In this document: piece by piece, positions 1 through 64,000 of the stretch
How positions within the stretch are numbered: position 1 is the stretch's first letter
How the letters are laid out: each line of letters starts with the position of its first letter
DNA from: Gillisia sp. Hel_I_86
Lineage (GTDB): Bacteria; Bacteroidota; Bacteroidia; Flavobacteriales; Flavobacteriaceae
Assembly: GCF_007827275.1 (NCBI RefSeq)
Contig: NZ_VISE01000001.1
Coordinates: 3,720,001 to 3,784,000 of the forward strand
Direction: 5' to 3'
DNA length: 64,000 nt
Made by a program: the position numbers and the translations under genes
The notes under the pieces: generated by a model
Seen by the model: only the letters and a program-made list of their open reading frames with translations
Told to the model about the DNA's origin: nothing
The model's database searches: none

Positions 1-615
1 TGCTAGATTTCCCCATTGTCCAATTGCATCTTTCAATTGAACTTGCTGTTTTATTACCGCTCTGGAGTCTTTTGTCTTCAATTCTATTAACGGGTGCAAA
101 ATGACAAATCTTAATTCGGGGGGAGAGGGCAAAGACAGCACTTCTAATGGGTGGTAACTTTTAACCAAACTAAAGCCGCCCATTAAAGCGGGAGCCACAT
201 TATCTGCATGGGCGTTGCCGCTTGCAAGACGCTCTCCCTCCATTGCGAATACTATAAGTTCTTTAGAATTGAAAGGTTCTCCCAAAAGTTTGTTAACGGC
301 AAATACTGCACCGGCCGAACTTGCTGCGCTACTTCCAATCCCACTTCCGGCTTTTATGTTTTTATCTATTTCAATATCGAAACCTTGGGTAGAACCCAAA
401 GCTTCCAGGATCGCCATTATCGCCACTGTTGCCACATTGTTTGCTGCTTCTAATGGCAAATCCTGACCTGTAATCCTAAGTATTCTTAATTTATTGAGAT
501 TATTCTTTTTCAAGATCATCTGGTCTCCAATAGTATCCAAGCAACAGCCTAGAACATCAAATCCACAAGAAAGGTTTGCGACAGTAGCAGGAGCAAAAAT
601 TTTAATTTCTTCCAT
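1..615 (-). CDS. thrB: Homoserine kinase, N-terminal 205 residues (runs off the left edge)
   Basis: Phosphorylates L-homoserine with ATP in threonine synthesis (GHMP kinase family, cytosolic). Translating back from the ATG at 615 gives MEEIKIFAPATVANLSCGFD, the usual ThrB N-terminus. The GHMP phosphate-binding loop GSGIGSSAASSAGA lies at about residues 90-103, followed by GNAHADNVAPALMGG. The frame is open to base 1, so the C-terminal third is outside the window. The start lies 2 bases after the thrA stop, which implies one operon and translational coupling. thrC probably follows beyond the edge, but that is inference. Confidence 0.95.
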   Translation of the reverse strand, partial: MEEIKIFAPATVANLSCGFDVLGCCLDTIGDQMILKKNNLNKLRILRITGQDLPLEAANNVATVAIMAILEALGSTQGFDIEIDKNIKAGSGIGSSAASSAGAVFAVNKLLGEPFNSKELIVFAMEGERLASGNAHADNVAPALMGGFSLVKSYHPLEVLSLPSPPELRFVILHPLIELKTKDSRAVIKQQVQLKDAIGQWGNLA

Positions 616-617
616 AT

Positions 618-3065
618 CTATTTCTTACCTATTCTTATAATATCTGCAAAAATCCCGGAAGCTGTTACTTCTGCCCCGGCTCCGGCACCTTTCACTATAA
701 GCGGTTGTTCGCTATATCTGTTGGTATAAAATAGCACGATATTATCGCTACCACTTAGATTAAAAAAGGGATGTTCTGGCCCCACTTCCTGTAAGCCTAC
801 CTTGGCATGGCCGTTATCCAGTTGTGCAACATATTTTAATTGTTTGTTGTTTTCTGAAGCATTTTTATACATTTCCTTGAACTGGGGTTCATCCTTTTTT
901 AATACCTCAAAGAATTCTTCATTGGTAGTTGTTTTCAAACTAGCTTCAGTTAAAAAACTATCGTTTTCTATCTCGGTAAGTTCTAATTCCAAACCGCTTT
1001 CCCTCGCAAGGATCAATATTTTCCTGGAAACATCTATCCCGCTTAAGTCTATTTTTGGATCAGGCTCGGTATACCCTTCCTTCATAGCTGCTTCCACTGT
1101 TTTAAAAAATGGTTCTTCAGCATTATAGGTATTGAAAACAAAATTTAAACTTCCAGAAAGAACGGCCTGTATTTTATGTACACTATCACCAGATGCCATA
1201 AGGTTCTTCAACGTATCTATAATTGGCAAACCTGCCCCCACATTGGTTTCGTATAAAAAAGAAGCCCCATATTCCCTGGAGAGATCTTGCAGTTTTTGAT
1301 AATTTACAAATTCATCTGCACAAGCGATCTTGTTGCAGGTGACTACAGATATAGAATTTGCCAAATATTGTTTATACCAGTCTGCGATCTCCGGGCTTGC
1401 TGTATTATCAACAAAGATGCTGTTGCGTAAATTGAGATCTTTAACCCTTTCGAAGAAATCTTCTTTAGATGCGGTTTGTCCCTTTTCGAGTTCGTTCTGC
1501 CAGTTATTTAAATCTATTCCGTCTTCAGCAAATAACATTTTTCTGGAATTGGAAATTCCAAGGATACGGATCTTAAGCCTCAGCTTTTCCAACAGATATC
1601 CTTCTTGTTGCTTCAATTGTTCTATTAATTTACCTCCTACATTTCCAACTCCGGTGATAAATAAATTTAGTTCTTTAGAAGGGACCTCAAAAAACTGTTC
1701 ATGCAAGGTGTTTAAGGCCTTTTTAACGTCCTTCTTGGCTATTACAGCAGAGATATTCCTCTCTGACGATCCTTGTGCAATTGCCCTAATATTAATGTTG
1801 TTATTACCCAGCGCGCTAAACATTTTCCCACTTAACCCATGATGGCTTTTCATTCTATCTCCTACCAAGGCTATAATTGCGACATTATCTTCTACCTCTA
1901 CCGGTTTGATCTTGAAGTTTTGAATCTCAACTTCAAACATCTCATTTATTGCATCCTTTGCTCGTATTGCCTCCTCATTTTTTACAGCTATACAAATACT
2001 ATGTTCAGAAGAAGCTTGGGTAATTAGAACTACATTAATCTTCTCCTGAAAAAGAACTTCGAAAAGTCTTTTTGAAAATCCAGGAATACCAACCATTCCA
2101 CTACCCTCAATGTTCAGGAGTTTTATTGAATCTATATGTGTTATTCCCGTTACCCATCTAAAATTCTTCTTACTGGATTTGGATATTATAGTACCACTTT
2201 CAGAAGGTTTGAAAGTATTCTTTATATGGATCTCTATTTGTTTATTTAATAAAGGCTGCAATGTGGGTGGATATAAAACCTTGGCCCCAAAATGAGATAA
2301 TTCCATTGCCTCTTCATAAGAGATGTTTTTTAAAGGATATGCATGGGCTACGAGACTTGGGTTAGCAGTATACATTCCATTAACATCGGTGTATATTAAC
2401 ACTTTATCGGCATCCAATGCTCCTGCAAAAATAGCCGCGGTAAAATCGGACCCACCTCTTCCCAATGTACTTGGAACACCTTGTTCATTATTAGCCACAA
2501 ACCCCGGTGCTACAAAAAGATCGGCTTTAGTATTATTAAAATAGTTCAGGATATTCGCATTTGTCTTTATATAATTAACCTGCACCTTTTCGTTCTCATT
2601 TTTGCAAACAATAAGATCTCTGGAATCAACGAATTTTACATTTATGTTTAAAGATTTAAAATACTCTGTAATTATAAGCGAAGACAATATTTCGCCATAA
2701 CTGGCAATTACATGTTTGGTTTTATTGGATAGTTCATTTAATAAATAGACTCCTTCATATAATGTTTCTAAACCATTAAATTCTGTCTTTACCTTACTTA
2801 GAATAGCACTCTGATTTTTAATAGGGATAAGTTCCTTAATAGCATCTAAATGTCTTTTTTCGTTTTTTTGAAGGATTTCCTTATAATCTAAATTACCGGT
2901 AGCAGCAAGATCTGCCATTTGTAAAAAATCATTTGTTACTCCTCCAAATGCAGAGAAAACCACTAGGCTTGTACCTTCTTGTAGTTTCTTTTGAACGGTT
3001 TCTGAAACTAATTTTATTCTACTTGGAGAGGCTAATGAAGATCCTCCGAATTTCATTATATTCAT
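618..3065 (-). CDS. thrA: Bifunctional aspartokinase / homoserine dehydrogenase I
   Basis: Catalyses the first step (aspartate phosphorylation) and third step (aspartate semialdehyde reduction) of the threonine branch. The 815 residues match the usual fused ThrA length. The N-terminal kinase begins MNIMKFGGSSLASP and has GRGGSDFTA for nucleotide/substrate binding. Two ACT-type regulatory segments lie at about 310-460 (GSGMVGIPGFSKRLFE, GLSGKMFSAL), consistent with threonine feedback. The dehydrogenase starts near 465 with the Rossmann motif ITGVGNVGG and contains the family segment ETNVGAGLPI. The alternative ATG at codon 4 (MKFGG) is also plausible. It is first in a thrA-thrB operon. Confidence 0.97.
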   Translation of the reverse strand: MNIMKFGGSSLASPSRIKLVSETVQKKLQEGTSLVVFSAFGGVTNDFLQMADLAATGNLDYKEILQKNEKRHLDAIKELIPIKNQSAILSKVKTEFNGLETLYEGVYLLNELSNKTKHVIASYGEILSSLIITEYFKSLNINVKFVDSRDLIVCKNENEKVQVNYIKTNANILNYFNNTKADLFVAPGFVANNEQGVPSTLGRGGSDFTAAIFAGALDADKVLIYTDVNGMYTANPSLVAHAYPLKNISYEEAMELSHFGAKVLYPPTLQPLLNKQIEIHIKNTFKPSESGTIISKSSKKNFRWVTGITHIDSIKLLNIEGSGMVGIPGFSKRLFEVLFQEKINVVLITQASSEHSICIAVKNEEAIRAKDAINEMFEVEIQNFKIKPVEVEDNVAIIALVGDRMKSHHGLSGKMFSALGNNNINIRAIAQGSSERNISAVIAKKDVKKALNTLHEQFFEVPSKELNLFITGVGNVGGKLIEQLKQQEGYLLEKLRLKIRILGISNSRKMLFAEDGIDLNNWQNELEKGQTASKEDFFERVKDLNLRNSIFVDNTASPEIADWYKQYLANSISVVTCNKIACADEFVNYQKLQDLSREYGASFLYETNVGAGLPIIDTLKNLMASGDSVHKIQAVLSGSLNFVFNTYNAEEPFFKTVEAAMKEGYTEPDPKIDLSGIDVSRKILILARESGLELELTEIENDSFLTEASLKTTTNEEFFEVLKKDEPQFKEMYKNASENNKQLKYVAQLDNGHAKVGLQEVGPEHPFFNLSGSDNIVLFYTNRYSEQPLIVKGAGAGAEVTASGIFADIIRIGKK

Positions 3066-3119
3066 GCTATTATTATTAAAATTGTAAAAAAATAAAATGG
3101 AAAATTTGGTGCGGAAGTT

Positions 3120-3227
3120 TTATATATAATACCCCATAGGGGTAATAGAAAACATATAAATAGCAGTATTGCCTGAAGTGCCAGGAATAATTGTTGAAAT
3201 ACTATTTGAAAGATTTTTATAAATCAT
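3120..3227 (-). CDS. Possible 35-residue leader peptide of the thr operon
   Basis: A small ATG-TAA frame, 54 bases upstream of thrA on the same strand. It is rich in Ile (7), Thr (4) and Ser, including ISTIIPGTSGNTA, which loosely resembles the Thr/Ile-rich leader of the enterobacterial thr operon. A GC-rich 6-bp hairpin (TACCCC/GGGGTA, 3130-3144) sits at its 3' end. No classical U-tract follows the hairpin, and I found no convincing anti-terminator pairing. The assignment is speculative. Confidence 0.3.
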   Translation of the reverse strand: MIYKNLSNSISTIIPGTSGNTAIYMFSITPMGYYI

Positions 3228-3280
3228 TTTTTCTAAAAAACTGATTATAAAAGTATACATAAAAGTTCTTTTAGAGAGCT

Positions 3281-3300
3281 TTTATTTTATATAAAATAAA
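3281..3300. repeat. 20-bp perfect AT-only palindrome
   Basis: TTTATTTTATATAAAATAAA equals its own reverse complement. It lies in the thrA upstream region, 54 bases beyond the possible leader peptide start. It could be an operator or simply AT-rich sequence; nothing decides between these. Confidence 0.5.
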
Positions 3301-3334
3301 TTTTAGGGTATTCGTTTTTAGTCGATTATAAAAT

Positions 3335-3377
3335 TACGAATCTGATAATTTAAAAAGCTTAAATTATCAGATTCGTA
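3335..3377. terminator. Perfect 19-bp hairpin between the SnoaL-like gene and thrA
   Basis: Arms 3335-3353 and 3359-3377 are perfectly complementary (TACGAATCTGATAATTTAA and its complement) around a 5-base loop. It lies 64 bases past the stop of the SnoaL-like gene (both genes on the minus strand) and upstream of thrA. A terminator for the SnoaL-like gene is the simplest reading. There is no strong U-run, so a regulatory palindrome or processed RNA hairpin remains possible. Confidence 0.5.
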
Positions 3378-3441
3378 TAATGATCCCAAGACTTTTTAAA
3401 TGTAGAAGTTAATCAATTAAATTTCCAATAGTAAAAACCTA

Positions 3442-3864
3442 TTATTTTACGGGTTTTACACCAATTTGCTTTAAAATTCCAAGTTCATCTGTTGCTCCCC
3501 ACCGTTCTAATAGTTTCCCCTCTTCGAATCGGCGAATTTGCATTCCTCGAACCTTGAATTTTTTTCCGGTTGGAGAGACGCCCATAAATTCACCCTTATG
3601 TGTTCCTGAAGCTGTGTATGCAAAACTCACATTATCGCCATCTGCCACCAAATGTTCCACCTTTGCCCCAAAATCCGGAAATGCAGATCTCATCATACTA
3701 AAAAAGTCTATAAACCCTTGTGCTCCAGGACCTTGAATATCTGCTGGATCATGATCTTTCACTTTTTCTGAAACAACCTCTCTTATCATTTCGAGATTAC
3801 CTGTATTAACAGCTTCCCCAAATTTTTCCTGGGCTTTTATGTTTTGATCTTTACTCATATGCAT
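3442..3864 (-). CDS. SnoaL-like ester cyclase family protein
   Basis: A 140-residue protein of the NTF2-like SnoaL superfamily, homologous to polyketide cyclases. Visible family features are the N-terminal helix with NTGNLEMIREVVSEKVKDHDP, the segment FFSMMRSAFPDFGAKVEHLVADGDNVSF and the C-terminal sheet GMQIRRFEEGKLLERWGATDELGILKQIG. The substrate is unknown; family members in non-actinobacterial genomes have no established reaction. The start may be M1 or M3 (MSKDQ). No operon partner is adjacent. Confidence 0.85.
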   Translation of the reverse strand: MHMSKDQNIKAQEKFGEAVNTGNLEMIREVVSEKVKDHDPADIQGPGAQGFIDFFSMMRSAFPDFGAKVEHLVADGDNVSFAYTASGTHKGEFMGVSPTGKKFKVRGMQIRRFEEGKLLERWGATDELGILKQIGVKPVK

Positions 3865-3884
3865 TTCTAATTATTAATATTATT

Positions 3885-4025
3885 GTATGTATATCCGCTA
3901 ATATGCCTAAATGGCATAATGGAACTAAAAATGTCACGTCGAGCGCAGTCGAGACGTCTTTGTTTAACCCTTCGACTCCGCTCAGGGAGAGAAAACCTAT
4001 TTTTAGGTGTGTAAACGGATAAGCA
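3885..4025. repeat. MITE-like interspersed repeat, core type 2
   Basis: The head reads TGTATGTATATCCGCTAATA, and near 4008 the tail carries the inverted counterpart AAACGGATAAGC, so the ends share TATCCG in inverted orientation. The core holds CGTCGAGCGCAGTCGAGACG (itself a hairpin) and CCCTTCGACTCCGCTCAGGG. The same kind of ends and cores recur at several other intergenic sites in this window. Confidence 0.6.
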
Positions 4026-4083
4026 TATTAATAGTAAACACTTAATTAAAAAACTTACCTTCTACTTATAAAGTTAATAAAGG

Positions 4084-5556
4084 TCATAAACCACTTATAT
4101 AGCTGCCGTATAGATCCTTAAACTGGATTCCTTTTGTGAATCGATACTTATTAAGTTTCTTATATTCTACCAGACCCCACAAAACAAATTCCTTTAAAAA
4201 ATAAGAATCTTCTGTAGCAATATCTGATTGATATTTATTTATTAATTCATTTAGTGGTGGAATAGAATCTAATCGTTCTTTATAATCCTTTTCAGAAAGA
4301 TCGTCCAGCAATTCGAATCCGCTTTCTGCGAAAAACCATTCTACCAAATCGTTGTATGGGTTATCCTCGGAAACTTTCTCAAGCTTTTCGATCTTGGGGA
4401 AATATAGAGGAAATAAAGATTTCACTGCATCAGAAATTAATTCTTGTGCAACCACAGCACTTCCCTCCTGCTCTCCCTCATAAACCAATTCTATTTTACC
4501 GGTAATTGCAGGAACAACACCTAAAAAGTCACTAAATCTTAGTAATGTTTTCTCTTCTCCGGTTATTAACGCTCGTCGTTCTGCTGCACTTAAAAGGTTT
4601 TCAAAGGCTGAAATACTCAATCTTGCACTAATGCCACTTCGGGAGTCTATAAATTCACTTTCCCGAGCCTCGAAGCTAATTTGCTCTAAAAGGTCTTTGG
4701 CCAATTCCGGCACATGTACTAAACCAACTTGGCGCTCATCTAATTTTGCTTCTTGCTGAGTGATTGTTTTGGCTACCTCTATAGTATGAGGGTAATGCGT
4801 TAAGATTTGAGAGCCAATCCTATCTTTTAAAGGAGTAACAATGCTACCTCTATTGGTGTAATCCTCTGGATTTGCCGTAAAAACAAATTGCATATCCAAT
4901 GGCAACCTCAACTTGAATCCTCGAATTTGGATATCTCCTTCTTGTAAAATATTAAAAAGTGCGACCTGAATCCTGGCTTGTAGATCTGGTAATTCATTGA
5001 TCACAAAAATACTTCGGTTGGCTCGCGGGATCATTCCAAAGTGGATCACGCGGTCATCGGCATAACTCAATTTTAAGTTTGCCGCTTTTATAGGGTCTAC
5101 ATCCCCAATAAGGTCTGCTACGGTAACATCTGGAGTTGCCAGTTTTTCAAAAAATCGCTCCTCCCTTGCAACCCAACTTATTGGAGTCTTATCTCCTTTT
5201 TCTTTGATTAATTCTTTGGCATATCTGGATATTGGATTAAAAGGATCATCATTAATTTCAGATCCTTCAACAATAGGTATCCATTCATCCAAAAGATTTA
5301 CCATAAGTCTGGCCAAACGTGTTTTTGCCTGTCCTCTTAAACCAAGGAAATTAATATTGTGCTTAGAAAGTATCGCTCTTTCCAATTCCGGGATCACTGT
5401 ATGTTCATACCCATGGATTCCCTCGAAAGAGCTTTTTCCATTTTTTATGTTTGCCAATAAATTCTGACGTAATTCTTCCTTAATGCCTTTGGTTTTGTAT
5501 CCTGATTTCTTCAGTTCGCCAAAAGTTTTTATATTTTCTATTTTCATATTTCTCAT
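4084..5556 (-). CDS. MoxR / magnesium-chelatase ChlI-type AAA+ ATPase
   Basis: A 490-residue AAA+ protein. The Walker A equivalent is LGLRGQAKTRLARL near residue 72. The Walker B region is RSIFVINELPDLQARIQVALFNILQEG with the family's 'LQEGD' segment, followed by FTANPEDYTNRGSIVTPLKDR (sensor/arginine finger). MoxR/ChlI proteins act as chaperone-like remodelers working with a VWA partner, which here is encoded 53 bases upstream. The start may be M1 or M4 (MKIENIKTFGELK). The client is unknown. There is no sign of tetrapyrrole genes nearby, so true Mg-chelatase activity is unlikely. Confidence 0.85.
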   Translation of the reverse strand: MRNMKIENIKTFGELKKSGYKTKGIKEELRQNLLANIKNGKSSFEGIHGYEHTVIPELERAILSKHNINFLGLRGQAKTRLARLMVNLLDEWIPIVEGSEINDDPFNPISRYAKELIKEKGDKTPISWVAREERFFEKLATPDVTVADLIGDVDPIKAANLKLSYADDRVIHFGMIPRANRSIFVINELPDLQARIQVALFNILQEGDIQIRGFKLRLPLDMQFVFTANPEDYTNRGSIVTPLKDRIGSQILTHYPHTIEVAKTITQQEAKLDERQVGLVHVPELAKDLLEQISFEARESEFIDSRSGISARLSISAFENLLSAAERRALITGEEKTLLRFSDFLGVVPAITGKIELVYEGEQEGSAVVAQELISDAVKSLFPLYFPKIEKLEKVSEDNPYNDLVEWFFAESGFELLDDLSEKDYKERLDSIPPLNELINKYQSDIATEDSYFLKEFVLWGLVEYKKLNKYRFTKGIQFKDLYGSYISGL

Positions 5557-5609
5557 TATTTAGTTCCGAGAACTTCCTAGAAACCAATGTTTTTTTATTG
5601 ATAATTATA

Positions 5610-6740
5610 TTAGCCCCTTATTTTTTTCTTTCTGTTGTTTTCATAATCTTCAAATATCATTTCTCCTAGACCTTTGAGTCCGGTGAAAAATGCTTTTCCA
5701 TGATTGGCTTGGGTAAACTCCCTTACAAACCTTTCCAAATAAGGATCTTGGGCTATCATAAAAGTAGTGATTGGAATATGTAATTTTCTAGCCTGAGCGG
5801 CAGCATTATAGCACTTTTCAACTATATAGGGATCAAGCCCCACACTATTTTTATAATAAGTGCCATCGCGTTCCCGTACGCAGCTCGGCTTCCCATCGGT
5901 GATCATAAATATTTGCTTGTTCGTGTTTCTTTTACGCCTTAAAAGATCCATTGCCAATTGCAAGCCTGCCACAGTATTGGTATGATACGGTCCCACATTT
6001 AAATAAGGTAGTTCTCCAATGGAAATCGCCCAAGCGTCATTCCCGAAAACCAATATATCCAGAGTGTCTTTAGGGTACCGAGTGGTAATAAGTTCTGCCA
6101 AAGCCATGGCTACTTTTTTGGCGGGAGTAATCCTATCTTCTCCGTATAGAATCATACTATGACTTATATCTATCATGAGAACCGTACTCATTTGCGATTT
6201 ATGGTGCGTTTCCTCAACCACCAAGTCATCTTCCGTCATTTTAAATTCCCCGGCACCATGGTTGATCTGGGCATTTTTTAAACTTTCTGTCATAGATATC
6301 CTATCCAAGGAATCGCCATAATGGAATTCCTTGAATTCGCCTGTATGCTCATCCCCCAAACCTTGATATTTCGTAGAATGATTCCCGGATCCACTTCGCT
6401 TGATTTTTCCGAAGATTTGATTTAAAGCTTGCTGCCTAATGGCTCTTTCGGTCTTGGCTGTAATTCCCATTCCTCCTTTACCATCTGGTTTTATCTCTTC
6501 ACGGATATAGCCCTTTTTCTTAAGATCTTCGATAAAGTCGTCAATTGTATATTCACTGGTGGTAAGTTTATATTCTTCGTCCAATTTTCTAAGCCAATCT
6601 ATTGCCTCATCAAAATCTCCAGAAGTGTGTGTGATCAATTCTTTAAAGATTTCGAACAGCTTATCGAAAGGACTAATATTTTTCTCTTCGAATTTCTTAA
6701 AAATGAAACCGCTACGAATGTTTTCAACCTTCTTTTTCAT
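5610..6740 (-). CDS. VWA-domain protein, partner of the adjacent MoxR-type ATPase
   Basis: A 376-residue protein with a helical N-terminal half and a von Willebrand A domain in the C-terminal half. The MIDAS metal site is visible as DISHS at residues 191-195, with further MIDAS residues in NTNTVAGLQLAMD and MITDGKPS. It resembles the ChlD/CoxE class of VWA proteins, which bind metal and act with a MoxR ATPase. The gene lies directly upstream of the ATPase on the same strand, 53 bases apart, so the two are probably co-transcribed. The protein has no signal peptide and should be cytosolic. Confidence 0.85.
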   Translation of the reverse strand: MKKKVENIRSGFIFKKFEEKNISPFDKLFEIFKELITHTSGDFDEAIDWLRKLDEEYKLTTSEYTIDDFIEDLKKKGYIREEIKPDGKGGMGITAKTERAIRQQALNQIFGKIKRSGSGNHSTKYQGLGDEHTGEFKEFHYGDSLDRISMTESLKNAQINHGAGEFKMTEDDLVVEETHHKSQMSTVLMIDISHSMILYGEDRITPAKKVAMALAELITTRYPKDTLDILVFGNDAWAISIGELPYLNVGPYHTNTVAGLQLAMDLLRRKRNTNKQIFMITDGKPSCVRERDGTYYKNSVGLDPYIVEKCYNAAAQARKLHIPITTFMIAQDPYLERFVREFTQANHGKAFFTGLKGLGEMIFEDYENNRKKKIRG

Positions 6741-6943
6741 ATTTTAAAGTTAACGAATTTTAAGCGTACGATGAAGTTATACCGATGTGAACAGGAACTA
6801 AACTTTTGTTAATTCAAATTGGATTTTATAGTCTTCCCTCTCGGGGTAGTCGATAAGATTAAATTGAAATTGAATTTTTGATGTTATACTTTTCTTAAAC
6901 CTTTTCCCCTTTTGTTAAAGAAATATGAGATTTGAAAAAAAAA

Positions 6944-7777
6944 ATGAAAATGATAAAAAATGCGTTTCTACTTATAGTTGTTTGTTTTCTTACTTTTTCT
7001 GGTTTCTCACAAGAGAAAAAAGATTCACCATATGAGACCAATTTTGTAAAGGATGGAATTTGGATCGCCTCTACAGTTGGTCTAAACGTCTTAGGAGTGA
7101 AAATAATTCAAGAAAAAGATAACCTCAGTTTAACAGATTTAAACAAACTCTCCAAAGACGATATTTGGGGAATAGATCGTTGGGCTGCAGGATATTATTC
7201 TGAACAAGCGAATGAAGATAGTTACATTCCATTTTATGCCTCTTTTGTGATGCCCTTTGCCCTTTTATTAAATGAAAATGAACGTGGAAATGCAGGACAA
7301 ATTTCTGTTCTTTTTGTGGAAACAATGGCCACCACAGGAGCATTATTCACAATTACTGCGGGACTAGTTGAAAAAAGTAGGCCCTTGGTTTACAATGAAT
7401 CTTTAGAGACAGAAAAAAGAATTGACAGCGATGAGCAGCGCTCTTTTTTTGCAGGGCATACCGCTGCAACCGCTGCTGCTTCTTTTTTCGCGGCCAAGGT
7501 GTTCAATGATTTTAACCCAGATTCGCCGCTTAAACCTTTTGTTTGGGGTGTGGGAGCGGCTGTTCCCGCCTTAGTTGGATACATGCGCATAAAGGCCGGA
7601 AAACATTTTCTTACAGATAATTTAATTGGGTATGGTGTGGGCGCAGCAGCTGGAATTTTAATTCCAGAATTGCATAAGAAAGGGAACAAAAACCTTCAAA
7701 TTTATCCAACCGCCAGTTTTAACCAGGGGGAATATAAGTTCGCCTCACAAGGATTAGCTTTAAATTTTCAGTTTTAA
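6944..7777 (+). CDS. PAP2-family phosphatase, exported
   Basis: Phosphatidic-acid-phosphatase type 2 family, acting on lipid phosphates or undecaprenyl pyrophosphate at the inner membrane/periplasm. The three family motifs are in order: VEKSRPLVYN (K..RP), SFFAGHTAAT (SxxxGH) and RIKAGKHFLTDNLIG (R..H..D). The N-terminus MIKNAFLLIVVCFLTFSGFSQ is a signal peptide. A longer frame opens with TTG at 6932, but ATG at 6944 (or 6950) fits the signal peptide better. It could supply carrier-lipid recycling for the polysaccharide locus, but that is inference. Confidence 0.88.
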   Translation: MKMIKNAFLLIVVCFLTFSGFSQEKKDSPYETNFVKDGIWIASTVGLNVLGVKIIQEKDNLSLTDLNKLSKDDIWGIDRWAAGYYSEQANEDSYIPFYASFVMPFALLLNENERGNAGQISVLFVETMATTGALFTITAGLVEKSRPLVYNESLETEKRIDSDEQRSFFAGHTAATAAASFFAAKVFNDFNPDSPLKPFVWGVGAAVPALVGYMRIKAGKHFLTDNLIGYGVGAAAGILIPELHKKGNKNLQIYPTASFNQGEYKFASQGLALNFQF

Positions 7778-7823
7778 AAGAAAGCTTAAATTGCCAACTA
7801 ATTAAAAGAAGCTCTACTTATTT

Positions 7824-8903
7824 ATGGAAGTGCATGAAATTATGGTTTTTGTATTGGGAATTGTTTTGTTCATCCCAACCTTGGCTTCTATTACCAGATT
7901 TGATCAATGGTGGGTTCGAGGTTTTGACTTCCCTAGGATACAGATCAGCTTTTTGTTAATAGGAGAAATTATAGCATTTATCTTGATTTTTAGTTTTGAT
8001 AGCTTTTGGGAAATAGCATTGCTAATCCTTTTAATATTCAGTTTGTTTTATCAACTGGTGAGAATATACCCGTACACTCCATTTGCAAAAAAGAAGGTGG
8101 AATCTTTTAATGGCAACGATTCCAAAAACCATATTTCCCTCTTGGTAAGCAATGTGCTTACCACCAACACCAGCTATGATAAATTGATAAATCTGGTTGA
8201 ATCCAGAAATCCAGATATTTTGCTCACTTTAGAAACCGATAAAAAATGGGAATCTGAGCTAGAAGTTCTTGAAGATGATTATAAATATTCCAAAAAGATC
8301 CCGATGGATAATTTATACGGAATGCATTTGTATTCTAAACTGGAATTGAAAAACATAAAGGTTAAATATATTATTGATGATGAAATCCCTTCTATCCATG
8401 GGCATGTGATTTTACCAAATGGACATCCAGTAAAAATTCATTGCCTACATCCCAAACCTCCCAGCCCTACGGAAGACCTCACTTCTACAAATCGTGATGC
8501 TGAACTATTATTTGTAGGCCGGGATGTGAAAAAGGATCAAGAAACAGTATTGGTACTAGGAGATTTAAATGATGTTGCTTGGTCTCGAACCACAAAATTA
8601 TTCCAGAAAATAAGTGGATTGATGGATCCACGAATGGGAAGGGGATTTTACAACACATTCCACACAGGTTATTTCTTTTTAAGATGGCCGCTAGATCATG
8701 TTTTTCATACTTCAGATTTTACCCTGGTTGAACTTGCACGATTACGAAATATTGGCTCAGATCATTTCCCGATGTATATTAAATTGAACTACGAACCAAG
8801 GGCTGAATATTTTCAGGATAAGCCAGAAGAAGCAGATAGTGAAGAAAAAGACTGGGCCGAAGAGAAAATAAATAATGGCAACCCTACCGAAATGGATGTC
8901 TAA
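7824..8903 (+). CDS. Endonuclease/exonuclease/phosphatase (EEP) family membrane protein
   Basis: A 359-residue protein with two or three N-terminal membrane segments (about residues 5-22, 40-78) and a C-terminal EEP-fold domain. Metal and catalytic signatures are visible: LLTLETDKKW, HCLHPKPPSP, LGDLNDVAWS (GDxN), PLDHVFHT and GSDHFPMYIK (SDH). The substrate is not predictable; EEP proteins cleave phosphodiesters in nucleic acids or phospholipids. It follows the PAP2 gene by 46 bases on the same strand, so the two may form an operon. The C-terminus is very acidic. Its 3' end overlaps the convergent receiver gene by 4 bases. Confidence 0.85.
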   Translation: MEVHEIMVFVLGIVLFIPTLASITRFDQWWVRGFDFPRIQISFLLIGEIIAFILIFSFDSFWEIALLILLIFSLFYQLVRIYPYTPFAKKKVESFNGNDSKNHISLLVSNVLTTNTSYDKLINLVESRNPDILLTLETDKKWESELEVLEDDYKYSKKIPMDNLYGMHLYSKLELKNIKVKYIIDDEIPSIHGHVILPNGHPVKIHCLHPKPPSPTEDLTSTNRDAELLFVGRDVKKDQETVLVLGDLNDVAWSRTTKLFQKISGLMDPRMGRGFYNTFHTGYFFLRWPLDHVFHTSDFTLVELARLRNIGSDHFPMYIKLNYEPRAEYFQDKPEEADSEEKDWAEEKINNGNPTEMDV

Positions 8904-9304
8904 TTTGGATGCTCAAAAAAGCGTTTTAGAATTGGCAGCTCTTTGATTTGCTCGCAATTTTTGGCAGTTATGGGCTTTTCAATAAAATTGATGATCTTAG
9001 CGTAGTTTTTTGCCTTTTCTTTATCATTATAATCTATGGAAGAAGTAACCATAAAAACATAAATATTCTCCTTTACCGCCATTTCTTCGATCGCTTCAAG
9101 AAATTGCCAACCATTCATCATGGGCATATTAATATCCAACAACAACAAATAATGATTTTCATGGGAGGCAGAATTCAAATATTCCAAAGCGTCGGAAGCT
9201 CGTTTAAATTTTAAGGGATCCTTGGCAACATTGCAGTTTTGGAGCAGTTTTCCCTGAACCAATGTTACAATATCATCATCATCTATTATCAATACTTTTA
9301 GCAT
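8900..9304 (-). CDS. Single-domain response regulator (receiver)
   Basis: A 134-residue CheY-like receiver with no output domain. The acidic pocket is IIDDDD near residues 6-10, the phospho-acceptor Asp is in LLLLDINMPMMNGW, the conserved Thr/Ser is in FMVTSS and the Lys in FIEKPI, so it looks functional. Its ATG overlaps the stop of the upstream kinase-like gene by one base (TAATG), a sign of translational coupling. Its natural phosphodonor is probably the upstream PAS protein, which is now broken, so this regulator may be orphaned. Confidence 0.92.
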   Translation of the reverse strand: MLKVLIIDDDDIVTLVQGKLLQNCNVAKDPLKFKRASDALEYLNSASHENHYLLLLDINMPMMNGWQFLEAIEEMAVKENIYVFMVTSSIDYNDKEKAKNYAKIINFIEKPITAKNCEQIKELPILKRFFEHPN

Positions 9305-11070
9305 TAGCGAGGGTTTAAAGTAACATCTTCTATTTTATTTGTGATATTTCGGATAATTCCATCCAATTCTTTGGCAGAGGTATCAATATGTTCCAGCAAT
9401 TGAGATTGTTCATCGATATTGGGATAGAGTTGAATAAGCTCCACCAAGCCCATAATTCTTGCCAAAGGAGTACGAACCACATGGGAATGGGTCCAAGCAA
9501 TATCTTTTAATCTGTCATTATGGTCTTCTATAGTCTTAATATAATTTTGGATCTCGGTAATATCCTGCATGGCTCCAATAATTCTAACAGTGTCTCCTTC
9601 ATCATCTTTTAGCAAGTAACTTCTATCTAAAATATGTTTATAATTACCATCTGCACATTAAAACCTATATTCAATTTGAATGTGACCAGATTTCAATTTT
9701 TTGATTTTTTTAGAACATTTATTAACGTGCTCTTTATCCTCTGGATGCAATTTATCGTTCCACCAACGACCATTATTCTCAATTTCATTCTTGGAATAGC
9801 CAAAAACGCTTTTTATTCCTTTATTATAGTACATTTTATCGTTTCCAACATCATAATCTGTTATAGTGTCACTTGTAGCTTTGGCAACAATATCATAGCG
9901 TTTTAGGCTACGTACCAATTTCTTTTCTTGTTTAATAAATTCTGTTATGTCCCTGGAATTGGCAACCAGACCGCGCACAGAAGGATCATCGTTTAGATTG
10001 GTTACAATAGTCTCAATATAACGCCATTTATCATTAGAAGTTTTAATTCTATAGGAAGGAATTTGTATTCGTTTATTCTTCTTTAGTTTTAGTATGTGCT
10101 CTTTTACACTCTCTAAATCATTTTCGTGTATGTAATGAAAAAAATTATTTTGGATCATTTCCAGATCGGAAATACCGGTCATTTGTAGAGAGGAAGGGCT
10201 TACGTAAGATAATTTACCTTTAAAATCCATAATTATCATTAAATCTGAAGCATCCTGCACGAGCGACCTAAAGCGTTTTTCGCTACATTTTAAAGCCTGC
10301 TCGGCAACCAATTGACCTGTAATATCTTTGGCTTGGGTAACACGTGCTTTTCTCCCATCAAAATCTATTGGGTTGCTTCTAATTTCCACATGGATGAGTT
10401 CCCCATTCTTTTTAAGATGTTTGACTTTTGCCCCAAATTTATCGTGATAGTTTTTTTGCCAAGCAGTTTCAATTTCTTCTTGTATATCCTTGGTCCAAAG
10501 ATCCCGAACATTCATTGCTAAAAATTCCTTTTTTGAGTATCCATACAATGCAACGGCAGCCTCGTTCACATTTAAAAATTCCAAGGTATGTTTGTCCAAT
10601 ACCCACATAGGCAATGGGCTAAAATCAAATAAGGCCTTATATTTTCTTTCAGATTCATTTAATTTAAGATCAATGTTTTTACGCTCTATACTATAAAAAA
10701 TACTTTTTGCCAGTTGAGAAGAAGTTAAATCTTCCTTTAACAGATAATCTGAAATTCCTAGAGAGAATGTTTTTGCACCAAATTCTTTACTAGCATCATC
10801 TATGAGAACAATTATGGGGGTGTTGGGAGCTAAAGCTACCAATTTTTTAACCACAATTTCATTAGCTTCTGCATCTTGTAAGGAGAGGTCTAAAAGGATT
10901 ATTTTAAAATTATGTTTTGTGTTTAACTCTAAAGTAGCCTCTTTTAAAGTTGATGCCCTCGTGGGTTTAATTTCAACATGTTCTGCGCTTAAATATCCTT
11001 CAATAAGAATATAATCCCCAATATTTTCTACGACGATCAATATGTCCAAAACTCCTGTGCTATAAGCCAT
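9304..11070 (-). pseudogene. Receiver-PAS-PAS-PAS-HisKA signalling protein, broken by an in-frame TAA
   Basis: One frame runs from ATG at 11070 (MAYSTGVLDILIVVEN) to 9304. It contains an N-terminal receiver-like domain (LLDLSLQDAEAN, DYLLKED), three PAS domains, and a HisKA-type segment DIAWTHSHVVRTPLARIMGL. The frame is interrupted only by TAA at 9658-9660, inside the third PAS domain (IEYRF*CADGNYKHILDRSY). Both halves are in the same frame, so this is a point nonsense mutation. The protein ends right after the HisKA helices, with no HATPase_c domain. A restart at 9615 could make a PAS-HisKA fragment. The longer 5' extension to 11208 is a shadow over the upstream gene. Confidence 0.85.
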
Positions 11071-11437
11071 AGATAACGTATTTATTAAAAGGGAGTTGAA
11101 CCGATGTAAGCCATAAATTTTCTTTAGATGCCATACCTCTAGAAAAATCCTCTGCATCCATAGGTTTAGGGATAAAACAATTCTTACTATTTTCATAACA
11201 TTTATCAATATCCTTTCCAGCAGGGGAAGTGCTTAGTATAATCATTGGTATATGCCCAGTGGATTTAGACCGTTTAATGCTTTTTAAAACTTGGTAGCCC
11301 TCTTTGACCATCTGCACATCTTTTGCAAGTTTTCCTTCAGCGGATGCTGCTTTGGTTAAAAATATATCATATTCATTATATTCAACCAGGAAATTAAGTA
11401 TAGGGGTCATAGGGTTGTTTTTGTTGGGGTGTCTCAA
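11060..11437 (-). pseudogene. Degenerate response regulator with an internal deletion
   Basis: The product resembles the common flavobacterial single-domain regulators at both ends: EYNEYDIFLTKAASAEGKLA at the start, and IPMIILSTSPAGKDIDKCYE with CFIPKPMDAEDFSR at the end. The middle is missing: VKEG is followed directly by YQVLKSIKRS, so the strand carrying the phospho-acceptor Asp (the usual LLDINLP segment) is gone, in frame. The acidic pocket is also altered (LVEYN where LVEDN is usual). It cannot be phosphorylated in the normal way. It overlaps the following PAS gene by 11 bases, as intact pairs often do. Confidence 0.75.
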
Positions 11438-11706
11438 ATATACTAAATTTGCTTTTTAATTGTTAAATGAACTTCCCTCATTTAACAATTAAAATCACCC
11501 AAATTTTACCTCCATGATTTTCGATTATTCTTGCATATAACCAATTCTATTTCGGTGTTCGAAAATTGATCGTTGCAATATAATCGTTGGAAAGCCACAA
11601 CGATCTTTTCAAAAAATTGAACCCTATAAAAGTAGTCATGACAAAGGGCCTTCAATTATAAATGAAAGAAGAGGTTAAGATATAAATCGAAAACAAGGTG
11701 GAATGA

Positions 11707-11719
11707 ACCCCTCAATGAG
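11707..11719. repeat. Short hairpin CCCTCAATGAGGG after the Wzi-like gene
   Basis: A compact inverted repeat immediately past the stop codon at 11723. Nearly the same hairpin occurs just after the rlmF stop (40553) and again near 40652. It could serve as a short transcription or mRNA-end hairpin. Confidence 0.4.
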
Positions 11720-11722
11720 GGA

Positions 11723-13057
11723 TTATAAGAATTTTTTGCTTATTTGTACTCCAGCTCCAAAATTTGGAGCAGCTATGGAATTAAGGTCTGCACCTAATTG
11801 AAGGTTGACATCAAACGTGTCCTGCCACACTTTCAAATCCAAGTAGGTCGATAAAATTGTATTTTTTTTAAAATTTGCACCTTTTGCCCCATAGTTATTT
11901 CTATAACTAGTCAGAAATTTATAAGGCAACTCTCCTACCACTCCGGAAATTCCAATATGATGAACAATAATTTTATTGTTACTGATCCTGAATCTATTAT
12001 CGTCTAGTGTAATAAATGGCACCCCTAGAATTCTGCTTTCATAGGTCCAACCAGATCTATATAAATTATTATTGAAATAATTATCATTTCCATCTGAGGT
12101 TATATCCTCGTCACTTTGATCCCTGGTATAATAAAATTCATACATCAATGAATTAACAAGATTCCCTGAATTTGGGCTTTTAATAAAAACACCATAGCGT
12201 CCATCAGGAGTATTTCTCAAAACCCTACCGGATCCATCTTCGAACAGGTGATTGTATAAAATTTCCACTTTGTAGTCATTTACCAAAGTATTAATGTAAA
12301 CCTCGTAGCTCCCTAGGTGATTTCCTAGGGCATTTGCTTCCTGGCCTCCCACATTGTTATTCCCTTCTTTTGCGATAAAGACGTTTATATAATCCCCAAA
12401 ATTCTCTGGCAATTTCCCGAAACCTGGTGCATCCCCTCCCCATTGAACAAAATGCTGAAGTCCTGCCTTTATTTCAAAATTCTTTATTTTATTAAAAATC
12501 ACATGGAAACTTTTATGATGAATCTTAGTGTTTTCAACATATCTCTCATCATCGGTTATAAACTCCTCCCAAGTAGCATCAATACTTAAACCTGCCTTTT
12601 TACTTATAGAAATAGGGTTTTTTAGGTACAAACTAATTCCAAATAAGGGTCGGGCATTTAACGACCAAAGAATATTCTGATTGCTTGCGCTAAGCCCATC
12701 GTATAACAATTCTTTTTGTTTTCTTCCTACATATGCTTTTAACCAATAATTCTCTAGCATTATATAAGATTCATCCAATTGCAGTTTTTCGGAATACCCA
12801 TCATGAAAAAGGCCTCCTGCTCCTAATTCTAACCTAGCATGTCGTGAAAACTGGTAGGTAGCCTTACCGCTAAAAAAAGCTGAAACATTACTTGATTCAT
12901 CTATTCTCCCCCGTTGATTGCTATGAATCCAAAAAGGAGATTCTTCTTGAGAATATGCAAGCCCCGTTAAAGAACCGAAACCTTCATATTTTATTTGTTG
13001 AGCCTGAAGTACATGAAAATAGCTTAAAATAAGCAGAAAGGTCAAAAAGAGCTTCAT
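11723..13057 (-). CDS. Wzi-like capsule assembly outer-membrane protein
   Basis: A 444-residue protein with signal peptide MKLFLTFLLILSYFHVLQAQ and a pattern of alternating aromatic beta strands ending in F-L, typical of an outer-membrane barrel. The order of segments (ESPFWIHSNQRGRID near the start, LELGAGGLFHDGY, KAYVGRKQKELLYDGLSASN, GLQHFVQWGG) matches the capsule assembly Wzi family, which binds or anchors polysaccharide at the cell surface. It lies divergently next to the CpsB-type phosphatase and the Wzc/Wza genes, which supports a role in surface polysaccharide. Confidence 0.8.
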   Translation of the reverse strand: MKLFLTFLLILSYFHVLQAQQIKYEGFGSLTGLAYSQEESPFWIHSNQRGRIDESSNVSAFFSGKATYQFSRHARLELGAGGLFHDGYSEKLQLDESYIMLENYWLKAYVGRKQKELLYDGLSASNQNILWSLNARPLFGISLYLKNPISISKKAGLSIDATWEEFITDDERYVENTKIHHKSFHVIFNKIKNFEIKAGLQHFVQWGGDAPGFGKLPENFGDYINVFIAKEGNNNVGGQEANALGNHLGSYEVYINTLVNDYKVEILYNHLFEDGSGRVLRNTPDGRYGVFIKSPNSGNLVNSLMYEFYYTRDQSDEDITSDGNDNYFNNNLYRSGWTYESRILGVPFITLDDNRFRISNNKIIVHHIGISGVVGELPYKFLTSYRNNYGAKGANFKKNTILSTYLDLKVWQDTFDVNLQLGADLNSIAAPNFGAGVQISKKFL

Positions 13058-13141
13058 ATAAAATTTAAATAAGGGTAAAGATGTTCAGCATCCTATTTTA
13101 GCGATAAAAATATGTAATTTTATGCGAACTAATTGAACTTT

Positions 13142-13885
13142 ATGATTTCCTTTTTTAGAAAAAAAGAATTTTTAATAGACCATTTACAAGGAATTACCGA
13201 TATACATAACCATATTTTACCCGGTATTGATGATGGAGCTCAAAATGCAGAAGATTCTATATCTCTTTTAGAGGGGTTTGAGGAAATAGGGATCACTAAG
13301 TTTATTGCGACACCGCATATAATGAACGATTATTATCCCAACACTCCAGAAACGATAAATACCGCACTAGGTCTTTTAAAGAAAGGAATTAGTGAAAATG
13401 AAAAATTAAAAAGCACTGAAATTCGGTATGCTGCAGAATATATGATGGATCAAAGTTTCTTGGATCTAATGAAAACCGAGAAACTCCTATGTCTCAGGGA
13501 AAATATGGTTCTAGTGGAAATGTCCTATTTTCAACCCCCAATAAACCTAAACGAGATTTTGTTTAAACTTCAGACCAGTGGCTATAAACCTGTTTTAGCA
13601 CATCCTGAGAGATATGCCTTTTATCATGCCAAGGACCTATCTAAATATGAGGAATTAAAAAACAGGGGCTGCTTATTCCAGTTAAATACTTTGTCCCTCA
13701 CTCCGCATTACGGAAACAATATGCAAAAATTCGCATATAAACTTCTAGAGGATGGAATGATAGATTTTATTGGTAGCGATACGCATAGAGTCCAACATAT
13801 TGAAAAGCTAAAGACTATTAATTTAGAGAAAAAACACCTCCACCTAGTAAAGGAAGTAATTACTAAAACCAGAGAACAGTTTTAA
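13142..13885 (+). CDS. CpsB/YwqE-type tyrosine-protein phosphatase (PHP fold)
   Basis: Dephosphorylates the tyrosine autokinase that controls polysaccharide polymerisation and export. The PHP metal-binding motifs are visible: DIHNHILPGIDDGA near the start, ATPHIMNDYYPN, AAEYMMD, LAHPERY and FIGSDTHR. A TTG at 13133 would add three residues. The ATG at 13142 (MISFFRKKEFLIDHL) agrees with the family N-terminus. The gene is convergent with the Wzc-type kinase, with only 4 bases between their stops, and that kinase is its likely substrate. Confidence 0.9.
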   Translation: MISFFRKKEFLIDHLQGITDIHNHILPGIDDGAQNAEDSISLLEGFEEIGITKFIATPHIMNDYYPNTPETINTALGLLKKGISENEKLKSTEIRYAAEYMMDQSFLDLMKTEKLLCLRENMVLVEMSYFQPPINLNEILFKLQTSGYKPVLAHPERYAFYHAKDLSKYEELKNRGCLFQLNTLSLTPHYGNNMQKFAYKLLEDGMIDFIGSDTHRVQHIEKLKTINLEKKHLHLVKEVITKTREQF

Positions 13886-13889
13886 ACTA

Positions 13890-16289
13890 TTATTTTTTCA
13901 ATACTTTTTTCTTGATCCTTTTCCATCTCGTCTCTTCATTTGCACCATAGCCGTAGCCATAACCATAATTATAGCTATATTTTGATCCATATGAAAATTT
14001 AGAATAATCCACATCATTAAGAATTACGGCTAATCCTTTAAGCTTACCTTGCTGTTTTAATTCTTTTGGAAATTCCAATAGTTTCTTTTCAGTATAACCA
14101 GCCCTAGTAATATATAAAATTGTGTCTGCCAATGGACTTATCAATAAGGTATCTGTCACAATCATTGTGGGTGCAGTGTCTACAATTACAAAATCATAAA
14201 TTTTAGACAAATCATCAAGCAAAAGTTCCATACGTTCGCTCATAAATAGCTCTGCAGGGTTTGGAGGAATAGACCCGGATAGGATTAAATCAACCTTAAC
14301 ATGCTTATCCATGGATTCATTTATGATATCTGTTGTAATTATATCATAATTATAAAGATAATCAGATAGACCTTTGGTTTCCATTGGTAAATCAATATAC
14401 CTATGTAATTTAGGGTTTCTAATATCGGCACCAATAATGATCACCTTTTTATTGGTTGTAGCCAACGTTCTTGATAAGTTATAAGAGATGAAAGTTTTAC
14501 CCTCTCCCTTTATAGTGGAGGTGACAAAAATTATTTCGCCATTATTATTTGGTTTTGGTTTTAACAAATAAGCCAAATTGGTTCTCAAAATCCTGAAAGA
14601 TTCTGCTAAGGGAGATCTGTCATTTAATTGAATGACTTCATCTTGATTTTCGGCAATTTTAGGCACTTCACCCAGAAATGGAATATTTTTAATTAATAGC
14701 TCAAGATCCCCCTTATGATGCACCTTGGTATCCAGCATGAATTTGATGAAAAGAACAATAATTGGTAAGATTAGTCCAACTAAAAAACCTCCAACTAATA
14801 TTAACCAAGGAGCTGGATCTACCGGCTTAGCATCTGTATACGCCGGGTCTATAACCTTGGCCACGGGAGAGGTAACCGCAAAGGCTATGGCGGCCTCTTC
14901 ACGACGTTGCAAAAGAAACAAATATAATTGTTCCTTAATTTGTTGTTGGCGTTCTATGCCCCGCATCCCCTTTTCCATTCCGGGAAAAGAGCTAAATTTA
15001 TTATCAGAAGTTGTTCCTAATTGCTCTAATTCCTGCTTCTGAATTTTCAAAGAATTTTCACTATTTTTTAAATTTTCGAAGAGGCTGTTTTTTAAATCGT
15101 CAATTTGATCTGTCAAATTTTTGACAGCTGGATGCTCAGTAGTTGATGACACTAGAAGTTTATTCCGTTCTAAAATCAAAGAATTATAAGCAGAAATCAA
15201 ACTTGAGATACCACCATCCTGAATTCCTAAATTCACAGGCAACAATTCATAATTGCCTTTTGCTCTAAGTATGTCTGCTATAGAATTAACCAATAATAAT
15301 TGAGTTTCAATAGTAAATATTTCCTTTTCTGCCTGGGAAGATTTAGCCATATATTGCTGTGCTCCAGAATATACATCCATGATCTGATTGTTTCGTTTAA
15401 AGCTGGCCATCCCTCCTTCTACAGAATCCAACTCAGTCGTGATTAATTCTAATCTATTTTGAATAAATTCAGTAGTGTTTTTTGCAACTTGACTCTTATC
15501 AGTAACCCCGTCTTGATTGAACTGAAACATCAAATTATTTAAAAAATCCCTGGATCTTGCGCTCTCATTTTGAATTAAGGATAAAGACAATATATCCAAG
15601 GCCTTTCCCTTTGGTCCAATAATTAAATTTTGAATGTAATTTTCAGCTACATCTACAACTGGTCTAATCCTAATGTGAGTAGTTTTAACATTCCTAAACT
15701 TAGTACCCATATAAGATTTCCGGGGTAGGATTGAAAATTTTAAATTTTTATAGGTAATTATTTCCCCAAATATATGCTGTTCTAAAAAACTATCTGTACC
15801 ATTAAATATTTTAAACTTAGTGTCGGATATTGGTGTTATGAACAAATCCTCCTTTTGAGTATTTACAATAGAATCTTGTGTAATAAAATTGATAACAATT
15901 GCGCTGGATTCATATGCCTCCGTTGTAATAACATTACCTTCAACAAAATATGAAATATTATGATCTAATTCATCTACAACTTTTTCCACCAATCTTTTGG
16001 ATTTAAGTGTAACAATTTGATTGTCCAAAGTATTTTGACCGATAGTTAAAATTGAGCTACCACCTGATGGAAGTGCATTAGCAATATTATTTTCGCTATC
16101 TTTTATAATCATCATGGATGATTCTGAACGATATTTAGGAATTGTATATCTATTAAACAGAAAAGCTATTACACCCCCTAGTAGAAGACCAAAAACCAAC
16201 CATTTCCAATATCCTAAATACTTATATAGTTCTCCTTTTAAATCAAAATTAGATTCTTTTTCTTCAGTAAAATCTTGTAATTCTTCCAT
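13890..16289 (-). CDS. wzc: Polysaccharide co-polymerase / tyrosine autokinase (Wzc type)
   Basis: A 799-residue inner-membrane protein. The Wzz-like periplasmic domain is flanked by membrane segments at about residues 30-47 and 495-515. The cytoplasmic BY-kinase has Walker A STIKGEGKT (about 591-599), Walker A' IIGADIRNP (about 618) and Walker B FVIVDTAPT (about 702). The C-terminal tyrosine cluster (SYGSKYSYNYGYGYGYG, about 181-197 of the last 214 residues) is the autophosphorylation tail. It controls chain length and export together with Wza, whose gene ends 6 bases upstream. The adjacent CpsB-type phosphatase would reverse the phosphorylation. Confidence 0.95.
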   Translation of the reverse strand: MEELQDFTEEKESNFDLKGELYKYLGYWKWLVFGLLLGGVIAFLFNRYTIPKYRSESSMMIIKDSENNIANALPSGGSSILTIGQNTLDNQIVTLKSKRLVEKVVDELDHNISYFVEGNVITTEAYESSAIVINFITQDSIVNTQKEDLFITPISDTKFKIFNGTDSFLEQHIFGEIITYKNLKFSILPRKSYMGTKFRNVKTTHIRIRPVVDVAENYIQNLIIGPKGKALDILSLSLIQNESARSRDFLNNLMFQFNQDGVTDKSQVAKNTTEFIQNRLELITTELDSVEGGMASFKRNNQIMDVYSGAQQYMAKSSQAEKEIFTIETQLLLVNSIADILRAKGNYELLPVNLGIQDGGISSLISAYNSLILERNKLLVSSTTEHPAVKNLTDQIDDLKNSLFENLKNSENSLKIQKQELEQLGTTSDNKFSSFPGMEKGMRGIERQQQIKEQLYLFLLQRREEAAIAFAVTSPVAKVIDPAYTDAKPVDPAPWLILVGGFLVGLILPIIVLFIKFMLDTKVHHKGDLELLIKNIPFLGEVPKIAENQDEVIQLNDRSPLAESFRILRTNLAYLLKPKPNNNGEIIFVTSTIKGEGKTFISYNLSRTLATTNKKVIIIGADIRNPKLHRYIDLPMETKGLSDYLYNYDIITTDIINESMDKHVKVDLILSGSIPPNPAELFMSERMELLLDDLSKIYDFVIVDTAPTMIVTDTLLISPLADTILYITRAGYTEKKLLEFPKELKQQGKLKGLAVILNDVDYSKFSYGSKYSYNYGYGYGYGANEETRWKRIKKKVLKK

Positions 16290-16295
16290 TTATTA

Positions 16296-17069
16296 TTATC
16301 TGGTAATGAGAACAATTATTCCAAAAATCGTAGTGGCAAGAGAAATTAAACCCGTATAACTCGTAATAAATCCAGCTGATTTAACCTTGCGATATGTTGG
16401 TTCTACATATACTATGTCATTTTGTCTTAAATAGTAATAAGGGCTTTTAAAAACATCTGCTTTTGTCATATCTATCCTTCCAATAGATTTAACTCCGTCA
16501 ACTTCGCGTATAATTAAAATATTATTTCTTATTCCGTCATAAGTTATACCACCTACACTGCCAAATAATTCGGGCACACTCATTCTCTCATTTTCTACAT
16601 CAACTATAGTCTGAGATCCTGCCTCGCCCAAGACAATAACTCTAAAATTTAATAGTCTTACAGCTACTACAGCATCTTTTACATACGCATGTATCCTGTC
16701 AGTTAAAAAAGTTTCCAGCTCACTTCTGCTTTTTCCGGCAACTTTGATTTTTCCCAAAACGGGAAATTGAATATTGCCATCTATATCAACTAAATATCCC
16801 ATTAAAGATGAGTTTTGCCGCCCACCACCACCTCCTCCACTTCCTGAAGACTGACCTCCAGTTTGCATTTGAAAGGGTTGAACAACTTCTGGATTTAAGG
16901 AAGTTACTTTTATGTGAATGATATCATTAATCTCAAAAACTGGTTCAAATTCTGCGGCACCCTTCATGTTTTCGAGTTGTTCAGCTCCCTGAAAATAAAC
17001 AATTTCGTTTCGAGTGGAACAGCTTGCAAGGGCAAACAGGGATAATAAAACTATAAACTTATTTTTCAT
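16296..17069 (-). CDS. wza: Polysaccharide export outer-membrane lipoprotein (Wza type)
   Basis: Signal peptide MKNKFIVLLSLFALASCSTR ends in a lipobox (ALASC), so the mature protein is a lipoprotein. The following Poly_export domain starts with EFEPVFEINDIIHIKVTSLN and is followed by one SLBB domain (RVIVLGEAGSQTIVD) and a C-terminal hydrophobic segment (TGLISLATTIFGIIVLITR). A glycine/serine-rich linker lies near residue 80-90. The upstream in-frame TTG at 17090 is rejected; the ATG at 17069 gives a proper signal peptide. A TAnnTTTG promoter lies just upstream, so wza-wzc have their own promoter downstream of the sugar genes. Confidence 0.93.
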   Translation of the reverse strand: MKNKFIVLLSLFALASCSTRNEIVYFQGAEQLENMKGAAEFEPVFEINDIIHIKVTSLNPEVVQPFQMQTGGQSSGSGGGGGGRQNSSLMGYLVDIDGNIQFPVLGKIKVAGKSRSELETFLTDRIHAYVKDAVVAVRLLNFRVIVLGEAGSQTIVDVENERMSVPELFGSVGGITYDGIRNNILIIREVDGVKSIGRIDMTKADVFKSPYYYLRQNDIVYVEPTYRKVKSAGFITSYTGLISLATTIFGIIVLITR

Positions 17070-17087
17070 GAAAATTGGGTCAGGATG

Positions 17088-17095
17088 CAAATATA
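17088..17095 (-). promoter_or_regulatory. -7 promoter element TATATTTG for wza-wzc
   Basis: Exact match to the Bacteroidota -7 consensus TAnnTTTG, 19 bases upstream of the wza ATG on the minus strand. No clear -33 TTG is seen at the usual spacing. Confidence 0.6.
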
Positions 17096-17133
17096 AAAGG
17101 TTAAGATTTAAAAAATAAGAAGTAGTGTTAAAA

Positions 17134-19134
17134 TCAATTGTTTTTATTCATTAACTCTGCTTCTTTATTTTGGAAAGGCAACTTATCTAAACTTTGATAA
17201 GCTGAATTCTTACTAATAAATTCGGGAATCAATTCTTTTAATTTTGCAACCACTTTATCATTCTTTAATTTTTCAGAAGATTTTATGATTTTTTCTATTT
17301 TTAAATTTATAAAATCATAATCCTGAACTTTATCGATACCTATCATAATCTTCTTATGGTGTGTTGGTAGCGTTTTACATTCATCATTTAAAAGCTCTTC
17401 GTATAATTTTTCTCCAGGGCGAAGGCCAGTGATTTTTACTTTAATATTTTTATTGGGCGTATAACCAGCCAACTTTATCATTTTAATAGCAAGATCCATG
17501 ATTTTTACGGGCTCGCCCATATCAAAGACAAAAATCTCTCCTCCTTTTCCCATGGCTCCAGCTTCCAAAACCAACTGGCAGGCTTCTGGAATAGTCATGA
17601 AATACCTAATAATATCTGGATGGGTAATGGTTACAGGTCCCCCTTTTTCTATTTGCTTTCTAAATAAAGGAACCACAGATCCATTGGAACCCAACACATT
17701 TCCAAACCTGGTAGTTATAAATTTGGTTTCCTTCTTATCAAATTTGGACTGATGATGGTAAAGCGATTGTACATACATTTCAGCAGCTCTTTTTGAGGCT
17801 CCCATTACGTTGCTTGGATTTACAGCCTTATCTGTAGAAACCATTACAAAATGGCCTACATCATATTTAATAGCTAGATCCGCAAGATTCTTTGTTCCAC
17901 GAATGTTTACCGAAATAGCCTCGTGTGGATTGGCTTCCATTAATGGCACATGCTTATACGCTGCTGCATGATAAACCACGTCTATGCTGTGATTCTGGAA
18001 CATTAACTCCAATCTTTTTTGATTTCCAACATCGCAAATTATACACCTATAGTTTAAATCTGGGAATTTGGCTTCAACTTCCAACTGAAGGTTATGTAAG
18101 GGAGTTTCTGCCTGATCTAAAATAATTAACTTTTTAGGAGTGTATTGAGCAACCTGTCTTACAATTTCACTTCCAATAGAACCTGCTCCACCTGTAACCA
18201 ATATGGTTTTCCCAGTAAGTTGAGCCGATTTATTTTCCCTCTCCAACATTATTGGTTCCCGGTCCAATAAATCTTCAATTTGTAAGGTTTTTACTTTTTG
18301 GGCTATTGGTTTGTCATCTTCATGCCAATTGGAAACCAAGGGTGCATTAAAAACTTGAATATTGTTTTCTAAGCAATCTTCTACCAAGGCAAACTTTTCT
18401 TCAGCAGAAAAATTTTGTTCCGTGAGAATTACGGCTGAAGCATTTAAAATTTTAAGCTGATTATGAATAGTGGTTTTATATTTCACCACAGGCTTGTCCA
18501 AAATCCTAATACTATTGTTATGTTTGGTTTTCGTTAGAAAACCCACAATTTTAAACCTTCGTGGATGTTCAATATTCAAGGCACCTGCAATAGATATAGC
18601 ATTCTCATCTGCTCCCAGAATAACTGCTCTTTTAATAGAATCACCCCGAAGTGCAATTTTATAAAACTCATAAACCTGCTTGACCCCAAGACGAAATAAA
18701 AATAGCAGTGAAAATGAAATCCATAAATTAATCAATAAGCCACCTATTAAAAAAACCTTTTCTCCAATCACAAAGAATGTGATGTAATTGATGAGAATTA
18801 AGGTTATAAAGGAGGAAGTTGTCGCCAATATTAATTTTAGGGCATCTATATTGGAGGAATATCGAATAATCCCAGCATATGTTTTAAAAACAAAGAAAAA
18901 GAAGATATTGGTTAACACGACAATGATCCCTTTTAATGTAAAATCCAATAAAGTATAATAGTTGGGTGTGAGATCTATAATAATTAATATGGTGAGCAAA
19001 GAGGATATGGAAACTAAAAATATATCTATAAGAAAGACAGCCCATCTTGGGAGGTACTTTAAATTTCTTAAATTCAATGCACTATCTGAAGAGGTCAAAC
19101 TCAATTTTAATGCTGAAAGTAACCGATCACCCAT
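17134..19134 (-). CDS. Membrane-bound nucleotide-sugar 4,6-dehydratase (PglF/CapD/WbpM type)
   Basis: A 666-residue protein with four membrane segments (about 32-52, 64-84, 104-124, 127-149), a CoA-binding-like domain and a Rossmann SDR domain starting GKTILVTGGAGSIGSEI (glycine motif 315-321). The catalytic region STDKAVNPSNVMGASKR carries Met in place of the usual SDR Tyr, which is normal for the UDP-GlcNAc 4,6-dehydratases of this family. It would make a 4-keto-6-deoxy sugar, the substrate for the aminotransferase whose gene ends 11 bases upstream. It is last of five sugar genes on this strand. Confidence 0.9.
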   Translation of the reverse strand: MGDRLLSALKLSLTSSDSALNLRNLKYLPRWAVFLIDIFLVSISSLLTILIIIDLTPNYYTLLDFTLKGIIVVLTNIFFFFVFKTYAGIIRYSSNIDALKLILATTSSFITLILINYITFFVIGEKVFLIGGLLINLWISFSLLFLFRLGVKQVYEFYKIALRGDSIKRAVILGADENAISIAGALNIEHPRRFKIVGFLTKTKHNNSIRILDKPVVKYKTTIHNQLKILNASAVILTEQNFSAEEKFALVEDCLENNIQVFNAPLVSNWHEDDKPIAQKVKTLQIEDLLDREPIMLERENKSAQLTGKTILVTGGAGSIGSEIVRQVAQYTPKKLIILDQAETPLHNLQLEVEAKFPDLNYRCIICDVGNQKRLELMFQNHSIDVVYHAAAYKHVPLMEANPHEAISVNIRGTKNLADLAIKYDVGHFVMVSTDKAVNPSNVMGASKRAAEMYVQSLYHHQSKFDKKETKFITTRFGNVLGSNGSVVPLFRKQIEKGGPVTITHPDIIRYFMTIPEACQLVLEAGAMGKGGEIFVFDMGEPVKIMDLAIKMIKLAGYTPNKNIKVKITGLRPGEKLYEELLNDECKTLPTHHKKIMIGIDKVQDYDFINLKIEKIIKSSEKLKNDKVVAKLKELIPEFISKNSAYQSLDKLPFQNKEAELMNKNN

Positions 19135-19145
19135 TTATAAATTAT

Positions 19146-20309
19146 TTAATTCTGTGCGCTAAAAAATCCATTAATCCCCACGCTCAATCTTTTTCTATCA
19201 TCCCCGGTTAAATTAGAACCTGAAGGCAAACATAAACCAGTTTCAAACAATTCTTCTGCTATCCCATTTCCATAAAAAGGCATATTTTTAAATACCGGTT
19301 GCAAATGCATGGGCTTCCAAAGGGGCCTGCATTCTATATTAAGCCCTTCCATATATAATCTAAATTCTTCCCTGGATTTCCCAGTAACTTTTTCATCAAC
19401 AGAAATTATTGTTAACCAATTATTACAAAAATAGTCATCATTTGGTTCAGAAAAGACAGTAACTCCTTCTATATTTAAAAATATGTCTTGATAAAACTGG
19501 TTCATTGCCCGTCTTAAATCCACGTGCTCATCCAGGACTTCCATCTGTCCTCTACCAATACCTGCAGAAATATTACTTAATCTATAATTATACCCAATTT
19601 CGCTATGTTGATAATGTGGGGCATCATCCCGTGCTTGGGTGGCTAAAAATACAGCTTTATTTTTAACGGACTTCTCCTTGGCGATCAAAGCACCTCCACC
19701 AGAGGTGGTTATGATCTTATTGCCATTAAATGATAAGATTCCAATTGTACCAAAAGTACCACATTTCCTTCCTTTATAAGAACTTCCCAAGGCCTCTGCG
19801 CTATCCTCAACAATTGGGATTTCAAATTTTTCGGCAACTTTTTGTATGTCATCAATTTTATAAGGCATGCCATACAAATGTACAGCAATTATCGCTTTCG
19901 GCTTTTTTCCTTTGGAAATCCTATCTTCTATTGCCTTTTCTAAATAAACAGGACATAAATTTAAAGTATCCCTTTCACTATCAACAAAAACCGGAATTGC
20001 TCCCAGATACATAATTGGATTTGCTGAAGCGGCAAACGTCATGCTTTGACACAATACTTCATCCCCCGGTTCAACTCCCAATAAGATCAACGCTAAATGA
20101 AGGGCGGCAGTACCTGAACTTAAAGCTGCAACGTGAACATCGTTAACTTCATTTTTCGAGTCTGATAAATAGCTTTCTATATCCAACTCGAAGCCTGTTA
20201 CATTTGGGCCCAGTGGTGCTACCCAGTTCGCATCAAAAGCTTCATTAACAAATTTTTGTTCAGTCCCACCCATATGGGGTGAGGAGAGCCATATTTTGCC
20301 CTGTTCCAT
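19146..20309 (-). CDS. DegT/DnrJ/EryC1/StrS sugar aminotransferase (PglE-like)
   Basis: A PLP enzyme that aminates the 4-keto sugar. The Schiff-base Lys is K198 in LSFNGNKIITTSGGG and the pyridine-binding Asp is D169 in VEDSAEALGS. The N-terminal PHMGGTEQKFVNEAFDANWV matches the sugar aminotransferases linked to bacillosamine or perosamine. The 387-residue length is normal for the family. The position between a 4,6-dehydratase and a hexapeptide acetyltransferase points to UDP-4-amino-4,6-dideoxy-GlcNAc as product, by context rather than proof. The stop of the acetyltransferase lies 5 bases upstream. Confidence 0.9.
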   Translation of the reverse strand: MEQGKIWLSSPHMGGTEQKFVNEAFDANWVAPLGPNVTGFELDIESYLSDSKNEVNDVHVAALSSGTAALHLALILLGVEPGDEVLCQSMTFAASANPIMYLGAIPVFVDSERDTLNLCPVYLEKAIEDRISKGKKPKAIIAVHLYGMPYKIDDIQKVAEKFEIPIVEDSAEALGSSYKGRKCGTFGTIGILSFNGNKIITTSGGGALIAKEKSVKNKAVFLATQARDDAPHYQHSEIGYNYRLSNISAGIGRGQMEVLDEHVDLRRAMNQFYQDIFLNIEGVTVFSEPNDDYFCNNWLTIISVDEKVTGKSREEFRLYMEGLNIECRPLWKPMHLQPVFKNMPFYGNGIAEELFETGLCLPSGSNLTGDDRKRLSVGINGFFSAQN

Positions 20310-20314
20310 ATATT

Positions 20315-20914
20315 TTAATTTAAATACTTTATAATTTTACCGGGATTGCCAACAACTACTGCAAAATCTGGAATATCACGAATAATTACAGCCCCAGCTC
20401 CAACCGTTACCCATTTACCAATTTTTATACCATGAATAATTACGGCTCCAATTCCAACGTGGGTTCCTTCATCAATTCCTACATTTCCGGCAATTGCTGC
20501 ATTGGGAGAAATATGAACGTAATTACCTAAGACACAGTCATGATCTATGGTGGAAGCAGTGTTGATTATGCAATGTTCGCCTATTTGGGTAGAAGAGTTC
20601 ACACAGGCATTGGCCATTACAACAGTTCCTTTTTCCAAGATTGCGCTTGGTGATATTATAGCCGATTTGTGGATTATTGCATCTGAAATGTTGCCGTTAA
20701 AGGAATCGACGATCTTTTTCCGAATTTTGTTGTTTCCAATTGCGATGATAGTATCAGCATCCAATAAGCGTTGATTTAAGACATGGACAACTGCTCTTTT
20801 GTTTAGAAATTCTATATTTTTATTGTCATCGAAAATTTGATCGATTGAAATATTATTCGATTCTGCGATATCGATGATTACTTTTCCATGACCGCTGGCC
20901 CCGTAAATATTCAT
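20315..20914 (-). CDS. Left-handed beta-helix sugar N-acetyltransferase (PglD/NeuD family)
   Basis: A 199-residue protein with an N-terminal Rossmann-like part (MNIYGASGHGKVIIDIAE) and C-terminal hexapeptide repeats ending GAVIIRDIPDFAVVVGNPGKI, the NeuD/PglD architecture. The likely catalytic His lies in STIDHDCVLG, with a second His in YVHISPNAAIAG. It would transfer acetyl from acetyl-CoA to the 4-amino group of the UDP-sugar. It is packed 2 bases after the sugar transferase and 5 bases before the aminotransferase. Confidence 0.9.
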   Translation of the reverse strand: MNIYGASGHGKVIIDIAESNNISIDQIFDDNKNIEFLNKRAVVHVLNQRLLDADTIIAIGNNKIRKKIVDSFNGNISDAIIHKSAIISPSAILEKGTVVMANACVNSSTQIGEHCIINTASTIDHDCVLGNYVHISPNAAIAGNVGIDEGTHVGIGAVIIHGIKIGKWVTVGAGAVIIRDIPDFAVVVGNPGKIIKYLN

Positions 20915-20916
20915 AA

Positions 20917-21528
20917 TTAATTATTTCCATTAAATGGCTCAGTAGTAGCCATATTCTCTGCATTAATTCCTTCAGAAACCAAAACTTTTTGAACAGTTTT
21001 AAAAAGGATTTCCATATCTACAAAAAAAGATACATTTTGAACATACCATACATCATATTCAAATTTTTGGGTCCAACTAATCGCATTTCTACCATTCACT
21101 TGGGCCCAACCTGTTATTCCAGGCCTTAAATCATGTCTTTTATATTGATGTGGCGTATATATTGGCAAATATTGAGGCAAAAGGGGTCGAGGTCCAATAA
21201 TACTCATATCGCCTATTAAAACGTTCCATAGTTGCGGAATTTCATCTAATGAGGTTTTCCTAATAAATGAACCAATTGTTGTCAACCTTTGTGAGTCTGG
21301 AAGTAAATTGCCATTAGAATCCTTTTCATCGGTCATGGTTTTAAATTTCACGATTTTGAAAATTCGGCCCTTTTTTCCTGGCCTTTTTTGCACAAAAAAT
21401 GGATTTCCTTTATTGGCCAAAAATAATAGGATCGTGGCAGTTAATAATAACGGACTTAAAATTAGAAGTGCCGTTAATGAAATTATAAAATCAAAAAAAG
21501 GCTTAATAAATAATATATAAATCTTCAA
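20917..21528 (-). CDS. Undecaprenyl-phosphate sugar-1-phosphate transferase (PglC-like)
   Basis: A monotopic phosphoglycosyltransferase that starts glycan assembly by moving a sugar-1-phosphate onto the carrier lipid. It has the short 203-residue form: N-terminal membrane helix (about 10-33) with PFFDFIISLTALLILSPLLL, then FVQKRPGKKGRIFKIVKFKTM, the catalytic DE pair in TSLDEIPQLWNVLIGDMSIIGPRPLL and the closing LRPGITGWAQVNGRN. The small size without extra membrane segments fits PglC rather than WcaJ. It follows the GT4 gene after a 260-base gap that holds a repeat element. Confidence 0.93.
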   Translation of the reverse strand: MKIYILFIKPFFDFIISLTALLILSPLLLTATILLFLANKGNPFFVQKRPGKKGRIFKIVKFKTMTDEKDSNGNLLPDSQRLTTIGSFIRKTSLDEIPQLWNVLIGDMSIIGPRPLLPQYLPIYTPHQYKRHDLRPGITGWAQVNGRNAISWTQKFEYDVWYVQNVSFFVDMEILFKTVQKVLVSEGINAENMATTEPFNGNN

Positions 21529-21553
21529 AAAGTCTGTTTTAAATTATAGAATT

Positions 21554-21705
21554 GATTGTCCGTAAAGTATCATATACTGATAAAGGACGTCATTCTGAAC
21601 TTGTTTCAGAATCTCATAACTCTGCAAATCAATACAATAAATTGAGACCCTGAAATAAATTCAGGGTGACGAGATGACTTATTATGACAAAAAACGGATA
21701 TCCAT
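21554..21705. repeat. MITE-like interspersed repeat, core type 1
   Basis: The element starts GATTGTCCGTAAAGTATCAT and ends with the inverted counterpart AAAAAACGGATATCC. Its core has two hairpins: CATTCTGAACTTGTTTCAGAATC and GACCCTGAAATAAATTCAGG followed by GTGACGA. It fills the gap between the GT4 gene and the sugar transferase. Close relatives lie at 33355-33520 and 36484-36655. Confidence 0.7.
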
Positions 21706-21788
21706 TTATAAAATTATCTAGCTGTCGCCAATTAAAATATTCAGTGATAAATTCGAGCAAAAGTACAAAATTCTTTAAAGCAAATATT

Positions 21789-22961
21789 TTATTTCTTTTT
21801 CCTTAACTTATAAAGCATTTCCAATTCTTTATATTCATTTAAAAGAAAATTCCAGAATTGCCCTCTTTCATAATTAGCAGTAATATGATTCCTTGCATTC
21901 TTCCTCAATCCCTCTAGAAAGGATCGGTCATTATTTAAATGACTCATTGCATTATATAAACCGTCGCTATCTTTTACAGGAATTATTATACCGTTCTCGT
22001 TATGTTTAATTATTTCGTTACAACCATTAATATTTGTAACTATAGAAGGTAGGTTCATCGCGCCGGCTTGCATTACAACATTTGGAAACCCCTCTCGATA
22101 ACTTGGGAATGTGAGCACATCTGAAATCGCCAAATAAGGACGAACATCTACTTGATATCCAACAGAAACAATTGCCTTATGGGAGTTTATGATCTTCAAA
22201 TTAGAATCATCAATTGGATCCAGATCACTTTCAAATGGTCCAACCAGCAATAATTTCACCTTCGGATTACGTTCATATAATTTTATAAATGCCGTTATCA
22301 ATTCGTTGATGCCTTTTTCTGAAACGATCCTTCCAATAAAAATGAAGACAAGTTCATTTTTATTAATATTTAGCTTTTTTCTTAATATCTCATTATCCTT
22401 TTCAGAATATAAAGTAGGGTCAAAGTAGTTGGTATCAATTCCGTTTGAACTTCCGTTCCCTAAAATTTTAAGTTTTTTAGCTTCTGTGTATTTTTGATCA
22501 AGGATTATTTTTTTTAGTTCAAAAGAATTAGGATAAATCCTTGTAGCCAAACTATACGTAAGCTTTTCAACAAAATCCAAAATCCCCCTCTTAGCGCCAG
22601 TAGTTTCAAGTAGTGGTAATCCGGCCACTGTATGCAGTCTAATTGGGACCCCTGCTAGTTTTGCAGCAAACATCCCTACAATTCCAGCTTTTGGTGTATG
22701 CGTGTGGACTATTAGCGGATTTTCTTTTTTGAAATATTTATAAAGTTTGAATACCGCTTTTAAATCTTCCACGGGGGTGATTTTCCGGGTCATATTTACC
22801 CAATAGGTTTTTACATTATTATCCCTTCCGTATTTTTCAAGTCGATCCTTTTCAGCAGCTATTGCAATTACCTCGTAATGAGCATTCATGAATGAGAGCT
22901 GACCTTCCAAAAGTTTTTCCAAGGAAAGGGGGATGGTGGTAATACGTATGAGTTTAGGCAA
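21789..22961 (-). CDS. GT4-family glycosyltransferase (PglA-like)
   Basis: A 390-residue GT-B fold enzyme likely adding the second sugar to the lipid-linked sugar. The acceptor-side motif is IVHTHTPKAGIVGMFAAKLAG. The donor side has FIFIGRIVSEKGINELI and the signature PSYREGFPNVVMQAGAMNLPS. The usual EX7E motif reads EX7Q here (EGFPNVVMQ). It is the first of the five sugar genes and has its own TAnnTTTG promoter. Acceptor and donor are inferred from the PglC-D-E-F-like neighbours. Confidence 0.88.
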   Translation of the reverse strand: MPKLIRITTIPLSLEKLLEGQLSFMNAHYEVIAIAAEKDRLEKYGRDNNVKTYWVNMTRKITPVEDLKAVFKLYKYFKKENPLIVHTHTPKAGIVGMFAAKLAGVPIRLHTVAGLPLLETTGAKRGILDFVEKLTYSLATRIYPNSFELKKIILDQKYTEAKKLKILGNGSSNGIDTNYFDPTLYSEKDNEILRKKLNINKNELVFIFIGRIVSEKGINELITAFIKLYERNPKVKLLLVGPFESDLDPIDDSNLKIINSHKAIVSVGYQVDVRPYLAISDVLTFPSYREGFPNVVMQAGAMNLPSIVTNINGCNEIIKHNENGIIIPVKDSDGLYNAMSHLNNDRSFLEGLRKNARNHITANYERGQFWNFLLNEYKELEMLYKLRKKK

Positions 22962-23001
22962 ATGAAATTGAATTAATTATCATAATTTAAAACAGAAATG
23001 G

Positions 23002-23009
23002 CAAATATA
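23002..23009 (-). promoter_or_regulatory. -7 promoter element TATATTTG for the sugar gene cluster
   Basis: Exact TAnnTTTG on the minus strand, 41 bases upstream of the GT4 start. The context GGCAAATATA (plus strand) is identical to the promoter in front of the SDR gene at 38232. Confidence 0.6.
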
Positions 23010-23055
23010 TAGTAACTATATAAAACAGATTGATCATTAACATTAAATATCTTTT

Positions 23056-23108
23056 GATTGTCCCTAGTAACCAAAACTGATAAAGGGCATCATCTGTCCC
23101 GATGATTC
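23056..23108. repeat. Left half of a MITE-like repeat, cut by the IS4-family element
   Basis: GATTGTCCCTAGTAACCAAA, ACTGATAAAGGGCATCAT and CTGTCCCGATGATTC match the 5' half of the elements at 21554 and 33355. The match stops exactly where the IS terminal repeat begins (23109). The missing half does not reappear on the other side of the IS, where a different repeat family begins. Confidence 0.6.
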
Positions 23109-24503
23109 CTATCGTGTGGACACATCTTTATGAATCGTCCACCCTTCCATGGCCGCCTTAAAATATTTCAGTCCTATCCATAGGGTCGTTATGCCGGGAT
23201 GCCTTTTGCTTTCATAGCCTTTCCATCCGCCAAGTCTAGCTATCGCCCAAACATATCTTTTTAGCCCTTTTTCCTTGTACGGGTTTTTTTGTTTCCCTGT
23301 CCTACCTTCCAGTCTTATTATCTGGTGCTCTAAAAACGCTTGCTCTTCTTCCGTGAAACAGCTATCGGCGCTCATCTCTCCTTCTGGTACTGCATACGCC
23401 AGCCGCATCAAGAACAGTTGGATGATGACCTCCATTATCAACAAGCTCAGTTTTCTTACCGATGACCCATGCTCCAGCTCTGACGCCTCGATATTGTAGC
23501 CCTCTTTTTTCAATATCTTGAACACCTCTTCTATCGTCCACCTCCACTTATACCATTCCACGCACATTTCTGCCATTTCCAGGGTCTCTATGGGCAGGCT
23601 TGTCAATAACCTCCAGCACACCCTGCCCGGCCCGGCCCGGTTAGCCTCTTTGGCCTCCACCAGATATAGTTTTATGCTGGGCGCCACTGCCTTGCTGGCC
23701 GCCCTGGTCCTTTTCAGTTCTACCTCTTTATATCTGATTTCAATTTTTGCGGTCCTTTTTTTCCTTCTGGTCTTTGCACAGGCATCCACCTGTACCTCAT
23801 AGGACCCTTGACAGGGCTGGTCCGCCAGGCAGCTGAACAATTTTGACCCATCCGCCAAGGCCCTATCCGCACGGGCCCTTATCAATAGATCTGTTCGTGC
23901 ATCTGGTATGCTTGCAAACTGTTCGTAGATATCCCCTTCCCTATCTTGTACGATCACCATTCCCGCTACCACGTCCCTTAGTGAGGCCTGTGTGTTTTTG
24001 GACACCTCTATCCACTTATAGGACTCTTTTTCTTCCATGGGCAGCTTGCCGTACTGTCTTTCATGCTTTGATTTGAAGTCCAAGGACCTGTTCCAGATCT
24101 TAATATCAGAATAGCCGTAGGGGGTGCCGCTCACGGCATCCAAGACCAAACTTGGGTGGACAAAGAACCCCAGTCCCTGGGAATTCTTCGCATTGGTCGT
24201 GCCCACAAAGCCATCTTTGTTGATCCTATTACCATGGCTGCTTAGGTTGACCTCCGTGGTATCTTGGATACAGACAACAAATTTGCCCGCACAAGCCATC
24301 TGGCAATTATGTACCAGGTTCTCTACTATATCTTCTTCACTGACCCTATCGTTCTGCAAAAAACGGTAAACGGCCTTTGCGTCTGATTCGTTCCTGCTGA
24401 GCTGACGGATCGAATGGACGCTCTTGCTGAACAGGTCCGATAAAATCTTGTTGCCCCGATAAACCAAACGTTTATCCCCTAAGCCTGTGAACCCCCTTCT
24501 CAT
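23109..24503 (-). CDS. IS4-family transposase (IS50/Tn5-like DDE)
   Basis: A 464-residue DDE transposase. The first catalytic Asp is in VCIQDTTEVNLS and the second in VIVQDREGDIYEQ. The IS4 signature Y-(2)-R-(3)-E-(6)-K is exact in WYKWRWTIEEVFKILK. The N-terminal part (GDKRL, SIRQLSRNESDAKAVYRFLQ) resembles the Tn5 transposase DNA-binding region. The stop codon is formed by the outermost bases of the terminal inverted repeat. The frame is intact, but its upstream region is separated from its own IS end by the IS630 insertion, so expression may be altered. Confidence 0.93.
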   Translation of the reverse strand: MRRGFTGLGDKRLVYRGNKILSDLFSKSVHSIRQLSRNESDAKAVYRFLQNDRVSEEDIVENLVHNCQMACAGKFVVCIQDTTEVNLSSHGNRINKDGFVGTTNAKNSQGLGFFVHPSLVLDAVSGTPYGYSDIKIWNRSLDFKSKHERQYGKLPMEEKESYKWIEVSKNTQASLRDVVAGMVIVQDREGDIYEQFASIPDARTDLLIRARADRALADGSKLFSCLADQPCQGSYEVQVDACAKTRRKKRTAKIEIRYKEVELKRTRAASKAVAPSIKLYLVEAKEANRAGPGRVCWRLLTSLPIETLEMAEMCVEWYKWRWTIEEVFKILKKEGYNIEASELEHGSSVRKLSLLIMEVIIQLFLMRLAYAVPEGEMSADSCFTEEEQAFLEHQIIRLEGRTGKQKNPYKEKGLKRYVWAIARLGGWKGYESKRHPGITTLWIGLKYFKAAMEGWTIHKDVSTR

Positions 24504-24538
24504 TTTTTGAGTAAAATTAATGCTAATCCCTTAAACTA

Positions 24539-25741
24539 GTGTTAAGTTAATTATGATATGACGGTTATTATTTATATCTTGGCCTTAAAATAAGCCAATG
24601 ATACACTACACCATCAAGTTGAGCCAAACGGAAGTTGAAGAGCTTAACGGAATTATTAGTAAAGGACGTCATACCTCTCAGGCCTTTCGCACCGCCTACA
24701 TTTTGTTAAACTGCGATAAAGGGGAATTTTCCGATGATACCACGATAAAGAATGCGGAGATTACCAAAGTTCTCAAAATAGGTGAACGAACGATAGGCCG
24801 GGTAAAGAAGAAGTTCATTGAAGAAGGATTTGAAAGTGTTTTGGAACGACGTGTTTCAAGCCAGAATTACACAAAAAAGGTAGATGGGGATATTGAGGCT
24901 AAATTGGTTAAACTCTGTTGCAGTGAGCCCCCAGAAGGATTTTCGAAATGGTCATTGAGACTTTTGGCGGACAGGATGGTGGAATTGGAATATATCGATT
25001 ACATATCGCACGTCACAGTGGGCCAGGTATTAAAAAAAACGAACTTAAGCCTTGGAAAGTAAAAGGCTGGGTCATTCCCCCAGAGCAGAGCAGTGAATTT
25101 GTAGCTAATATGGAATATGTGCTAGACGTATACAAAATGCCATACGATGAAGACTTTCCGGTTGTTTGCATGGACGAATCGCCCAAGCAGTTAATCCAAG
25201 AGGTAGCCTCAACGCCCATCAAGCCGGGACAGGAGGCCAGGATGGACTATGAGTACATCAGACATGGTATGGTAAATATTTTTATGGCCAATGAACCCTT
25301 GAAGGGTAAAAGGCTGGTTGAAATTACCCAGCGTAAAACAAAAACAGACTGGGCTAAATTTATCAAGAGAATAGCTGATGAGGTGTACCCACAGGCTAAA
25401 AAGATAAAACTGGTGATGGACAATTTCAAAACGCATGATGCATCGGCCTTTTATGAAACATTTGAACCGCAGGAAGCCAAAAGGCTCCGGGACAGGTTTG
25501 AATTTGTTTACACACCTAAGCACGGGAGCTGGCTGAACATGGCAGAAATAGAATTGCATGTACTCAATGGCCAATGCTTAAACCGTCATATTGCCAGCGA
25601 GAAGGAAATAAAATCAGAAGTGGATGCGTGGCAAAATCACAGAAACAACAAAACCTCAAAAATCAATTGGCAGTTTACAAATGACCAGGCACGTATAAAA
25701 CTCAAAAGACTCTACCCGTCAATTACAACTTAACATAACAC
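24539..25741 (+). mobile_element. IS630-family insertion sequence, nested in the IS4-family element
   Basis: The ends are GTGTTAAGTTA (24539) and the inverted GTGTTATGTTA (ending at 25741), 10 of 11 matching. TA dinucleotides flank both ends (24537-24538 and 25742-25743), as expected for IS630/Tc1-mariner TA target duplication. The length is 1203 bp. It contains two overlapping frames joined by a -1 shift. Confidence 0.9.
24598..25733 (+). CDS. IS630-family transposase, two frames joined by a -1 frameshift
   Basis: Frame one (24598-25062) encodes the N-terminal helix-turn-helix region (TIKNAEITKVLKIGERTIGRVKKKF). Frame two (usable from about 25040 to 25733) encodes the DDE domain: Asp in VCMDESPKQL, Asp in KLVMDNFKTHDASAF, Glu in SWLNMAEIELHVLNG. 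At 25032-25039 lies a run of eight A within TTA AAA AAA ACG. Slipping back one base there gives the family-typical join GQVLKKNELKPW. This fits programmed -1 frameshifting, known in some IS630 elements, though an ordinary inactivating indel is not excluded. Confidence 0.88.
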
Positions 25742-25768
25742 TAGTAAATAATTGTGTCCACACGATAG

Positions 25769-25930
25769 CTCCCTCGTCGGGATGACATTCGTTTGTCATC
25801 CTGAAGGCAGCGTAGCGCACTGAAGAATCTCAACGAAGCAGGATTTTTTTTTGAGATCCCTCCTGACATCGGATGACATTGGTTTGTCATCCTGAAGGCA
25901 GCGTAGCGCACTGAAGGATCTCAATTTATC
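25769..25930. repeat. Two copies of the TGTCATTC-type palindromic repeat
   Basis: TTTGTCATCCTGAAGGCAGC GTAGCGCACTGAAG occurs twice, 81 bases apart (near 25799 and 25880), each next to GATCCCTCC or AATCTC segments of the ~85 bp palindrome. Related copies lie at 35520-35732 and 36088-36225. The cluster begins directly at the right end of the IS4-family element. Confidence 0.7.
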
Positions 25931-26044
25931 GCAATTGTAATAATGTAGATCCCTCCTTTGTAAGAAGGACAAAATAAAAGATCCAATAAAACAAAAAATC
26001 CAAAGATTTTTGGTCTCTGGATTATATTGAGTGTAATTTTAGCT

Positions 26045-26500
26045 CTAAGCAGGTTGCAGTTCTTGATCTTTTTTGGATTTTCTATAAAGAAAAGAAGTAA
26101 AAATGTTTCTTTTTGCAAACCTGAATTGTCTATCGGAATTTATAAGCTTTACAAATAAAGGTTTGTTTACCCCAAAGTATTCGTAAGTAGTACCATCTGT
26201 AAAAGATACTTCCAATACATTGCCTTTATGTTGGAAATCGGCAATCCCAGCTTCAGAGGTAGTTGTATTGTATTCCTCAAGATTAGCTGCCTTAGTTTCA
26301 GGAGCTATACTCACTAAAAAGTGGTAACCATCAATGATTTGCTTGCTTTTAATTTCAGCTTCCGTGTGCTTTTCATCACTTTCCTGAAATTTATCCGGAT
26401 GCCATTCTTTTACCAGATTTCTGTAAGAAGTCTTTAGTTGTTTAAGATCTATATCTTTTTCAACATTAAATAATTTCTTGTATTCGTTAACACGCTTCAT
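26045..26500 (-). CDS. J-domain protein with a C-terminal KTSC domain
   Basis: A 151-residue protein. Residues 1-65 form a J-domain with the HPD motif (VKEWHPDKFQES), which stimulates Hsp70 ATPase. The C-terminal part (VLEVSFTDGTTYEYFGVNKPLFVKLINSDRQFRFAKRNI) is a KTSC-type domain, a small module of uncertain, possibly nucleic-acid-linked, function. It has no membrane segment or zinc-finger domain, so it is a type III-like J-protein. No operon partner is adjacent. Confidence 0.85.
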   Translation of the reverse strand: MKRVNEYKKLFNVEKDIDLKQLKTSYRNLVKEWHPDKFQESDEKHTEAEIKSKQIIDGYHFLVSIAPETKAANLEEYNTTTSEAGIADFQHKGNVLEVSFTDGTTYEYFGVNKPLFVKLINSDRQFRFAKRNIFTSFLYRKSKKDQELQPA

Positions 26501-26610
26501 AAATGCCTCATTTTAAATAAGGCGCGAAATTACTCTTTTTATCCCAATTATCGGGATCTATTTTTAAATGATATCAAATCAATCAAGATACGAGAATAGT
26601 AAGTTGACTA

Positions 26611-27948
26611 TTAACGCTTCTTCTTAGGAGCTTCCGTTTTTAAAACCGTCGCAGTTTTGTGCTGTAATAGGTAAGAAGCAAGCATCTTCTCAACTAATTC
26701 ATCTTTGGTTAAATGATGAAAAATGGTCTTTACGTTCTCCTTTAATTCTGAGGAAACTTCGTGGTTGGGCTTGGTCTTAAATATTTGCTTCGCCCATAAA
26801 AGTGTATTATTATCCTCTACACTTTTGGCATCGGGTTTTGAATATTCTTTAAATACAATTCCCAATTCGTCCTGAAATTCTGCAATATCCAGAATTTCTT
26901 CATTTTGAATCACGGTTAAAGAAAGCCCCTTTGCTCCTGCCCTGGCTGTTCTTCCACTTCTATGCACATACACTTCGTACACATCTGGCAAATGGTAATT
27001 CACTACATAAGAGATCTCTTTTACATCTATCCCACGAGCCGCAAGATCTGTAGCAACAAGGATATTTATATGCCCTTCTCGAAACTGTTTCATGATGCGG
27101 TCCCGGATTGGTTGGGACAAACTACCATGCAATGCACCTGAAGAAAATTTGTTGATCGCCAAATTCTTCGCCAATTTATTTACCGCAGCTTTGGTCTTGC
27201 AAAATATAATTCCGCGTTCCCCTTCTTTAGAGGATAAAAAATGCATTAAAACCTCCAACTTCTCAATAGGTTCCACCACTACAAATTCGTGATCTATTTC
27301 CTGATTCCCTACGGTCTCCATATTGGCACTTATCTGGATTACATGTTTGGACATATAATTTTGGATAAGTTGCTTTATAGTTCCCGGCAGTGTAGCAGAA
27401 AATAAAAGCGTTCTTCTTTTCTTAGGTAATTCAGCAATAATTTCATCCAATCCGTCTTTTAAAGAGGTAACCATTTCATCTGCTTCATCCAATACCAAAT
27501 AGTTGACTTTAGAAAGATCTATAGCCTTCCGTTTTATAAGATCTATAAGTCTTCCTGGAGTCGCAATTACTATATGTGTGGGTTTTGATAATCTTTCAAT
27601 TTGTGGCTTAATTGGGATTCCTCCACAAGTAGCCGTGATTGAAACATCAGGCAAATTGGGAGCATAGCTTTCCAGATTGCTTAGGATCTGATGGCCTAAT
27701 TCCCGGGTTGGAACTAAAACAACAGCCTGAATATGGGATTCTTCAACATTGATAAGTTGAAGCAATGGCAACCCAAAGGCAGCAGTTTTTCCGGTTCCCG
27801 TTTTTGCAAGCCCTACAAAATCTTCCGTTTTATTAAGTAAAATGGGGATCGTCTTCTCCTGAATTTCCGTTGGGACAGTGATCTTTAATTCATCTAAACT
27901 CTTAATAATCTCTGCTGATATTCCTAAACGGGAAAACTGAATTGACAT
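26611..27948 (-). CDS. DEAD-box RNA helicase
   Basis: A 445-residue ATP-dependent RNA helicase for ribosome assembly or mRNA turnover. Motifs are in order: Q motif FSRLGISAEIIKSLDELKITVPTEIQ, motif I GLAKTGTGKT, Ia PTRELG, II VLDEADEM, III SATLP, IV IIFCKT, V ATDLAARGID and VI HRSGRTARAG. The basic C-terminus (KTEAPKKKR) is short, so no specific RNA-binding extension can be named. A TAnnTTTG promoter lies 15 bases upstream. It is transcribed alone. Confidence 0.93.
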   Translation of the reverse strand: MSIQFSRLGISAEIIKSLDELKITVPTEIQEKTIPILLNKTEDFVGLAKTGTGKTAAFGLPLLQLINVEESHIQAVVLVPTRELGHQILSNLESYAPNLPDVSITATCGGIPIKPQIERLSKPTHIVIATPGRLIDLIKRKAIDLSKVNYLVLDEADEMVTSLKDGLDEIIAELPKKRRTLLFSATLPGTIKQLIQNYMSKHVIQISANMETVGNQEIDHEFVVVEPIEKLEVLMHFLSSKEGERGIIFCKTKAAVNKLAKNLAINKFSSGALHGSLSQPIRDRIMKQFREGHINILVATDLAARGIDVKEISYVVNYHLPDVYEVYVHRSGRTARAGAKGLSLTVIQNEEILDIAEFQDELGIVFKEYSKPDAKSVEDNNTLLWAKQIFKTKPNHEVSSELKENVKTIFHHLTKDELVEKMLASYLLQHKTATVLKTEAPKKKR

Positions 27949-27962
27949 ATAATAATTTTTGA

Positions 27963-27970
27963 CAAAGGTA
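27963..27970 (-). promoter_or_regulatory. -7 promoter element TACCTTTG for the DEAD-box helicase
   Basis: Exact TAnnTTTG on the minus strand, 15 bases before the ATG at 27948, implying a very short leader. Confidence 0.55.
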
Positions 27971-28065
27971 AGTACTCTTTTCGCTTTTAAGCCTTGAAAA
28001 AACAGCCATTATTTTCATTGAAAACTTGGCTGAAGAATATTCCTAAAATTGGAATTTTAAAATTC

Positions 28066-29058
28066 TTAGTTTTTGATAAGGTTTCTAAGTGCAACCCATT
28101 GTTTAAGCATATCCTTGGAATCACATGCTGGATATCCCAAAACCGTTTTCCCAGCAGCAACATCGCTCATAACGCCTGAACCTCCACCAACAACAGCACC
28201 GGAATGCACGGTAGTATGATCTTTTATAGATGCACTACCTCCAATAATTACTCCATCTCCCAGGGTAACAGAACCTGCAAGACCACTTCCCCCAGCCATG
28301 ATACATGAACGTCCCATTACCGAGTTATGTCCAATCTGTACTAGATTATCGATTTTACAACCATCACCAATAACCGTAGAGCTAAATTTTCCGCGATCTA
28401 CACAAGAATTTGCTCCAATTTCTACTTGATGTCCAATAACCACATTTCCAATTTGTGGGATTTTAACCAATCCGCGACCATCGTCACTTGGTCTATACCC
28501 AAAACCATCAGATCCTATACTCACATTGCTATGGAAAATACAATGGCTACCAATTTCAGTTCTTTCCCTAATAACAGTACCAGACCAGATCGTAGTATTG
28601 TTTCCAATATTTGTTTCATCTAGGATAGTCACATTAGGGTATAGGAAAACATGATCTCCCAAAACCACATCTTTTCCAACATAGCACCCTGCCCCTATCA
28701 CACAATTGGATCCTATCTTGGCAGTTTCGTGAATTGTTGCAGTTGCATGGATTCCAGATTCCAATTGTGGCTGACCGGGATTAAAGACTTCCAACATCTT
28801 AACCATTGCCAGATCTGCATTTTTTACGCGTATCAAGGCTCGACCTTCTTCCGGTTCCAAAACTAGATTATCGTTTATTATTGCAGCTACGGCATTGGAA
28901 GTTTTCCAAAGCTTGATATATTTTCTATTGCCTATAAATGAAATATGGCCATTTTTTGCACGTTCCAATTGCTCCGGTCCGGTAATAAGCAAGCTCGTAT
29001 CGCCAACTAGTTCTCCTTTGACTAGTTCGCTTAATTCTGTGATTTTTAGGGTCTTCAT
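28066..29058 (-). CDS. lpxD: UDP-3-O-acyl-glucosamine N-acyltransferase
   Basis: The third enzyme of lipid A synthesis, adding a 3-hydroxyacyl chain to UDP-3-O-acyl-GlcN. The 330 residues comprise the N-terminal uridine-binding domain (ITELSELVKGELVGD, HISFIGNRKY) and a hexapeptide left-handed beta helix. The LpxD-specific segments VSIGSDGFGYRPSDDG, VEIGANSCVDRG and LVQIGHNSVMGRS (catalytic His) are all present. The start at 29058 fits the N-terminus MKTLKITELSELVKGE. It is a stand-alone gene with a TAnnTTTG promoter. Flavobacteria often carry more than one LpxD homologue, so it may be the second copy. Confidence 0.92.
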   Translation of the reverse strand: MKTLKITELSELVKGELVGDTSLLITGPEQLERAKNGHISFIGNRKYIKLWKTSNAVAAIINDNLVLEPEEGRALIRVKNADLAMVKMLEVFNPGQPQLESGIHATATIHETAKIGSNCVIGAGCYVGKDVVLGDHVFLYPNVTILDETNIGNNTTIWSGTVIRERTEIGSHCIFHSNVSIGSDGFGYRPSDDGRGLVKIPQIGNVVIGHQVEIGANSCVDRGKFSSTVIGDGCKIDNLVQIGHNSVMGRSCIMAGGSGLAGSVTLGDGVIIGGSASIKDHTTVHSGAVVGGGSGVMSDVAAGKTVLGYPACDSKDMLKQWVALRNLIKN

Positions 29059-29119
29059 TATAGGGTATTTGTGTAAGTAAGGGTTAATTTTAAAAAAATG
29101 GTCTATTATTTTTGGAGTG

Positions 29120-29127
29120 CAAATATA
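29120..29127 (-). promoter_or_regulatory. -7 promoter element TATATTTG for lpxD
   Basis: Exact TAnnTTTG on the minus strand, giving a leader of roughly 55 bases before the ATG at 29058. Confidence 0.6.
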
Positions 29128-29181
29128 ATGGCAAATAATTTATAAACTACTGTAAATCAATTAAATACTTGTTATAGTAAA

Positions 29182-31032
29182 TTAGTTGCTCTTTAAAACC
29201 CTCATTCCATGCGGAATTGGTGGTACAAAGGTTTTTTTCTCTTTATTTCCTTTTTTCTCTATCCTGTAGTAATCTTCATCGGGTAATTTCTTCTCAAAAT
29301 CCAATTCCAAATAGTGTTGTTCCAACTGATCATTCGACTGGTTATAGACAAAAGTATGGATCTTTGTTTTTTGATCCTTCTCAAATTCAATAGCGCCAAA
29401 ATTTTGAGCTACGATCGATTTTCTAACCATTGGATATAAACTTGCTCGCTTTCCTTCATATTCGAAATCTATAAAACCATCTCCAATATTTTGGCTCTCA
29501 AGCAATCTAAACATCGATTTAGAAATCCCGGTCTTTATAAACTCATGGGAAATTCCGCTTGCCACCACCTCATATCCTAATATCATTGTTTCGGCAATGT
29601 CGTGTTTACTATTTCTTTTAACATTGGTGTCCACCCAAATTTCAATTAATGCAGACTTATGAACATCTCCACTCACAAATATGGGTTTAATGTCCCTTTC
29701 TATCCTATGTTTTACCAATAAACCTATTAGCCTATTTCTTTCAGCTATATTGTTTTTGGAAGACCAGCCATCCCGAACATCATCCCGTAATTCGGGTTTA
29801 AATAATTTGGCGATATCTTCAATAAATTTTAACGGTCTTAAGGTTAATGGAATTGAAGTGATCAATATTATTTCCTGATCTCGTTCCAATTTATTGAGCC
29901 AGCCCTCGAAATCTTTCCATTGTTTTTCACCTAATACCTTATTGGTATTGATATCTCTTGAGCTTCGAAGATCGAACACATAGCCTTTTTTGCCATTTAC
30001 TTCGAAAGCATATTCCATAGATTTATTTTCAACCAGTAAGTCTCTAACCTCTTTGGAAGATTTATTCGAAAGTAATAACTGATGCTCTAAAAAAGCCTGT
30101 TTCCCTAGTTTATAATGATTTTCTAAAAACGGGTTCATGGTTCCATTCTCATATTCATCCTTCTGCGATCCCCAGCCGTCTCTTAGCTCATGATCGTCTA
30201 TGGTACTTAAAGTTGGTAATTTGCTATGAGCAGCTTCAATCTCATTAAACGAATACGAAGCGTTGTAAAGCTTGTTTAAATATTGTATATAATGTGTTTC
30301 AGAATTATTGAAAGGCAAAGGCCTTCTCTTGGTTTCCCAGGCAGATAAGGGATGTATTACATCTTTTTTCATCTTCTCCCCATACCCGGCATCTACATAA
30401 ACCTGATCTCCTGTAGTGATAATGAGGTTTGGCGCTCCTTTTAATAGCGTGGAATCTTTAATTCCGTTGAATTGGTATTCCTGCTTTACTTTTATAGAAT
30501 CTTCAAATTGAACAGGTTGTTCCATTGCAACATTTTTGAAAAGGGAACGCAACTGAAAACTGGAATTTTTCCCGCCTTCAAAAATTTCGGTAATTGGAGT
30601 TCCATCATCTTTATAGGTAATATGAAAAGGCTCCATGCAGCCATATAATAAAATTGAAAAATTATCCTTGGGAACAGCCTTATAATTACCGGGATATATT
30701 TTGCCGTATGAAATACATTCCTTATTGGCACCACAAAATTCTACTGTAACTATATTAGATTGAACTGCTATAACTGAAGTATAAAAAGGAGGCTGTAAAT
30801 CAAACCTTTTTAAAATAACATTCGAGGTGTCGCGAATGATCCCTTTAGGATATTCTGCCGAACCCTTTACCCAAATTCTATTGTCTCCTTCAAAAGGGAA
30901 TGCAACACGAGCGTGAACCTCTTTATATGCGTATCCTTTTGAGGGATCACTCTCTGGAAATTTTATCTGGGCAAATCCAATTTCAGAAAAAATCAAAGCA
31001 ATAAGTGAAAATAGAAATAGGGCATTTTTCAT
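29182..31032 (-). CDS. PhoD-like alkaline phosphatase family protein, exported
   Basis: A phosphodiesterase/alkaline phosphatase D-type enzyme. Metal-binding motifs are visible: LLYGCMEPFH, IITTGDQVYVDAGYG, STIDDHELRDGWGS, SSRDI and FVSGDVHKSALIEIW. The signal peptide begins at the ATG at 31032 (MKNALFLFSLIALIFSEIGF AQ). A longer ATG frame from 31065 would put 11 residues before it and is less likely. The protein should be periplasmic or surface-exposed and release phosphate from organic esters. No PhoB-type site was recognised. Confidence 0.85.
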   Translation of the reverse strand: MKNALFLFSLIALIFSEIGFAQIKFPESDPSKGYAYKEVHARVAFPFEGDNRIWVKGSAEYPKGIIRDTSNVILKRFDLQPPFYTSVIAVQSNIVTVEFCGANKECISYGKIYPGNYKAVPKDNFSILLYGCMEPFHITYKDDGTPITEIFEGGKNSSFQLRSLFKNVAMEQPVQFEDSIKVKQEYQFNGIKDSTLLKGAPNLIITTGDQVYVDAGYGEKMKKDVIHPLSAWETKRRPLPFNNSETHYIQYLNKLYNASYSFNEIEAAHSKLPTLSTIDDHELRDGWGSQKDEYENGTMNPFLENHYKLGKQAFLEHQLLLSNKSSKEVRDLLVENKSMEYAFEVNGKKGYVFDLRSSRDINTNKVLGEKQWKDFEGWLNKLERDQEIILITSIPLTLRPLKFIEDIAKLFKPELRDDVRDGWSSKNNIAERNRLIGLLVKHRIERDIKPIFVSGDVHKSALIEIWVDTNVKRNSKHDIAETMILGYEVVASGISHEFIKTGISKSMFRLLESQNIGDGFIDFEYEGKRASLYPMVRKSIVAQNFGAIEFEKDQKTKIHTFVYNQSNDQLEQHYLELDFEKKLPDEDYYRIEKKGNKEKKTFVPPIPHGMRVLKSN

Positions 31033-31243
31033 GATGGGGAACTGCTGTAATTTAGAATTATTCATTTTTATTGGGACACAAGGTAGCCCTAATTAATAAA
31101 GTATGGAAAAAAGGCTGATTATAGAATTATTCACAAACCATTTATTATCTACCTAAGAAATGAACCAGTAGAGACGGGCAGTCCATAGAGGTGCTTTATA
31201 ATAAAAAAATGAAGTACCCCGCCAATCCTGTTTCGGGGGTACA

Positions 31244-32128
31244 TCACTCCTCAATAAGAATTCCCATTTTTCCCATTTGGTAATCCCGCATTGCTTCCAA
31301 AACTTCGGTTTGGGTATTCATGACGTAGGGCCCATGTTGTGTCACTTTTTCGTCCAATGGTTTACCACAAAGCAGTAAAAATTGAGAGTCTTCAGGGAAG
31401 TTCATCTCAATCTCATTACCATGCTCACCAAAAACTGCGAGATGTTCGGCTTCAATTATGCCATAAGCCTTCAATTTCATGGTTCCTTTAATTAAATATA
31501 ACATCGAATTAAATCCTGCAGGAATTTCCAGTCGTTGTTCTCCATCCGCTTCAGCACTTCCCCATAACACTAGTAACTCGCTTTGAGTTTTCAGTTTGGA
31601 CCTTAATTCTTTATACCGACCAGCGACTAACTTATTGGAGATTTTTCCATCTTCAGAATGAAATTTAGGCATTGCGTCTTTAGACAGATAAATGTATTCT
31701 GGAGGTTGCATTTTCTTGGAGCTAGGAGAATTAATCCATAATTGAATGATCTCTTGCTTGCCGGAAGAGGCTACAAGGTATTCTGATGGCCTTTCGCTAT
31801 GCACTATTCCTGCACCAGCGTGCATCCATTGCACCTCCCCTGCCTTTGCCACCTGATCGTTCCCCCAGCTATCACGATGCCGCACTTCTCCCTGAATTAT
31901 AAAAGTAACAGGAGAAAACCCCCGATGTGGATGTGGATCCACGCCTTGATGTTTGGCCGGCCTATTCTTATTGTATTTAGCCGTAGCATGATGCAACAAC
32001 AAAAATGGATCTACCTGTTGCACTTTTTGTGTAGGTAAGGCTTGTTTTACTGGAAAGCCACCCATATCTATCTTTACTGAAGGAAGTAAAAACTTTACTT
32101 TTTTCAAGTATATTTTATCTTTCATCAT
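31244..32128 (-). CDS. Pirin family protein 1
   Basis: A bicupin metalloprotein of 294 residues. The cupin metal motif is seen as DPHPHRGFSPVTFIIQGEVRH and the second family motif as WMHAGAGIVHSERPSE. Pirins bind iron, and some act as quercetin dioxygenases; the substrate here is unknown. It follows another pirin gene by 18 bases on the same strand, so the two are co-transcribed. Confidence 0.92.
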   Translation of the reverse strand: MMKDKIYLKKVKFLLPSVKIDMGGFPVKQALPTQKVQQVDPFLLLHHATAKYNKNRPAKHQGVDPHPHRGFSPVTFIIQGEVRHRDSWGNDQVAKAGEVQWMHAGAGIVHSERPSEYLVASSGKQEIIQLWINSPSSKKMQPPEYIYLSKDAMPKFHSEDGKISNKLVAGRYKELRSKLKTQSELLVLWGSAEADGEQRLEIPAGFNSMLYLIKGTMKLKAYGIIEAEHLAVFGEHGNEIEMNFPEDSQFLLLCGKPLDEKVTQHGPYVMNTQTEVLEAMRDYQMGKMGILIEE

Positions 32129-32146
32129 TCTAATTATTTAAAAGAA

Positions 32147-33160
32147 TTATTTTCTCTCCTCAGATCCATCGGCATGCAATGCAAATCTGCCTTTCTCCCT
32201 TGCATGCGCCTGTTCTCTTTCTGGCCAGGGCCAACCTCCAAATTGAGTTTTTTGATAATCCTGCATGGCTTGCTGAATTTCGGCTTGCGTATTCATTACA
32301 AAGGGACCATATTGAGCTACCGGCTCATTTATGGGTTTCCCTTGCAGCATTAAAAGATAGCCTTCCTCAGTTCCATTTTTAAGTAAAACATCTTCAGTAG
32401 AAACGATTTCAATTAAATGGTTTGCATCAATAGTTTGATCTTCCACTTGTAGTTGATCTCCTTTATAGAAATATAAAGTTCGGTTTATATCCTCTTTAAT
32501 GGCCGGTATCTTTAACTCTGCATTTGCTTCCATTTTAATAGTTAGCACCGTAACTACATTATTTGGATTAGCCGCCCAAGAATCCGGGGTTGGAGCTAAT
32601 GCCTTTGTATTTTCAAAACTACCTGCAATTACATCTATTTTTGAACTTTTACCATTAGCATCTGTAACTGTTACTACTGGAATATCTTCTGTCCACAGCA
32701 TCTTAAAATGAGGATCCACCATTTTATTGGCTTTTGGTAAATTCAGCCAAACCTGAAATATTTCTAACGGATTTCCTTCCTCTTCTTTTAGCAATGGGAA
32801 CATTTCTGAATGTTGTACACCTTTCCCGGCTGTCATCCATTGTACATCCCCAGCACCAAATCTACCGGCTGCTCCTAGTGAATCTGTATGATCTACAAAG
32901 CCTTCTTTATTGATGGTGATGGTTTCAAATCCGCGGTGCGGATGATAAGGAAATCCAGGCATGGTGCTCCCGTGATACATTCTCCATCCGTCTTTAATGG
33001 TAAAATCCTCACCAATATTTCTTCCATTTAACGAAACTGCAGGCCCCATTTTTTCATTCCCTTTTGGATATTCGTCTCTATGATAGGCGCAGAAAAGAAA
33101 TGGATCACGAGTTTCCCAAGGAAAGCCTAGAGGTTTTATGTTTTTTATTTTCTTGTTCAT
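32147..33160 (-). CDS. Pirin family protein 2
   Basis: A 337-residue pirin, longer than its downstream neighbour, with YHPHRGFETITINKEGFVDH and WMTAGKGVQHSEMFP. The tail (NEPVAQYGPFVMNTQAEIQQAMQDYQ) is nearly the same as the neighbour's C-terminal segment, suggesting an old tandem duplication. It has an extra C-terminal extension GWPWPEREQAHAREKG. It is first of the two-gene unit. Confidence 0.92.
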   Translation of the reverse strand: MNKKIKNIKPLGFPWETRDPFLFCAYHRDEYPKGNEKMGPAVSLNGRNIGEDFTIKDGWRMYHGSTMPGFPYHPHRGFETITINKEGFVDHTDSLGAAGRFGAGDVQWMTAGKGVQHSEMFPLLKEEEGNPLEIFQVWLNLPKANKMVDPHFKMLWTEDIPVVTVTDANGKSSKIDVIAGSFENTKALAPTPDSWAANPNNVVTVLTIKMEANAELKIPAIKEDINRTLYFYKGDQLQVEDQTIDANHLIEIVSTEDVLLKNGTEEGYLLMLQGKPINEPVAQYGPFVMNTQAEIQQAMQDYQKTQFGGWPWPEREQAHAREKGRFALHADGSEERK

Positions 33161-33670
33161 GTTTTGGAATTTTTTTAAGTAATAATATCACATCGTGAAT
33201 ATTTGTTTTCTAAGCAGTATTGTTTTTAAAGGTCACATCGAAGTCAAGATGTTTTCTGACACTTCGACTATAGTTTATCCTGAGCGATAGACGAAGGGCT
33301 CAGGGGGACAAAATCATCAAACCAATTAAATTTTTATTCTAAAGGGATAAAAACGAAATTGTTTGTACGTAAAGTATCCTAAACTGAAAAATGACGTCAT
33401 TCTGTCCCGACCGTTCGGGAGTTTCAGAATCTCATTTCAATGTAAATCAATGCAATATTGAGACCTTGAAATAAATTCAGGGTGACGAAAGAACTTTTTA
33501 GGACAGAAAACGGATATACATAAATACGCATAATCAAAAATACATAATTTAAAAAAGATTTGCTCGATCTGTTCTCAGAAAACACTTTATAACTATAGAG
33601 TATTTTAGCAATATTTATAAGCCAAGCATATTTCAACTATATTTATATCCTGAATAAAAAATTATTAATT
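33161..33670. other. 510-base intergenic region filled by two MITE-like repeats
   Basis: It holds a core-type-2 element at about 33195-33320 (CACATCGAAGTCAAGATG, CACTTCGACTATAG, GAAGGGCTCAGGGGGACA) and a core-type-1 element at about 33355-33520 (GTACGTAAAGTATCCTAAAC, GACGTCATTCTG, TTTCAGAATCTCAT, TTGAAATAAATTCAGGGTGA, ACAGAAAACGGATATAC). The last 150 bases before the DUF885 gene are AT-rich, without a clear promoter. No gene is supported. Confidence 0.65.
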
Positions 33671-35461
33671 ATGATAAAAAGAATAATAATACCATTCTGC
33701 TTAACACTTGTACTAATTGCTTGTAAAGACGAATCTAAACAAGAAAATAATGCTGAAGATAATATAGGAGTAGAATTTAATGATTTGTTAGACTCCTATT
33801 ATGAAGAAGGTCTTAAGCTGAACCCATTAAGTGCAACTGCAGCAGGAGATAACAGGTATAACGATCAATTCCCGAATACTCTTTCTGAAGCTTACAGAGA
33901 CTCATTAAAAAATTATTATACCTCTTATAAAGAAGAACTGGCAAAATTCGATGACTCGAAACTTTCTGAAACCGAGCAAATGAGCAAGGCTATTTTAAAG
34001 TGGGAGTGCGATATGAATTTAGAAACCTTAGAGTTTCGGAATTCTGAATTTTTTCCAATAGATCAAATGTGGTCTGTGAACCTTAATATGGGTCAATTGG
34101 CCAGTGGAATGAGTTCCCAGCCATTTAAAACCGTAGAGGATTATGAAAACTGGCAAAAACGTGTAGACGCCTATTTAGTTTGGATGAATTCTGTAGAAGA
34201 AAAGATGGAAGAAGGGATGAAAGAAGGCTATGTCCTTCCAAGATCTTTAATTGTTAAAGTGATTCCACAATTGGATGCAATGACAGAAAAGGACCTTAAT
34301 AAACACCTTTTTTATACTCCTATCAACAATTTTCCCGAAGGTTTTTCTGCTGAAAATAAAACACGTTTAAAGGAAGAGTATACCAAAATGATCAAAGAAA
34401 AAGTGATCCCTGCTTATCAAAAACTACATGATTTCGTAAAGAATGAATACTTGCCAAATGGAAGAACTACAAGCGGAATTGCAGACATACCAAATGGAGA
34501 GGCCTATTACAAGCATCAGATAAAATTATATACCACTACAGATTTGACCGCTGCAGAGATCCATCAATTAGGATTGGATGAAGTGGCACGAATTTCTTCA
34601 GAAATGGAAAAAGTGAAAGAACAAATCGGTTTTAAAGGAGATCTAAAATCGTTTTTTAATGCTGTTAGAACGAACAAGGCGTTGATGCCTTATAAAACTC
34701 CAGAGGAGGTTATTGCTAATTTCAACGCAATTCATGAAAAAATGAAACCTCAATTGAAAAAATTATTTGACATGGCTCCAAAAACACCTTTTGAAGTTCG
34801 CAGAACGGAAGCATTCAGAGAAAATTCCGCAAGTGCTGAATATAATCAAGGTTCTTTAGATGGAACCCGTCCAGGAATATTTTATGTGCCAATTCCAGAT
34901 GCAACTACTTATAACGGGTATTCAGACGAATCTTTATTTTTACATGAAGCAATTCCAGGGCATCACTACCAGATCTCTTTAACTCAAGAAAGTACTGTCT
35001 TACCGCAATTCAGAAAAACCTTATGGTACAGCGGATATGGGGAAGGCTGGGCTTTATACTCGGAATCTCTAGGGAAAGAACTGGGATTATATACAGATCC
35101 TTACCAATATTTCGGAATGTTGGGAGCAGAAATGCACCGTGCGGTTAGGTTGGTTGTAGACACTGGCTTGCATTCCAAAGGATGGACCAGAGAGCAAGCA
35201 ATTCAATATTCTATGGACAACGAAGCAGAATCTGAAGCTGGAATCACCTCTGAAATTGAACGATATATGGCAAATCCAGGCCAGGCACTTTCTTATAAGA
35301 TCGGGCAATTGAAAATTATCGAATTGCGTAAAAAAGCTAAAAATGAGCTGGACGATAAATTCGATATTAGACAGTATCACAATCAAGTCTTGGAAACAGG
35401 TTCTGTCCCCTTGGAATTATTGGAAAATAAGATTGATAGATGGATAGAGAACAGTAAATAA
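33671..35461 (+). CDS. DUF885-family lipoprotein, predicted zinc peptidase
   Basis: A 596-residue protein with lipoprotein signal MIKRIIIPFCLTLVLIAC, so it is anchored in the cell envelope. The zinc motif HEAIPGHH (HExxxGHH) sits at residues 425-432, and a later GEGWALYSESLG supplies a likely third ligand/Glu. The DUF885 family is thought to be metallopeptidase-like; its substrate is not established. The repeat-filled 510-base gap upstream and a strong terminator downstream mark it as a single-gene unit. Confidence 0.88.
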   Translation: MIKRIIIPFCLTLVLIACKDESKQENNAEDNIGVEFNDLLDSYYEEGLKLNPLSATAAGDNRYNDQFPNTLSEAYRDSLKNYYTSYKEELAKFDDSKLSETEQMSKAILKWECDMNLETLEFRNSEFFPIDQMWSVNLNMGQLASGMSSQPFKTVEDYENWQKRVDAYLVWMNSVEEKMEEGMKEGYVLPRSLIVKVIPQLDAMTEKDLNKHLFYTPINNFPEGFSAENKTRLKEEYTKMIKEKVIPAYQKLHDFVKNEYLPNGRTTSGIADIPNGEAYYKHQIKLYTTTDLTAAEIHQLGLDEVARISSEMEKVKEQIGFKGDLKSFFNAVRTNKALMPYKTPEEVIANFNAIHEKMKPQLKKLFDMAPKTPFEVRRTEAFRENSASAEYNQGSLDGTRPGIFYVPIPDATTYNGYSDESLFLHEAIPGHHYQISLTQESTVLPQFRKTLWYSGYGEGWALYSESLGKELGLYTDPYQYFGMLGAEMHRAVRLVVDTGLHSKGWTREQAIQYSMDNEAESEAGITSEIERYMANPGQALSYKIGQLKIIELRKKAKNELDDKFDIRQYHNQVLETGSVPLELLENKIDRWIENSK

Positions 35462-35481
35462 CATCCTAATTGAAAGCCACG

Positions 35482-35518
35482 AATGCACGAATATTATTAT
35501 GATATTCGTGCATTTTTT
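35482..35518 (+). terminator. Rho-independent terminator of the DUF885 gene
   Basis: A perfect 13-bp stem, AATGCACGAATAT (35482-35494) with its complement (35502-35514), 7-base loop, followed by TTTT. It lies 21 bases after the stop codon. Confidence 0.8.
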
Positions 35519-35519
35519 A

Positions 35520-35732
35520 GTTGTGATCCCGACAAAGGAGGGATTTCTTGTAGATAATTCTTCAATAAATCGAGATTCTTCAGTTCGCTGCGCTACCTTC
35601 AGAATGACACACATTTGTCATTCCGACGAAGGAGGAATCTCTTAAAGATTATCTCTGCTCCTTTGAGATTCTTCGCGATGCTCAGAATGACATTCATTCA
35701 ATAGTTGTCATCCCGACGGAGGAGGGATCTAT
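35520..35732. repeat. Cluster of TGTCATTC-type palindromic repeats (3' side of the GIY-YIG gene)
   Basis: It contains TTTGTCATTCCGACGAAGGA, GAGATTCTTCAGTTCGCTGC, CCTTCAGAATGACAC and TGTCATCCCGACGGAGGAGG. These combine into ~85 bp imperfect palindromes with TGTCATTC/GAATGACA ends. At least two and a half units are present in alternating orientation. Confidence 0.75.
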
Positions 35733-35746
35733 ATTTAACTAAAAAC

Positions 35747-36052
35747 TTAAACACTATCATTTAAGAAATCCCAATGAGGATTTATTGAATTAATTAATAG
35801 TTCCTTCTTTTCTCTTCTCCAACCTTTTAATTCTTTTTCCCTACCTATTGCTAAGTTAATATCTTGAAAGTGCTCATAATAGATTAAATAGAAGCATTTA
35901 TACTTTGATGTAAAATTATTAATTGAGCTTGGCTTCTTATGAAATTGAAGTCGAAGTTTTAGATCATTGGTAACACCAATATATAAAACCGTTTTGCTCT
36001 TATTAGTGAGGATATAAGTGTAGTAGTTATGGGTGCCTATTGTTTTCATCAA
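35747..36052 (-). CDS. GIY-YIG nuclease-domain protein (single domain)
   Basis: A 101-residue protein consisting only of a GIY-YIG domain of the UPF0213/YhbQ class. The two halves of the motif are YYTYILTN and VLYIGVTNDL. The conserved Arg is in LKLRLQFHK and the catalytic Glu in AIGREKELKGWRREKK. Such domains cut one DNA strand with a metal ion; the biological role of the short forms is unclear. Either of the two consecutive ATGs could start it. Clusters of the same palindromic repeat lie within 40 bases of both ends of the gene, an arrangement worth testing as a mobile or repeat-maintaining unit. Confidence 0.9.
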   Translation of the reverse strand: MMKTIGTHNYYTYILTNKSKTVLYIGVTNDLKLRLQFHKKPSSINNFTSKYKCFYLIYYEHFQDINLAIGREKELKGWRREKKELLINSINPHWDFLNDSV

Positions 36053-36087
36053 ATTAATATAATTATAAATTTGATGAAATATTAGGA

Positions 36088-36225
36088 TTGAGATTCTTCA
36101 GTTCGCTACGCTGCCTTCACAATGACGCACTTCTGTCATTCCGACGCAGGAGGAATCTCGTATAAAATCACCTCTGCTCCATTGAGATTCTTCAGTTCGC
36201 TACGCTCCTTCAGAATGACATTTAA
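36088..36225. repeat. Cluster of TGTCATTC-type palindromic repeats (5' side of the GIY-YIG gene)
   Basis: GAGATTCTTCAGTTCGCTAC occurs twice (near 36091 and 36182) around CTGTCATTCCGACGCAGGAG, ending with CCTTCAGAATGACA. It is the same family as at 35520-35732 and 25769-25930. Confidence 0.75.
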
Positions 36226-36235
36226 TTAGAAAAAT

Positions 36236-36469
36236 TTATTTAATTGACTCCATATAAATCTTCTCTACCTTATCTCTAGCCCAAGGGGTTTTTCTTAGGA
36301 ATTTTAAGCTGGATTTTACGGAAGGATCGTGTGTAAAACATCTAATAGGAAGCATTTCTCCCATTTTTTCCCATCCATGTTTTTCTACCAAACGCTCAAT
36401 AATATCAACCAGTTTTACTCCGTGTAACTGATTGTTGTGTTGTTTTTGAGGTATTTTATTATTTTCCAT
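36236..36469 (-). CDS. VF530 family (DUF2132) small protein
   Basis: A 77-residue protein. The sequence LHGVKLVDIIERLVEKHGWEKMGE, then IRCFTHDPSVKSSLKFLRKTPWAR is the complete VF530 domain, a compact helical fold described as DNA-binding. The cellular role is not established. The gene stands alone between repeat clusters; a MITE-like element begins just upstream at 36484. Confidence 0.9.
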   Translation of the reverse strand: MENNKIPQKQHNNQLHGVKLVDIIERLVEKHGWEKMGEMLPIRCFTHDPSVKSSLKFLRKTPWARDKVEKIYMESIK

Positions 36470-36483
36470 ATCTTATTTAGAAT

Positions 36484-36655
36484 TTTTATATATCCGCAAA
36501 GCATTATACGATGCTAAATTGTATTATTCTGTTCCGATACTTATCGGAATTGTTTCAGAATATCATAACACTAAAAATCAATTCAGTAAATAGAGACCCT
36601 GAAATAAATTCAGGGTGACGAAACAAGTTGGAACAAAAGATGGATATCTAAATAT
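36484..36655. repeat. MITE-like interspersed repeat, core type 1
   Basis: The head is ATATATCCGCAAAGCATTAT and the tail is AAAGATGGATATCTAAATA. The core has TTCTGTTCCGATACTTATCG, GTTTCAGAATATCATAAC and GACCCTGAAATAAATTCAGG. It parallels the elements at 21554 and 33355 along its whole length. Confidence 0.7.
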
Positions 36656-36664
36656 AAATATTCT

Positions 36665-38212
36665 CTACCAATCTATCGGTCTATAATCCTTAAGGAATTT
36701 CCCACACCAATGCTTTCCTGTATTAATCCCATCGAACAGAGGATCCATTACCCGTGCTGCGCCATCTACAATATCCAATGGTGGCTGAAAATCATGTATT
36801 TCTACCTTTTTCTTGGATAATTCTGCAGGATCTTCATCTGTTACCCAGCCAGTATCTACGGCATTCATGAATATTCCATCTTTGGCAAATGTTGATGCCG
36901 AAGTATGCGTCATCATATTCAATGCAGCTTTCGCCATATTGGTATGTGGGTGTCTATCTTCTTTTTTGAATCTATGGAATTTCCCTTCCATGGCAGAAAC
37001 GTTTATAATATGCTTTTTATCTGTATTCTCCTTTCTCATCAAATCTGAGAGTCGATTACATAATACAAAGGGAGCAACGGAATTTACCAATTGCACTTCG
37101 ATCATTTCTGTAGTCTCTATTTCCCCTAATCGCAACCTCCAACTATTCGTTTTCCGAAGATCTACCTGTTGCAGATCTGCATCCAATTCGCCTTCAGGAA
37201 AAACTTCTTTAGTAGAAAGGGAATTATCGAAACTATATGGTATCTGGGATAACTTGGCCGAAGCTCTTAACCCAATTCCCGGCTCCGATCCATGCCAGGT
37301 TACCGGCAACACGTTGTTCTGATTATTAGACGCCCCTTCTGTAAGGGATTTTAATTCTTGTAATGAATTATGATGATCTGCCAAAAGATCTTTAGCAAAT
37401 TCAGGCAAAGATTCATAAGGCAACTCTTCCTTCTCCATTAAATGCGCAAAGAAGCCAGAAGGTCTGCGTACCGTTTGTGCGGCATTATTTATAAGAATAT
37501 CCAATCTTTCATATCGCTGTTCTATAAAATTGCAGAAAATCTCCACACTTGGAATGTGCCTAAGATCCAATCCGTGGATCTTTAAACGGTCTCCCCATTC
37601 TTGGAAATCATGTTCTTTGGAAAATCGCAATGCTGAATCTACCGGGAATCTTGTGGTTGCAACAACAGTTGCTCCTGCTTTTAACAACATGAGCGTTATG
37701 TGGTAACCAATTTTTAATCTAGATCCAGTTACTACTGCAACTTGGCCAGTTAGATCGGCAGTTTGGTAGCGCTTGGCATAATTAAAATCGCCACATTCTG
37801 TACACATCGTATCGTAAAAGTGATGTAGCTTAGTATACATGGTCTTACATACATAACAGTTCCGTGGAGATTCTAATTCCGGACGTTCGTCTTTGGGTAC
37901 TTCAACAAGACTTGGAGCAATAAAGATGGTAGCTTCTCGTGCACTTCGAATTCCGGTTTCTTTTCGGGCATGTTTATCACGCTCGATCATTTTTCTTTTA
38001 GCGGCTTTTTTAGAATCTTTCTTTCTTTTTATAAACTCATCACGCTGAGGGCGAGTAAGTGCACCAGCTGCTTTCATTAATGCGATACGTTTCTCTTCTG
38101 AAAGGTCAAAAATTTGATTGGAATCATTAACCAAATTTTTCAGAATATCTATACATAGATCTATCTGTTCTTCGCTAACTATTTCAACTGATTCTTCCTT
38201 ATAATTCTTCAT
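36665..38212 (-). CDS. Short-chain dehydrogenase with N-terminal four-cysteine zinc motif
   Basis: A 515-residue protein. Residues 1-115 are helical and charged. Cys119, Cys122, Cys137 and Cys140 (CYVC...CTEC) form a likely zinc ribbon. An SDR domain follows from about 155, with the NAD(P)-binding motif TGSRLKIGY (162-170), [11 protein letters not shown] and a C-terminal [11 protein letters not shown]. The usual YxxxK catalytic pair reads TNMAK, so the Tyr is replaced while the Lys is kept. The substrate is unknown, and the altered active site raises doubt about ordinary redox chemistry. It has its own TAnnTTTG promoter. Confidence 0.85.
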
Positions 38213-38231
38213 GATAATCGCTAAAAAGTGG

Positions 38232-38239
38232 CAAATATA
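38232..38239 (-). promoter_or_regulatory. -7 promoter element TATATTTG for the SDR gene
   Basis: Exact TAnnTTTG on the minus strand, 20 bases before the ATG at 38212. Confidence 0.6.
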
Positions 38240-38272
38240 CTTCGAAATTTCAAGTGATCGAAAGCTTCATTA

Positions 38273-39586
38273 CTATATAAGCTTAATTCGAACTTTCTTT
38301 TTCTTTAGTTTGCTATTATTAAGTGAGGCGATAAGTGCATTTGCTTTAGCTGCCGGCACCGAAACAAAACAACAATCTTGTTTTAATTCTATAGCTCCCA
38401 ACTCATCCTTTTCAAGTTTGCCCTGTTTGAAAAATAAGCCTGCAATATCTCCTTTTGAGATTTTATCTTTTCTTCCGCCGGATACAAATAAAGTTTCCCA
38501 TAAAGTATCCTGAGAAGCATTATTACTTTTAAGATTTTGTAGTTCGTCCAAATCTATAAAATCAGGCAGATCTTCTTTTTCCCATTTTATAACATAGGCA
38601 TTCCCTGCAGCATTCATTCTAGCGGTACGACCATTCCTATGGGTAAATTCTTCCTTCTTTAGTGGAAGCTGATAATGAATAATAAAATTCAATTCTGGGA
38701 TATCCAATCCCCTAGCAGCAAGATCTGTAGCTACAATTATGTTATGAGTTCCATTTCTAAATTTAATAAGGGAACGCTCTCTGTCTTGTTGTTCCATACC
38801 TCCATGAAAACAACCGTGGCCAATCTGATTCTGGGTTAAATAATCGCTTACACGCTGAATACTATCTCGAAAATTACAAAACACGATTCCCGGTTTATTC
38901 CCAATATGATCTAAAACTTCTTTTAAAGATTCCAATTTATCCTTAGAAGCAGAGTTTATAGTTTTAATTTGAAGTTGAGATCTCTTTTTTCCATCCAAAT
39001 AATTTATATGTGCAGGATCTTTTAACCCAACAAACTTTGGGATTTCGATTTGCTGTGTAGCAGAGGTAAGAATGCGCTTTTCGATATTTGGTAAGGCATT
39101 AATAATCTCTGTCATTTGCTCTTCAAAACCAACTTCTAAAGATTTATCAAATTCATCTAAAACCAAGGTTTTAATATCATCAACTAAAAAAGTCTCCCTT
39201 CTCAAATGATCTGAAACCCTTCCCGGGGTACCTATCAAAATAGCAGGTTCATGCTTCAGCTCTATTTTATCTTTGGAAAAAGACCTGCCTCCATAGACTG
39301 CATTGGTCTTGTAGCCTGTCCCCATCTCTCTAACCACTTGTTCAATTTGGATTGCCAATTCCCTGGAAGGCACCAAGATCAAGGCTTGCACTTCTTTAGA
39401 ATTCATATCCAACTGGTTTATAATTGGTAATAGAAATGCCAGTGTTTTACCTGTACCTGTTGGGGATAACAAAACTACGTTGGAGTTAGAATTTATTATC
39501 TCACAAGCTTCTTCCTGCATAGGATTGAGTTCCTTAATCCCCATTTTTTCTAAGATCTCTTTCTGATCTTTAATTGTATTTGCCAT
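38273..39586 (-). CDS. DEAD-box RNA helicase with DbpA-like C-terminal domain
   Basis: A 437-residue helicase with motif I LLSPTGTGKT, Ia VPSREL, II VLDEFDKS (DEFD instead of DEAD), III TSATQ, V ATDLAARGLD and VI HRNGRTARM. The last 80 residues (SGGRKDKISKGDIAGLFFKQGKLEKDELGAIEL, then KKKVRIKLI) match the DbpA RNA-binding domain that recognises 23S rRNA hairpin 92. A role in large-subunit assembly is likely. The divergent neighbour is the 23S rRNA methyltransferase rlmF, 112 bases away, which fits a ribosome-maturation pairing. Confidence 0.88.
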   Translation of the reverse strand: MANTIKDQKEILEKMGIKELNPMQEEACEIINSNSNVVLLSPTGTGKTLAFLLPIINQLDMNSKEVQALILVPSRELAIQIEQVVREMGTGYKTNAVYGGRSFSKDKIELKHEPAILIGTPGRVSDHLRRETFLVDDIKTLVLDEFDKSLEVGFEEQMTEIINALPNIEKRILTSATQQIEIPKFVGLKDPAHINYLDGKKRSQLQIKTINSASKDKLESLKEVLDHIGNKPGIVFCNFRDSIQRVSDYLTQNQIGHGCFHGGMEQQDRERSLIKFRNGTHNIIVATDLAARGLDIPELNFIIHYQLPLKKEEFTHRNGRTARMNAAGNAYVIKWEKEDLPDFIDLDELQNLKSNNASQDTLWETLFVSGGRKDKISKGDIAGLFFKQGKLEKDELGAIELKQDCCFVSVPAAKANALIASLNNSKLKKKKVRIKLI

Positions 39587-39590
39587 TTTG

Positions 39591-39598
39591 CAAAAGTA
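39591..39598 (-). promoter_or_regulatory. -7 promoter element TACTTTTG almost touching the helicase ATG
   Basis: Exact TAnnTTTG only 4 bases upstream of the ATG at 39586. With the usual distance from -7 box to transcript start, the mRNA would begin at or next to the start codon, that is, leaderless or nearly so. Alternatively the real start is a later codon. Confidence 0.5.
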
Positions 39599-39668
39599 CA
39601 GTTATTTAATATACATGGGAGGTTTCTGAAGTAGTGCTCATTAAGTTATTTCTTAGGAAGTAAACACT

Positions 39669-39676
39669 TATCTTTG
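39669..39676 (+). promoter_or_regulatory. -7 promoter element TATCTTTG for rlmF
   Basis: Exact TAnnTTTG on the plus strand, 22 bases before the proposed TTG start of rlmF. It supports translation starting at 39699 rather than further upstream. Confidence 0.55.
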
Positions 39677-39698
39677 CTCCACATTAAAACTTGTTATT

Positions 39699-40553
39699 TT
39701 GCATCCAAACAACATTCACAACGAAGCGTATAATTTTGAAGAACTGGTAAAAGTTCATCCAGAATTAAGTGATCATATTATCGATAATATTAATTCAGAA
39801 GAAACTGTCGATTTTGGTAATAATCAATCGGTGTTGCATCTTAATAAAGCACTTTTAAAATGTCATTATAAAGTAACAGATTGGAATATTCCACCAAAGT
39901 ACCTCATTCCACCTATTCCTGGAAGAGCAGATTATATCCATCATTTGGCCGATCTTTTGGCTGAAGAAAAATTAACTCCAGAGGTAAAAGGATTGGATAT
40001 TGGAGTTGGAGCTAATTGCATCTATCCTATTTTAGGAAACAGTATTTATCACTGGAAAATGGTTGGTGCAGATATCGATGAAAATGCCGTGGTTGCAGCC
40101 CAAAATAACATTAGCAGTACCAAAAAGTTAAGTCAGAATATCGAAATAAGATATCAGGATGATCATTCCAATATGTTTAAAGGAGTGATCAAGGAAGGGG
40201 AATATTTTAATTTTAGTATGTGCAATCCTCCTTTTCACTCTTCTAAGGAAGAAGCAGCTAAAACAAGTCGAAGAAAAACCAAGAATCTAGGAAGGGAAAT
40301 TGGAAGTCCACTTAATTTTGGCGGGGAATCTCACGAGTTATGGTGTAATGGTGGAGAAGCCTTATTCCTTAAACGAATGATCAAGGAAAGTACGAATTTT
40401 AAGACCCAAGTGGGTTGGTTCACCTCACTTATCTCTAAAAAGGAAAGCCTTAGTAAAATTTACAAACAGCTGGATAAATTAAAGGCTACTTATAAAATAA
40501 TTCCCATGAGTCAGGGGAATAAAAAAAGCCGATTTATCGCCTGGAAATTTTAA
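39699..40553 (+). CDS. rlmF: 23S rRNA (adenine-1618-N6)-methyltransferase
   Basis: An S-adenosylmethionine-dependent enzyme modifying A1618 of 23S rRNA. The start codon is TTG, giving (M)HPNNIHNEAYNF, which aligns with the conserved RlmF opening HPRNxH..YDF. No in-frame ATG exists before that conserved segment, and the promoter leaves little room upstream. Further family hallmarks are PPIPGRADYIHHLADLL, the SAM-binding GLDIGVGANCIYP and the catalytic FSMCNPPFHSS (NPPF). The 284-residue length is normal. Confidence 0.92.
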   Translation: MHPNNIHNEAYNFEELVKVHPELSDHIIDNINSEETVDFGNNQSVLHLNKALLKCHYKVTDWNIPPKYLIPPIPGRADYIHHLADLLAEEKLTPEVKGLDIGVGANCIYPILGNSIYHWKMVGADIDENAVVAAQNNISSTKKLSQNIEIRYQDDHSNMFKGVIKEGEYFNFSMCNPPFHSSKEEAAKTSRRKTKNLGREIGSPLNFGGESHELWCNGGEALFLKRMIKESTNFKTQVGWFTSLISKKESLSKIYKQLDKLKATYKIIPMSQGNKKSRFIAWKF

Positions 40554-40554
40554 C

Positions 40555-40712
40555 CCTCATTGAGGGATTTATTTCCCGAAGCTTACCTCGAATTTTTAAA
40601 AATAGTTTCCAATGCATACCTCGTGGGCATTCCCCGAGGTTATTGATTCCTCATTGAGGATTTTATTTTCCGGTGCCTGTCCATAATATTCAGGTGGACT
40701 TGTCCTGTGTTT
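40555..40712. repeat. Clustered short palindromes downstream of rlmF
   Basis: It includes CCCTCATTGAGGG directly after the rlmF stop, CCTCATTGAGG near 40652, and a hairpin ACCTCG..CGAGGT around 40617-40640. They look like remnants of a small palindromic repeat rather than coding sequence. A 68-codon open frame crossing this stretch on the minus strand shows no recognisable protein features. Confidence 0.45.
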
Positions 40713-40716
40713 CTTG

Positions 40717-40763
40717 AATTTCAAATGCCCTTTAGAAACTTGTTCTAAAGGGCATTTGAAATT
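40717..40763. terminator. Perfect 21-bp hairpin between convergent rlmF and the DJ-1/PfpI gene
   Basis: Arms 40717-40737 and 40743-40763 (AATTTCAAATGCCCTTTAGAA and its exact complement) with a 5-base loop. It lies between two convergent genes and probably ends transcription from both sides, although only weak T-runs follow. Confidence 0.65.
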
Positions 40764-40806
40764 GCAACTTTTCACCTTTTGGTTCCTTGCATTTAAAAAC
40801 AAAAAA

Positions 40807-41487
40807 CTATTTCAATTTTTTCATTAAGAAATCGGCAACTTTTGAAGAAGATGCGGGGTTTTGACCAGTGATCAACAATCCATCTTCCAATGCATAGGGT
40901 TCCCAATCACCTTTTTTGCTATAATCGGCTCCTTTTTCTTTCATCATATCTTCAATTAAAAAAGGTACAACATCGGTCAACTGCACTGCTTCTTCTTCCC
41001 CATTTGTAAATCCGGTAACCTTTCTTCCTTTTACAAGCGCATTCCCATCTGTATCCTTGATGTTTTTCAATATTGCCGGGGCATGACATACAAAGGAAAT
41101 AGGTTTTTTATTTGTGTAAAAAGATTCTATAAGTTCTTGAGACGTTTTGTTCTCTACAAGGTCCCATAGAAGTCCGTGACCTCCAGGATAGAAAACAGCA
41201 TCAAAATCCTTCTGATCTACATCTTCCAATCTCTTGGTATTGGCCAATATTTTTTGAGTTTCTTTATCTTTATCGAAACGCTTGGTATCTTCTGTTGCAG
41301 CATCCTCTGTATCACTATTTGGATCTATTGGAGGCTGTCCACCCTTTGGAGAAGCTAAAGTTACATTATAGCCTGCATCTGTTAATTTATAATATGGTGC
41401 TGCGAATTCTTCAACCCAAAATCCGGTTTTCTTATCGGTATCACCCATTTTGTCGTTACTCGTAAGTACAAAAAGTATATTTTTCAT
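40807..41487 (-). CDS. DJ-1/PfpI-family type 1 glutamine amidotransferase-like protein
   Basis: A 226-residue protein of the Hsp31-like branch of the DJ-1/PfpI superfamily. The nucleophile Cys is in ISFVCHAPAIL, and the preceding FYPGGHGLLWDL provides the backbone pocket. Conserved MGDTDKKTGFWVEEFAAPY near the start and ITGQNPASS near the end are typical. Related proteins are glyoxalase III-type or chaperone-type stress proteins. It has a TAnnTTTG promoter upstream. A Crp-type regulator gene lies just beyond, also on this strand. Confidence 0.9.
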   Translation of the reverse strand: MKNILFVLTSNDKMGDTDKKTGFWVEEFAAPYYKLTDAGYNVTLASPKGGQPPIDPNSDTEDAATEDTKRFDKDKETQKILANTKRLEDVDQKDFDAVFYPGGHGLLWDLVENKTSQELIESFYTNKKPISFVCHAPAILKNIKDTDGNALVKGRKVTGFTNGEEEAVQLTDVVPFLIEDMMKEKGADYSKKGDWEPYALEDGLLITGQNPASSSKVADFLMKKLK

Positions 41488-41516
41488 AATAGTATGTTTT
41501 AGTTGATTTATGAGGA

Positions 41517-41524
41517 CAAAAATA
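41517..41524 (-). promoter_or_regulatory. -7 promoter element TATTTTTG for the DJ-1/PfpI gene
   Basis: Exact TAnnTTTG on the minus strand, about 30 bases before the ATG at 41487. Confidence 0.5.
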
Positions 41525-41584
41525 AGCCGAAAGCTGCTGAAAATGCTTGATGTAAGTTAGGAGGAAGTGTTAAAAAAAGTTAAG

Positions 41585-42172
41585 CTAAAGAACTTCTTTT
41601 CTTATCCTGCTAAGGCTCTCTGGTTTTAAACCCAGATAATTTGCGATTAGATAATTGGGAACGCGCTGCTCTATTTTTGGATACGATTCGCAAAATTCCA
41701 GATAGCGCTCTTTTCCACTTTTTTGAAGCGTAGAAAGTATTCTTGTGCGTAAGGAAACAAAAGCGCTGGTGGTTTTAATTCTAAAGAAACGTTCGAACTG
41801 GGGAATACGGGTATACAAAACTTCCAAAACCCCTTTATTAATACCTAGAAGTACTGAATCTTCAATAGTTTCTACATATAACTTAGCCGGAACGTTATTA
41901 AAAAAAGCTTCAAAATCTGAAATCCACCAATCTTCCAATGCAAACTGGATGATGTGTTTGTCTCCTGTTTCATCCAGATAATAAGCCTCTAAACAGCCTG
42001 AAACGACGTAGTATTCAGAATTCACCAAATCTCCGGGTTCGATTAAAAAATTCTTTTTGGAGATCTTTACCTCTTCCAAGATGCTAGTAAATTCCTGCTG
42101 CTCACTCTCAGAAAGTGATATTACCTTTTTAAGGTGATTTAGAATAGTACTATGTATGCTTTCCCCGATCAT
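41585..42172 (-). CDS. Crp/Fnr-family transcriptional regulator
   Basis: A 195-residue protein. The N-terminal cyclic-nucleotide-binding fold is seen in NFLIEPGDLVNSEYYVVSGCLEAYYLDETGDKHI and FALEDWWISDFEAF. The C-terminal DNA-binding end is short, with a helix-turn-helix in VPNYLIANYLGLKPESLSRIRKE. The ligand residues of true cAMP-binding Crp are not conserved, as is usual for this flavobacterial subgroup. It may regulate the adjacent DJ-1/PfpI gene; this is inferred from proximity. Confidence 0.9.
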   Translation of the reverse strand: MIGESIHSTILNHLKKVISLSESEQQEFTSILEEVKISKKNFLIEPGDLVNSEYYVVSGCLEAYYLDETGDKHIIQFALEDWWISDFEAFFNNVPAKLYVETIEDSVLLGINKGVLEVLYTRIPQFERFFRIKTTSAFVSLRTRILSTLQKSGKERYLEFCESYPKIEQRVPNYLIANYLGLKPESLSRIRKEVL

Positions 42173-42187
42173 TTTAAATATAAATGC

Positions 42188-42889
42188 TTAATCTTCCTCT
42201 TCTACTTCCTCGTCATTATGCGTCGTAGCTTCAAAGCTTTCAACATATTTTAAATCCTGAAAGAAATATTTTGAAGAGATCACAGTAACCAAAGCAGAGT
42301 TATCCGATTGAACTTCTGTCTTCATTTGCCAAATAATATTTTCGGCCTCTACAAATGATTCAGAGCTTAATTGTTCTGTAAACAATCTATTGATAAGTGT
42401 GTTTTCCGGCATACCATGAGCCAACAATCTTATTAAAGCCGCTTCTGAAATTTTATCATCTACAAGAAGATCCTGTAATTTATCTGAAGTAATCTTCACT
42501 TCAAATTCCACTGCTTCAGGAAGGGGGAATTTCCCGTTGAAGGCCTCGTATAGAATTTGTCCGGTATTAAAAAAGTCTTCATGATAACCAATTTCAGCAT
42601 ATTCTTCCCACATTTTTTCTTCCTGTATTTCATTCGAAAGATTATCTATTTGACCGGAATTCAAGCGATCATGGAACACATATCCCAAAACGAGTTTTGC
42701 CGCCTCTCCAGGTTCGTTATCGGCTATGGCCATATAGCACATGTCCTTTAGTTCTGCATCAGGGATTTCAGCAGTATCCCCATATTCCAACACCTCCAGT
42801 AATTCCTTATATTTCTGCTTGTCCCAATAATTGGGCAATTTCAAAATTGTTTCAAAATTTTGTATTTCTACTTTATATAGCGTATCCAT
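42188..42889 (-). CDS. Hypothetical acidic protein
   Basis: A 233-residue, strongly acidic protein that I do not recognise. It has no signal peptide or membrane segment and ends in an acidic tail (HNDEEVEEED). The middle part is helical (PGEAAKLVLGYVFHDRL, MWEEYAEIGYHEDFFNTGQI). It ends 15 bases before the Crp-type regulator, so the two could be co-transcribed. The codon pattern is like its neighbours and the frame is clean, which supports a real gene. Confidence 0.7.
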   Translation of the reverse strand: MDTLYKVEIQNFETILKLPNYWDKQKYKELLEVLEYGDTAEIPDAELKDMCYMAIADNEPGEAAKLVLGYVFHDRLNSGQIDNLSNEIQEEKMWEEYAEIGYHEDFFNTGQILYEAFNGKFPLPEAVEFEVKITSDKLQDLLVDDKISEAALIRLLAHGMPENTLINRLFTEQLSSESFVEAENIIWQMKTEVQSDNSALVTVISSKYFFQDLKYVESFEATTHNDEEVEEED

Positions 42890-42986
42890 TATTCAATTGA
42901 TTTTTTGAGGTTGTAATTATCCAAAATATTTGGATTTTCCAAAATTGAATAATTACCAGTGATTTTTATCACAATGCAAGGTTAAT

Positions 42987-44255
42987 TTACCTGGCAGTTT
43001 CTTCCAAAGCAGGGGCTTTCCATTTCGTAGTGCCAACCTTGATGCTGTTTGCAGCTTTAATTGCCTTAGAAGACCTGCGTTTATCGTAGATCATTGCAAA
43101 GGTCATAATAAGGCTGGTTCCTATTATCACAAATAATAAGATCCCAGGTTCAAAAGTGGCTATTTCGGCCTCTCCCGGGATGGCATAAAATAAGAGCACG
43201 GTAATTAATCCACGTGGTGCTATAAATAGCTGCGGAAGGATATCTGCTCCTATAAAAATACGAAGTAGCACAAATCGAATTCCGTAGATAGAAGCAATGA
43301 TCATTAAGCTTATGAGTGCCACATCTAAATTCCAAAGAGATGCAATAGCGATGGTAAGTCCGAAGATCACAAAAAAGAAAGTTCGCACCACAAAGGCAGT
43401 TTCTGCAGTAATGGTATGCAACTCATGGTAAATATGGTGCGCTTTTTCGAAATGAAGATATTTGGAGAGCTTCCCTTTAAAGAACAATTTCATATTGGCT
43501 ATTACCAATCCGAAGATCAAAATAATGATCAATGACGATAAATGCATTTTCTTGCCCAATGCATATAAGAGTAGCAAAACGCCAATTAAAAGAAATAATT
43601 TCACCTGACTTTTAATACGCTGAAATATTAATATGATCCCGTAACTGGCTACCAGGGATATCACTATTGTCAATACCAGGTTTCCACTAAAACCCGCGAT
43701 CCCCCCATCTTCCGCAGGATTTAATTTTCCTGTTAGAAAATAGAACATCATAATTCCCAAAATATCCGAAAACGTACTTTCGTAAATATGGAATTCTCTT
43801 TTGGCACCAGTTAATCCCAACACGCTAGGAATGATAATGGCACTGGATAAGATGGATAAAGGGGTTGCATACAACCAGGCAGATTGCATGGTCATTTCTG
43901 GAATGAAATTATACAGAATTAATGCCGCAACCCATGCCGAGGCCAATAACCCGATAAGTGCAATACCCATTGCCTTTAAAATGGGGACGAGTTTTTCCCG
44001 CTTCAACTCCAGTTCTAGTGCAGCCTCCAGAACGATCATAATCAATCCGACAATTCCCAATACTTCTAAAACAGGGAAAAAGTCAACATTCCCGGCATCC
44101 CAATAATCCAATAAATATTGAAGCCCAACCCCCAACATTATCAGCATTAGCACTGCAGGAATATTGGTTTTCTTGGATAACCCGTTAAAAAGAAAGGACA
44201 GTATTATAATTACCGACACCCCAATTATTAAATTATAAGAGGATAAAATTTCCAT
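42987..44255 (-). CDS. Cation:proton antiporter (CPA family)
   Basis: A 422-residue inner-membrane protein with about 11-12 membrane segments. It has the Na+/H+ exchanger fold: NIPAVLMLIMLGVGLQYLLDY near the start, ATPLSILSSAIIIPSV with the following ESTFSDILGIMMFYFLTG, and APRGLITVLLFYAIP near the end. It lacks a C-terminal TrkA domain. It is the last gene of a three-gene unit; its ATG lies 3 bases after the stop of the MscS-like gene. It would exchange Na+ or K+ for protons. Confidence 0.88.
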   Translation of the reverse strand: MEILSSYNLIIGVSVIIILSFLFNGLSKKTNIPAVLMLIMLGVGLQYLLDYWDAGNVDFFPVLEVLGIVGLIMIVLEAALELELKREKLVPILKAMGIALIGLLASAWVAALILYNFIPEMTMQSAWLYATPLSILSSAIIIPSVLGLTGAKREFHIYESTFSDILGIMMFYFLTGKLNPAEDGGIAGFSGNLVLTIVISLVASYGIILIFQRIKSQVKLFLLIGVLLLLYALGKKMHLSSLIIILIFGLVIANMKLFFKGKLSKYLHFEKAHHIYHELHTITAETAFVVRTFFFVIFGLTIAIASLWNLDVALISLMIIASIYGIRFVLLRIFIGADILPQLFIAPRGLITVLLFYAIPGEAEIATFEPGILLFVIIGTSLIMTFAMIYDKRRSSKAIKAANSIKVGTTKWKAPALEETAR

Positions 44256-44258
44256 ATA

Positions 44259-44972
44259 TTAAATCGCTTTACGGGTTAAACTTGTTTCTATTTCTTTTGA
44301 ATTTAAAAAAGAGATAAGATCTTGGGTAGTTGCCCCGGCCTCCAAGGTATATTTTAAAATATGATCTTCGGTTTGTGCACCCATCTTAAGGCTTGGTTTT
44401 TCTTCAAAATCAAGAATAGGATTGTCAAACAAAATATCCAATATACCATCTTTGGCAAGATTCGTATTAAGATATAGCGTCTGCCTCAACGCACTGCTTT
44501 TATTGGAATTTATGGTAAACCCAGAATCTTCCACATTTTTATAATTCACATATTGCTCCCCATGTTCTGTATTCACAATCATTCCCAGTACCATCAAGCG
44601 TTTTATTTCCCCATCCAAATTATCGGATTTTATAAGTGCACCTTCGTTTACAATTGGATTTGATATAAAGATTATGCCGCTAAGATAATTTTGGATATAA
44701 GGATAACCGAAAATTCCTATTATAAGCATTATAATACTATGGGTAATATAATTAATAGATATAAACCCTAAGACAAAAATAACCACAGCAACAGGGGTAT
44801 AAAAGAAAAGGCTATTTCTAAGCCAGAAAATAAAGCGCTTATTTGCTAAATTTTTCTTGGCAGAATTTTCGATAAGCCGAATTACGATCTTTATAATTCC
44901 ATACAGCGCAAGTAGGGCTATAAATAGGTAAAATAGCCCTTTCCATGAATAAAATGTGATGATAGTTTCCAT
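44259..44972 (-). CDS. MscS-like membrane protein
   Basis: A 237-residue protein with three hydrophobic segments (about 12-32, 50-70, 76-97), followed by a soluble domain resembling the MscS channel core: pore-lining-like helix IGIFGYPYIQNYLSGIIFISNPIVNEGALIKSD, then a beta domain (LDGEIKRLMVLGMIVNTEHGEQYVNYKNVED). The MscS equivalent of 'iPN' is diverged, so channel activity is inferred. Its ATG directly abuts the stop of the ATPase gene, and its stop lies 3 bases before the antiporter start, so the three are translated from one message. Confidence 0.7.
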   Translation of the reverse strand: METIITFYSWKGLFYLFIALLALYGIIKIVIRLIENSAKKNLANKRFIFWLRNSLFFYTPVAVVIFVLGFISINYITHSIIMLIIGIFGYPYIQNYLSGIIFISNPIVNEGALIKSDNLDGEIKRLMVLGMIVNTEHGEQYVNYKNVEDSGFTINSNKSSALRQTLYLNTNLAKDGILDILFDNPILDFEEKPSLKMGAQTEDHILKYTLEAGATTQDLISFLNSKEIETSLTRKAI

Positions 44973-47357
44973 TTAGTTAATAGTTCCCCTATATCTTAGA
45001 ATTTCATAGATATCTGAAGTTATTACTCTGTTTAAGATGAGATTTCCATTCGGATTTCTCAATAAAACCTTTGTGTTCACAAGCCTCTTGATCCCAGAAT
45101 CAAAATGAATATTATAGCCTTTACCCAAGAAATTTTTCAATAATACTTCGTTTACATATTTGTAGAGAAATACATATTTTAAAATAATGAGTTCTTCTGC
45201 ACTAAAGAAATCTTCAAAGCTACAATCTTCCCCCTCAAAAACCACAAGATTATTATCTATCATTTTAGTACTATATGACCAAGCTTGTAAAATTTCGCCA
45301 ATGTTGTTTTTAAAACGACTGGACAGTTCCTGAACCTTATGTTCAATATGTTTTGGATACATCACATGTCTATCCTCATTTACCAGTTTTTTATGGGAAG
45401 CTCCATGCCGTATTAAAACCGCCTTGAATATTTCTTCAGTTCTGGTTTTGTTAAGATCTAAGCGGGTTGTAAATGCATTGGAAAAAGGAATCCTCTGGTC
45501 TAAATGTTTTTGCATCGCTTTGGATATAGATACCATTATGAAGATCCTGTTAGATTCTGAAAGCACAAAATTCACAAGTGCCCTAACATTGTCTAAAAAG
45601 CTAATTTCATCGGACCTCCAATATTCCAAATCGTCTATTAATAAGACCGGCCTGGTATTATAAATATTCTTGTTTACTTCTTGTAGGGCTTCCTTTAAAT
45701 TTTTGGTGGTTTTAAATTTTCTGCCCTCGATAGTAATGGTACTATCGGTTTCCAGAAGTATATTATCCTTGCCAAAATGTTTTTTAGCAAAATCTTCCAT
45801 AAAGGTAGATTTACCACTTAAATTATTACCGGTAAGAAGTGCCGATTTATTAAAGCCTTTTTGCCAATCATTAAAACAAACATCAAGTTTGTTTTCTTCT
45901 TCCACACGGGGCACAAGGAAAAGATCACCAATAAAATTTTTGTTTAAAAACAAGGTGTCGTAATATGCGTTTTCTTCCTTTACCATCCTAAATTTAATAC
46001 AATTAATGGCTTTTTCCATTGCATTGTCCTGTGGAAGGGAGGTGGTTTTTTCGTAAGAAGAGTTTAGGAACTTAAAAGCGGTTTTAATTTTTTGAAACCA
46101 ACCTATTAGTAGGCCACTGCTATCTGCCGTGTATTGATTTAATGAAGATTGAAATGAAACTTCCAGAAATTCCTCTGAATTATAAATATTGGTGGCCAGC
46201 AGCTGATTCTCTAATTTATGTTCAATTTGGGCAATAATTTGTTGCTGTTTCCCAATATTTAAACCGATGGTCTTTTGGATCTCTTTAAGTGTTGCTATTT
46301 GTGCGTGAAGTGGCGAAAAAGAATTATTGTTTGTAATTAATTTTAGACTGCTTTTTAAATTAATGAGACTGTGTTTATAATAGGATGCCAAATTGTTCTG
46401 ATTTTCCCATAAGTCTATCAAATAAGGCAACAACTCATAATCCAACCATTTTTTAACAGCTCTATTGAAATCTATCTTTTTAATAAGCAAAAGCCCTTCA
46501 TTGGTAGCGGTTGGGAAATTTAATGTAGCCAAAGATTTTACTTTATCTTCTACGAGATCTGTAAAGCCTTCGAGCTTTCTACCCGAGGAAGTTTCAATCT
46601 TTTTTATAGCAAGAGTAATTTCAGCAACTAGAAGCGGAACCTCCTCATTCTCCTTCATTTTTTCCAATGAAGTTAAAACTGTTTCAATGGTCCCTCTAGA
46701 ATTTTCAGCTTCCTCTAGACTGTTTTCATAAGAAGTTTTAGTGAATTTTTTAATTGAATTAAAGATTTCAATTACCTTTTGAAAAGTTAGACCAGCAGTA
46801 TCTATAAGTTGAATTTGTTCCAGAATATTTTCAAATTGCTCCTTATATACAGGCCAGGGATTTTGTTGATGTTTTGTTTTTCGGGAAATAGCTTTTCTGC
46901 TTTTTTCGAACCTTGCAATAGTTCTATATTCTTGCTCCACATTTTTTTGAAATGCATTTAAAGCTTGGTGAAGAATAGATTTTGATTCTAAAAAATGTGC
47001 TTTAATGGAATCCTTTTTTACAACGTTTTCTTCTGCTTTATGCGATGCAATTTGTAGTTGAAGGAAAACATCCCGGTGCAGCAGCATAAGATCCTTAAAA
47101 GGTTTGGCCAAGGCATAATGTAACAAATAGCATTCTTGGGAATTCCCTTTCCCTGAAGAAATTTCTTGAAATTCCAGATCTGAAGTGGAAATATAATAGT
47201 TGGCCAATTCTGAAAAATTTAAAAGAATATTTCTTTTTAACTTTTCAGAACCAGTAATAGTATCCAGTACATTTTTATATTCATCAAGTTCTAACTCGAA
47301 CTTTTTTGATGAGTAACTAGAGGTAATCTCGGATGGTTCCAAAACTTTTATTTCCAT
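44973..47357 (-). CDS. Large helical protein with AAA-type ATPase domain
   Basis: A 794-residue cytosolic protein that I cannot assign to a named family. Residues 1-480 are helical, partly coiled-coil, without a signal peptide. A P-loop domain follows: Walker A GNNLSGKST (510-518), Walker B PVLLIDDLEYW (570-580) and a sensor-like IFIMVSISKAM (605-615). The C-terminal part (about 695-790: FFSAEELIILKYVFLYKYVNE, FDSGIKRLVNTKVLLRN) looks like a winged helix. It is the first gene of the operon with the MscS-like protein and antiporter. This suggests an ATP-driven switch controlling ion flux; that role is inference. Confidence 0.75.
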   Translation of the reverse strand: MEIKVLEPSEITSSYSSKKFELELDEYKNVLDTITGSEKLKRNILLNFSELANYYISTSDLEFQEISSGKGNSQECYLLHYALAKPFKDLMLLHRDVFLQLQIASHKAEENVVKKDSIKAHFLESKSILHQALNAFQKNVEQEYRTIARFEKSRKAISRKTKHQQNPWPVYKEQFENILEQIQLIDTAGLTFQKVIEIFNSIKKFTKTSYENSLEEAENSRGTIETVLTSLEKMKENEEVPLLVAEITLAIKKIETSSGRKLEGFTDLVEDKVKSLATLNFPTATNEGLLLIKKIDFNRAVKKWLDYELLPYLIDLWENQNNLASYYKHSLINLKSSLKLITNNNSFSPLHAQIATLKEIQKTIGLNIGKQQQIIAQIEHKLENQLLATNIYNSEEFLEVSFQSSLNQYTADSSGLLIGWFQKIKTAFKFLNSSYEKTTSLPQDNAMEKAINCIKFRMVKEENAYYDTLFLNKNFIGDLFLVPRVEEENKLDVCFNDWQKGFNKSALLTGNNLSGKSTFMEDFAKKHFGKDNILLETDSTITIEGRKFKTTKNLKEALQEVNKNIYNTRPVLLIDDLEYWRSDEISFLDNVRALVNFVLSESNRIFIMVSISKAMQKHLDQRIPFSNAFTTRLDLNKTRTEEIFKAVLIRHGASHKKLVNEDRHVMYPKHIEHKVQELSSRFKNNIGEILQAWSYSTKMIDNNLVVFEGEDCSFEDFFSAEELIILKYVFLYKYVNEVLLKNFLGKGYNIHFDSGIKRLVNTKVLLRNPNGNLILNRVITSDIYEILRYRGTIN

Positions 47358-47555
47358 TTATAGATCAAACAACTTAGATGAACATAATAATATTTAAATA
47401 TCATCTAAAGTTACATACATTTTATCTTAAATGACAAATTTAGCTTGATTCCATCTTGGTGGATGTAAAACTTAAATCAACTATAATTCATTTTCAGCAA
47501 GACCGAATTTAAAATATAATTTATAAACAATTTAAAATGAAGGTTTAAGAAACAA

Positions 47556-48005
47556 CTATCCTTTTTTAACCCTAACAGCGTTCATTCCTTTCATTCCGCG
47601 TTCTATTTCGAAAATTACATTATCACCTTCTTTAACTTCATCAATCAATTCACTAATGTGAACGAAATATTTTTCTTGGGAATCTAGGTCATTAATAAAT
47701 CCAAATCCTTTAGAGTCATTGAAGAATTCAACTTTTCCTTTATGGAAAGGATCTTCTTCTACATATTCTTTTTTGGGAACACCAATAACGATACTCTCTG
47801 CATCCACTTTTTCCTTCTTTTTATTAGGATCCGGTGGGGTATCAGTTAATTGTCCATTCTCATCTACATAAACCAACATATCTTCCAAATCGCCACTCTT
47901 TGCATTAGATTTACGCTCTTCTTTTTTACGTTGTTTTTCTTCACGTTTTTTTAAACGCTTCTTTTCTTTTTCTTTTTTACCAAAACTTTCTTGTGGTCTC
48001 GCCAT
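47556..48005 (-). CDS. Cold-shock-domain protein with charged N-terminal extension
   Basis: A 149-residue protein. The C-terminal 65 residues are a cold-shock domain with RNP1 KGFGFIND and RNP2 YFVHISEL (GKVEFFNDSKGFGF). The first ~40 residues are extremely Lys/Arg/Glu-rich (KKEKEKKRLKKREEKQRKKE), and an acidic linker follows. It should bind single-stranded RNA or DNA. This extended form is common in Bacteroidota. The gene is single, with ~200-280 base gaps on both sides. Confidence 0.92.
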   Translation of the reverse strand: MARPQESFGKKEKEKKRLKKREEKQRKKEERKSNAKSGDLEDMLVYVDENGQLTDTPPDPNKKKEKVDAESIVIGVPKKEYVEEDPFHKGKVEFFNDSKGFGFINDLDSQEKYFVHISELIDEVKEGDNVIFEIERGMKGMNAVRVKKG

Positions 48006-48140
48006 TCTTACTTAAAATATTAATTGTTATAAACTCTGTTCTGCGTGAACAAATCTGGCAACTCGTAAAAACACTCGAATAGAAAGCAAAAAGATCTCAA
48101 AAAAGATAAATTGTACCGTTATTGAGGGTAACAAGATTAC

Positions 48141-48168
48141 TTGAAGGGCATTTATACGATTACCTTTG
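48141..48168 (+). promoter_or_regulatory. Orphan plus-strand promoter (TTG-N17-TACCTTTG)
   Basis: A -33 TTG (48141-48143) and an exact -7 TAnnTTTG (48161-48168) are spaced 17 bases apart. No plus-strand gene follows; a transcript would run antisense into the broken cupin gene. It could drive a small RNA or be a chance match. Confidence 0.35.
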
Positions 48169-48282
48169 CGTAAAAGTACAATAATAATCGCATAAATCCT
48201 TACCCATTTAACATCTGCAATATTAAAAAACAAATAATTTAATCAGCCTTTTTTCTTATTTACCATACCGCTCCCTCCCTAT

Positions 48283-48759
48283 TTACTTATTTATAGGTAT
48301 AGCGTCCAATGGGTTTTCAAAGCCAATAAACAGGACACAAGGTCCAGCGTTGCCACATTTCCCGGAATGCGGTTTTTTGGCAGGACCATACGCGTAATTT
48401 CCCTATTTTAAAGTTTGGGTATTTTCTCCTTGATAAGTAACTTCCAGTTTCCCGGACAATAAAATCATTCGTTCTACAGAATTATGCCAATGATTGGAAA
48501 TATCACTATTGGCCGGTATCCTAAAAAGGATATCGACATTTGGTTTTGCCGGATCTCCATGTAAAACAGCTATTTCACAGCCATCTGGCATAAATTCCGG
48601 GCATGGCCCCCAAATTACATCAGCACTATTCACATCCTTTACCAGGGATTTTTCAAAAGTCATATTATCATTTTCCTGCCCAAAAATTAACAGCGGAAAA
48701 AAGGCAGCCATAAGTAAGCATAAACCAATGTTTCGGAATGATATTACATCTTTTTTCAT
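48283..48759 (-). pseudogene. Secreted cupin-domain protein, broken by an in-frame TAG
   Basis: The signal peptide (NIGLCLLMAAFFPLLIFGQ) precedes a cupin with ILFRIPANSDISNHWHNSVERMILLSGKLEVTYQG. The frame meets TAG at 48403-48405. Reading through it in the same frame continues a convincing cupin C-terminus (GNYAYGPAKKPHSGKCGNAG, then PCVLFIGFENPLDAIP) to TAA at 48283. The HWHN metal ligands are before the stop and the PHSG His after it, so the truncated 118-residue form would lack a ligand. It lies 11 bases downstream of the FAD oxidoreductase gene, likely in the same transcript. Confidence 0.8.
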
Positions 48760-48770
48760 ATTGATATTTA

Positions 48771-50153
48771 TTAAGGTTTAATGTTTTGATTAACCCTGAA
48801 CAAATTATCGGGATCATATTTCCTTTTAACTTCCACCAATCTATCGTAGTTTCCTTTATAACTAGCTTTAATTCGCTCTTCTCCTTCATTCATTAAAAAA
48901 TTGGAATAGGCCCCACCTGCCGAATGAGGATGTAAGGCTTCCCAATAATCCTTGCACCATTTTGTTATTTTAACGGCATTACCCGGATCTGGATCTACTC
49001 CTACTATTACACCAGCATATTTTGCATCGCGATATGCCCAAGCGGTTTCAGAATTCTTTTTTCTACTTGCTGCACCATTAATTGGGTACAAATGCATTTG
49101 TGATAAAGGAGTTGGGATTTGAGATCCAAATATCTTGTGTTGTTTTCTTACTTCAGGTCCCAGCTCATTAAAAAAATCGGCTCGCCAATACCATTGCAAT
49201 CCGGGTGGCATTAAGCCATCAAAGAGCGTTTGAATTGCCGGATAAGGCATTTCCCCTAAATGTTCGAAAATAGGTTTCCTATCTTTAATTGGCTTAAATA
49301 CTTTTTCAGCATTTTTTGGATCTCCTAAATAGCACCAAACAATTCCGCAGAACTGTTTATTATGAAGAAAATCTGGAAAAGGTGGCCCAGGAATTATCAT
49401 TGTCGCTATAAACCCATTTAGATCTTCTTCTGCATTTTCAATAAATGCATCGTACCATTCCATTACCTCTTCAACTTTTTCGATAGGCCACAACATTGGT
49501 CCTCCATACACTGTCTTTACAGGATGAGCCTGAAATTTAAAAGAGGTAACAATTCCAAAATTCCCTCCGCCTCCACGTATAGCCCAGAAAAGATCTGGAT
49601 ATTGATGATTATTTACTGTTAGATAGGTGCCGTCTGCCATTACCATATCTACTTCCAACAAACTGTCTATGGTTAAACCATATTTTCTGGCCAAATAGCC
49701 AACTCCACCACCTAATGTAAGCCCTGCAACTCCTGTAGTAGAAATCATTCCAGAGGGAACTGCAAGACCAAAAGGATGAGTTGCATGATCTACTTCGCCC
49801 CATAAATTACCCGCTCCTACTGTTACAGTACTATCTTCTGCATTCACGCGTACAAATTTGATTTCAGAAAGATCTATTACCATTCCACCGTCGCATAAAC
49901 CGAGCCCACCACCGTTATGGCCACCTCCCCTAATTGCAATCAGTAATTTGTTCTCTCTTGCAAAATTTACCGCAGCAATTACATCGGCAGTATCAATACA
50001 TTTTATGATCATGCCCGGATGCTTATTGATCATTGCATTGTAGACCTTTCTGGCCTCCTCATAAATTTTGTCTTCCGGAAAAATCACTTGTCCTTTGATC
50101 TCTTTGGATAGCACCTCTTTCATTGTGGTGTCTACTGTTCCCGTTAATTCCAT
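48771..50153 (-). CDS. FAD-linked oxidoreductase (PCMH-type FAD domain, BBE C-terminus)
   Basis: A berberine-bridge-enzyme-like flavoprotein. The FAD-binding domain has IRGGGHNGGGLGLCDGG (the His is the likely covalent flavin site), GLTLGGGVGYLARKYGL and WAIRGGGGNFGIVTSF. The Cys needed for bicovalent flavin (usual GxCxxVG) is replaced (STTGVAGLTLGGG), so flavin is probably attached only through His. The BBE motif is YDPDNLFRVNQNI. The ATG at 50153 (MELTGTVDTTMKEV) is preferred over an upstream TTG at 50189. The substrate is unknown. Confidence 0.9.
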   Translation of the reverse strand: MELTGTVDTTMKEVLSKEIKGQVIFPEDKIYEEARKVYNAMINKHPGMIIKCIDTADVIAAVNFARENKLLIAIRGGGHNGGGLGLCDGGMVIDLSEIKFVRVNAEDSTVTVGAGNLWGEVDHATHPFGLAVPSGMISTTGVAGLTLGGGVGYLARKYGLTIDSLLEVDMVMADGTYLTVNNHQYPDLFWAIRGGGGNFGIVTSFKFQAHPVKTVYGGPMLWPIEKVEEVMEWYDAFIENAEEDLNGFIATMIIPGPPFPDFLHNKQFCGIVWCYLGDPKNAEKVFKPIKDRKPIFEHLGEMPYPAIQTLFDGLMPPGLQWYWRADFFNELGPEVRKQHKIFGSQIPTPLSQMHLYPINGAASRKKNSETAWAYRDAKYAGVIVGVDPDPGNAVKITKWCKDYWEALHPHSAGGAYSNFLMNEGEERIKASYKGNYDRLVEVKRKYDPDNLFRVNQNIKP

Positions 50154-50573
50154 AACCAAACTATTTATTAATGAATATTTACATCGCAATAATCGAAAAA
50201 TGAAAGTTTATCATTTCTTAGTATTTTAATTCTGGGGGGTAAATTAAATGGGATAGCTGGAGGGAGTACTCTGATATTTAGAAACTTAAAGGTAGTAAAT
50301 AAAATTAACCCAATGGTGTATTTAAGTTAATTGTAGATGGGAAAAATTTTGATTTTCCAGTTTTGTGGCTTTAATTATTTTTACTAACCATATTTAAATT
50401 TATCGTTATCATATGCGTGTACCAATATGCCAGCAATTCCAAACGAGACCCTGAAATTTCCAAAGTGAATCAGTACAGGGTGATGGGATAGTTAAATGTC
50501 TTTCTAGTTAAAAACAGATATGCAAAAAAAATTAAATCAAAACATCGCTACTAGAATTCGGATTAAGGCAGTA
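50154..50573. other. Intergenic region with a degenerate MITE-like repeat
   Basis: Between the oxidoreductase start and the DUF1622 stop. A worn MITE-like element covers about 50400-50525: a head with CGTGTACCAATATGCCAGC, a core GAGACCCTGAAATTTCC and CAGTACAGGGTGATG, and a tail AAAAACAGATATGC. The rest is AT-rich and no gene is supported. Confidence 0.5.
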
Positions 50574-50939
50574 TCAATCGGTATAAGGATCGGCTGCGTC
50601 CTTTTTGGATTGCCAAGGAAATTTCCCTTCAATTTCAACTTGAAGGGAAATGCTTAAAAATGTTCTTATAAGTACAATCACTCCAAGAGTAAATACTTTC
50701 CCTAAGGTAGGTTCTGTAACGACCGTTGCAATAATATCTGCAGCAACCAAAACTTCCAGGCCTAATAAAATTGCTTTCCCAAGCTCTCGTCTTAATCTTG
50801 TATAGAGATGGTTTTTAAACTTTAATTGAGCGATTAGAAATCGAAAAAGAGCTATTAATGCGCCTAGTGCAATTATAACAACCCCTATAGCTTCCAATCC
50901 CCTCGCTACATACTCTATATACTGTTTTACTTCATCCAT
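50574..50939 (-). CDS. DUF1622 family membrane protein
   Basis: A 121-residue inner-membrane protein with three hydrophobic stretches (about 13-36, 55-75, 80-100). The sequence RLRRELGKAILLGLEVLVAADII, then LIRTFLSISLQVEIEGKFPW is the DUF1622 signature. No biochemical function is known. It follows the universal stress protein gene on the same strand by 35 bases, so the two may be expressed together. Confidence 0.9.
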   Translation of the reverse strand: MDEVKQYIEYVARGLEAIGVVIIALGALIALFRFLIAQLKFKNHLYTRLRRELGKAILLGLEVLVAADIIATVVTEPTLGKVFTLGVIVLIRTFLSISLQVEIEGKFPWQSKKDAADPYTD

Positions 50940-50974
50940 AGTTGAAAAATAGGAAGTGATTAGGGAAAAAGCAG

Positions 50975-51430
50975 CTATTCTTTAGTTGGCACCATATAAA
51001 CGGGAACTTTTGTGTCCTTTAGTACTTTTGAAGCAACATCCCCAATAAAAATTTTCTCTAAAATACTATGGCTGTGAGTACCTAAGACGATGGTATTGGC
51101 ATTCCAATGGGATGCATATTCCAAGATCATATCGGCCGTACTTCCTTCAAGTACTTTAGTTTCCACTTTTGGGTCTTTAAAATGGGTTTTTACGGTATCT
51201 AAAAAATTCCCAGCTACCCGTTTCATCTCCTTGTTTATATTTAAATCTACTTCGGCGTCAAAGCCATTATAGCCCATAAAAGTTGGATATTGAACTCCAT
51301 AATATTGAACGTCGGCAATAACATGAAGAAGACAGACTTCAGCATTTAAAGATTTAGCGAGTTCATATCCAGAATTTGCTACCATTTCAGAAGTAGGATT
51401 GTAATCTATACATATAAGAACTTTTTTCAT
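50975..51430 (-). CDS. Universal stress protein (UspA family)
   Basis: A 151-residue single-domain USP beginning MKKVLICIDYNPTSEMVANSGY. The ATP-binding signature G-2x-G-9x-G(S/T) appears as VLGTHSHSILEKIFIGDVASKVL with PVYMVP at the end; the first glycine position reads GTHSH. Nucleotide binding is therefore plausible. USPs respond to starvation and envelope stress. It is upstream of the DUF1622 gene. Confidence 0.92.
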   Translation of the reverse strand: MKKVLICIDYNPTSEMVANSGYELAKSLNAEVCLLHVIADVQYYGVQYPTFMGYNGFDAEVDLNINKEMKRVAGNFLDTVKTHFKDPKVETKVLEGSTADMILEYASHWNANTIVLGTHSHSILEKIFIGDVASKVLKDTKVPVYMVPTKE

Positions 51431-51735
51431 ATTTAAAATATTTAAATAGTTATAACAGAATTAAAATGCGGATAAGAAAGTGTCACTAATTTCGTAATAA
51501 ATTAAATGATCTTATAAAAATTAGTAAGTTAATTTTAGTCTTTTAAAAGTTCGATTCAGAATTTCTCCTTTTATAATTATTCCTTTTCGATTAAATTGTT
51601 GAACTTAGAAAAAATGAACCTTAATTAAAACTTTATTTTGTTAAACAATTGTAAATATGACAATGGTTAGATTTTTTCTGTAATTATCACTGTATATTTA
51701 TAGTACAATTTTTAACTGTCAAAAAAAGTTATGAT
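51431..51735. other. AT-rich divergent intergenic region, no gene seen
   Basis: It lies between the divergent universal stress protein and four-helix-bundle genes and must hold both promoters. I found no exact TAnnTTTG and no strong palindrome. Confidence 0.5.
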
Positions 51736-52218
51736 ATGAGAACCACTAGAGAAGAAGCGAAAGTAGAACTTCATGATGAAGTTGTAAATAAACTCAAACA
51801 ACTTTTAGAGAAAAATTACGATGCAGAAAAAGGTTTTAAAAAAGCATTCGAAGATACCGAACATCCTAGTTTGCGAAAATTCTTTAAGCAACAAGTAGTA
51901 ATGCGGAATAGGTTTAAGACCGAAATTGAAAAAGAATTGCACGATCTGAATGCACACCCTAAAATAAATGAAGGAACTGCAACGGGCAAGTTACATAGAG
52001 TTTGGATAGATATTAAAACTGCCATGAGCAAGAATGATGAAGAAGCTGTACTGGAAGAATGTATTAGAGGTGAAAAAGCAAGTGTAAGGGAATATGAAGA
52101 AAAGCTCAAAAAAGCTCATTTTTCCCCCAAAGTTAAATCAATGCTTACCAATCAATTGAATGAAATAAGGAATACCGTTTCCACAGTTAAGAAATTGGAA
52201 GATATAACAGATGATTAA
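51736..52218 (+). CDS. PA2169-family four-helix-bundle protein (DUF2383)
   Basis: A 160-residue, all-helical, soluble protein. Segments HDEVVNKLKQLLEKNYDAEKGFKKAFEDTEHP, KQQVVMRNRFKTEIEKEL and GKLHRVWIDIKTAMSKNDEEAVLEECIRGE match the PA2169/DUF2383 ferritin-like family. The conserved E..R..E helices could bind metal, but no function is proved. Next to a universal stress protein and DUF1622, it fits a stress-response neighbourhood. A strong bidirectional terminator follows. Confidence 0.88.
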   Translation: MRTTREEAKVELHDEVVNKLKQLLEKNYDAEKGFKKAFEDTEHPSLRKFFKQQVVMRNRFKTEIEKELHDLNAHPKINEGTATGKLHRVWIDIKTAMSKNDEEAVLEECIRGEKASVREYEEKLKKAHFSPKVKSMLTNQLNEIRNTVSTVKKLEDITDD

Positions 52219-52235
52219 GCTGCATGTAGCTTATC

Positions 52236-52270
52236 AAAAAAGTCCCAAAGTAGTATTCTGGGACTTTTTT
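52236..52270. terminator. Bidirectional terminator between convergent genes
   Basis: Stem AAAAAAGTCCCA (52236-52247) with its exact complement TGGGACTTTTTT (52259-52270) around an 11-base loop. The A6/T6 ends provide a U-run for transcripts from either strand. Confidence 0.85.
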
Positions 52271-52317
52271 GGTATGTACTCCAAATAGAGCATCTGTTTC
52301 AATATATTATTCTTAAA

Positions 52318-52956
52318 TCACTGTTTCACAAAAATAACACTGGCTTTGGCACCAGTAAGCAAATTCCATTCATTAGAAGTAATTAGTTCTCCCTGATCTC
52401 CGTAGATCTTGAAAGCGGCAGTATTAGGACCAGAACTCCCTTGATTAAGTGCTTCGATTTCTATGGTATTAAGCCCGCTTTCCAACTTTATTAGAATAGG
52501 GGTGTAATTTGCCTGTAACTCTATAACCGACTCAACCATTTTCCCATTTACATACACCCGTACTTTATCTCCATCTACATATTGATAGTCCCTGCATAAA
52601 ACTTCTACATAGCTCCCTTTGGTTTTAAAATCTCCTAAATACTGGTCTTTTCTATATTCATCACTAATTTTTTTATCTTCTGTCCATTTTTTTTCAATAA
52701 AATCGCCAGCAGTTAGTAGGTCATTACCTGTTTTCATGCTAAAAGACTCTTTTTTATCTGATGGTAAATTTGAGGCTCTCTCTTTGGACTTGAAAAATGG
52801 GTTGGTAGATTTTCTTGCCGGAATTGCAGATCCTTCACTTGGAGGTGGAAAAGAGGTTCCTGCCCGCTCTATAGGTGTAGACTTGACAGGGGTTTCTTGT
52901 GAAAAGCCAAGAGCAGCACCAAACATGAGTAAGAAAAAAATACTGTATATTTTCAT
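52318..52956 (-). CDS. Hypothetical secreted protein
   Basis: Signal peptide MKIYSIFFLLMFGAALGFSQ starts at the ATG at 52956; an earlier in-frame start at 53025 would add 23 unlikely residues. The mature protein has a Pro/Ser/Lys-rich linker (about 20-75) and a C-terminal beta-rich half (YVEVLCRDYQYVDGDKVRVYVNG, ESGLNTIEIEALNQGSSGPNTAAF). That part resembles carbohydrate-binding or Ig-like folds seen in secreted flavobacterial proteins. I do not recognise a named family. Confidence 0.75.
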   Translation of the reverse strand: MKIYSIFFLLMFGAALGFSQETPVKSTPIERAGTSFPPPSEGSAIPARKSTNPFFKSKERASNLPSDKKESFSMKTGNDLLTAGDFIEKKWTEDKKISDEYRKDQYLGDFKTKGSYVEVLCRDYQYVDGDKVRVYVNGKMVESVIELQANYTPILIKLESGLNTIEIEALNQGSSGPNTAAFKIYGDQGELITSNEWNLLTGAKASVIFVKQ

Positions 52957-53270
52957 ATTATAAAAATAAGGAATTATTGGAAAATCTATAATTGTTTGTC
53001 CGGAAAAACACCTAATAATATGCAAATTAAAACGAATATTGTCCCGTCGGGCCTTTCGTCTATATTCAACTTAGGTTAAAGCCAAGATATTTTTGTATGA
53101 CCTTTCGACTGTGCTCAAGGTGACAAAAACTTGCTTTAGGTATCTAAACGCACAATCAATTCTATTCTATCTTATCAAAAATAGCACCATGAAATATAAA
53201 AAGCGGAATTTCTTGAATTGAATGAATAGCTTGCTAAATATTCTGCTTAAATTTATCCAAAATACTTTCA
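52957..53270. other. Intergenic region with a MITE-like repeat, core type 2
   Basis: At about 52985-53150: head ATTGTTTGTCCGGAAAAACA, core ATTGTCCCGTCGGGCCTTTC and ACCTTTCGACTGTGCTCAAG followed by GTGACA, tail TTAGGTATCTAAACGC. It lies between the divergent hypothetical and upp genes. No gene is supported. Confidence 0.55.
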
Positions 53271-53927
53271 ATGCAAGTTATAAATCTAGGGGACCAACAA
53301 TCTGTTTTAAATAAATTTATTTCTGAACTACGCGATGTTTCTGTTCAAGCAGATAGGATGCGTTTCCGTAGAAATATTGAAAGGGTTGGAGAGGTGTTGG
53401 GATACGAACTTAGTAAAACGCTATCCTTCCATAAAGTGGATATTAAAACCCCTCTAGGAATTGCAAATTGTAATATTCCAAAGGAAGATGTTGTTATATG
53501 TTCTATTTTAAGAGCTGGATTACCATTTCATCAAGGTTTGCTGAATTATTTTGACACTGCCGAAAACACCTTTATTTCGGCATACAGGCATCATACTTCT
53601 GAAAAGGAATTTGAAATAAAAGTAGAATATTTAGCTTCTCCTTCTTTAGAAAACAAAACCCTTATCCTGGCAGATCCTATGCTCGCCACGGGAAGGTCTT
53701 TTGTAAATGTTTATAGCGCATTGAAGAAGATGGGGACACCCAAGGAGATTCACTTGGCTTCGGTAATTGGTTCCCAGCAGGGAATAGAGTATATGAGCAC
53801 ACATTTCCCCGAAAACACCAAACTCTGGATTGCGATAGTAGATAAAGAACTGAATGATAAAGGTTATATAGTACCTGGATTGGGAGATGCAGGTGATTTA
53901 GCATATGGCACTAAACTTCAGCATTAA
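53271..53927 (+). CDS. upp: Uracil phosphoribosyltransferase
   Basis: Converts uracil and PRPP to UMP in pyrimidine salvage. The PRPP-binding loop is LADPMLATGRSFVNV (about residues 140-154). The uracil-binding end is PGLGDAGDLAYGT. The N-terminal LRDVSVQADRMRFRRNIERVGEVLGYELSKTL is as in other UPRTases. The 218-residue length is normal. The last 4 bases overlap the stop of the convergent tamA-like gene. Confidence 0.95.
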   Translation: MQVINLGDQQSVLNKFISELRDVSVQADRMRFRRNIERVGEVLGYELSKTLSFHKVDIKTPLGIANCNIPKEDVVICSILRAGLPFHQGLLNYFDTAENTFISAYRHHTSEKEFEIKVEYLASPSLENKTLILADPMLATGRSFVNVYSALKKMGTPKEIHLASVIGSQQGIEYMSTHFPENTKLWIAIVDKELNDKGYIVPGLGDAGDLAYGTKLQH

Positions 53928-56206
53928 AAAGGATAGCCAATTGCAAAGTTCAATACCGGATTTGCATAATCGAAATTAAACTTTTTACCATCTGTAGGTC
54001 GTTTTAATGCCGCAGCAAGATCGAATCGAATCACAAAGCTTTGTATATCTATCCGTAGCCCGGCTCCGGCTCCTATCCCTAATTGATTTATAAAATCTCC
54101 CGTGAACTCCCCCCCTGGTAATGCTTCATTCTCTTTTGTGTTCCAAACATTTCCGGCATCGGCAAATATGGCTCCTTTAAAGAAAGAGTAAATTGGGAAC
54201 CGATATTCCACATTTGCTTCCAAACGAATATTTCCAGTTTGATTGAAATAAGAATTGAATTCATCTATTTCGGGCACATAGGTTCCCGGTCCTAAAGAGC
54301 GGGATTTAAATGCCCTTACACTATAAGGGCCTCCAGAAAAATATTGCTTGGTATATGGCATAACTTCTGAATTTCCATAAGGCATACCTAAGCCAGCAAA
54401 TAGCCGTGTAGCGATCTTTTGTTCCTTCCCAAAGTTAAAGTGATACCTAAGATCTACATCTGCTTTGGCATATTGCGCAAATTCTGATCCTAAAAAAGTA
54501 CTAGGTTTATCCCCATTTTTGCTTCCACTTAATAAACCAAGGGTATTTCCTGCGATGTCTAGGTTTAAATTTGTGAAAAATTGATGTTTTTTGTAGGCAT
54601 CCACCATCCCATTATATGTAAAAGAATACGTGAGCCCTGCAATAAACTGCTGATCGAAACTGGTTTGTAAAAATGGGTTGGCTTTAAGAATATCATCAAA
54701 TGCAGGGGTTGTATTGGTTAACTTAACCAGATTAACAGATATTGGGTTGAACTCATGGGTAACATATTTATTTGCAGTCCAAAAGTATCCAAAACTAGTA
54801 TAAAAAGATGTTAAGCTGAAAAGTTTGGTTCTATTCAAAAAGTCTGCGCCTAAGCTTATTCTGGTTTTAGGAATAGCGTAGGTAAAAAAATCTTTACTGA
54901 AAGAAATGGGAAATAATAATCGTGGAAATATAAGATCTGATTTCAATCCAAATTCGAGACTGTTAAATCCAGACTGATTCCCTTTTACCAATTGAAATTC
55001 ATAGCCAAATTTCCCTGTAATCTTTAGGATTTCCCCACCTTTAAATAAGTTCCTGTTAACATAGGTAAGTTCTAAATTGGGTCCGGCAAAATCATTGGAT
55101 TTTGTTACGGCCTGTAATTCTGCCCTTATGGCTCGTTTATTCAAAGGAGATAAAAAAATATTTGCTTCCAAGATCCCAAGGCTATCTGTAGAAAGGGAAT
55201 CTATTTCATCATATCTAATATTTATAAACTTATAGGCACCAATTGTAGCAAGCCGTCTACTGGTGTTCCTTGATGTAGTAGGGTTAAAAAATTGATCCTT
55301 TTCAATTAAAATAAATGGATCTAATCGCTCTGGTTTAAAATATTCGGTTTCCTGAATAAAGTTTTTATTTGCGTAAAGAATGGTGTCCTTCTTAATAGAA
55401 TCTGTGTCTACCACATAATTTGGAAAGATATTTACTTTAGTGATCTTATACGGAACAATGGTTTTTTCGGGAACATCTTTCTTCAACCTTAAAAATAGGT
55501 CGAACCTATTATTGGAATATTGATTGGTATCTGCTTCAAAGATCAATAAGCCCGGACTAAAGTTATAATAGCCTTTTTGCTTTAGATCCCCTTCAATTCG
55601 TTCCCTTTCCAATTTAAGCTTGGAAAGATCATATCTCATTCCGGGCTTTATTAAAGTTTTGTTCAAACTGCTGTTTATTTCTTTATAAACCATCAAGCTA
55701 TCGCTATCCAATTGATAATTTTTCAGCAAATAGGGATGGGACAGTCTTACATTGTAAGTGGCAGAGGCTTCCTTTGCCTTTCCATCCTCTTCTATATTGG
55801 AGCTAACTTCACTAAAGAAAAAGCCACGGTTCTCTAGGCGGTTATGAAGCAAACTTTCTGTTTGCGAAAGATCTACCCTGGAAGAATAAACAGGCTCTTC
55901 CCCTATCTTTTTATTTAAGAATTTGGTTATGAAACCTGGTTTTTCTTTTTGTGCTTTATAATGATAATAGAGCCCTGGCCTCATTCCCAAAAACTTTGCA
56001 TTTGGTTTGGGACGTAACACATCTTCCAACTCCCCTTGCAACTCCTCGAGCCCCTGGATGGTATCTTCAGAATTTATAATGACTTCTGCCCCGGTATACA
56101 AAAACTTATCCTCTGGCACGTACTTTTTGGCACTGCAAGCGACAACCAAACCCAGGCTTAGGATTATAATTGTATGTGTTAATAAAAATGAATTTCTAAA
56201 TCTCAT
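53924..56206 (-). CDS. TamA/BamA-family outer-membrane protein with a lipoprotein signal
   Basis: An Omp85-superfamily protein that inserts or moves other proteins or lipids in the outer membrane together with TamB. The N-terminus MRFRNSFLLTHTIIILSLGLVVACS ends in a lipobox, so the POTRA region appears lipid-anchored. POTRA-like repeats fill about 40-390. The C-terminal barrel shows the Omp85 motif RAFKSRSLGPGTY and ends NPVLNFAIGYPF. Upstream in-frame TTG (56239) or ATG (56230) would overlap tamB; the ATG at 56206 lies 7 bases after the tamB stop and gives a proper signal peptide. Confidence 0.88.
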   Translation of the reverse strand: MRFRNSFLLTHTIIILSLGLVVACSAKKYVPEDKFLYTGAEVIINSEDTIQGLEELQGELEDVLRPKPNAKFLGMRPGLYYHYKAQKEKPGFITKFLNKKIGEEPVYSSRVDLSQTESLLHNRLENRGFFFSEVSSNIEEDGKAKEASATYNVRLSHPYLLKNYQLDSDSLMVYKEINSSLNKTLIKPGMRYDLSKLKLERERIEGDLKQKGYYNFSPGLLIFEADTNQYSNNRFDLFLRLKKDVPEKTIVPYKITKVNIFPNYVVDTDSIKKDTILYANKNFIQETEYFKPERLDPFILIEKDQFFNPTTSRNTSRRLATIGAYKFINIRYDEIDSLSTDSLGILEANIFLSPLNKRAIRAELQAVTKSNDFAGPNLELTYVNRNLFKGGEILKITGKFGYEFQLVKGNQSGFNSLEFGLKSDLIFPRLLFPISFSKDFFTYAIPKTRISLGADFLNRTKLFSLTSFYTSFGYFWTANKYVTHEFNPISVNLVKLTNTTPAFDDILKANPFLQTSFDQQFIAGLTYSFTYNGMVDAYKKHQFFTNLNLDIAGNTLGLLSGSKNGDKPSTFLGSEFAQYAKADVDLRYHFNFGKEQKIATRLFAGLGMPYGNSEVMPYTKQYFSGGPYSVRAFKSRSLGPGTYVPEIDEFNSYFNQTGNIRLEANVEYRFPIYSFFKGAIFADAGNVWNTKENEALPGGEFTGDFINQLGIGAGAGLRIDIQSFVIRFDLAAALKRPTDGKKFNFDYANPVLNFAIGYPF

Positions 56207-56213
56207 AAAGGGT

Positions 56214-59200
56214 TTATTTTTTATCTTCATTTTTATCAACTTGTTCCTTTACTGCCTTTTCAAACAACTCCTTGAATTTATTGAATTCCTGAGTAAAGAT
56301 CAGCGCTATTCCACTAACTATCAATTGTCCGTCTATAACATTGTCGAATGTATTGTTGCGGAATCCCTTAAGCCTGAACTTACCATCTTCGGTTAATAGG
56401 TATTCCATACTCACATTTCCTATAATAGCATTGCTTGCTTCCGGGGACTGGTCGCTCCCTTGAATATCCAAGTTACTTCCAACCCTAACTATAAGCCTGT
56501 CATCCAATAATTTCTTTTGTGCCGCTACATTTAATTGTGTACGATCCTGGGGGTTCTCTCCTTGATAATCTGTAAAGCTATTAAGACCAAAATCCAGCTC
56601 TACACCGGAATCTCCCATGATCTTTCCAGATAACATATTTAATTGATCTGAAAGTGCTTGGTTTAAGTTGTCCCTTGCAATTGCTGCAGTTCCTCCCCCA
56701 CTTCCATCACTCCCAGTTTCAGGGAAAAATTTATTTAAAACCAATAATGAAAATACTTGTTTATTTAACTCATCTTCCTGCTGATTCAATTGTTGGACCC
56801 TTCCATAAACTTGTCCCCCAATTGCCCCTTGTTCGTCTTCTGGCATATCCAGGTTAAAGGTTAATACAGGCTGCATCAATTCGCCATCCACATTTAAATA
56901 GACCAAGAAATCCAATTCTTGTCTAAATTTACTTGACACAGATTGATCTGCCCCACCTAACTGTGGAGCCATTAAAGCTGAAGCCGATGTTTCCACCCTA
57001 TAAATTGCGCTGGCATCCAACGTGGCATCGAAAGGATCACCAGACCAAGTGATACTACTACCATCCACAATTTCAAATCGTCTTTTTACCAAATTATAAA
57101 GGCTCATCTCGTAATGCCCTTTACTCACTTCTATTCGGCCAGACAAAGTGGTTCTTCCATTGGGCAAAATGCTGAAGAAAAGATCTCCTTCCCCAGATCC
57201 CTGAATATTATCCCCAGTTTCCTGATCTATTACCATATTAAAGACGGAAGCGTCATCTATCGAAATAGTTGCATTTACCTCATAACCCGAGATCACTACC
57301 GATTCTTCCTTTGTTTTTGTTAAAATGTCATCTGGGTTTTCACGGTTAACAAAAATCACAATTCCATCCCGCTCCACGATATTTAATTCAGCTTCTGGAA
57401 CGATATACGTTATATTGGTGTCCGGCCCGACCTTAAGATCAAGGTTTAATTTTGGTAAAAGAAGATCGCCAGTGAGCTTTGCAGTGGCATCAAAACTAGC
57501 TGTTCCATAAAACAAATCGTTATCTTCTTTGGTAGAATTTAAAACCGTAAAATTATCGGCTTCAAAACTTAAATCGAACCTGGGATTTAAATAGGTTTCA
57601 GTAAAAATAGTTCCATCCATTACAAAGGAGTTATTATTTTCATCCTGAATTTTAAAATTATCGAAATACAAGCCTTTATTATCCACTACCAAGGTTTCAT
57701 CTTTAAACTGAAACCCGGCATTTAACATAGCTACCTTAAAGCCTGCATTTTTAAATTTAAACTCTCCATTATAGACGGGTTCTAAAGTGGTTCCGCTTAG
57801 CTTCATATTACCAGATAGAACACCTTTCCCATCTGTAATTTCCCCTCCTGAAAAACCTTCCAAAGCTTTTAATTCAAATTTTTTCAAATCCAGATCAAGG
57901 TTTAATTTTGCTGCAACATCATCAGCTATGTAATCTCCCGTAAGGTCTAAATCTACATTTCCATCTTTTACAGCTAAATTGAAGTCGTAACTCTTATTCC
58001 CTTTGGATTTTGCATTTAAAACAAGCCTACCTAAAGGCGCATCCAACACTTCCAAGTTTAAAATTTCAAGATTCGCCAGAATTCCTGTTTCAGAAAATGG
58101 GTCTTCCACTACCAGTTCTCCATTTAAAACCCCTTTTGCAAGATATTCTTCGGGATTTAAATAGCTTAAAAAGCTCTGAAGTGTGAAATTTGTAAAGTCA
58201 ACTCCTATATGCTCTTTAGTTACTCCGGGTTTATCAGAATAAAAATCCACCATCTGATTGTCATGGGTGAATTTAAAATCTTTAAAATCTATACGTGTAT
58301 CCAAGAATGAAATTTCATTGGAGGCAGGAATATTCCATGGAAGACTGTTTAGTATTATTTTTTCTGGATCTACATGAAGATAAAGAATATCATTCGCTTC
58401 GGTAATTTGGGTTTTAACATGTACAATTTCCTCGTCTTTATAAAAGGAACTGAAATCCATAAACAGCTTCCTATCTGTAATCCTTCCGTCCAGCAAGGTT
58501 TTTTTGATAGCTAATGGTCCGGCGTTTAAAGCATTCAGTCCAAAATCGAAATTAAGATCATTTGCATCTGAATTTATATTGAAAGCCAAACTGTCTATTT
58601 GCATTCCGTAGAAATCTATGAAAGGAACATTTACGGAAGCGGTCAAATTTCTATTTTTCTCATTGAAATCCATTTTAATATTTATAGTATCCAGTTCTTC
58701 CAAACTAGTTACAAACACATCGCTCAAAATTGGGGTATCTATAAATTTACCTCTTAAAACAATAGATACAGGAGTGGAAAGTGTATCCCTAATCTTATCT
58801 GGGACTAAATAACTTTTAAAATGATTGGTCAAGGCATTCGAAAGAGCTGCTGGATTGGCATTGGATCGTAGGCTGAGGTCCAACATCTTGTTACTAATAT
58901 CCAAAGAAGTGGAATCCGGCAGAACATAGGCTGTGATACCAACATTCCCTAATAGATAGGCATCATTATCGTAGATAGCAATACCATCTTTTACGCTTGC
59001 ATTTACACTATAACTTTCTAGATCTCCTTTAAAGGACATATTCAATTTGAGCGCACTCGTTATATTTCTTGAAGTAACACCAAGCGCATTAAGATTGGCT
59101 CCTTTGACATCTAAATTTAGATCTACTTGAGAGGCGATGGTATCGAAATTAACATATCCATCCAATGCGATGTCTAGGTTCTCATCTTTATAATTGGCGG

Positions 59201-61202
59201 TAATTGGTCCTTCCCCATCCAAAAACTCTCCATTTATTTTAAGAGCTTTTATACTATAATTATTAAGGGAAAGGCTTGTGATGGTAGCTTCTAGATTCGC
59301 ATTTAGATGATTTAGGTCTTTTCCATTTCCGCTTGCATTCACTTTTAAATTAAGGGTGCCAACATTATCCATCTTTAGAAACTTGCCTAGCTGTAGCTCC
59401 ATGGTTTCAAATTGCGCATCGAAAGCTATTGCATCATCAAAGTTAAAATCCCCGATCATTTTCATGTCCCCATTGGAAGTAGTTAAATAGGAATTCGTCT
59501 TTAAAGAAGCTAGGCCTCCGGTAAAACTACCTTTTAAGTTTACCAAAGTAGGAATCTCGATTCCTAGATCTTCTTCTTTTACAAATCTCTTTAAATCGCC
59601 TCTAGTGGATTTGAAATTTACATTTTGAAAATTGTAGCTCAAATTATCCACATCCATGGGGTTGGTAATTCTTCCGTTCGCGTTTAAAAAAGTAGTACTA
59701 CCCCAGTTGATGGAAGCATTGGAAATCGCTAATGAACTCCCAGAACCTGCTAGCTTGAAATTCCCAGATAAATTCTTGGCGCCTAATGCCCTTATATATT
59801 CATTCTTTTTTAATTCGGGCATATATACAAACAGATCCTTCATATTTGCAGTAAAGTTTGCAATATCTGCTGTTAAATCTATTTCTTCGGGATTGTTGAT
59901 AAGTTGCGCGAGACTATTATACTTTATAGCTGCATTGGCATTTATCACATTATCATTCAATTTTAGCTGAAGTCCATCAATATTTAAGTCAGTGTTTGAA
60001 ACTTTAAGGTCTCCGGCCAGTTTCTCAAGATTTAATCCAGAGCTCTCCTTGAAGGTGAAAGTTTTTATAGTAGCTCCCGCTGTTTCATTTTTTAAATAAA
60101 TATTGGAAGCTTCAAAATTAAAATCCTTAATAGCAAGCGCATTAGGATCATAAATGTCAGATTTAATGATTGCTCCGTCTACTAAATAGGTAAATCGATC
60201 TTCACTAAAAGAAACCTTGTTTACTTGAACAGTCCAGTTAGGCCAAACAAAATCTTCTAAAGATTGTTCTATATCCTTGGGCACATTCTCTACTTTTTGA
60301 TCTAGAAGTGCAGTAGTTTCCAGTACAATATCTGATTCTGTAAGTAAAATTTGATCAATAATCACAGTGTTATTAACAAGATCCATTTTTGGAATAGAAG
60401 TCTTCAACATGCCAATATCCAGTTTAGTGGCCAAGCCATCTGGAGTCGCATTATAATAAGCAGTAACGTTTTCTATTTCCAAATTCTCTAGGCTGATAAA
60501 TGGCAAAGGAGAAGAAGTATTTTCTTCAGACTCTGGAAAAGGTTTGGTTTGAATATAAACTATAGAAGAATTCGATAATCGGGCATTGGAAATTTGGAAT
60601 TTCATATTCTCCAAGTCGGTCTCTTTCATTGCCAACTGAAAGTCCCCCAATTGTACCTCGGCTTCAATTCCGCCAACTTTATCTATGAATGAAATTTTAA
60701 AATCTTTAAAATTAAAATCCCCCAACTTTAAATTCAAAGGGGCCGAAGCAGTTGAAGTATCTACAACTGTACTGTCTGTAGAAACAAACGCATCTACCAA
60801 AAATTGATAATTGAAACCTTCAAGAGAATCTTTCCTGGATATATTTGCTTTTAATCCTTCCCAATCCAAAGAGTTAATAACTACACCACTACCTTTAATT
60901 AACGGCATTAGTGGAATATCGGCATCCAAAGTTTTAGAGTATATCAAGGTGTCCCCATTCTTGTCTTCGAAATAAAGACCTTCTATTTGGATGTCTCCAG
61001 TAAAAGTGATAAAAACCTTTTCTAAACTAACCGGAGTATTGGTTTTCTCTGAAATGTAAGAGATCACTTTATTAACTAGAATCCCTTGCCCCCACGGACT
61101 TCGAACAAATAGTAAAAGTAGAAATATAAATATTAAGAGACCAAGGGCTATTTTTCCTAATATCTTGAAGAATCGTTTGGTCCTTGTGGTTTCTGTTTTC
61201 AA
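56214..61202 (-). CDS. tamB: TamB-family translocation/assembly module protein
   Basis: A 1662-residue AsmA-like bridge protein. A single N-terminal membrane helix (about 12-30, KIALGLLIFIFLLLLFVRSPWG) anchors it in the inner membrane. Long repetitive beta-structure spans the periplasm, as in lipid-transport bridges. The C-terminal TamB domain is recognised by LSGRIEVSKGHYEMSLYNLV, DPFDATLDASAIYRVE, LVYLNVDGELMQPVLTFNLDMP and LMSEYLL-like end strands (NVSMEYLLTEDGKFRLKGF). The partner outer-membrane TamA-like gene follows in the same operon. A TAnnTTTG promoter lies 22 bases upstream. Confidence 0.93.
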   Translation of the reverse strand: MKTETTRTKRFFKILGKIALGLLIFIFLLLLFVRSPWGQGILVNKVISYISEKTNTPVSLEKVFITFTGDIQIEGLYFEDKNGDTLIYSKTLDADIPLMPLIKGSGVVINSLDWEGLKANISRKDSLEGFNYQFLVDAFVSTDSTVVDTSTASAPLNLKLGDFNFKDFKISFIDKVGGIEAEVQLGDFQLAMKETDLENMKFQISNARLSNSSIVYIQTKPFPESEENTSSPLPFISLENLEIENVTAYYNATPDGLATKLDIGMLKTSIPKMDLVNNTVIIDQILLTESDIVLETTALLDQKVENVPKDIEQSLEDFVWPNWTVQVNKVSFSEDRFTYLVDGAIIKSDIYDPNALAIKDFNFEASNIYLKNETAGATIKTFTFKESSGLNLEKLAGDLKVSNTDLNIDGLQLKLNDNVINANAAIKYNSLAQLINNPEEIDLTADIANFTANMKDLFVYMPELKKNEYIRALGAKNLSGNFKLAGSGSSLAISNASINWGSTTFLNANGRITNPMDVDNLSYNFQNVNFKSTRGDLKRFVKEEDLGIEIPTLVNLKGSFTGGLASLKTNSYLTTSNGDMKMIGDFNFDDAIAFDAQFETMELQLGKFLKMDNVGTLNLKVNASGNGKDLNHLNANLEATITSLSLNNYSIKALKINGEFLDGEGPITANYKDENLDIALDGYVNFDTIASQVDLNLDVKGANLNALGVTSRNITSALKLNMSFKGDLESYSVNASVKDGIAIYDNDAYLLGNVGITAYVLPDSTSLDISNKMLDLSLRSNANPAALSNALTNHFKSYLVPDKIRDTLSTPVSIVLRGKFIDTPILSDVFVTSLEELDTINIKMDFNEKNRNLTASVNVPFIDFYGMQIDSLAFNINSDANDLNFDFGLNALNAGPLAIKKTLLDGRITDRKLFMDFSSFYKDEEIVHVKTQITEANDILYLHVDPEKIILNSLPWNIPASNEISFLDTRIDFKDFKFTHDNQMVDFYSDKPGVTKEHIGVDFTNFTLQSFLSYLNPEEYLAKGVLNGELVVEDPFSETGILANLEILNLEVLDAPLGRLVLNAKSKGNKSYDFNLAVKDGNVDLDLTGDYIADDVAAKLNLDLDLKKFELKALEGFSGGEITDGKGVLSGNMKLSGTTLEPVYNGEFKFKNAGFKVAMLNAGFQFKDETLVVDNKGLYFDNFKIQDENNNSFVMDGTIFTETYLNPRFDLSFEADNFTVLNSTKEDNDLFYGTASFDATAKLTGDLLLPKLNLDLKVGPDTNITYIVPEAELNIVERDGIVIFVNRENPDDILTKTKEESVVISGYEVNATISIDDASVFNMVIDQETGDNIQGSGEGDLFFSILPNGRTTLSGRIEVSKGHYEMSLYNLVKRRFEIVDGSSITWSGDPFDATLDASAIYRVETSASALMAPQLGGADQSVSSKFRQELDFLVYLNVDGELMQPVLTFNLDMPEDEQGAIGGQVYGRVQQLNQQEDELNKQVFSLLVLNKFFPETGSDGSGGGTAAIARDNLNQALSDQLNMLSGKIMGDSGVELDFGLNSFTDYQGENPQDRTQLNVAAQKKLLDDRLIVRVGSNLDIQGSDQSPEASNAIIGNVSMEYLLTEDGKFRLKGFRNNTFDNVIDGQLIVSGIALIFTQEFNKFKELFEKAVKEQVDKNEDKK

Positions 61203-61650
61203 ATTTTCGTGGGAACTAGTTTACAAACATATTGTAAAGTATTCTTATAAAGAAGCGTATATATCACTAATTGAACCAGTAATTAATAAATTTCTGTTAA
61301 AGAAAAAAAGCTTTAAAATTATATAATAGAGAATATCCAACGTACTTCATCGATGAAATTGTCCCCCTCTATCCTTAAACATTTTTTATTTTTCAGCAAC
61401 AATGTGCTTCAATGATTTGATATGCTTTAGTACCTAATGTGTATTTGATTCCTTGGAGCCTGGATTTAAAAAAAATGCGAAGGCTAGAACGAAAAAAAAA
61501 TGAACAAAAATCGAAAAAGAGCAGCCTAAAAATATGTTAAAGTCATATTTAAAATACGATAATAAAAATACACTCGTTTTCCTAGTTGCCCATAACAACC
61601 AAAAAGCTAAGATAACTAACCCGTGGGCATATTAATTAAAAATTATTACA
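61203..61650. other. 448-base divergent intergenic region, no gene seen
   Basis: It separates the divergent tamB and OmpA-lipoprotein genes. Apart from the tamB promoter it has A-rich runs (near 61470-61520) and no open frame, strong hairpin or repeat copy that I could identify. Confidence 0.5.
61224..61231 (-). promoter_or_regulatory. -7 promoter element TATGTTTG for tamB-tamA
   Basis: Exact TAnnTTTG on the minus strand, 22 bases before the tamB ATG. Confidence 0.55.
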
Positions 61651-62478
61651 ATGAAAAAAATCCTATTAGTAACAGTATTATCTGCGGCCACCTTGACGTC
61701 TTGCGTTTCCAAGAAAAAGTATGTTGCATTAGAAAGTGAATTGTCCAATACTCAAAGCAATTTACAACGTACTACCATGGAAAAAGAAGAGGCACAGGCA
61801 AAATTAGATGCTATTGAAGCGCGTGTGGCAGATTACAACGCGAAAATCAATTCTTTAAAAGAATCCAATGATGAAAAAATGGAGATGAACGACCTTACCG
61901 TAATGTCCAATAAAACAAAAAAACAAATGAGAGCTACTTTAGCGAAAGTAGATCAAAATGAGCTAAGTAAGGCAAAAACGCTTGAAGATTCCATCAACCT
62001 TGCAGTCTCTTACAACTTAAAGCAATCCATCACTGAAGATTCAGAAAGTGATGATGTACAGATCACGGTAGATAAGACTGTTGTGATGATCAATGTTTCA
62101 GATAAATTACTTTTTAAAAGTGGGAGCTATAGATTGAGCAACAAAGCGGATGGGTTGATGAAAAAATTAGCTGAAGTTATTAATTCTGAGCCTAGCATGG
62201 AAGTAATGGTAGAAGGTCATACCGATTCTCAAACCATGGTTCCTGGATCTCATATTCAAGACAATTGGGATTTAAGCGTTAGAAGATCCACTTCTATAGT
62301 AAGGGCGTTACAAGACAAGTACAATGTGGACCCTTCAAAATTAATTGCGGCAGGAAGAAGCAGTTATGCGCCTTTGGTAGAGAACTCCAATAAAGAAAAC
62401 ATGGCGAAAAACAGAAGAACTAGAATAGTAATTATTCCAAATCTCGATAAATTCTTTGCAATGATGGATTCTGAATAG
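61651..62478 (+). CDS. OmpA-family lipoprotein
   Basis: A 275-residue protein with lipobox signal MKKILLVTVLSAATLTSCVS. A coiled-coil (about 25-95, LESELSNTQSNLQRTTMEKE) is followed by a C-terminal OmpA/MotB peptidoglycan-binding domain: LLFKSGSYRLSNKADGL, VMVEGHTDSQT and GRSSYAPLVENSNKENMAKNRRTRI. It should tether the outer membrane to peptidoglycan, like Pal-type proteins. A clear terminator follows, so it is a single-gene unit. Confidence 0.93.
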   Translation: MKKILLVTVLSAATLTSCVSKKKYVALESELSNTQSNLQRTTMEKEEAQAKLDAIEARVADYNAKINSLKESNDEKMEMNDLTVMSNKTKKQMRATLAKVDQNELSKAKTLEDSINLAVSYNLKQSITEDSESDDVQITVDKTVVMINVSDKLLFKSGSYRLSNKADGLMKKLAEVINSEPSMEVMVEGHTDSQTMVPGSHIQDNWDLSVRRSTSIVRALQDKYNVDPSKLIAAGRSSYAPLVENSNKENMAKNRRTRIVIIPNLDKFFAMMDSE

Positions 62479-62499
62479 CCTGGCATTTATTAAGCATGA

Positions 62500-62538
62500 A
62501 AATGGGATAAAGCTAAATTAGCTTTATCCCATTTTTTA
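62500..62538 (+). terminator. Rho-independent terminator of the OmpA-lipoprotein gene
   Basis: Stem AAATGGGATAAAGCT (62500-62514) with its exact complement (62520-62534), loop of 5, then a T-run. It lies 22 bases after the stop codon. Confidence 0.88.
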
Positions 62539-62655
62539 TTAACCATATTTACGGCCTCTTTAATAAAGTTAGAACTTCTATATTTTTCTTTCCGTGGTCT
62601 TTCCTCCTCCCAGTAGCTCTAATATTTTCATTTTTACTTAGTGGGGTTTTAAAAC

Positions 62656-63069
62656 TTATTTTTTAAGAAAGTAGTGATCCAAAGCATATTTTCCACTTCC
62701 AACAATACTTATAAAAGCATAAACCACCAAATATACCAGGGCCAATTCTTTAATTTGAAAGGGATCACTAGCGTGCACTACAAAAAAAGCTATAGCCATA
62801 GTAAATAACAAAACCAATGCTGCCACTCTCGTGGCTAATCCGACCGCTATTAATATTGAACAGATTACTTCAGCAAAAACCGCAATTGTAAGAGTGGCGG
62901 TTTCCCCAATTCCAATTGGATCTGCAAAAGAAATTTCTTGAGACCCAAAAAGCATGAGTAGCTTCGGGATGCCATGACCAAGCATTAACGCCGCAATCGC
63001 AACTCTAAGAAATAGCAATCCATAATCTGTGACCTGAAGGTTTAAATTTGTAATGTAGGTGTTTTTCAT
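62656..63069 (-). CDS. DoxX-family membrane protein
   Basis: A 137-residue inner-membrane protein with four membrane segments (about 15-35, 52-72, 77-97, 105-127). The segment LLFLRVAIAALMLGHGIPKLLML is the DoxX signature, and AEVICSILIAVGLATRVAALVLLFTM follows the family. DoxX-like proteins are linked to redox homeostasis or quinone-dependent membrane complexes; the exact role is unknown. It stands alone. Confidence 0.92.
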   Translation of the reverse strand: MKNTYITNLNLQVTDYGLLFLRVAIAALMLGHGIPKLLMLFGSQEISFADPIGIGETATLTIAVFAEVICSILIAVGLATRVAALVLLFTMAIAFFVVHASDPFQIKELALVYLVVYAFISIVGSGKYALDHYFLKK

Positions 63070-63417
63070 AATTTTTATTAGAATTAAGTAGAGAAGTTAC
63101 AAAATATTAGGTGCCCTTGCTTTAAAAAAAGGGTATTAGTCCTCTAAATAATTTAGTTTAATATCATTTGAGCAAAACAACCACATATCTAATGTGGGAA
63201 TTCATCCTACAATCACTCAATGCTTTAATAATATTCTTTTCAACTCTATTTATCCTTAGTTTAAGCCAATTACAGTTAAAACCATCTTCTTTTTTGTCAG
63301 AATTTCTTAACTAAACGCTAAACTTTTGTGTATTTCATCGATTAAAATGGTATTTAGTCGATTGCAAGCAATTGTTTGTCTATATTTGAATATTGAATTA
63401 TTTAAACACACTGTAAC
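63070..63417. other. 348-base divergent intergenic region
   Basis: It holds the DoxX and DUF4402 promoters. On the plus strand a good promoter is seen at 63362-63388. Nothing else is recognised. Confidence 0.5.
63362..63388 (+). promoter_or_regulatory. Promoter of the DUF4402 gene (TTG-N16-TATATTTG)
   Basis: A -33 TTG at 63362-63364 and an exact -7 element TATATTTG at 63381-63388, 30 bases before the ATG. It is the best-formed promoter on the plus strand that is linked to a gene. Confidence 0.65.
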
Positions 63418-63915
63418 ATGAAAAATATAAAAACCCTTATTGGAATTTTAACCTTATGTTTTTCTTTTACAGCCTTCCCTCAAGCAACAGCATCTTTCAA
63501 TGCATCGGTTACGATTATAGAACCAATTGGAATCACCACTACCTCAGATCTTAAGTTTGCCAACGTAGACGCTAAAAACGGTGGAGAAATAACCCTTACA
63601 CCTAATAGTACGAGAGCTACTTCTGGAGATGTGGAATTGACCGATGGTGGAACTGCTTCAGCTGCATCTTTCGAGATCACTGGCGAAGCCGGATATACGT
63701 ATGAAGTTACTTTGCCTAGCAATAACTATGTATTATCTAATGGAAGTGAAACTATGGAGATCACTAATTTTACTTCAGACTTTAATAATGATAACGTACT
63801 AGCAGTTGGATCACAAACCATTAATGTAGGTGCAACCCTAAAAGTAAATCCTAATCAAACTCCGGGAACCTATGTTAATCAAGATGGATTTAATATAACT
63901 GTTAATTACAACTAG
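63418..63915 (+). CDS. DUF4402 secreted protein
   Basis: A 165-residue protein. Signal peptide MKNIKTLIGILTLCFSFTAF is followed by a beta-rich domain with ASFNASVTIIEPIGITTTSDLKFANVDAKNGGEITL and the end strand LKVNPNQTPGTYVNQDGFNITVNYN. This is the DUF4402 pattern, related to pilin/adhesin-like surface proteins that often occur in tandem copies. More copies may lie beyond the right edge. The function is not established. Confidence 0.88.
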   Translation: MKNIKTLIGILTLCFSFTAFPQATASFNASVTIIEPIGITTTSDLKFANVDAKNGGEITLTPNSTRATSGDVELTDGGTASAASFEITGEAGYTYEVTLPSNNYVLSNGSETMEITNFTSDFNNDNVLAVGSQTINVGATLKVNPNQTPGTYVNQDGFNITVNYN

Positions 63916-64000
63916 AATATATATCATCTACTATATCTTTAGGTATTACCCATAAACACATACTACACTTCTACCTTCAACTTTTTTCCTGCTTTCTTTT

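Follow-up and report, generated by a model that had tools for sequence, protein, structure and literature searches.

A predicted AAA+ ATPase, an MscS-fold protein and a CPA-type antiporter form a conserved operon within a wider ATPase-MscS family of Bacteroidota

Three adjacent genes in the window, a 64,000-nucleotide stretch of the Gillisia sp. Hel_I_86 genome, form one branch of a wider family in which an ATPase gene adjoins an MscS gene. We consider it probable that this operon embodies a two-part core, composed of an AAA+ ATPase with an MscS-fold channel protein dedicated to it, to which this branch has added a CPA antiporter, and that the ATPase switches both partners. The near-constant position of the ATPase, a large protein of marine and related bacteria, beside an MscS gene, and its occasional location next to, or in fusion with, a cation transporter, suggests an undescribed machine for salt and turgor balance. 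Among the titles and abstract openings listed in searches of open-access literature, none describes an ATPase-MscS pair or such fusions.

The operon lies entirely on the minus strand. Its first gene encodes the ATPase (44973..47357, 794 aa), and is followed by genes for the MscS-fold membrane protein (44259..44972, 237 aa) and for the CPA-type cation/proton antiporter (42987..44255, 422 aa, PF00999). The intergenic gaps are 0 and 3 bases, respectively, and thus the coordinates, strand and spacing are as an earlier note on this DNA had described them. A genome scan reveals the identical gene order and strand in all 39 uncut loci, which come from Flavobacteriaceae, Marinifilaceae and Cyclobacteriaceae (L078, which is ended by a contig end, was left out). 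This recurrence excludes chance linkage and marks the operon as a conserved unit. Two of the trio genomes (G273 and G362) deviate, in that the ATPase and antiporter flank a middle protein of only 185-187 aa that scores 0.13 at best against MscS profiles; a Pfam search at L165 yields no match for the middle protein. Upstream of the ATPase gene, a promoter-like block (47397..47444, minus strand) appears conserved by eye in the window and six Gillisia loci, and less so in L042. Counts from a promoter and terminator scan are near those of shuffled sequences (33 versus 25.7, sd 5.0, and 4 versus 4.0, respectively). The ATPase and the MscS-like protein diverge equally, with median distances of 0.66 and 0.67 and a matrix correlation of 0.978, to which shared ancestry also contributes. 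The antiporter diverges far more slowly (median 0.21), and its correlations with these two proteins (0.87 and 0.85) likewise owe something to shared ancestry.

Both the Walker A motif GNNLSGKST (residues 510-518; 45804..45830, minus strand, as are all ATPase features) and the Walker B motif LLIDDLEYW (residues 572-580; 45618..45644) could be located in the ATPase, as the earlier note had proposed. Ahead of the P-loop lies a further conserved motif, YDTLFLNKNFIGDLFLVPR (residues 466-484; 45906..45962), within the most conserved of eight stretches compared (residues 456-486, mean pairwise identity 0.68). Among 40 trio ATPases, D575 of Walker B is present in every one and residue 578 is E in 30, H in nine and Q in one. 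Residue 516 of Walker A is K in 32, R in seven and T in one, and a simple Walker A pattern is missing from three of ten long relatives (L201, L202 and L214). With the lysine replaced in eight of 40 proteins and the pattern missing from these relatives, hydrolysis may not be needed.

The structure model of the ATPase contains a long helical part (residues 17-460; 45978..47309), an AAA core, and a C-terminal stretch (residues 720-789; 44991..45200) whose helices and strands resemble a winged helix, an assignment that draws on the model and on an alignment with archaeal ORC2 (ApORC2). By this model the core adopts an AAA+ fold. Specifically, it aligns with the D2 region of NSF (Z 14.9, rmsd 3.8, 212 residues, chain 501-732), with ApORC2 (Z 14.3, rmsd 5.5, 299 residues, ATPase residues 463-794) and with RFC (Z 13.6), where values within 1 Z count as tied and the alignments barely cover the N-terminal helical part. 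The ApORC2 alignment is compatible with a C-terminal winged helix, which could bind DNA. The earlier proposal of a helical N-terminus and winged-helix-like C-terminus is therefore consistent with the model. A PDB sequence search with the window ATPase alone returned nothing, and with the ATPase profile the best match was an AAA ATPase (8bns, E 4.3e-4). The window ATPase gives no nSTAND match in Pfam and no TrkA (TrkA_N/RCK) match in Pfam at E 0.1. Its relatives produce sub-threshold nSTAND matches (best 6.3e-5, L198), and the distant ATPase L207 reaches the cut-off of the generic AAA_22 model. In the searches made, the family has neither a Pfam nor an NCBIfam model of its own, the NCBIfam search being confined to proteins other than the distant ATPases.

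The MscS-like core attributed to the 237-aa protein in the earlier note is borne out by fold search, but not by Pfam. Its model comprises three long helices (residues 10-103), a beta domain and an alpha/beta domain, and by this prediction the protein has the MscS fold. Among 50 Foldseek matches listed, 46 are named MscS-family channels and four only 'membrane protein'; the best E among them is 4.3e-9. Comparison with 2oau gives a VIA Z of 11.3. Whole-chain TM-scores are low (0.12-0.39) and, like the high rmsd relative to MscS, are attributed to a different placement of the domains. A Pfam search at E 0.1 finds no MS_channel (PF00924) in the window protein, only a sub-threshold MFS_1 match, and a whole-genome PF00924 search finds nothing at this gene's position. 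A PDB search with the MscS-like profile gives only weak MscS matches (best 0.041). The three distant partners tested (L104, L107 and L210) do carry PF00924. A distant partner has a pore helix rich in Gly/Ala that, as judged by eye, is absent from the window protein. In the window branch, this protein may no longer be a pore, and may instead be an adaptor between the ATPase and the antiporter.

The third gene product matches PF00999 well above the cut-off (8.4e-16, 58.2 bits versus 26.2), which agrees with its earlier naming as a CPA antiporter. Its match to the potassium/proton antiporter model NF003716 (4.3e-7) falls far below that model's cut-off, and a PDB search with the antiporter profile finds nothing at 0.001. 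The catalytic pair is N-D in CPA1 and D-D in CPA2 proteins. Gene 3 carries neither of these, but an S-D pair instead (S163-D164, in ESTFSD) that is invariant in 40 of 40 antiporters. Of the 41 family genomes with a relative of gene 3 (at E <= 1e-20, where the least similar is about one-third identical), 37 lack the ATPase, and 20 of these 37 lone-antiporter loci were inspected. Two genomes carry an antiporter that has no accompanying ATPase but forms a fusion with a Kv-type channel (Pfam on one).

Is the trio, then, the fundamental unit? A distant relative of the ATPase, outside the trio branch, is present in 71 of 395 phylum genomes. In 69 of these 71, an MscS gene adjoins the ATPase gene, in both gene orders across the phylum, and in the other two (G441 and G532; L220 and L221) the contig ends there, such that they were not counted as misses. 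By comparison, each of five genomes counted contains only 3-7 PF00924 channels in total. Adjacency was judged at no fewer than one place per genome; a second fragment in G275 was left out, and one G422 fragment (L224) ends with its contig. Set apart was a 1588-aa AAA_16 protein with BNR repeats and no adjoining MscS gene (G434, L142), which was lost in the second profile search, and a match in G131 (74 residues, E 5.5e-4) was dropped as likely chance. The two predicted reading frames overlap in a few loci (L146, L200, L203 and L204), which we attribute to start codons called too early.

The earlier note held that the unit would be no system if homologues of the ATPase mostly occurred without the channel and antiporter. 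This came to pass in part: the antiporter gene is missing from 71 of the 76 ATPase-bearing genomes in the phylum sample, but the homologues do not lack the channel. Thus, the unit is an ATPase plus MscS protein with a variable transporter, rather than a fixed trio.

In nine of the 71 non-trio genomes, the ATPase is itself fused to a transporter. This partner is CPA-type in six genomes (four above the PF00999 cut-off) and a cation-chloride cotransporter in three, and TrkH/TrkA genes then follow in all six CPA-type fusion loci (Pfam on L202 and L206). Six of the 39 trios are flanked by such genes, three by a Kv-type channel and three by a cotransporter (Pfam on one of each). Most of the 71 distant ATPases have neither a transporter fusion nor an identified transporter downstream. 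The fusions and these TrkH/TrkA, Kv-type and cotransporter neighbours strengthen the ion-flux and osmotic reading of the earlier note, in which the ATPase would gate ion flux. The abortive response to infection also floated there is not supported.

The ATPase is found in four of 199 genomes of the family sample and in seven of 16 genomes of the genus, a distribution that does not support a housekeeping family. It is compatible with a defence system in which the channel opens and the cell dies upon phage infection, as is the pairing of a fast-evolving ATPase with a conserved membrane protein. However, PADLOC matched 0 families for each of the three proteins, the window ATPase has no relative among 50,697 phage and 72,556 plasmid records, and the trio ATPase profile matches no viral contig (these two served as the only queries). 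Moreover, the partners are cation transporters, and the trio occupies the same chromosomal place in trio-bearing Gillisia genomes (relative to the window, five loci agree on both sides and L040 upstream only). We regard defence as very improbable. We are equally disinclined to view the genes as three membrane-related neighbours that share a promoter but no joint function: the many gene 3 relatives without an ATPase would be expected on this account, but not the presence of the trio in 39 of 39 loci across three families, nor the phylum-wide ATPase-MscS adjacency in both orders, nor the fusions.

Two other explanations concern the ATPase itself. Remodelling of partners is common among AAA+ proteins, and the tied best alignments of the core with NSF (D2 region), ORC2 and RFC would suit a factor that assembles, disassembles or extracts a membrane complex rather than gating it. 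Against this, transporter fusion in nine genomes better suits a resident regulator than a catalytic remodeler, and eight of 40 proteins have another residue in place of the Walker A lysine; we judge remodelling unlikely. Still more doubtful is a signal-dependent transcription regulator, in the manner of winged-helix, STAND or ORC proteins, that controls the adjoining transport genes. Although the ORC2-like arrangement with its C-terminal winged helix and the weak nSTAND matches in relatives fit such a role, in nine genomes a membrane transporter carries an ATPase of this kind as its soluble tail, and an MscS gene adjoins it in every uncut distant genome.

Most likely, the ATPase-MscS core with its interchangeable cation transporters serves nucleotide-controlled K+ and turgor homeostasis. 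Gene linkage, folds, the fusions of relatives and the recurrent cation-transport neighbours point to this reading, and from them we infer a mechanism that includes physical gating. The ATPase would be cytoplasmic, lie against the membrane's inner face and bind nucleotide through its AAA+ core, while its long helical part would sense a signal such as crowding, energy state, ionic strength or tension relayed by the channel. It would then turn both the MscS-fold protein and the partner transporter on and off. In the window branch, the antiporter would import or release K+ (or Na+) in exchange for H+, which would couple the setting of cation content to that of turgor. In other branches, the partner would instead be TrkH/TrkA, a cation-chloride cotransporter or a Kv-type channel.

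More tentatively, and with somewhat less than even expectation, we propose that Bacteroidota possess a new class of osmoregulatory complexes under ATP control, in which an AAA+ ATPase docks on an MscS-fold channel, the cation transporter varies with lineage and is either encoded separately or fused to the ATPase, and nucleotide state jointly sets channel release and transport. In the usual description, an MscS channel is a safety valve that is gated by tension and sufficient in itself. If the proposal is true, many bacteria place turgor release and cation transport under a single nucleotide-driven switch. It also offers a testable role for a large protein family for which the searches made found no Pfam or NCBIfam model of its own.

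The window 237-aa protein shares its fold with the MscS family (MscS, YnaI and MscK), and the three distant partners tested share PF00924 as well. It differs from these channels in its adjoining, dedicated AAA+ ATPase, and in lacking both a Pfam model match and, on visual inspection, a pore helix rich in Gly/Ala. Similarly, gene 3 resembles CPA antiporters of the NhaP/CvrA and Kef types through PF00999, but is distinguished by its S-D pair and by its linkage to the ATPase and MscS genes. The predicted AAA+ core and winged helix recall ORC/Cdc6 proteins and STAND NTPases, whereas the long helical N-terminus and the transporter fusions of relatives set the ATPase apart; no replication genes were noticed beside it. 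In Trk/Ktr K+ uptake, a cation transporter works with a cytoplasmic nucleotide-binding regulator (TrkA/KtrA). The proposed system would follow a similar working outline, and TrkH/TrkA genes stand in the same gene row at six distant loci, but the window ATPase is predicted to be an AAA+ rather than an RCK (Rossmann) protein, and is paired with an MscS-fold partner.

The earlier note had described a compact array of three genes, and three open reading frames are indeed found there on the minus strand, separated by 0 and 3 bases. Gene 1 (44973-47357) encodes an ATPase of 794 aa, gene 2 (44259-44972) an MscS-like protein of 237 aa, and gene 3 (42987-44255) a CPA antiporter of 422 aa that matches PF00999 in Pfam at 8.4e-16. 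The ATPase gives nothing above cut-off in Pfam and nothing in NCBIfam or PADLOC, and the MscS-like protein has no MscS match in Pfam. The ATPase is present as one copy in this genome (a single contig of 4.25 Mb). Upstream of it, a block at 47397-47444 is kept in Gillisia loci, whereas most of the spacer is not.

A full-length ATPase occurs in four of 199 family genomes, each time followed by an MscS-like gene and then an antiporter. A contig scan queried with these four ATPases yielded 40 loci, one of which ends with its contig and is left out of the order and spacing counts. All 39 others have the order ATPase, MscS-like gene, antiporter on one strand; the spacing is -4 to 15 bases for the first pair of genes and -1 to 9 for the second. 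The two samples overlap, since three of the 39 loci (L056, L073 and L077) come from genomes already among the 199. Hosts in the scan belong to the Flavobacteriaceae, Marinifilaceae and Cyclobacteriaceae. The scanned sequences nearest to the window trio are from Gillisia, and 7 of 16 genomes of this genus carry the ATPase. Aquimarina latercula has two trios (L049 and L055), which differ from one another and each have a separate Kv-type channel gene downstream. After the window trio lies a 233-aa gene (42188-42889, minus strand) with no Pfam match; its relatives are near 8 of the 39 trios, some of them in Aquimarina and Cellulophaga.

Across the 40 trios, identity to the window protein is 73-97% for the antiporter, 24-83% for the ATPase and 18-84% for the MscS-like protein, with median pairwise distances of 0.21, 0.66 and 0.67, respectively. 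Distance matrices of the ATPase and the MscS-like protein correlate at 0.978, and their correlations with the antiporter matrix are 0.87 and 0.85; none of the three values was reached in 1000 permutations (0/1000). Because shared ancestry alone yields high values, we interpret only the contrast between the correlations, which suggests that the ATPase and MscS-like protein co-vary and that the antiporter is much more strongly constrained. Two trios of the phylum sample described below have a short middle protein of 185-187 aa (L165:8172-8729 and L166:7172-7735), for which the best value against MscS profiles is 0.13; the one tested in Pfam has no match.

The antiporter (gene 3 family, E <= 1e-20) stands alone, without the ATPase, in 37 of the 41 family genomes that hold it, and neither the ATPase nor the MscS-like gene lies in any of 20 such loci fetched. 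These lone antiporters share a neighbourhood, with nusA and infB in 18 of the 20 loci and rimP in 17. Among the scanned trios the most divergent, L077 (ATPase identity 24%), sits in this same neighbourhood, bordered on one side by rimP, nusA and infB and on the other by a TMEM260-like gene (nusA, infB and rimP families confirmed by Pfam on L077). In the antiporter tree, trio members need 2 label changes versus about 21 in shuffles. These observations fit a trio that would have been born at the lone antiporter's place and moved later, with the direction unproven and the tree made unsure by long-branch rows.

The pairing of ATPase and MscS extends beyond the trio. A profile built on the 40 trio ATPases gave matches in 45 of the 395 phylum genomes searched, five of them of the trio type (G000, G285, G382, G273 and G362). 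The match in genome G434 is a false relative and was not counted: an odd 1588-aa protein that combines AAA_16 with BNR repeats and ends in a Por secretion tail (L142:2580-7346, minus strand). A second profile, built from 20 distant ATPases and searched on the same 395 genomes, matched 72; one is G285, and the other 71 lie outside the trio branch. Judged at no fewer than one place per genome, a same-strand MscS gene adjoins the ATPase in 69 of these 71, and in the other two the contig stops at the ATPase. PF00924 matches number 3-7 per genome in the five genomes counted, so chance adjacency would be well below 1% per gene. The ATPase precedes MscS in most distant loci; the order is reversed in others (e.g. 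L199, L205, L208-L213 and L215). Three distant partners tested in Pfam (L104, L107 and L210) match PF00924, and the remainder were called with the trio profile or with one built from 17 distant partners. Most distant ATPases are of about 1000 aa with no predicted TM segments. One group (L132, L138 and L144-L149) comprises only AAA and winged helix, at 298-433 aa as called, and these minimal ATPases remain paired with MscS.

Some of the distant ATPases are fused to transporter domains. Six genomes (L201, L202, L206, L207, L214 and L223) have a CPA-type domain at the N-terminus of the ATPase, with PF00999 above cut-off in L201, L202, L207 and L214; L206 and L223 fall short of it and match only the L202 N-terminus, at 2e-60 and 7e-62. 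In all six loci MscS, TrkH and TrkA genes follow (Pfam for L202 and L206). The fusion gene is preceded in each by one for a membrane-like protein of 414-422 aa (L202:10688-11956 and its counterparts in the other five loci); the two tested have no Pfam match, and this protein could be a second transporter half. Three further genomes (L123, L127 and L136) have a cation-chloride cotransporter-like domain fused to the ATPase; these match AA_permease at 1.2e-49 to 5.3e-48 and a cotransporter profile built from L056, L060 and L062, with SLC12 above cut-off in L127 only. In L198, where a TrkH gene lies upstream, the N-terminus of the ATPase is uncharacterised and is predicted to hold eight TM segments. 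A fused transporter was not seen in the other 61 of the 71 genomes (60 with ATPases read as unfused or cut).

Cation transporters also adjoin some of the trios themselves. In 3 of the 39, the gene after the antiporter encodes a Kv-type channel with a zinc-ribbon-like tail (gaps 1, 6 and 5; Pfam for L073), and in three the ATPase gene has a cation-chloride cotransporter gene in front of it (gaps 2, 15 and 52; Pfam for L056). Two genomes that lack the ATPase encode the antiporter as a fusion to a Kv-type channel, again with such a tail (L036:1501-3843 and L037:340-2697; Pfam for L036). Extra MscS-type genes lie downstream of trios L059, L062 and L075 (Pfam on L075) and divergently upstream of L051, L061 and L073 (Pfam on L073). 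Thus, one ATPase and one type of channel are repeatedly accompanied by varied, unrelated cation transporters, and it is mainly for this reason that we assign the system to K+ and turgor homeostasis.

The MscS-like model (pLDDT 82.7, pTM 0.59) comprises three long helices plus a beta and an alpha/beta domain. Among the 50 Foldseek matches listed, 46 are named as MscS-family channels and 4 are annotated "membrane protein". Whole-chain TM-scores are just 0.12-0.39, which we put down to differing domain placement; partial alignments are better, with an rmsd of 4.1 over 136 residues (2vv5) and 2.1 over 68 (7a46). By eye, the Gly/Ala-rich pattern that a distant partner shows is missing from TM3 of the window protein, and this protein may therefore act as an adaptor or as a weak pore. 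The ATPase has residues invariant in all 40 trio members (G510, G515, G545-R546-K547, D575, W580, R650, N685, G687, Q691 and W693). The Walker A lysine position varies (K in 32, R in 7, T in 1), as does residue 578 (E in 30, H in 9, Q in 1), and ATP hydrolysis is therefore probably not uniform among members.

From the linkage, folds, fusions and partners observed, we infer, with rather more confidence than doubt, a nucleotide- and signal-coupled regulator. The ATPase would be a resident cytoplasmic regulator, linking both the MscS-fold protein and a cation transporter to nucleotide state and some signal. The ATPase model (mean pLDDT 80.7, pTM 0.48) combines a long N-terminal helical stretch, an AAA+ core and a winged-helix-like C-terminal part. 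The core has its best structural matches in NSF (D2 region, Z 14.9), archaeal ORC2 (Z 14.3, spanning residues 463-794) and RFC (13.6), with matches less than 1 Z apart counted as tied. Of the rival readings, an AAA+ remodeler seems unlikely, and a role as transcription regulator is less probable still. We give very little weight to a defence effector, and equally little to plain co-location of the genes.

Each trio protein falls in a known superfamily. A search of the open-access literature turned up no account of the trio, the ATPase-MscS pair or the fusions, and within that literature and the Bacteroidota genomes searched we take the arrangement to be new as a system. It would resemble Trk/Ktr in its working, where cation transport is likewise joined to a nucleotide-binding subunit. 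However, the ATPase here is AAA+, and the system is hence not a member of Trk/Ktr.
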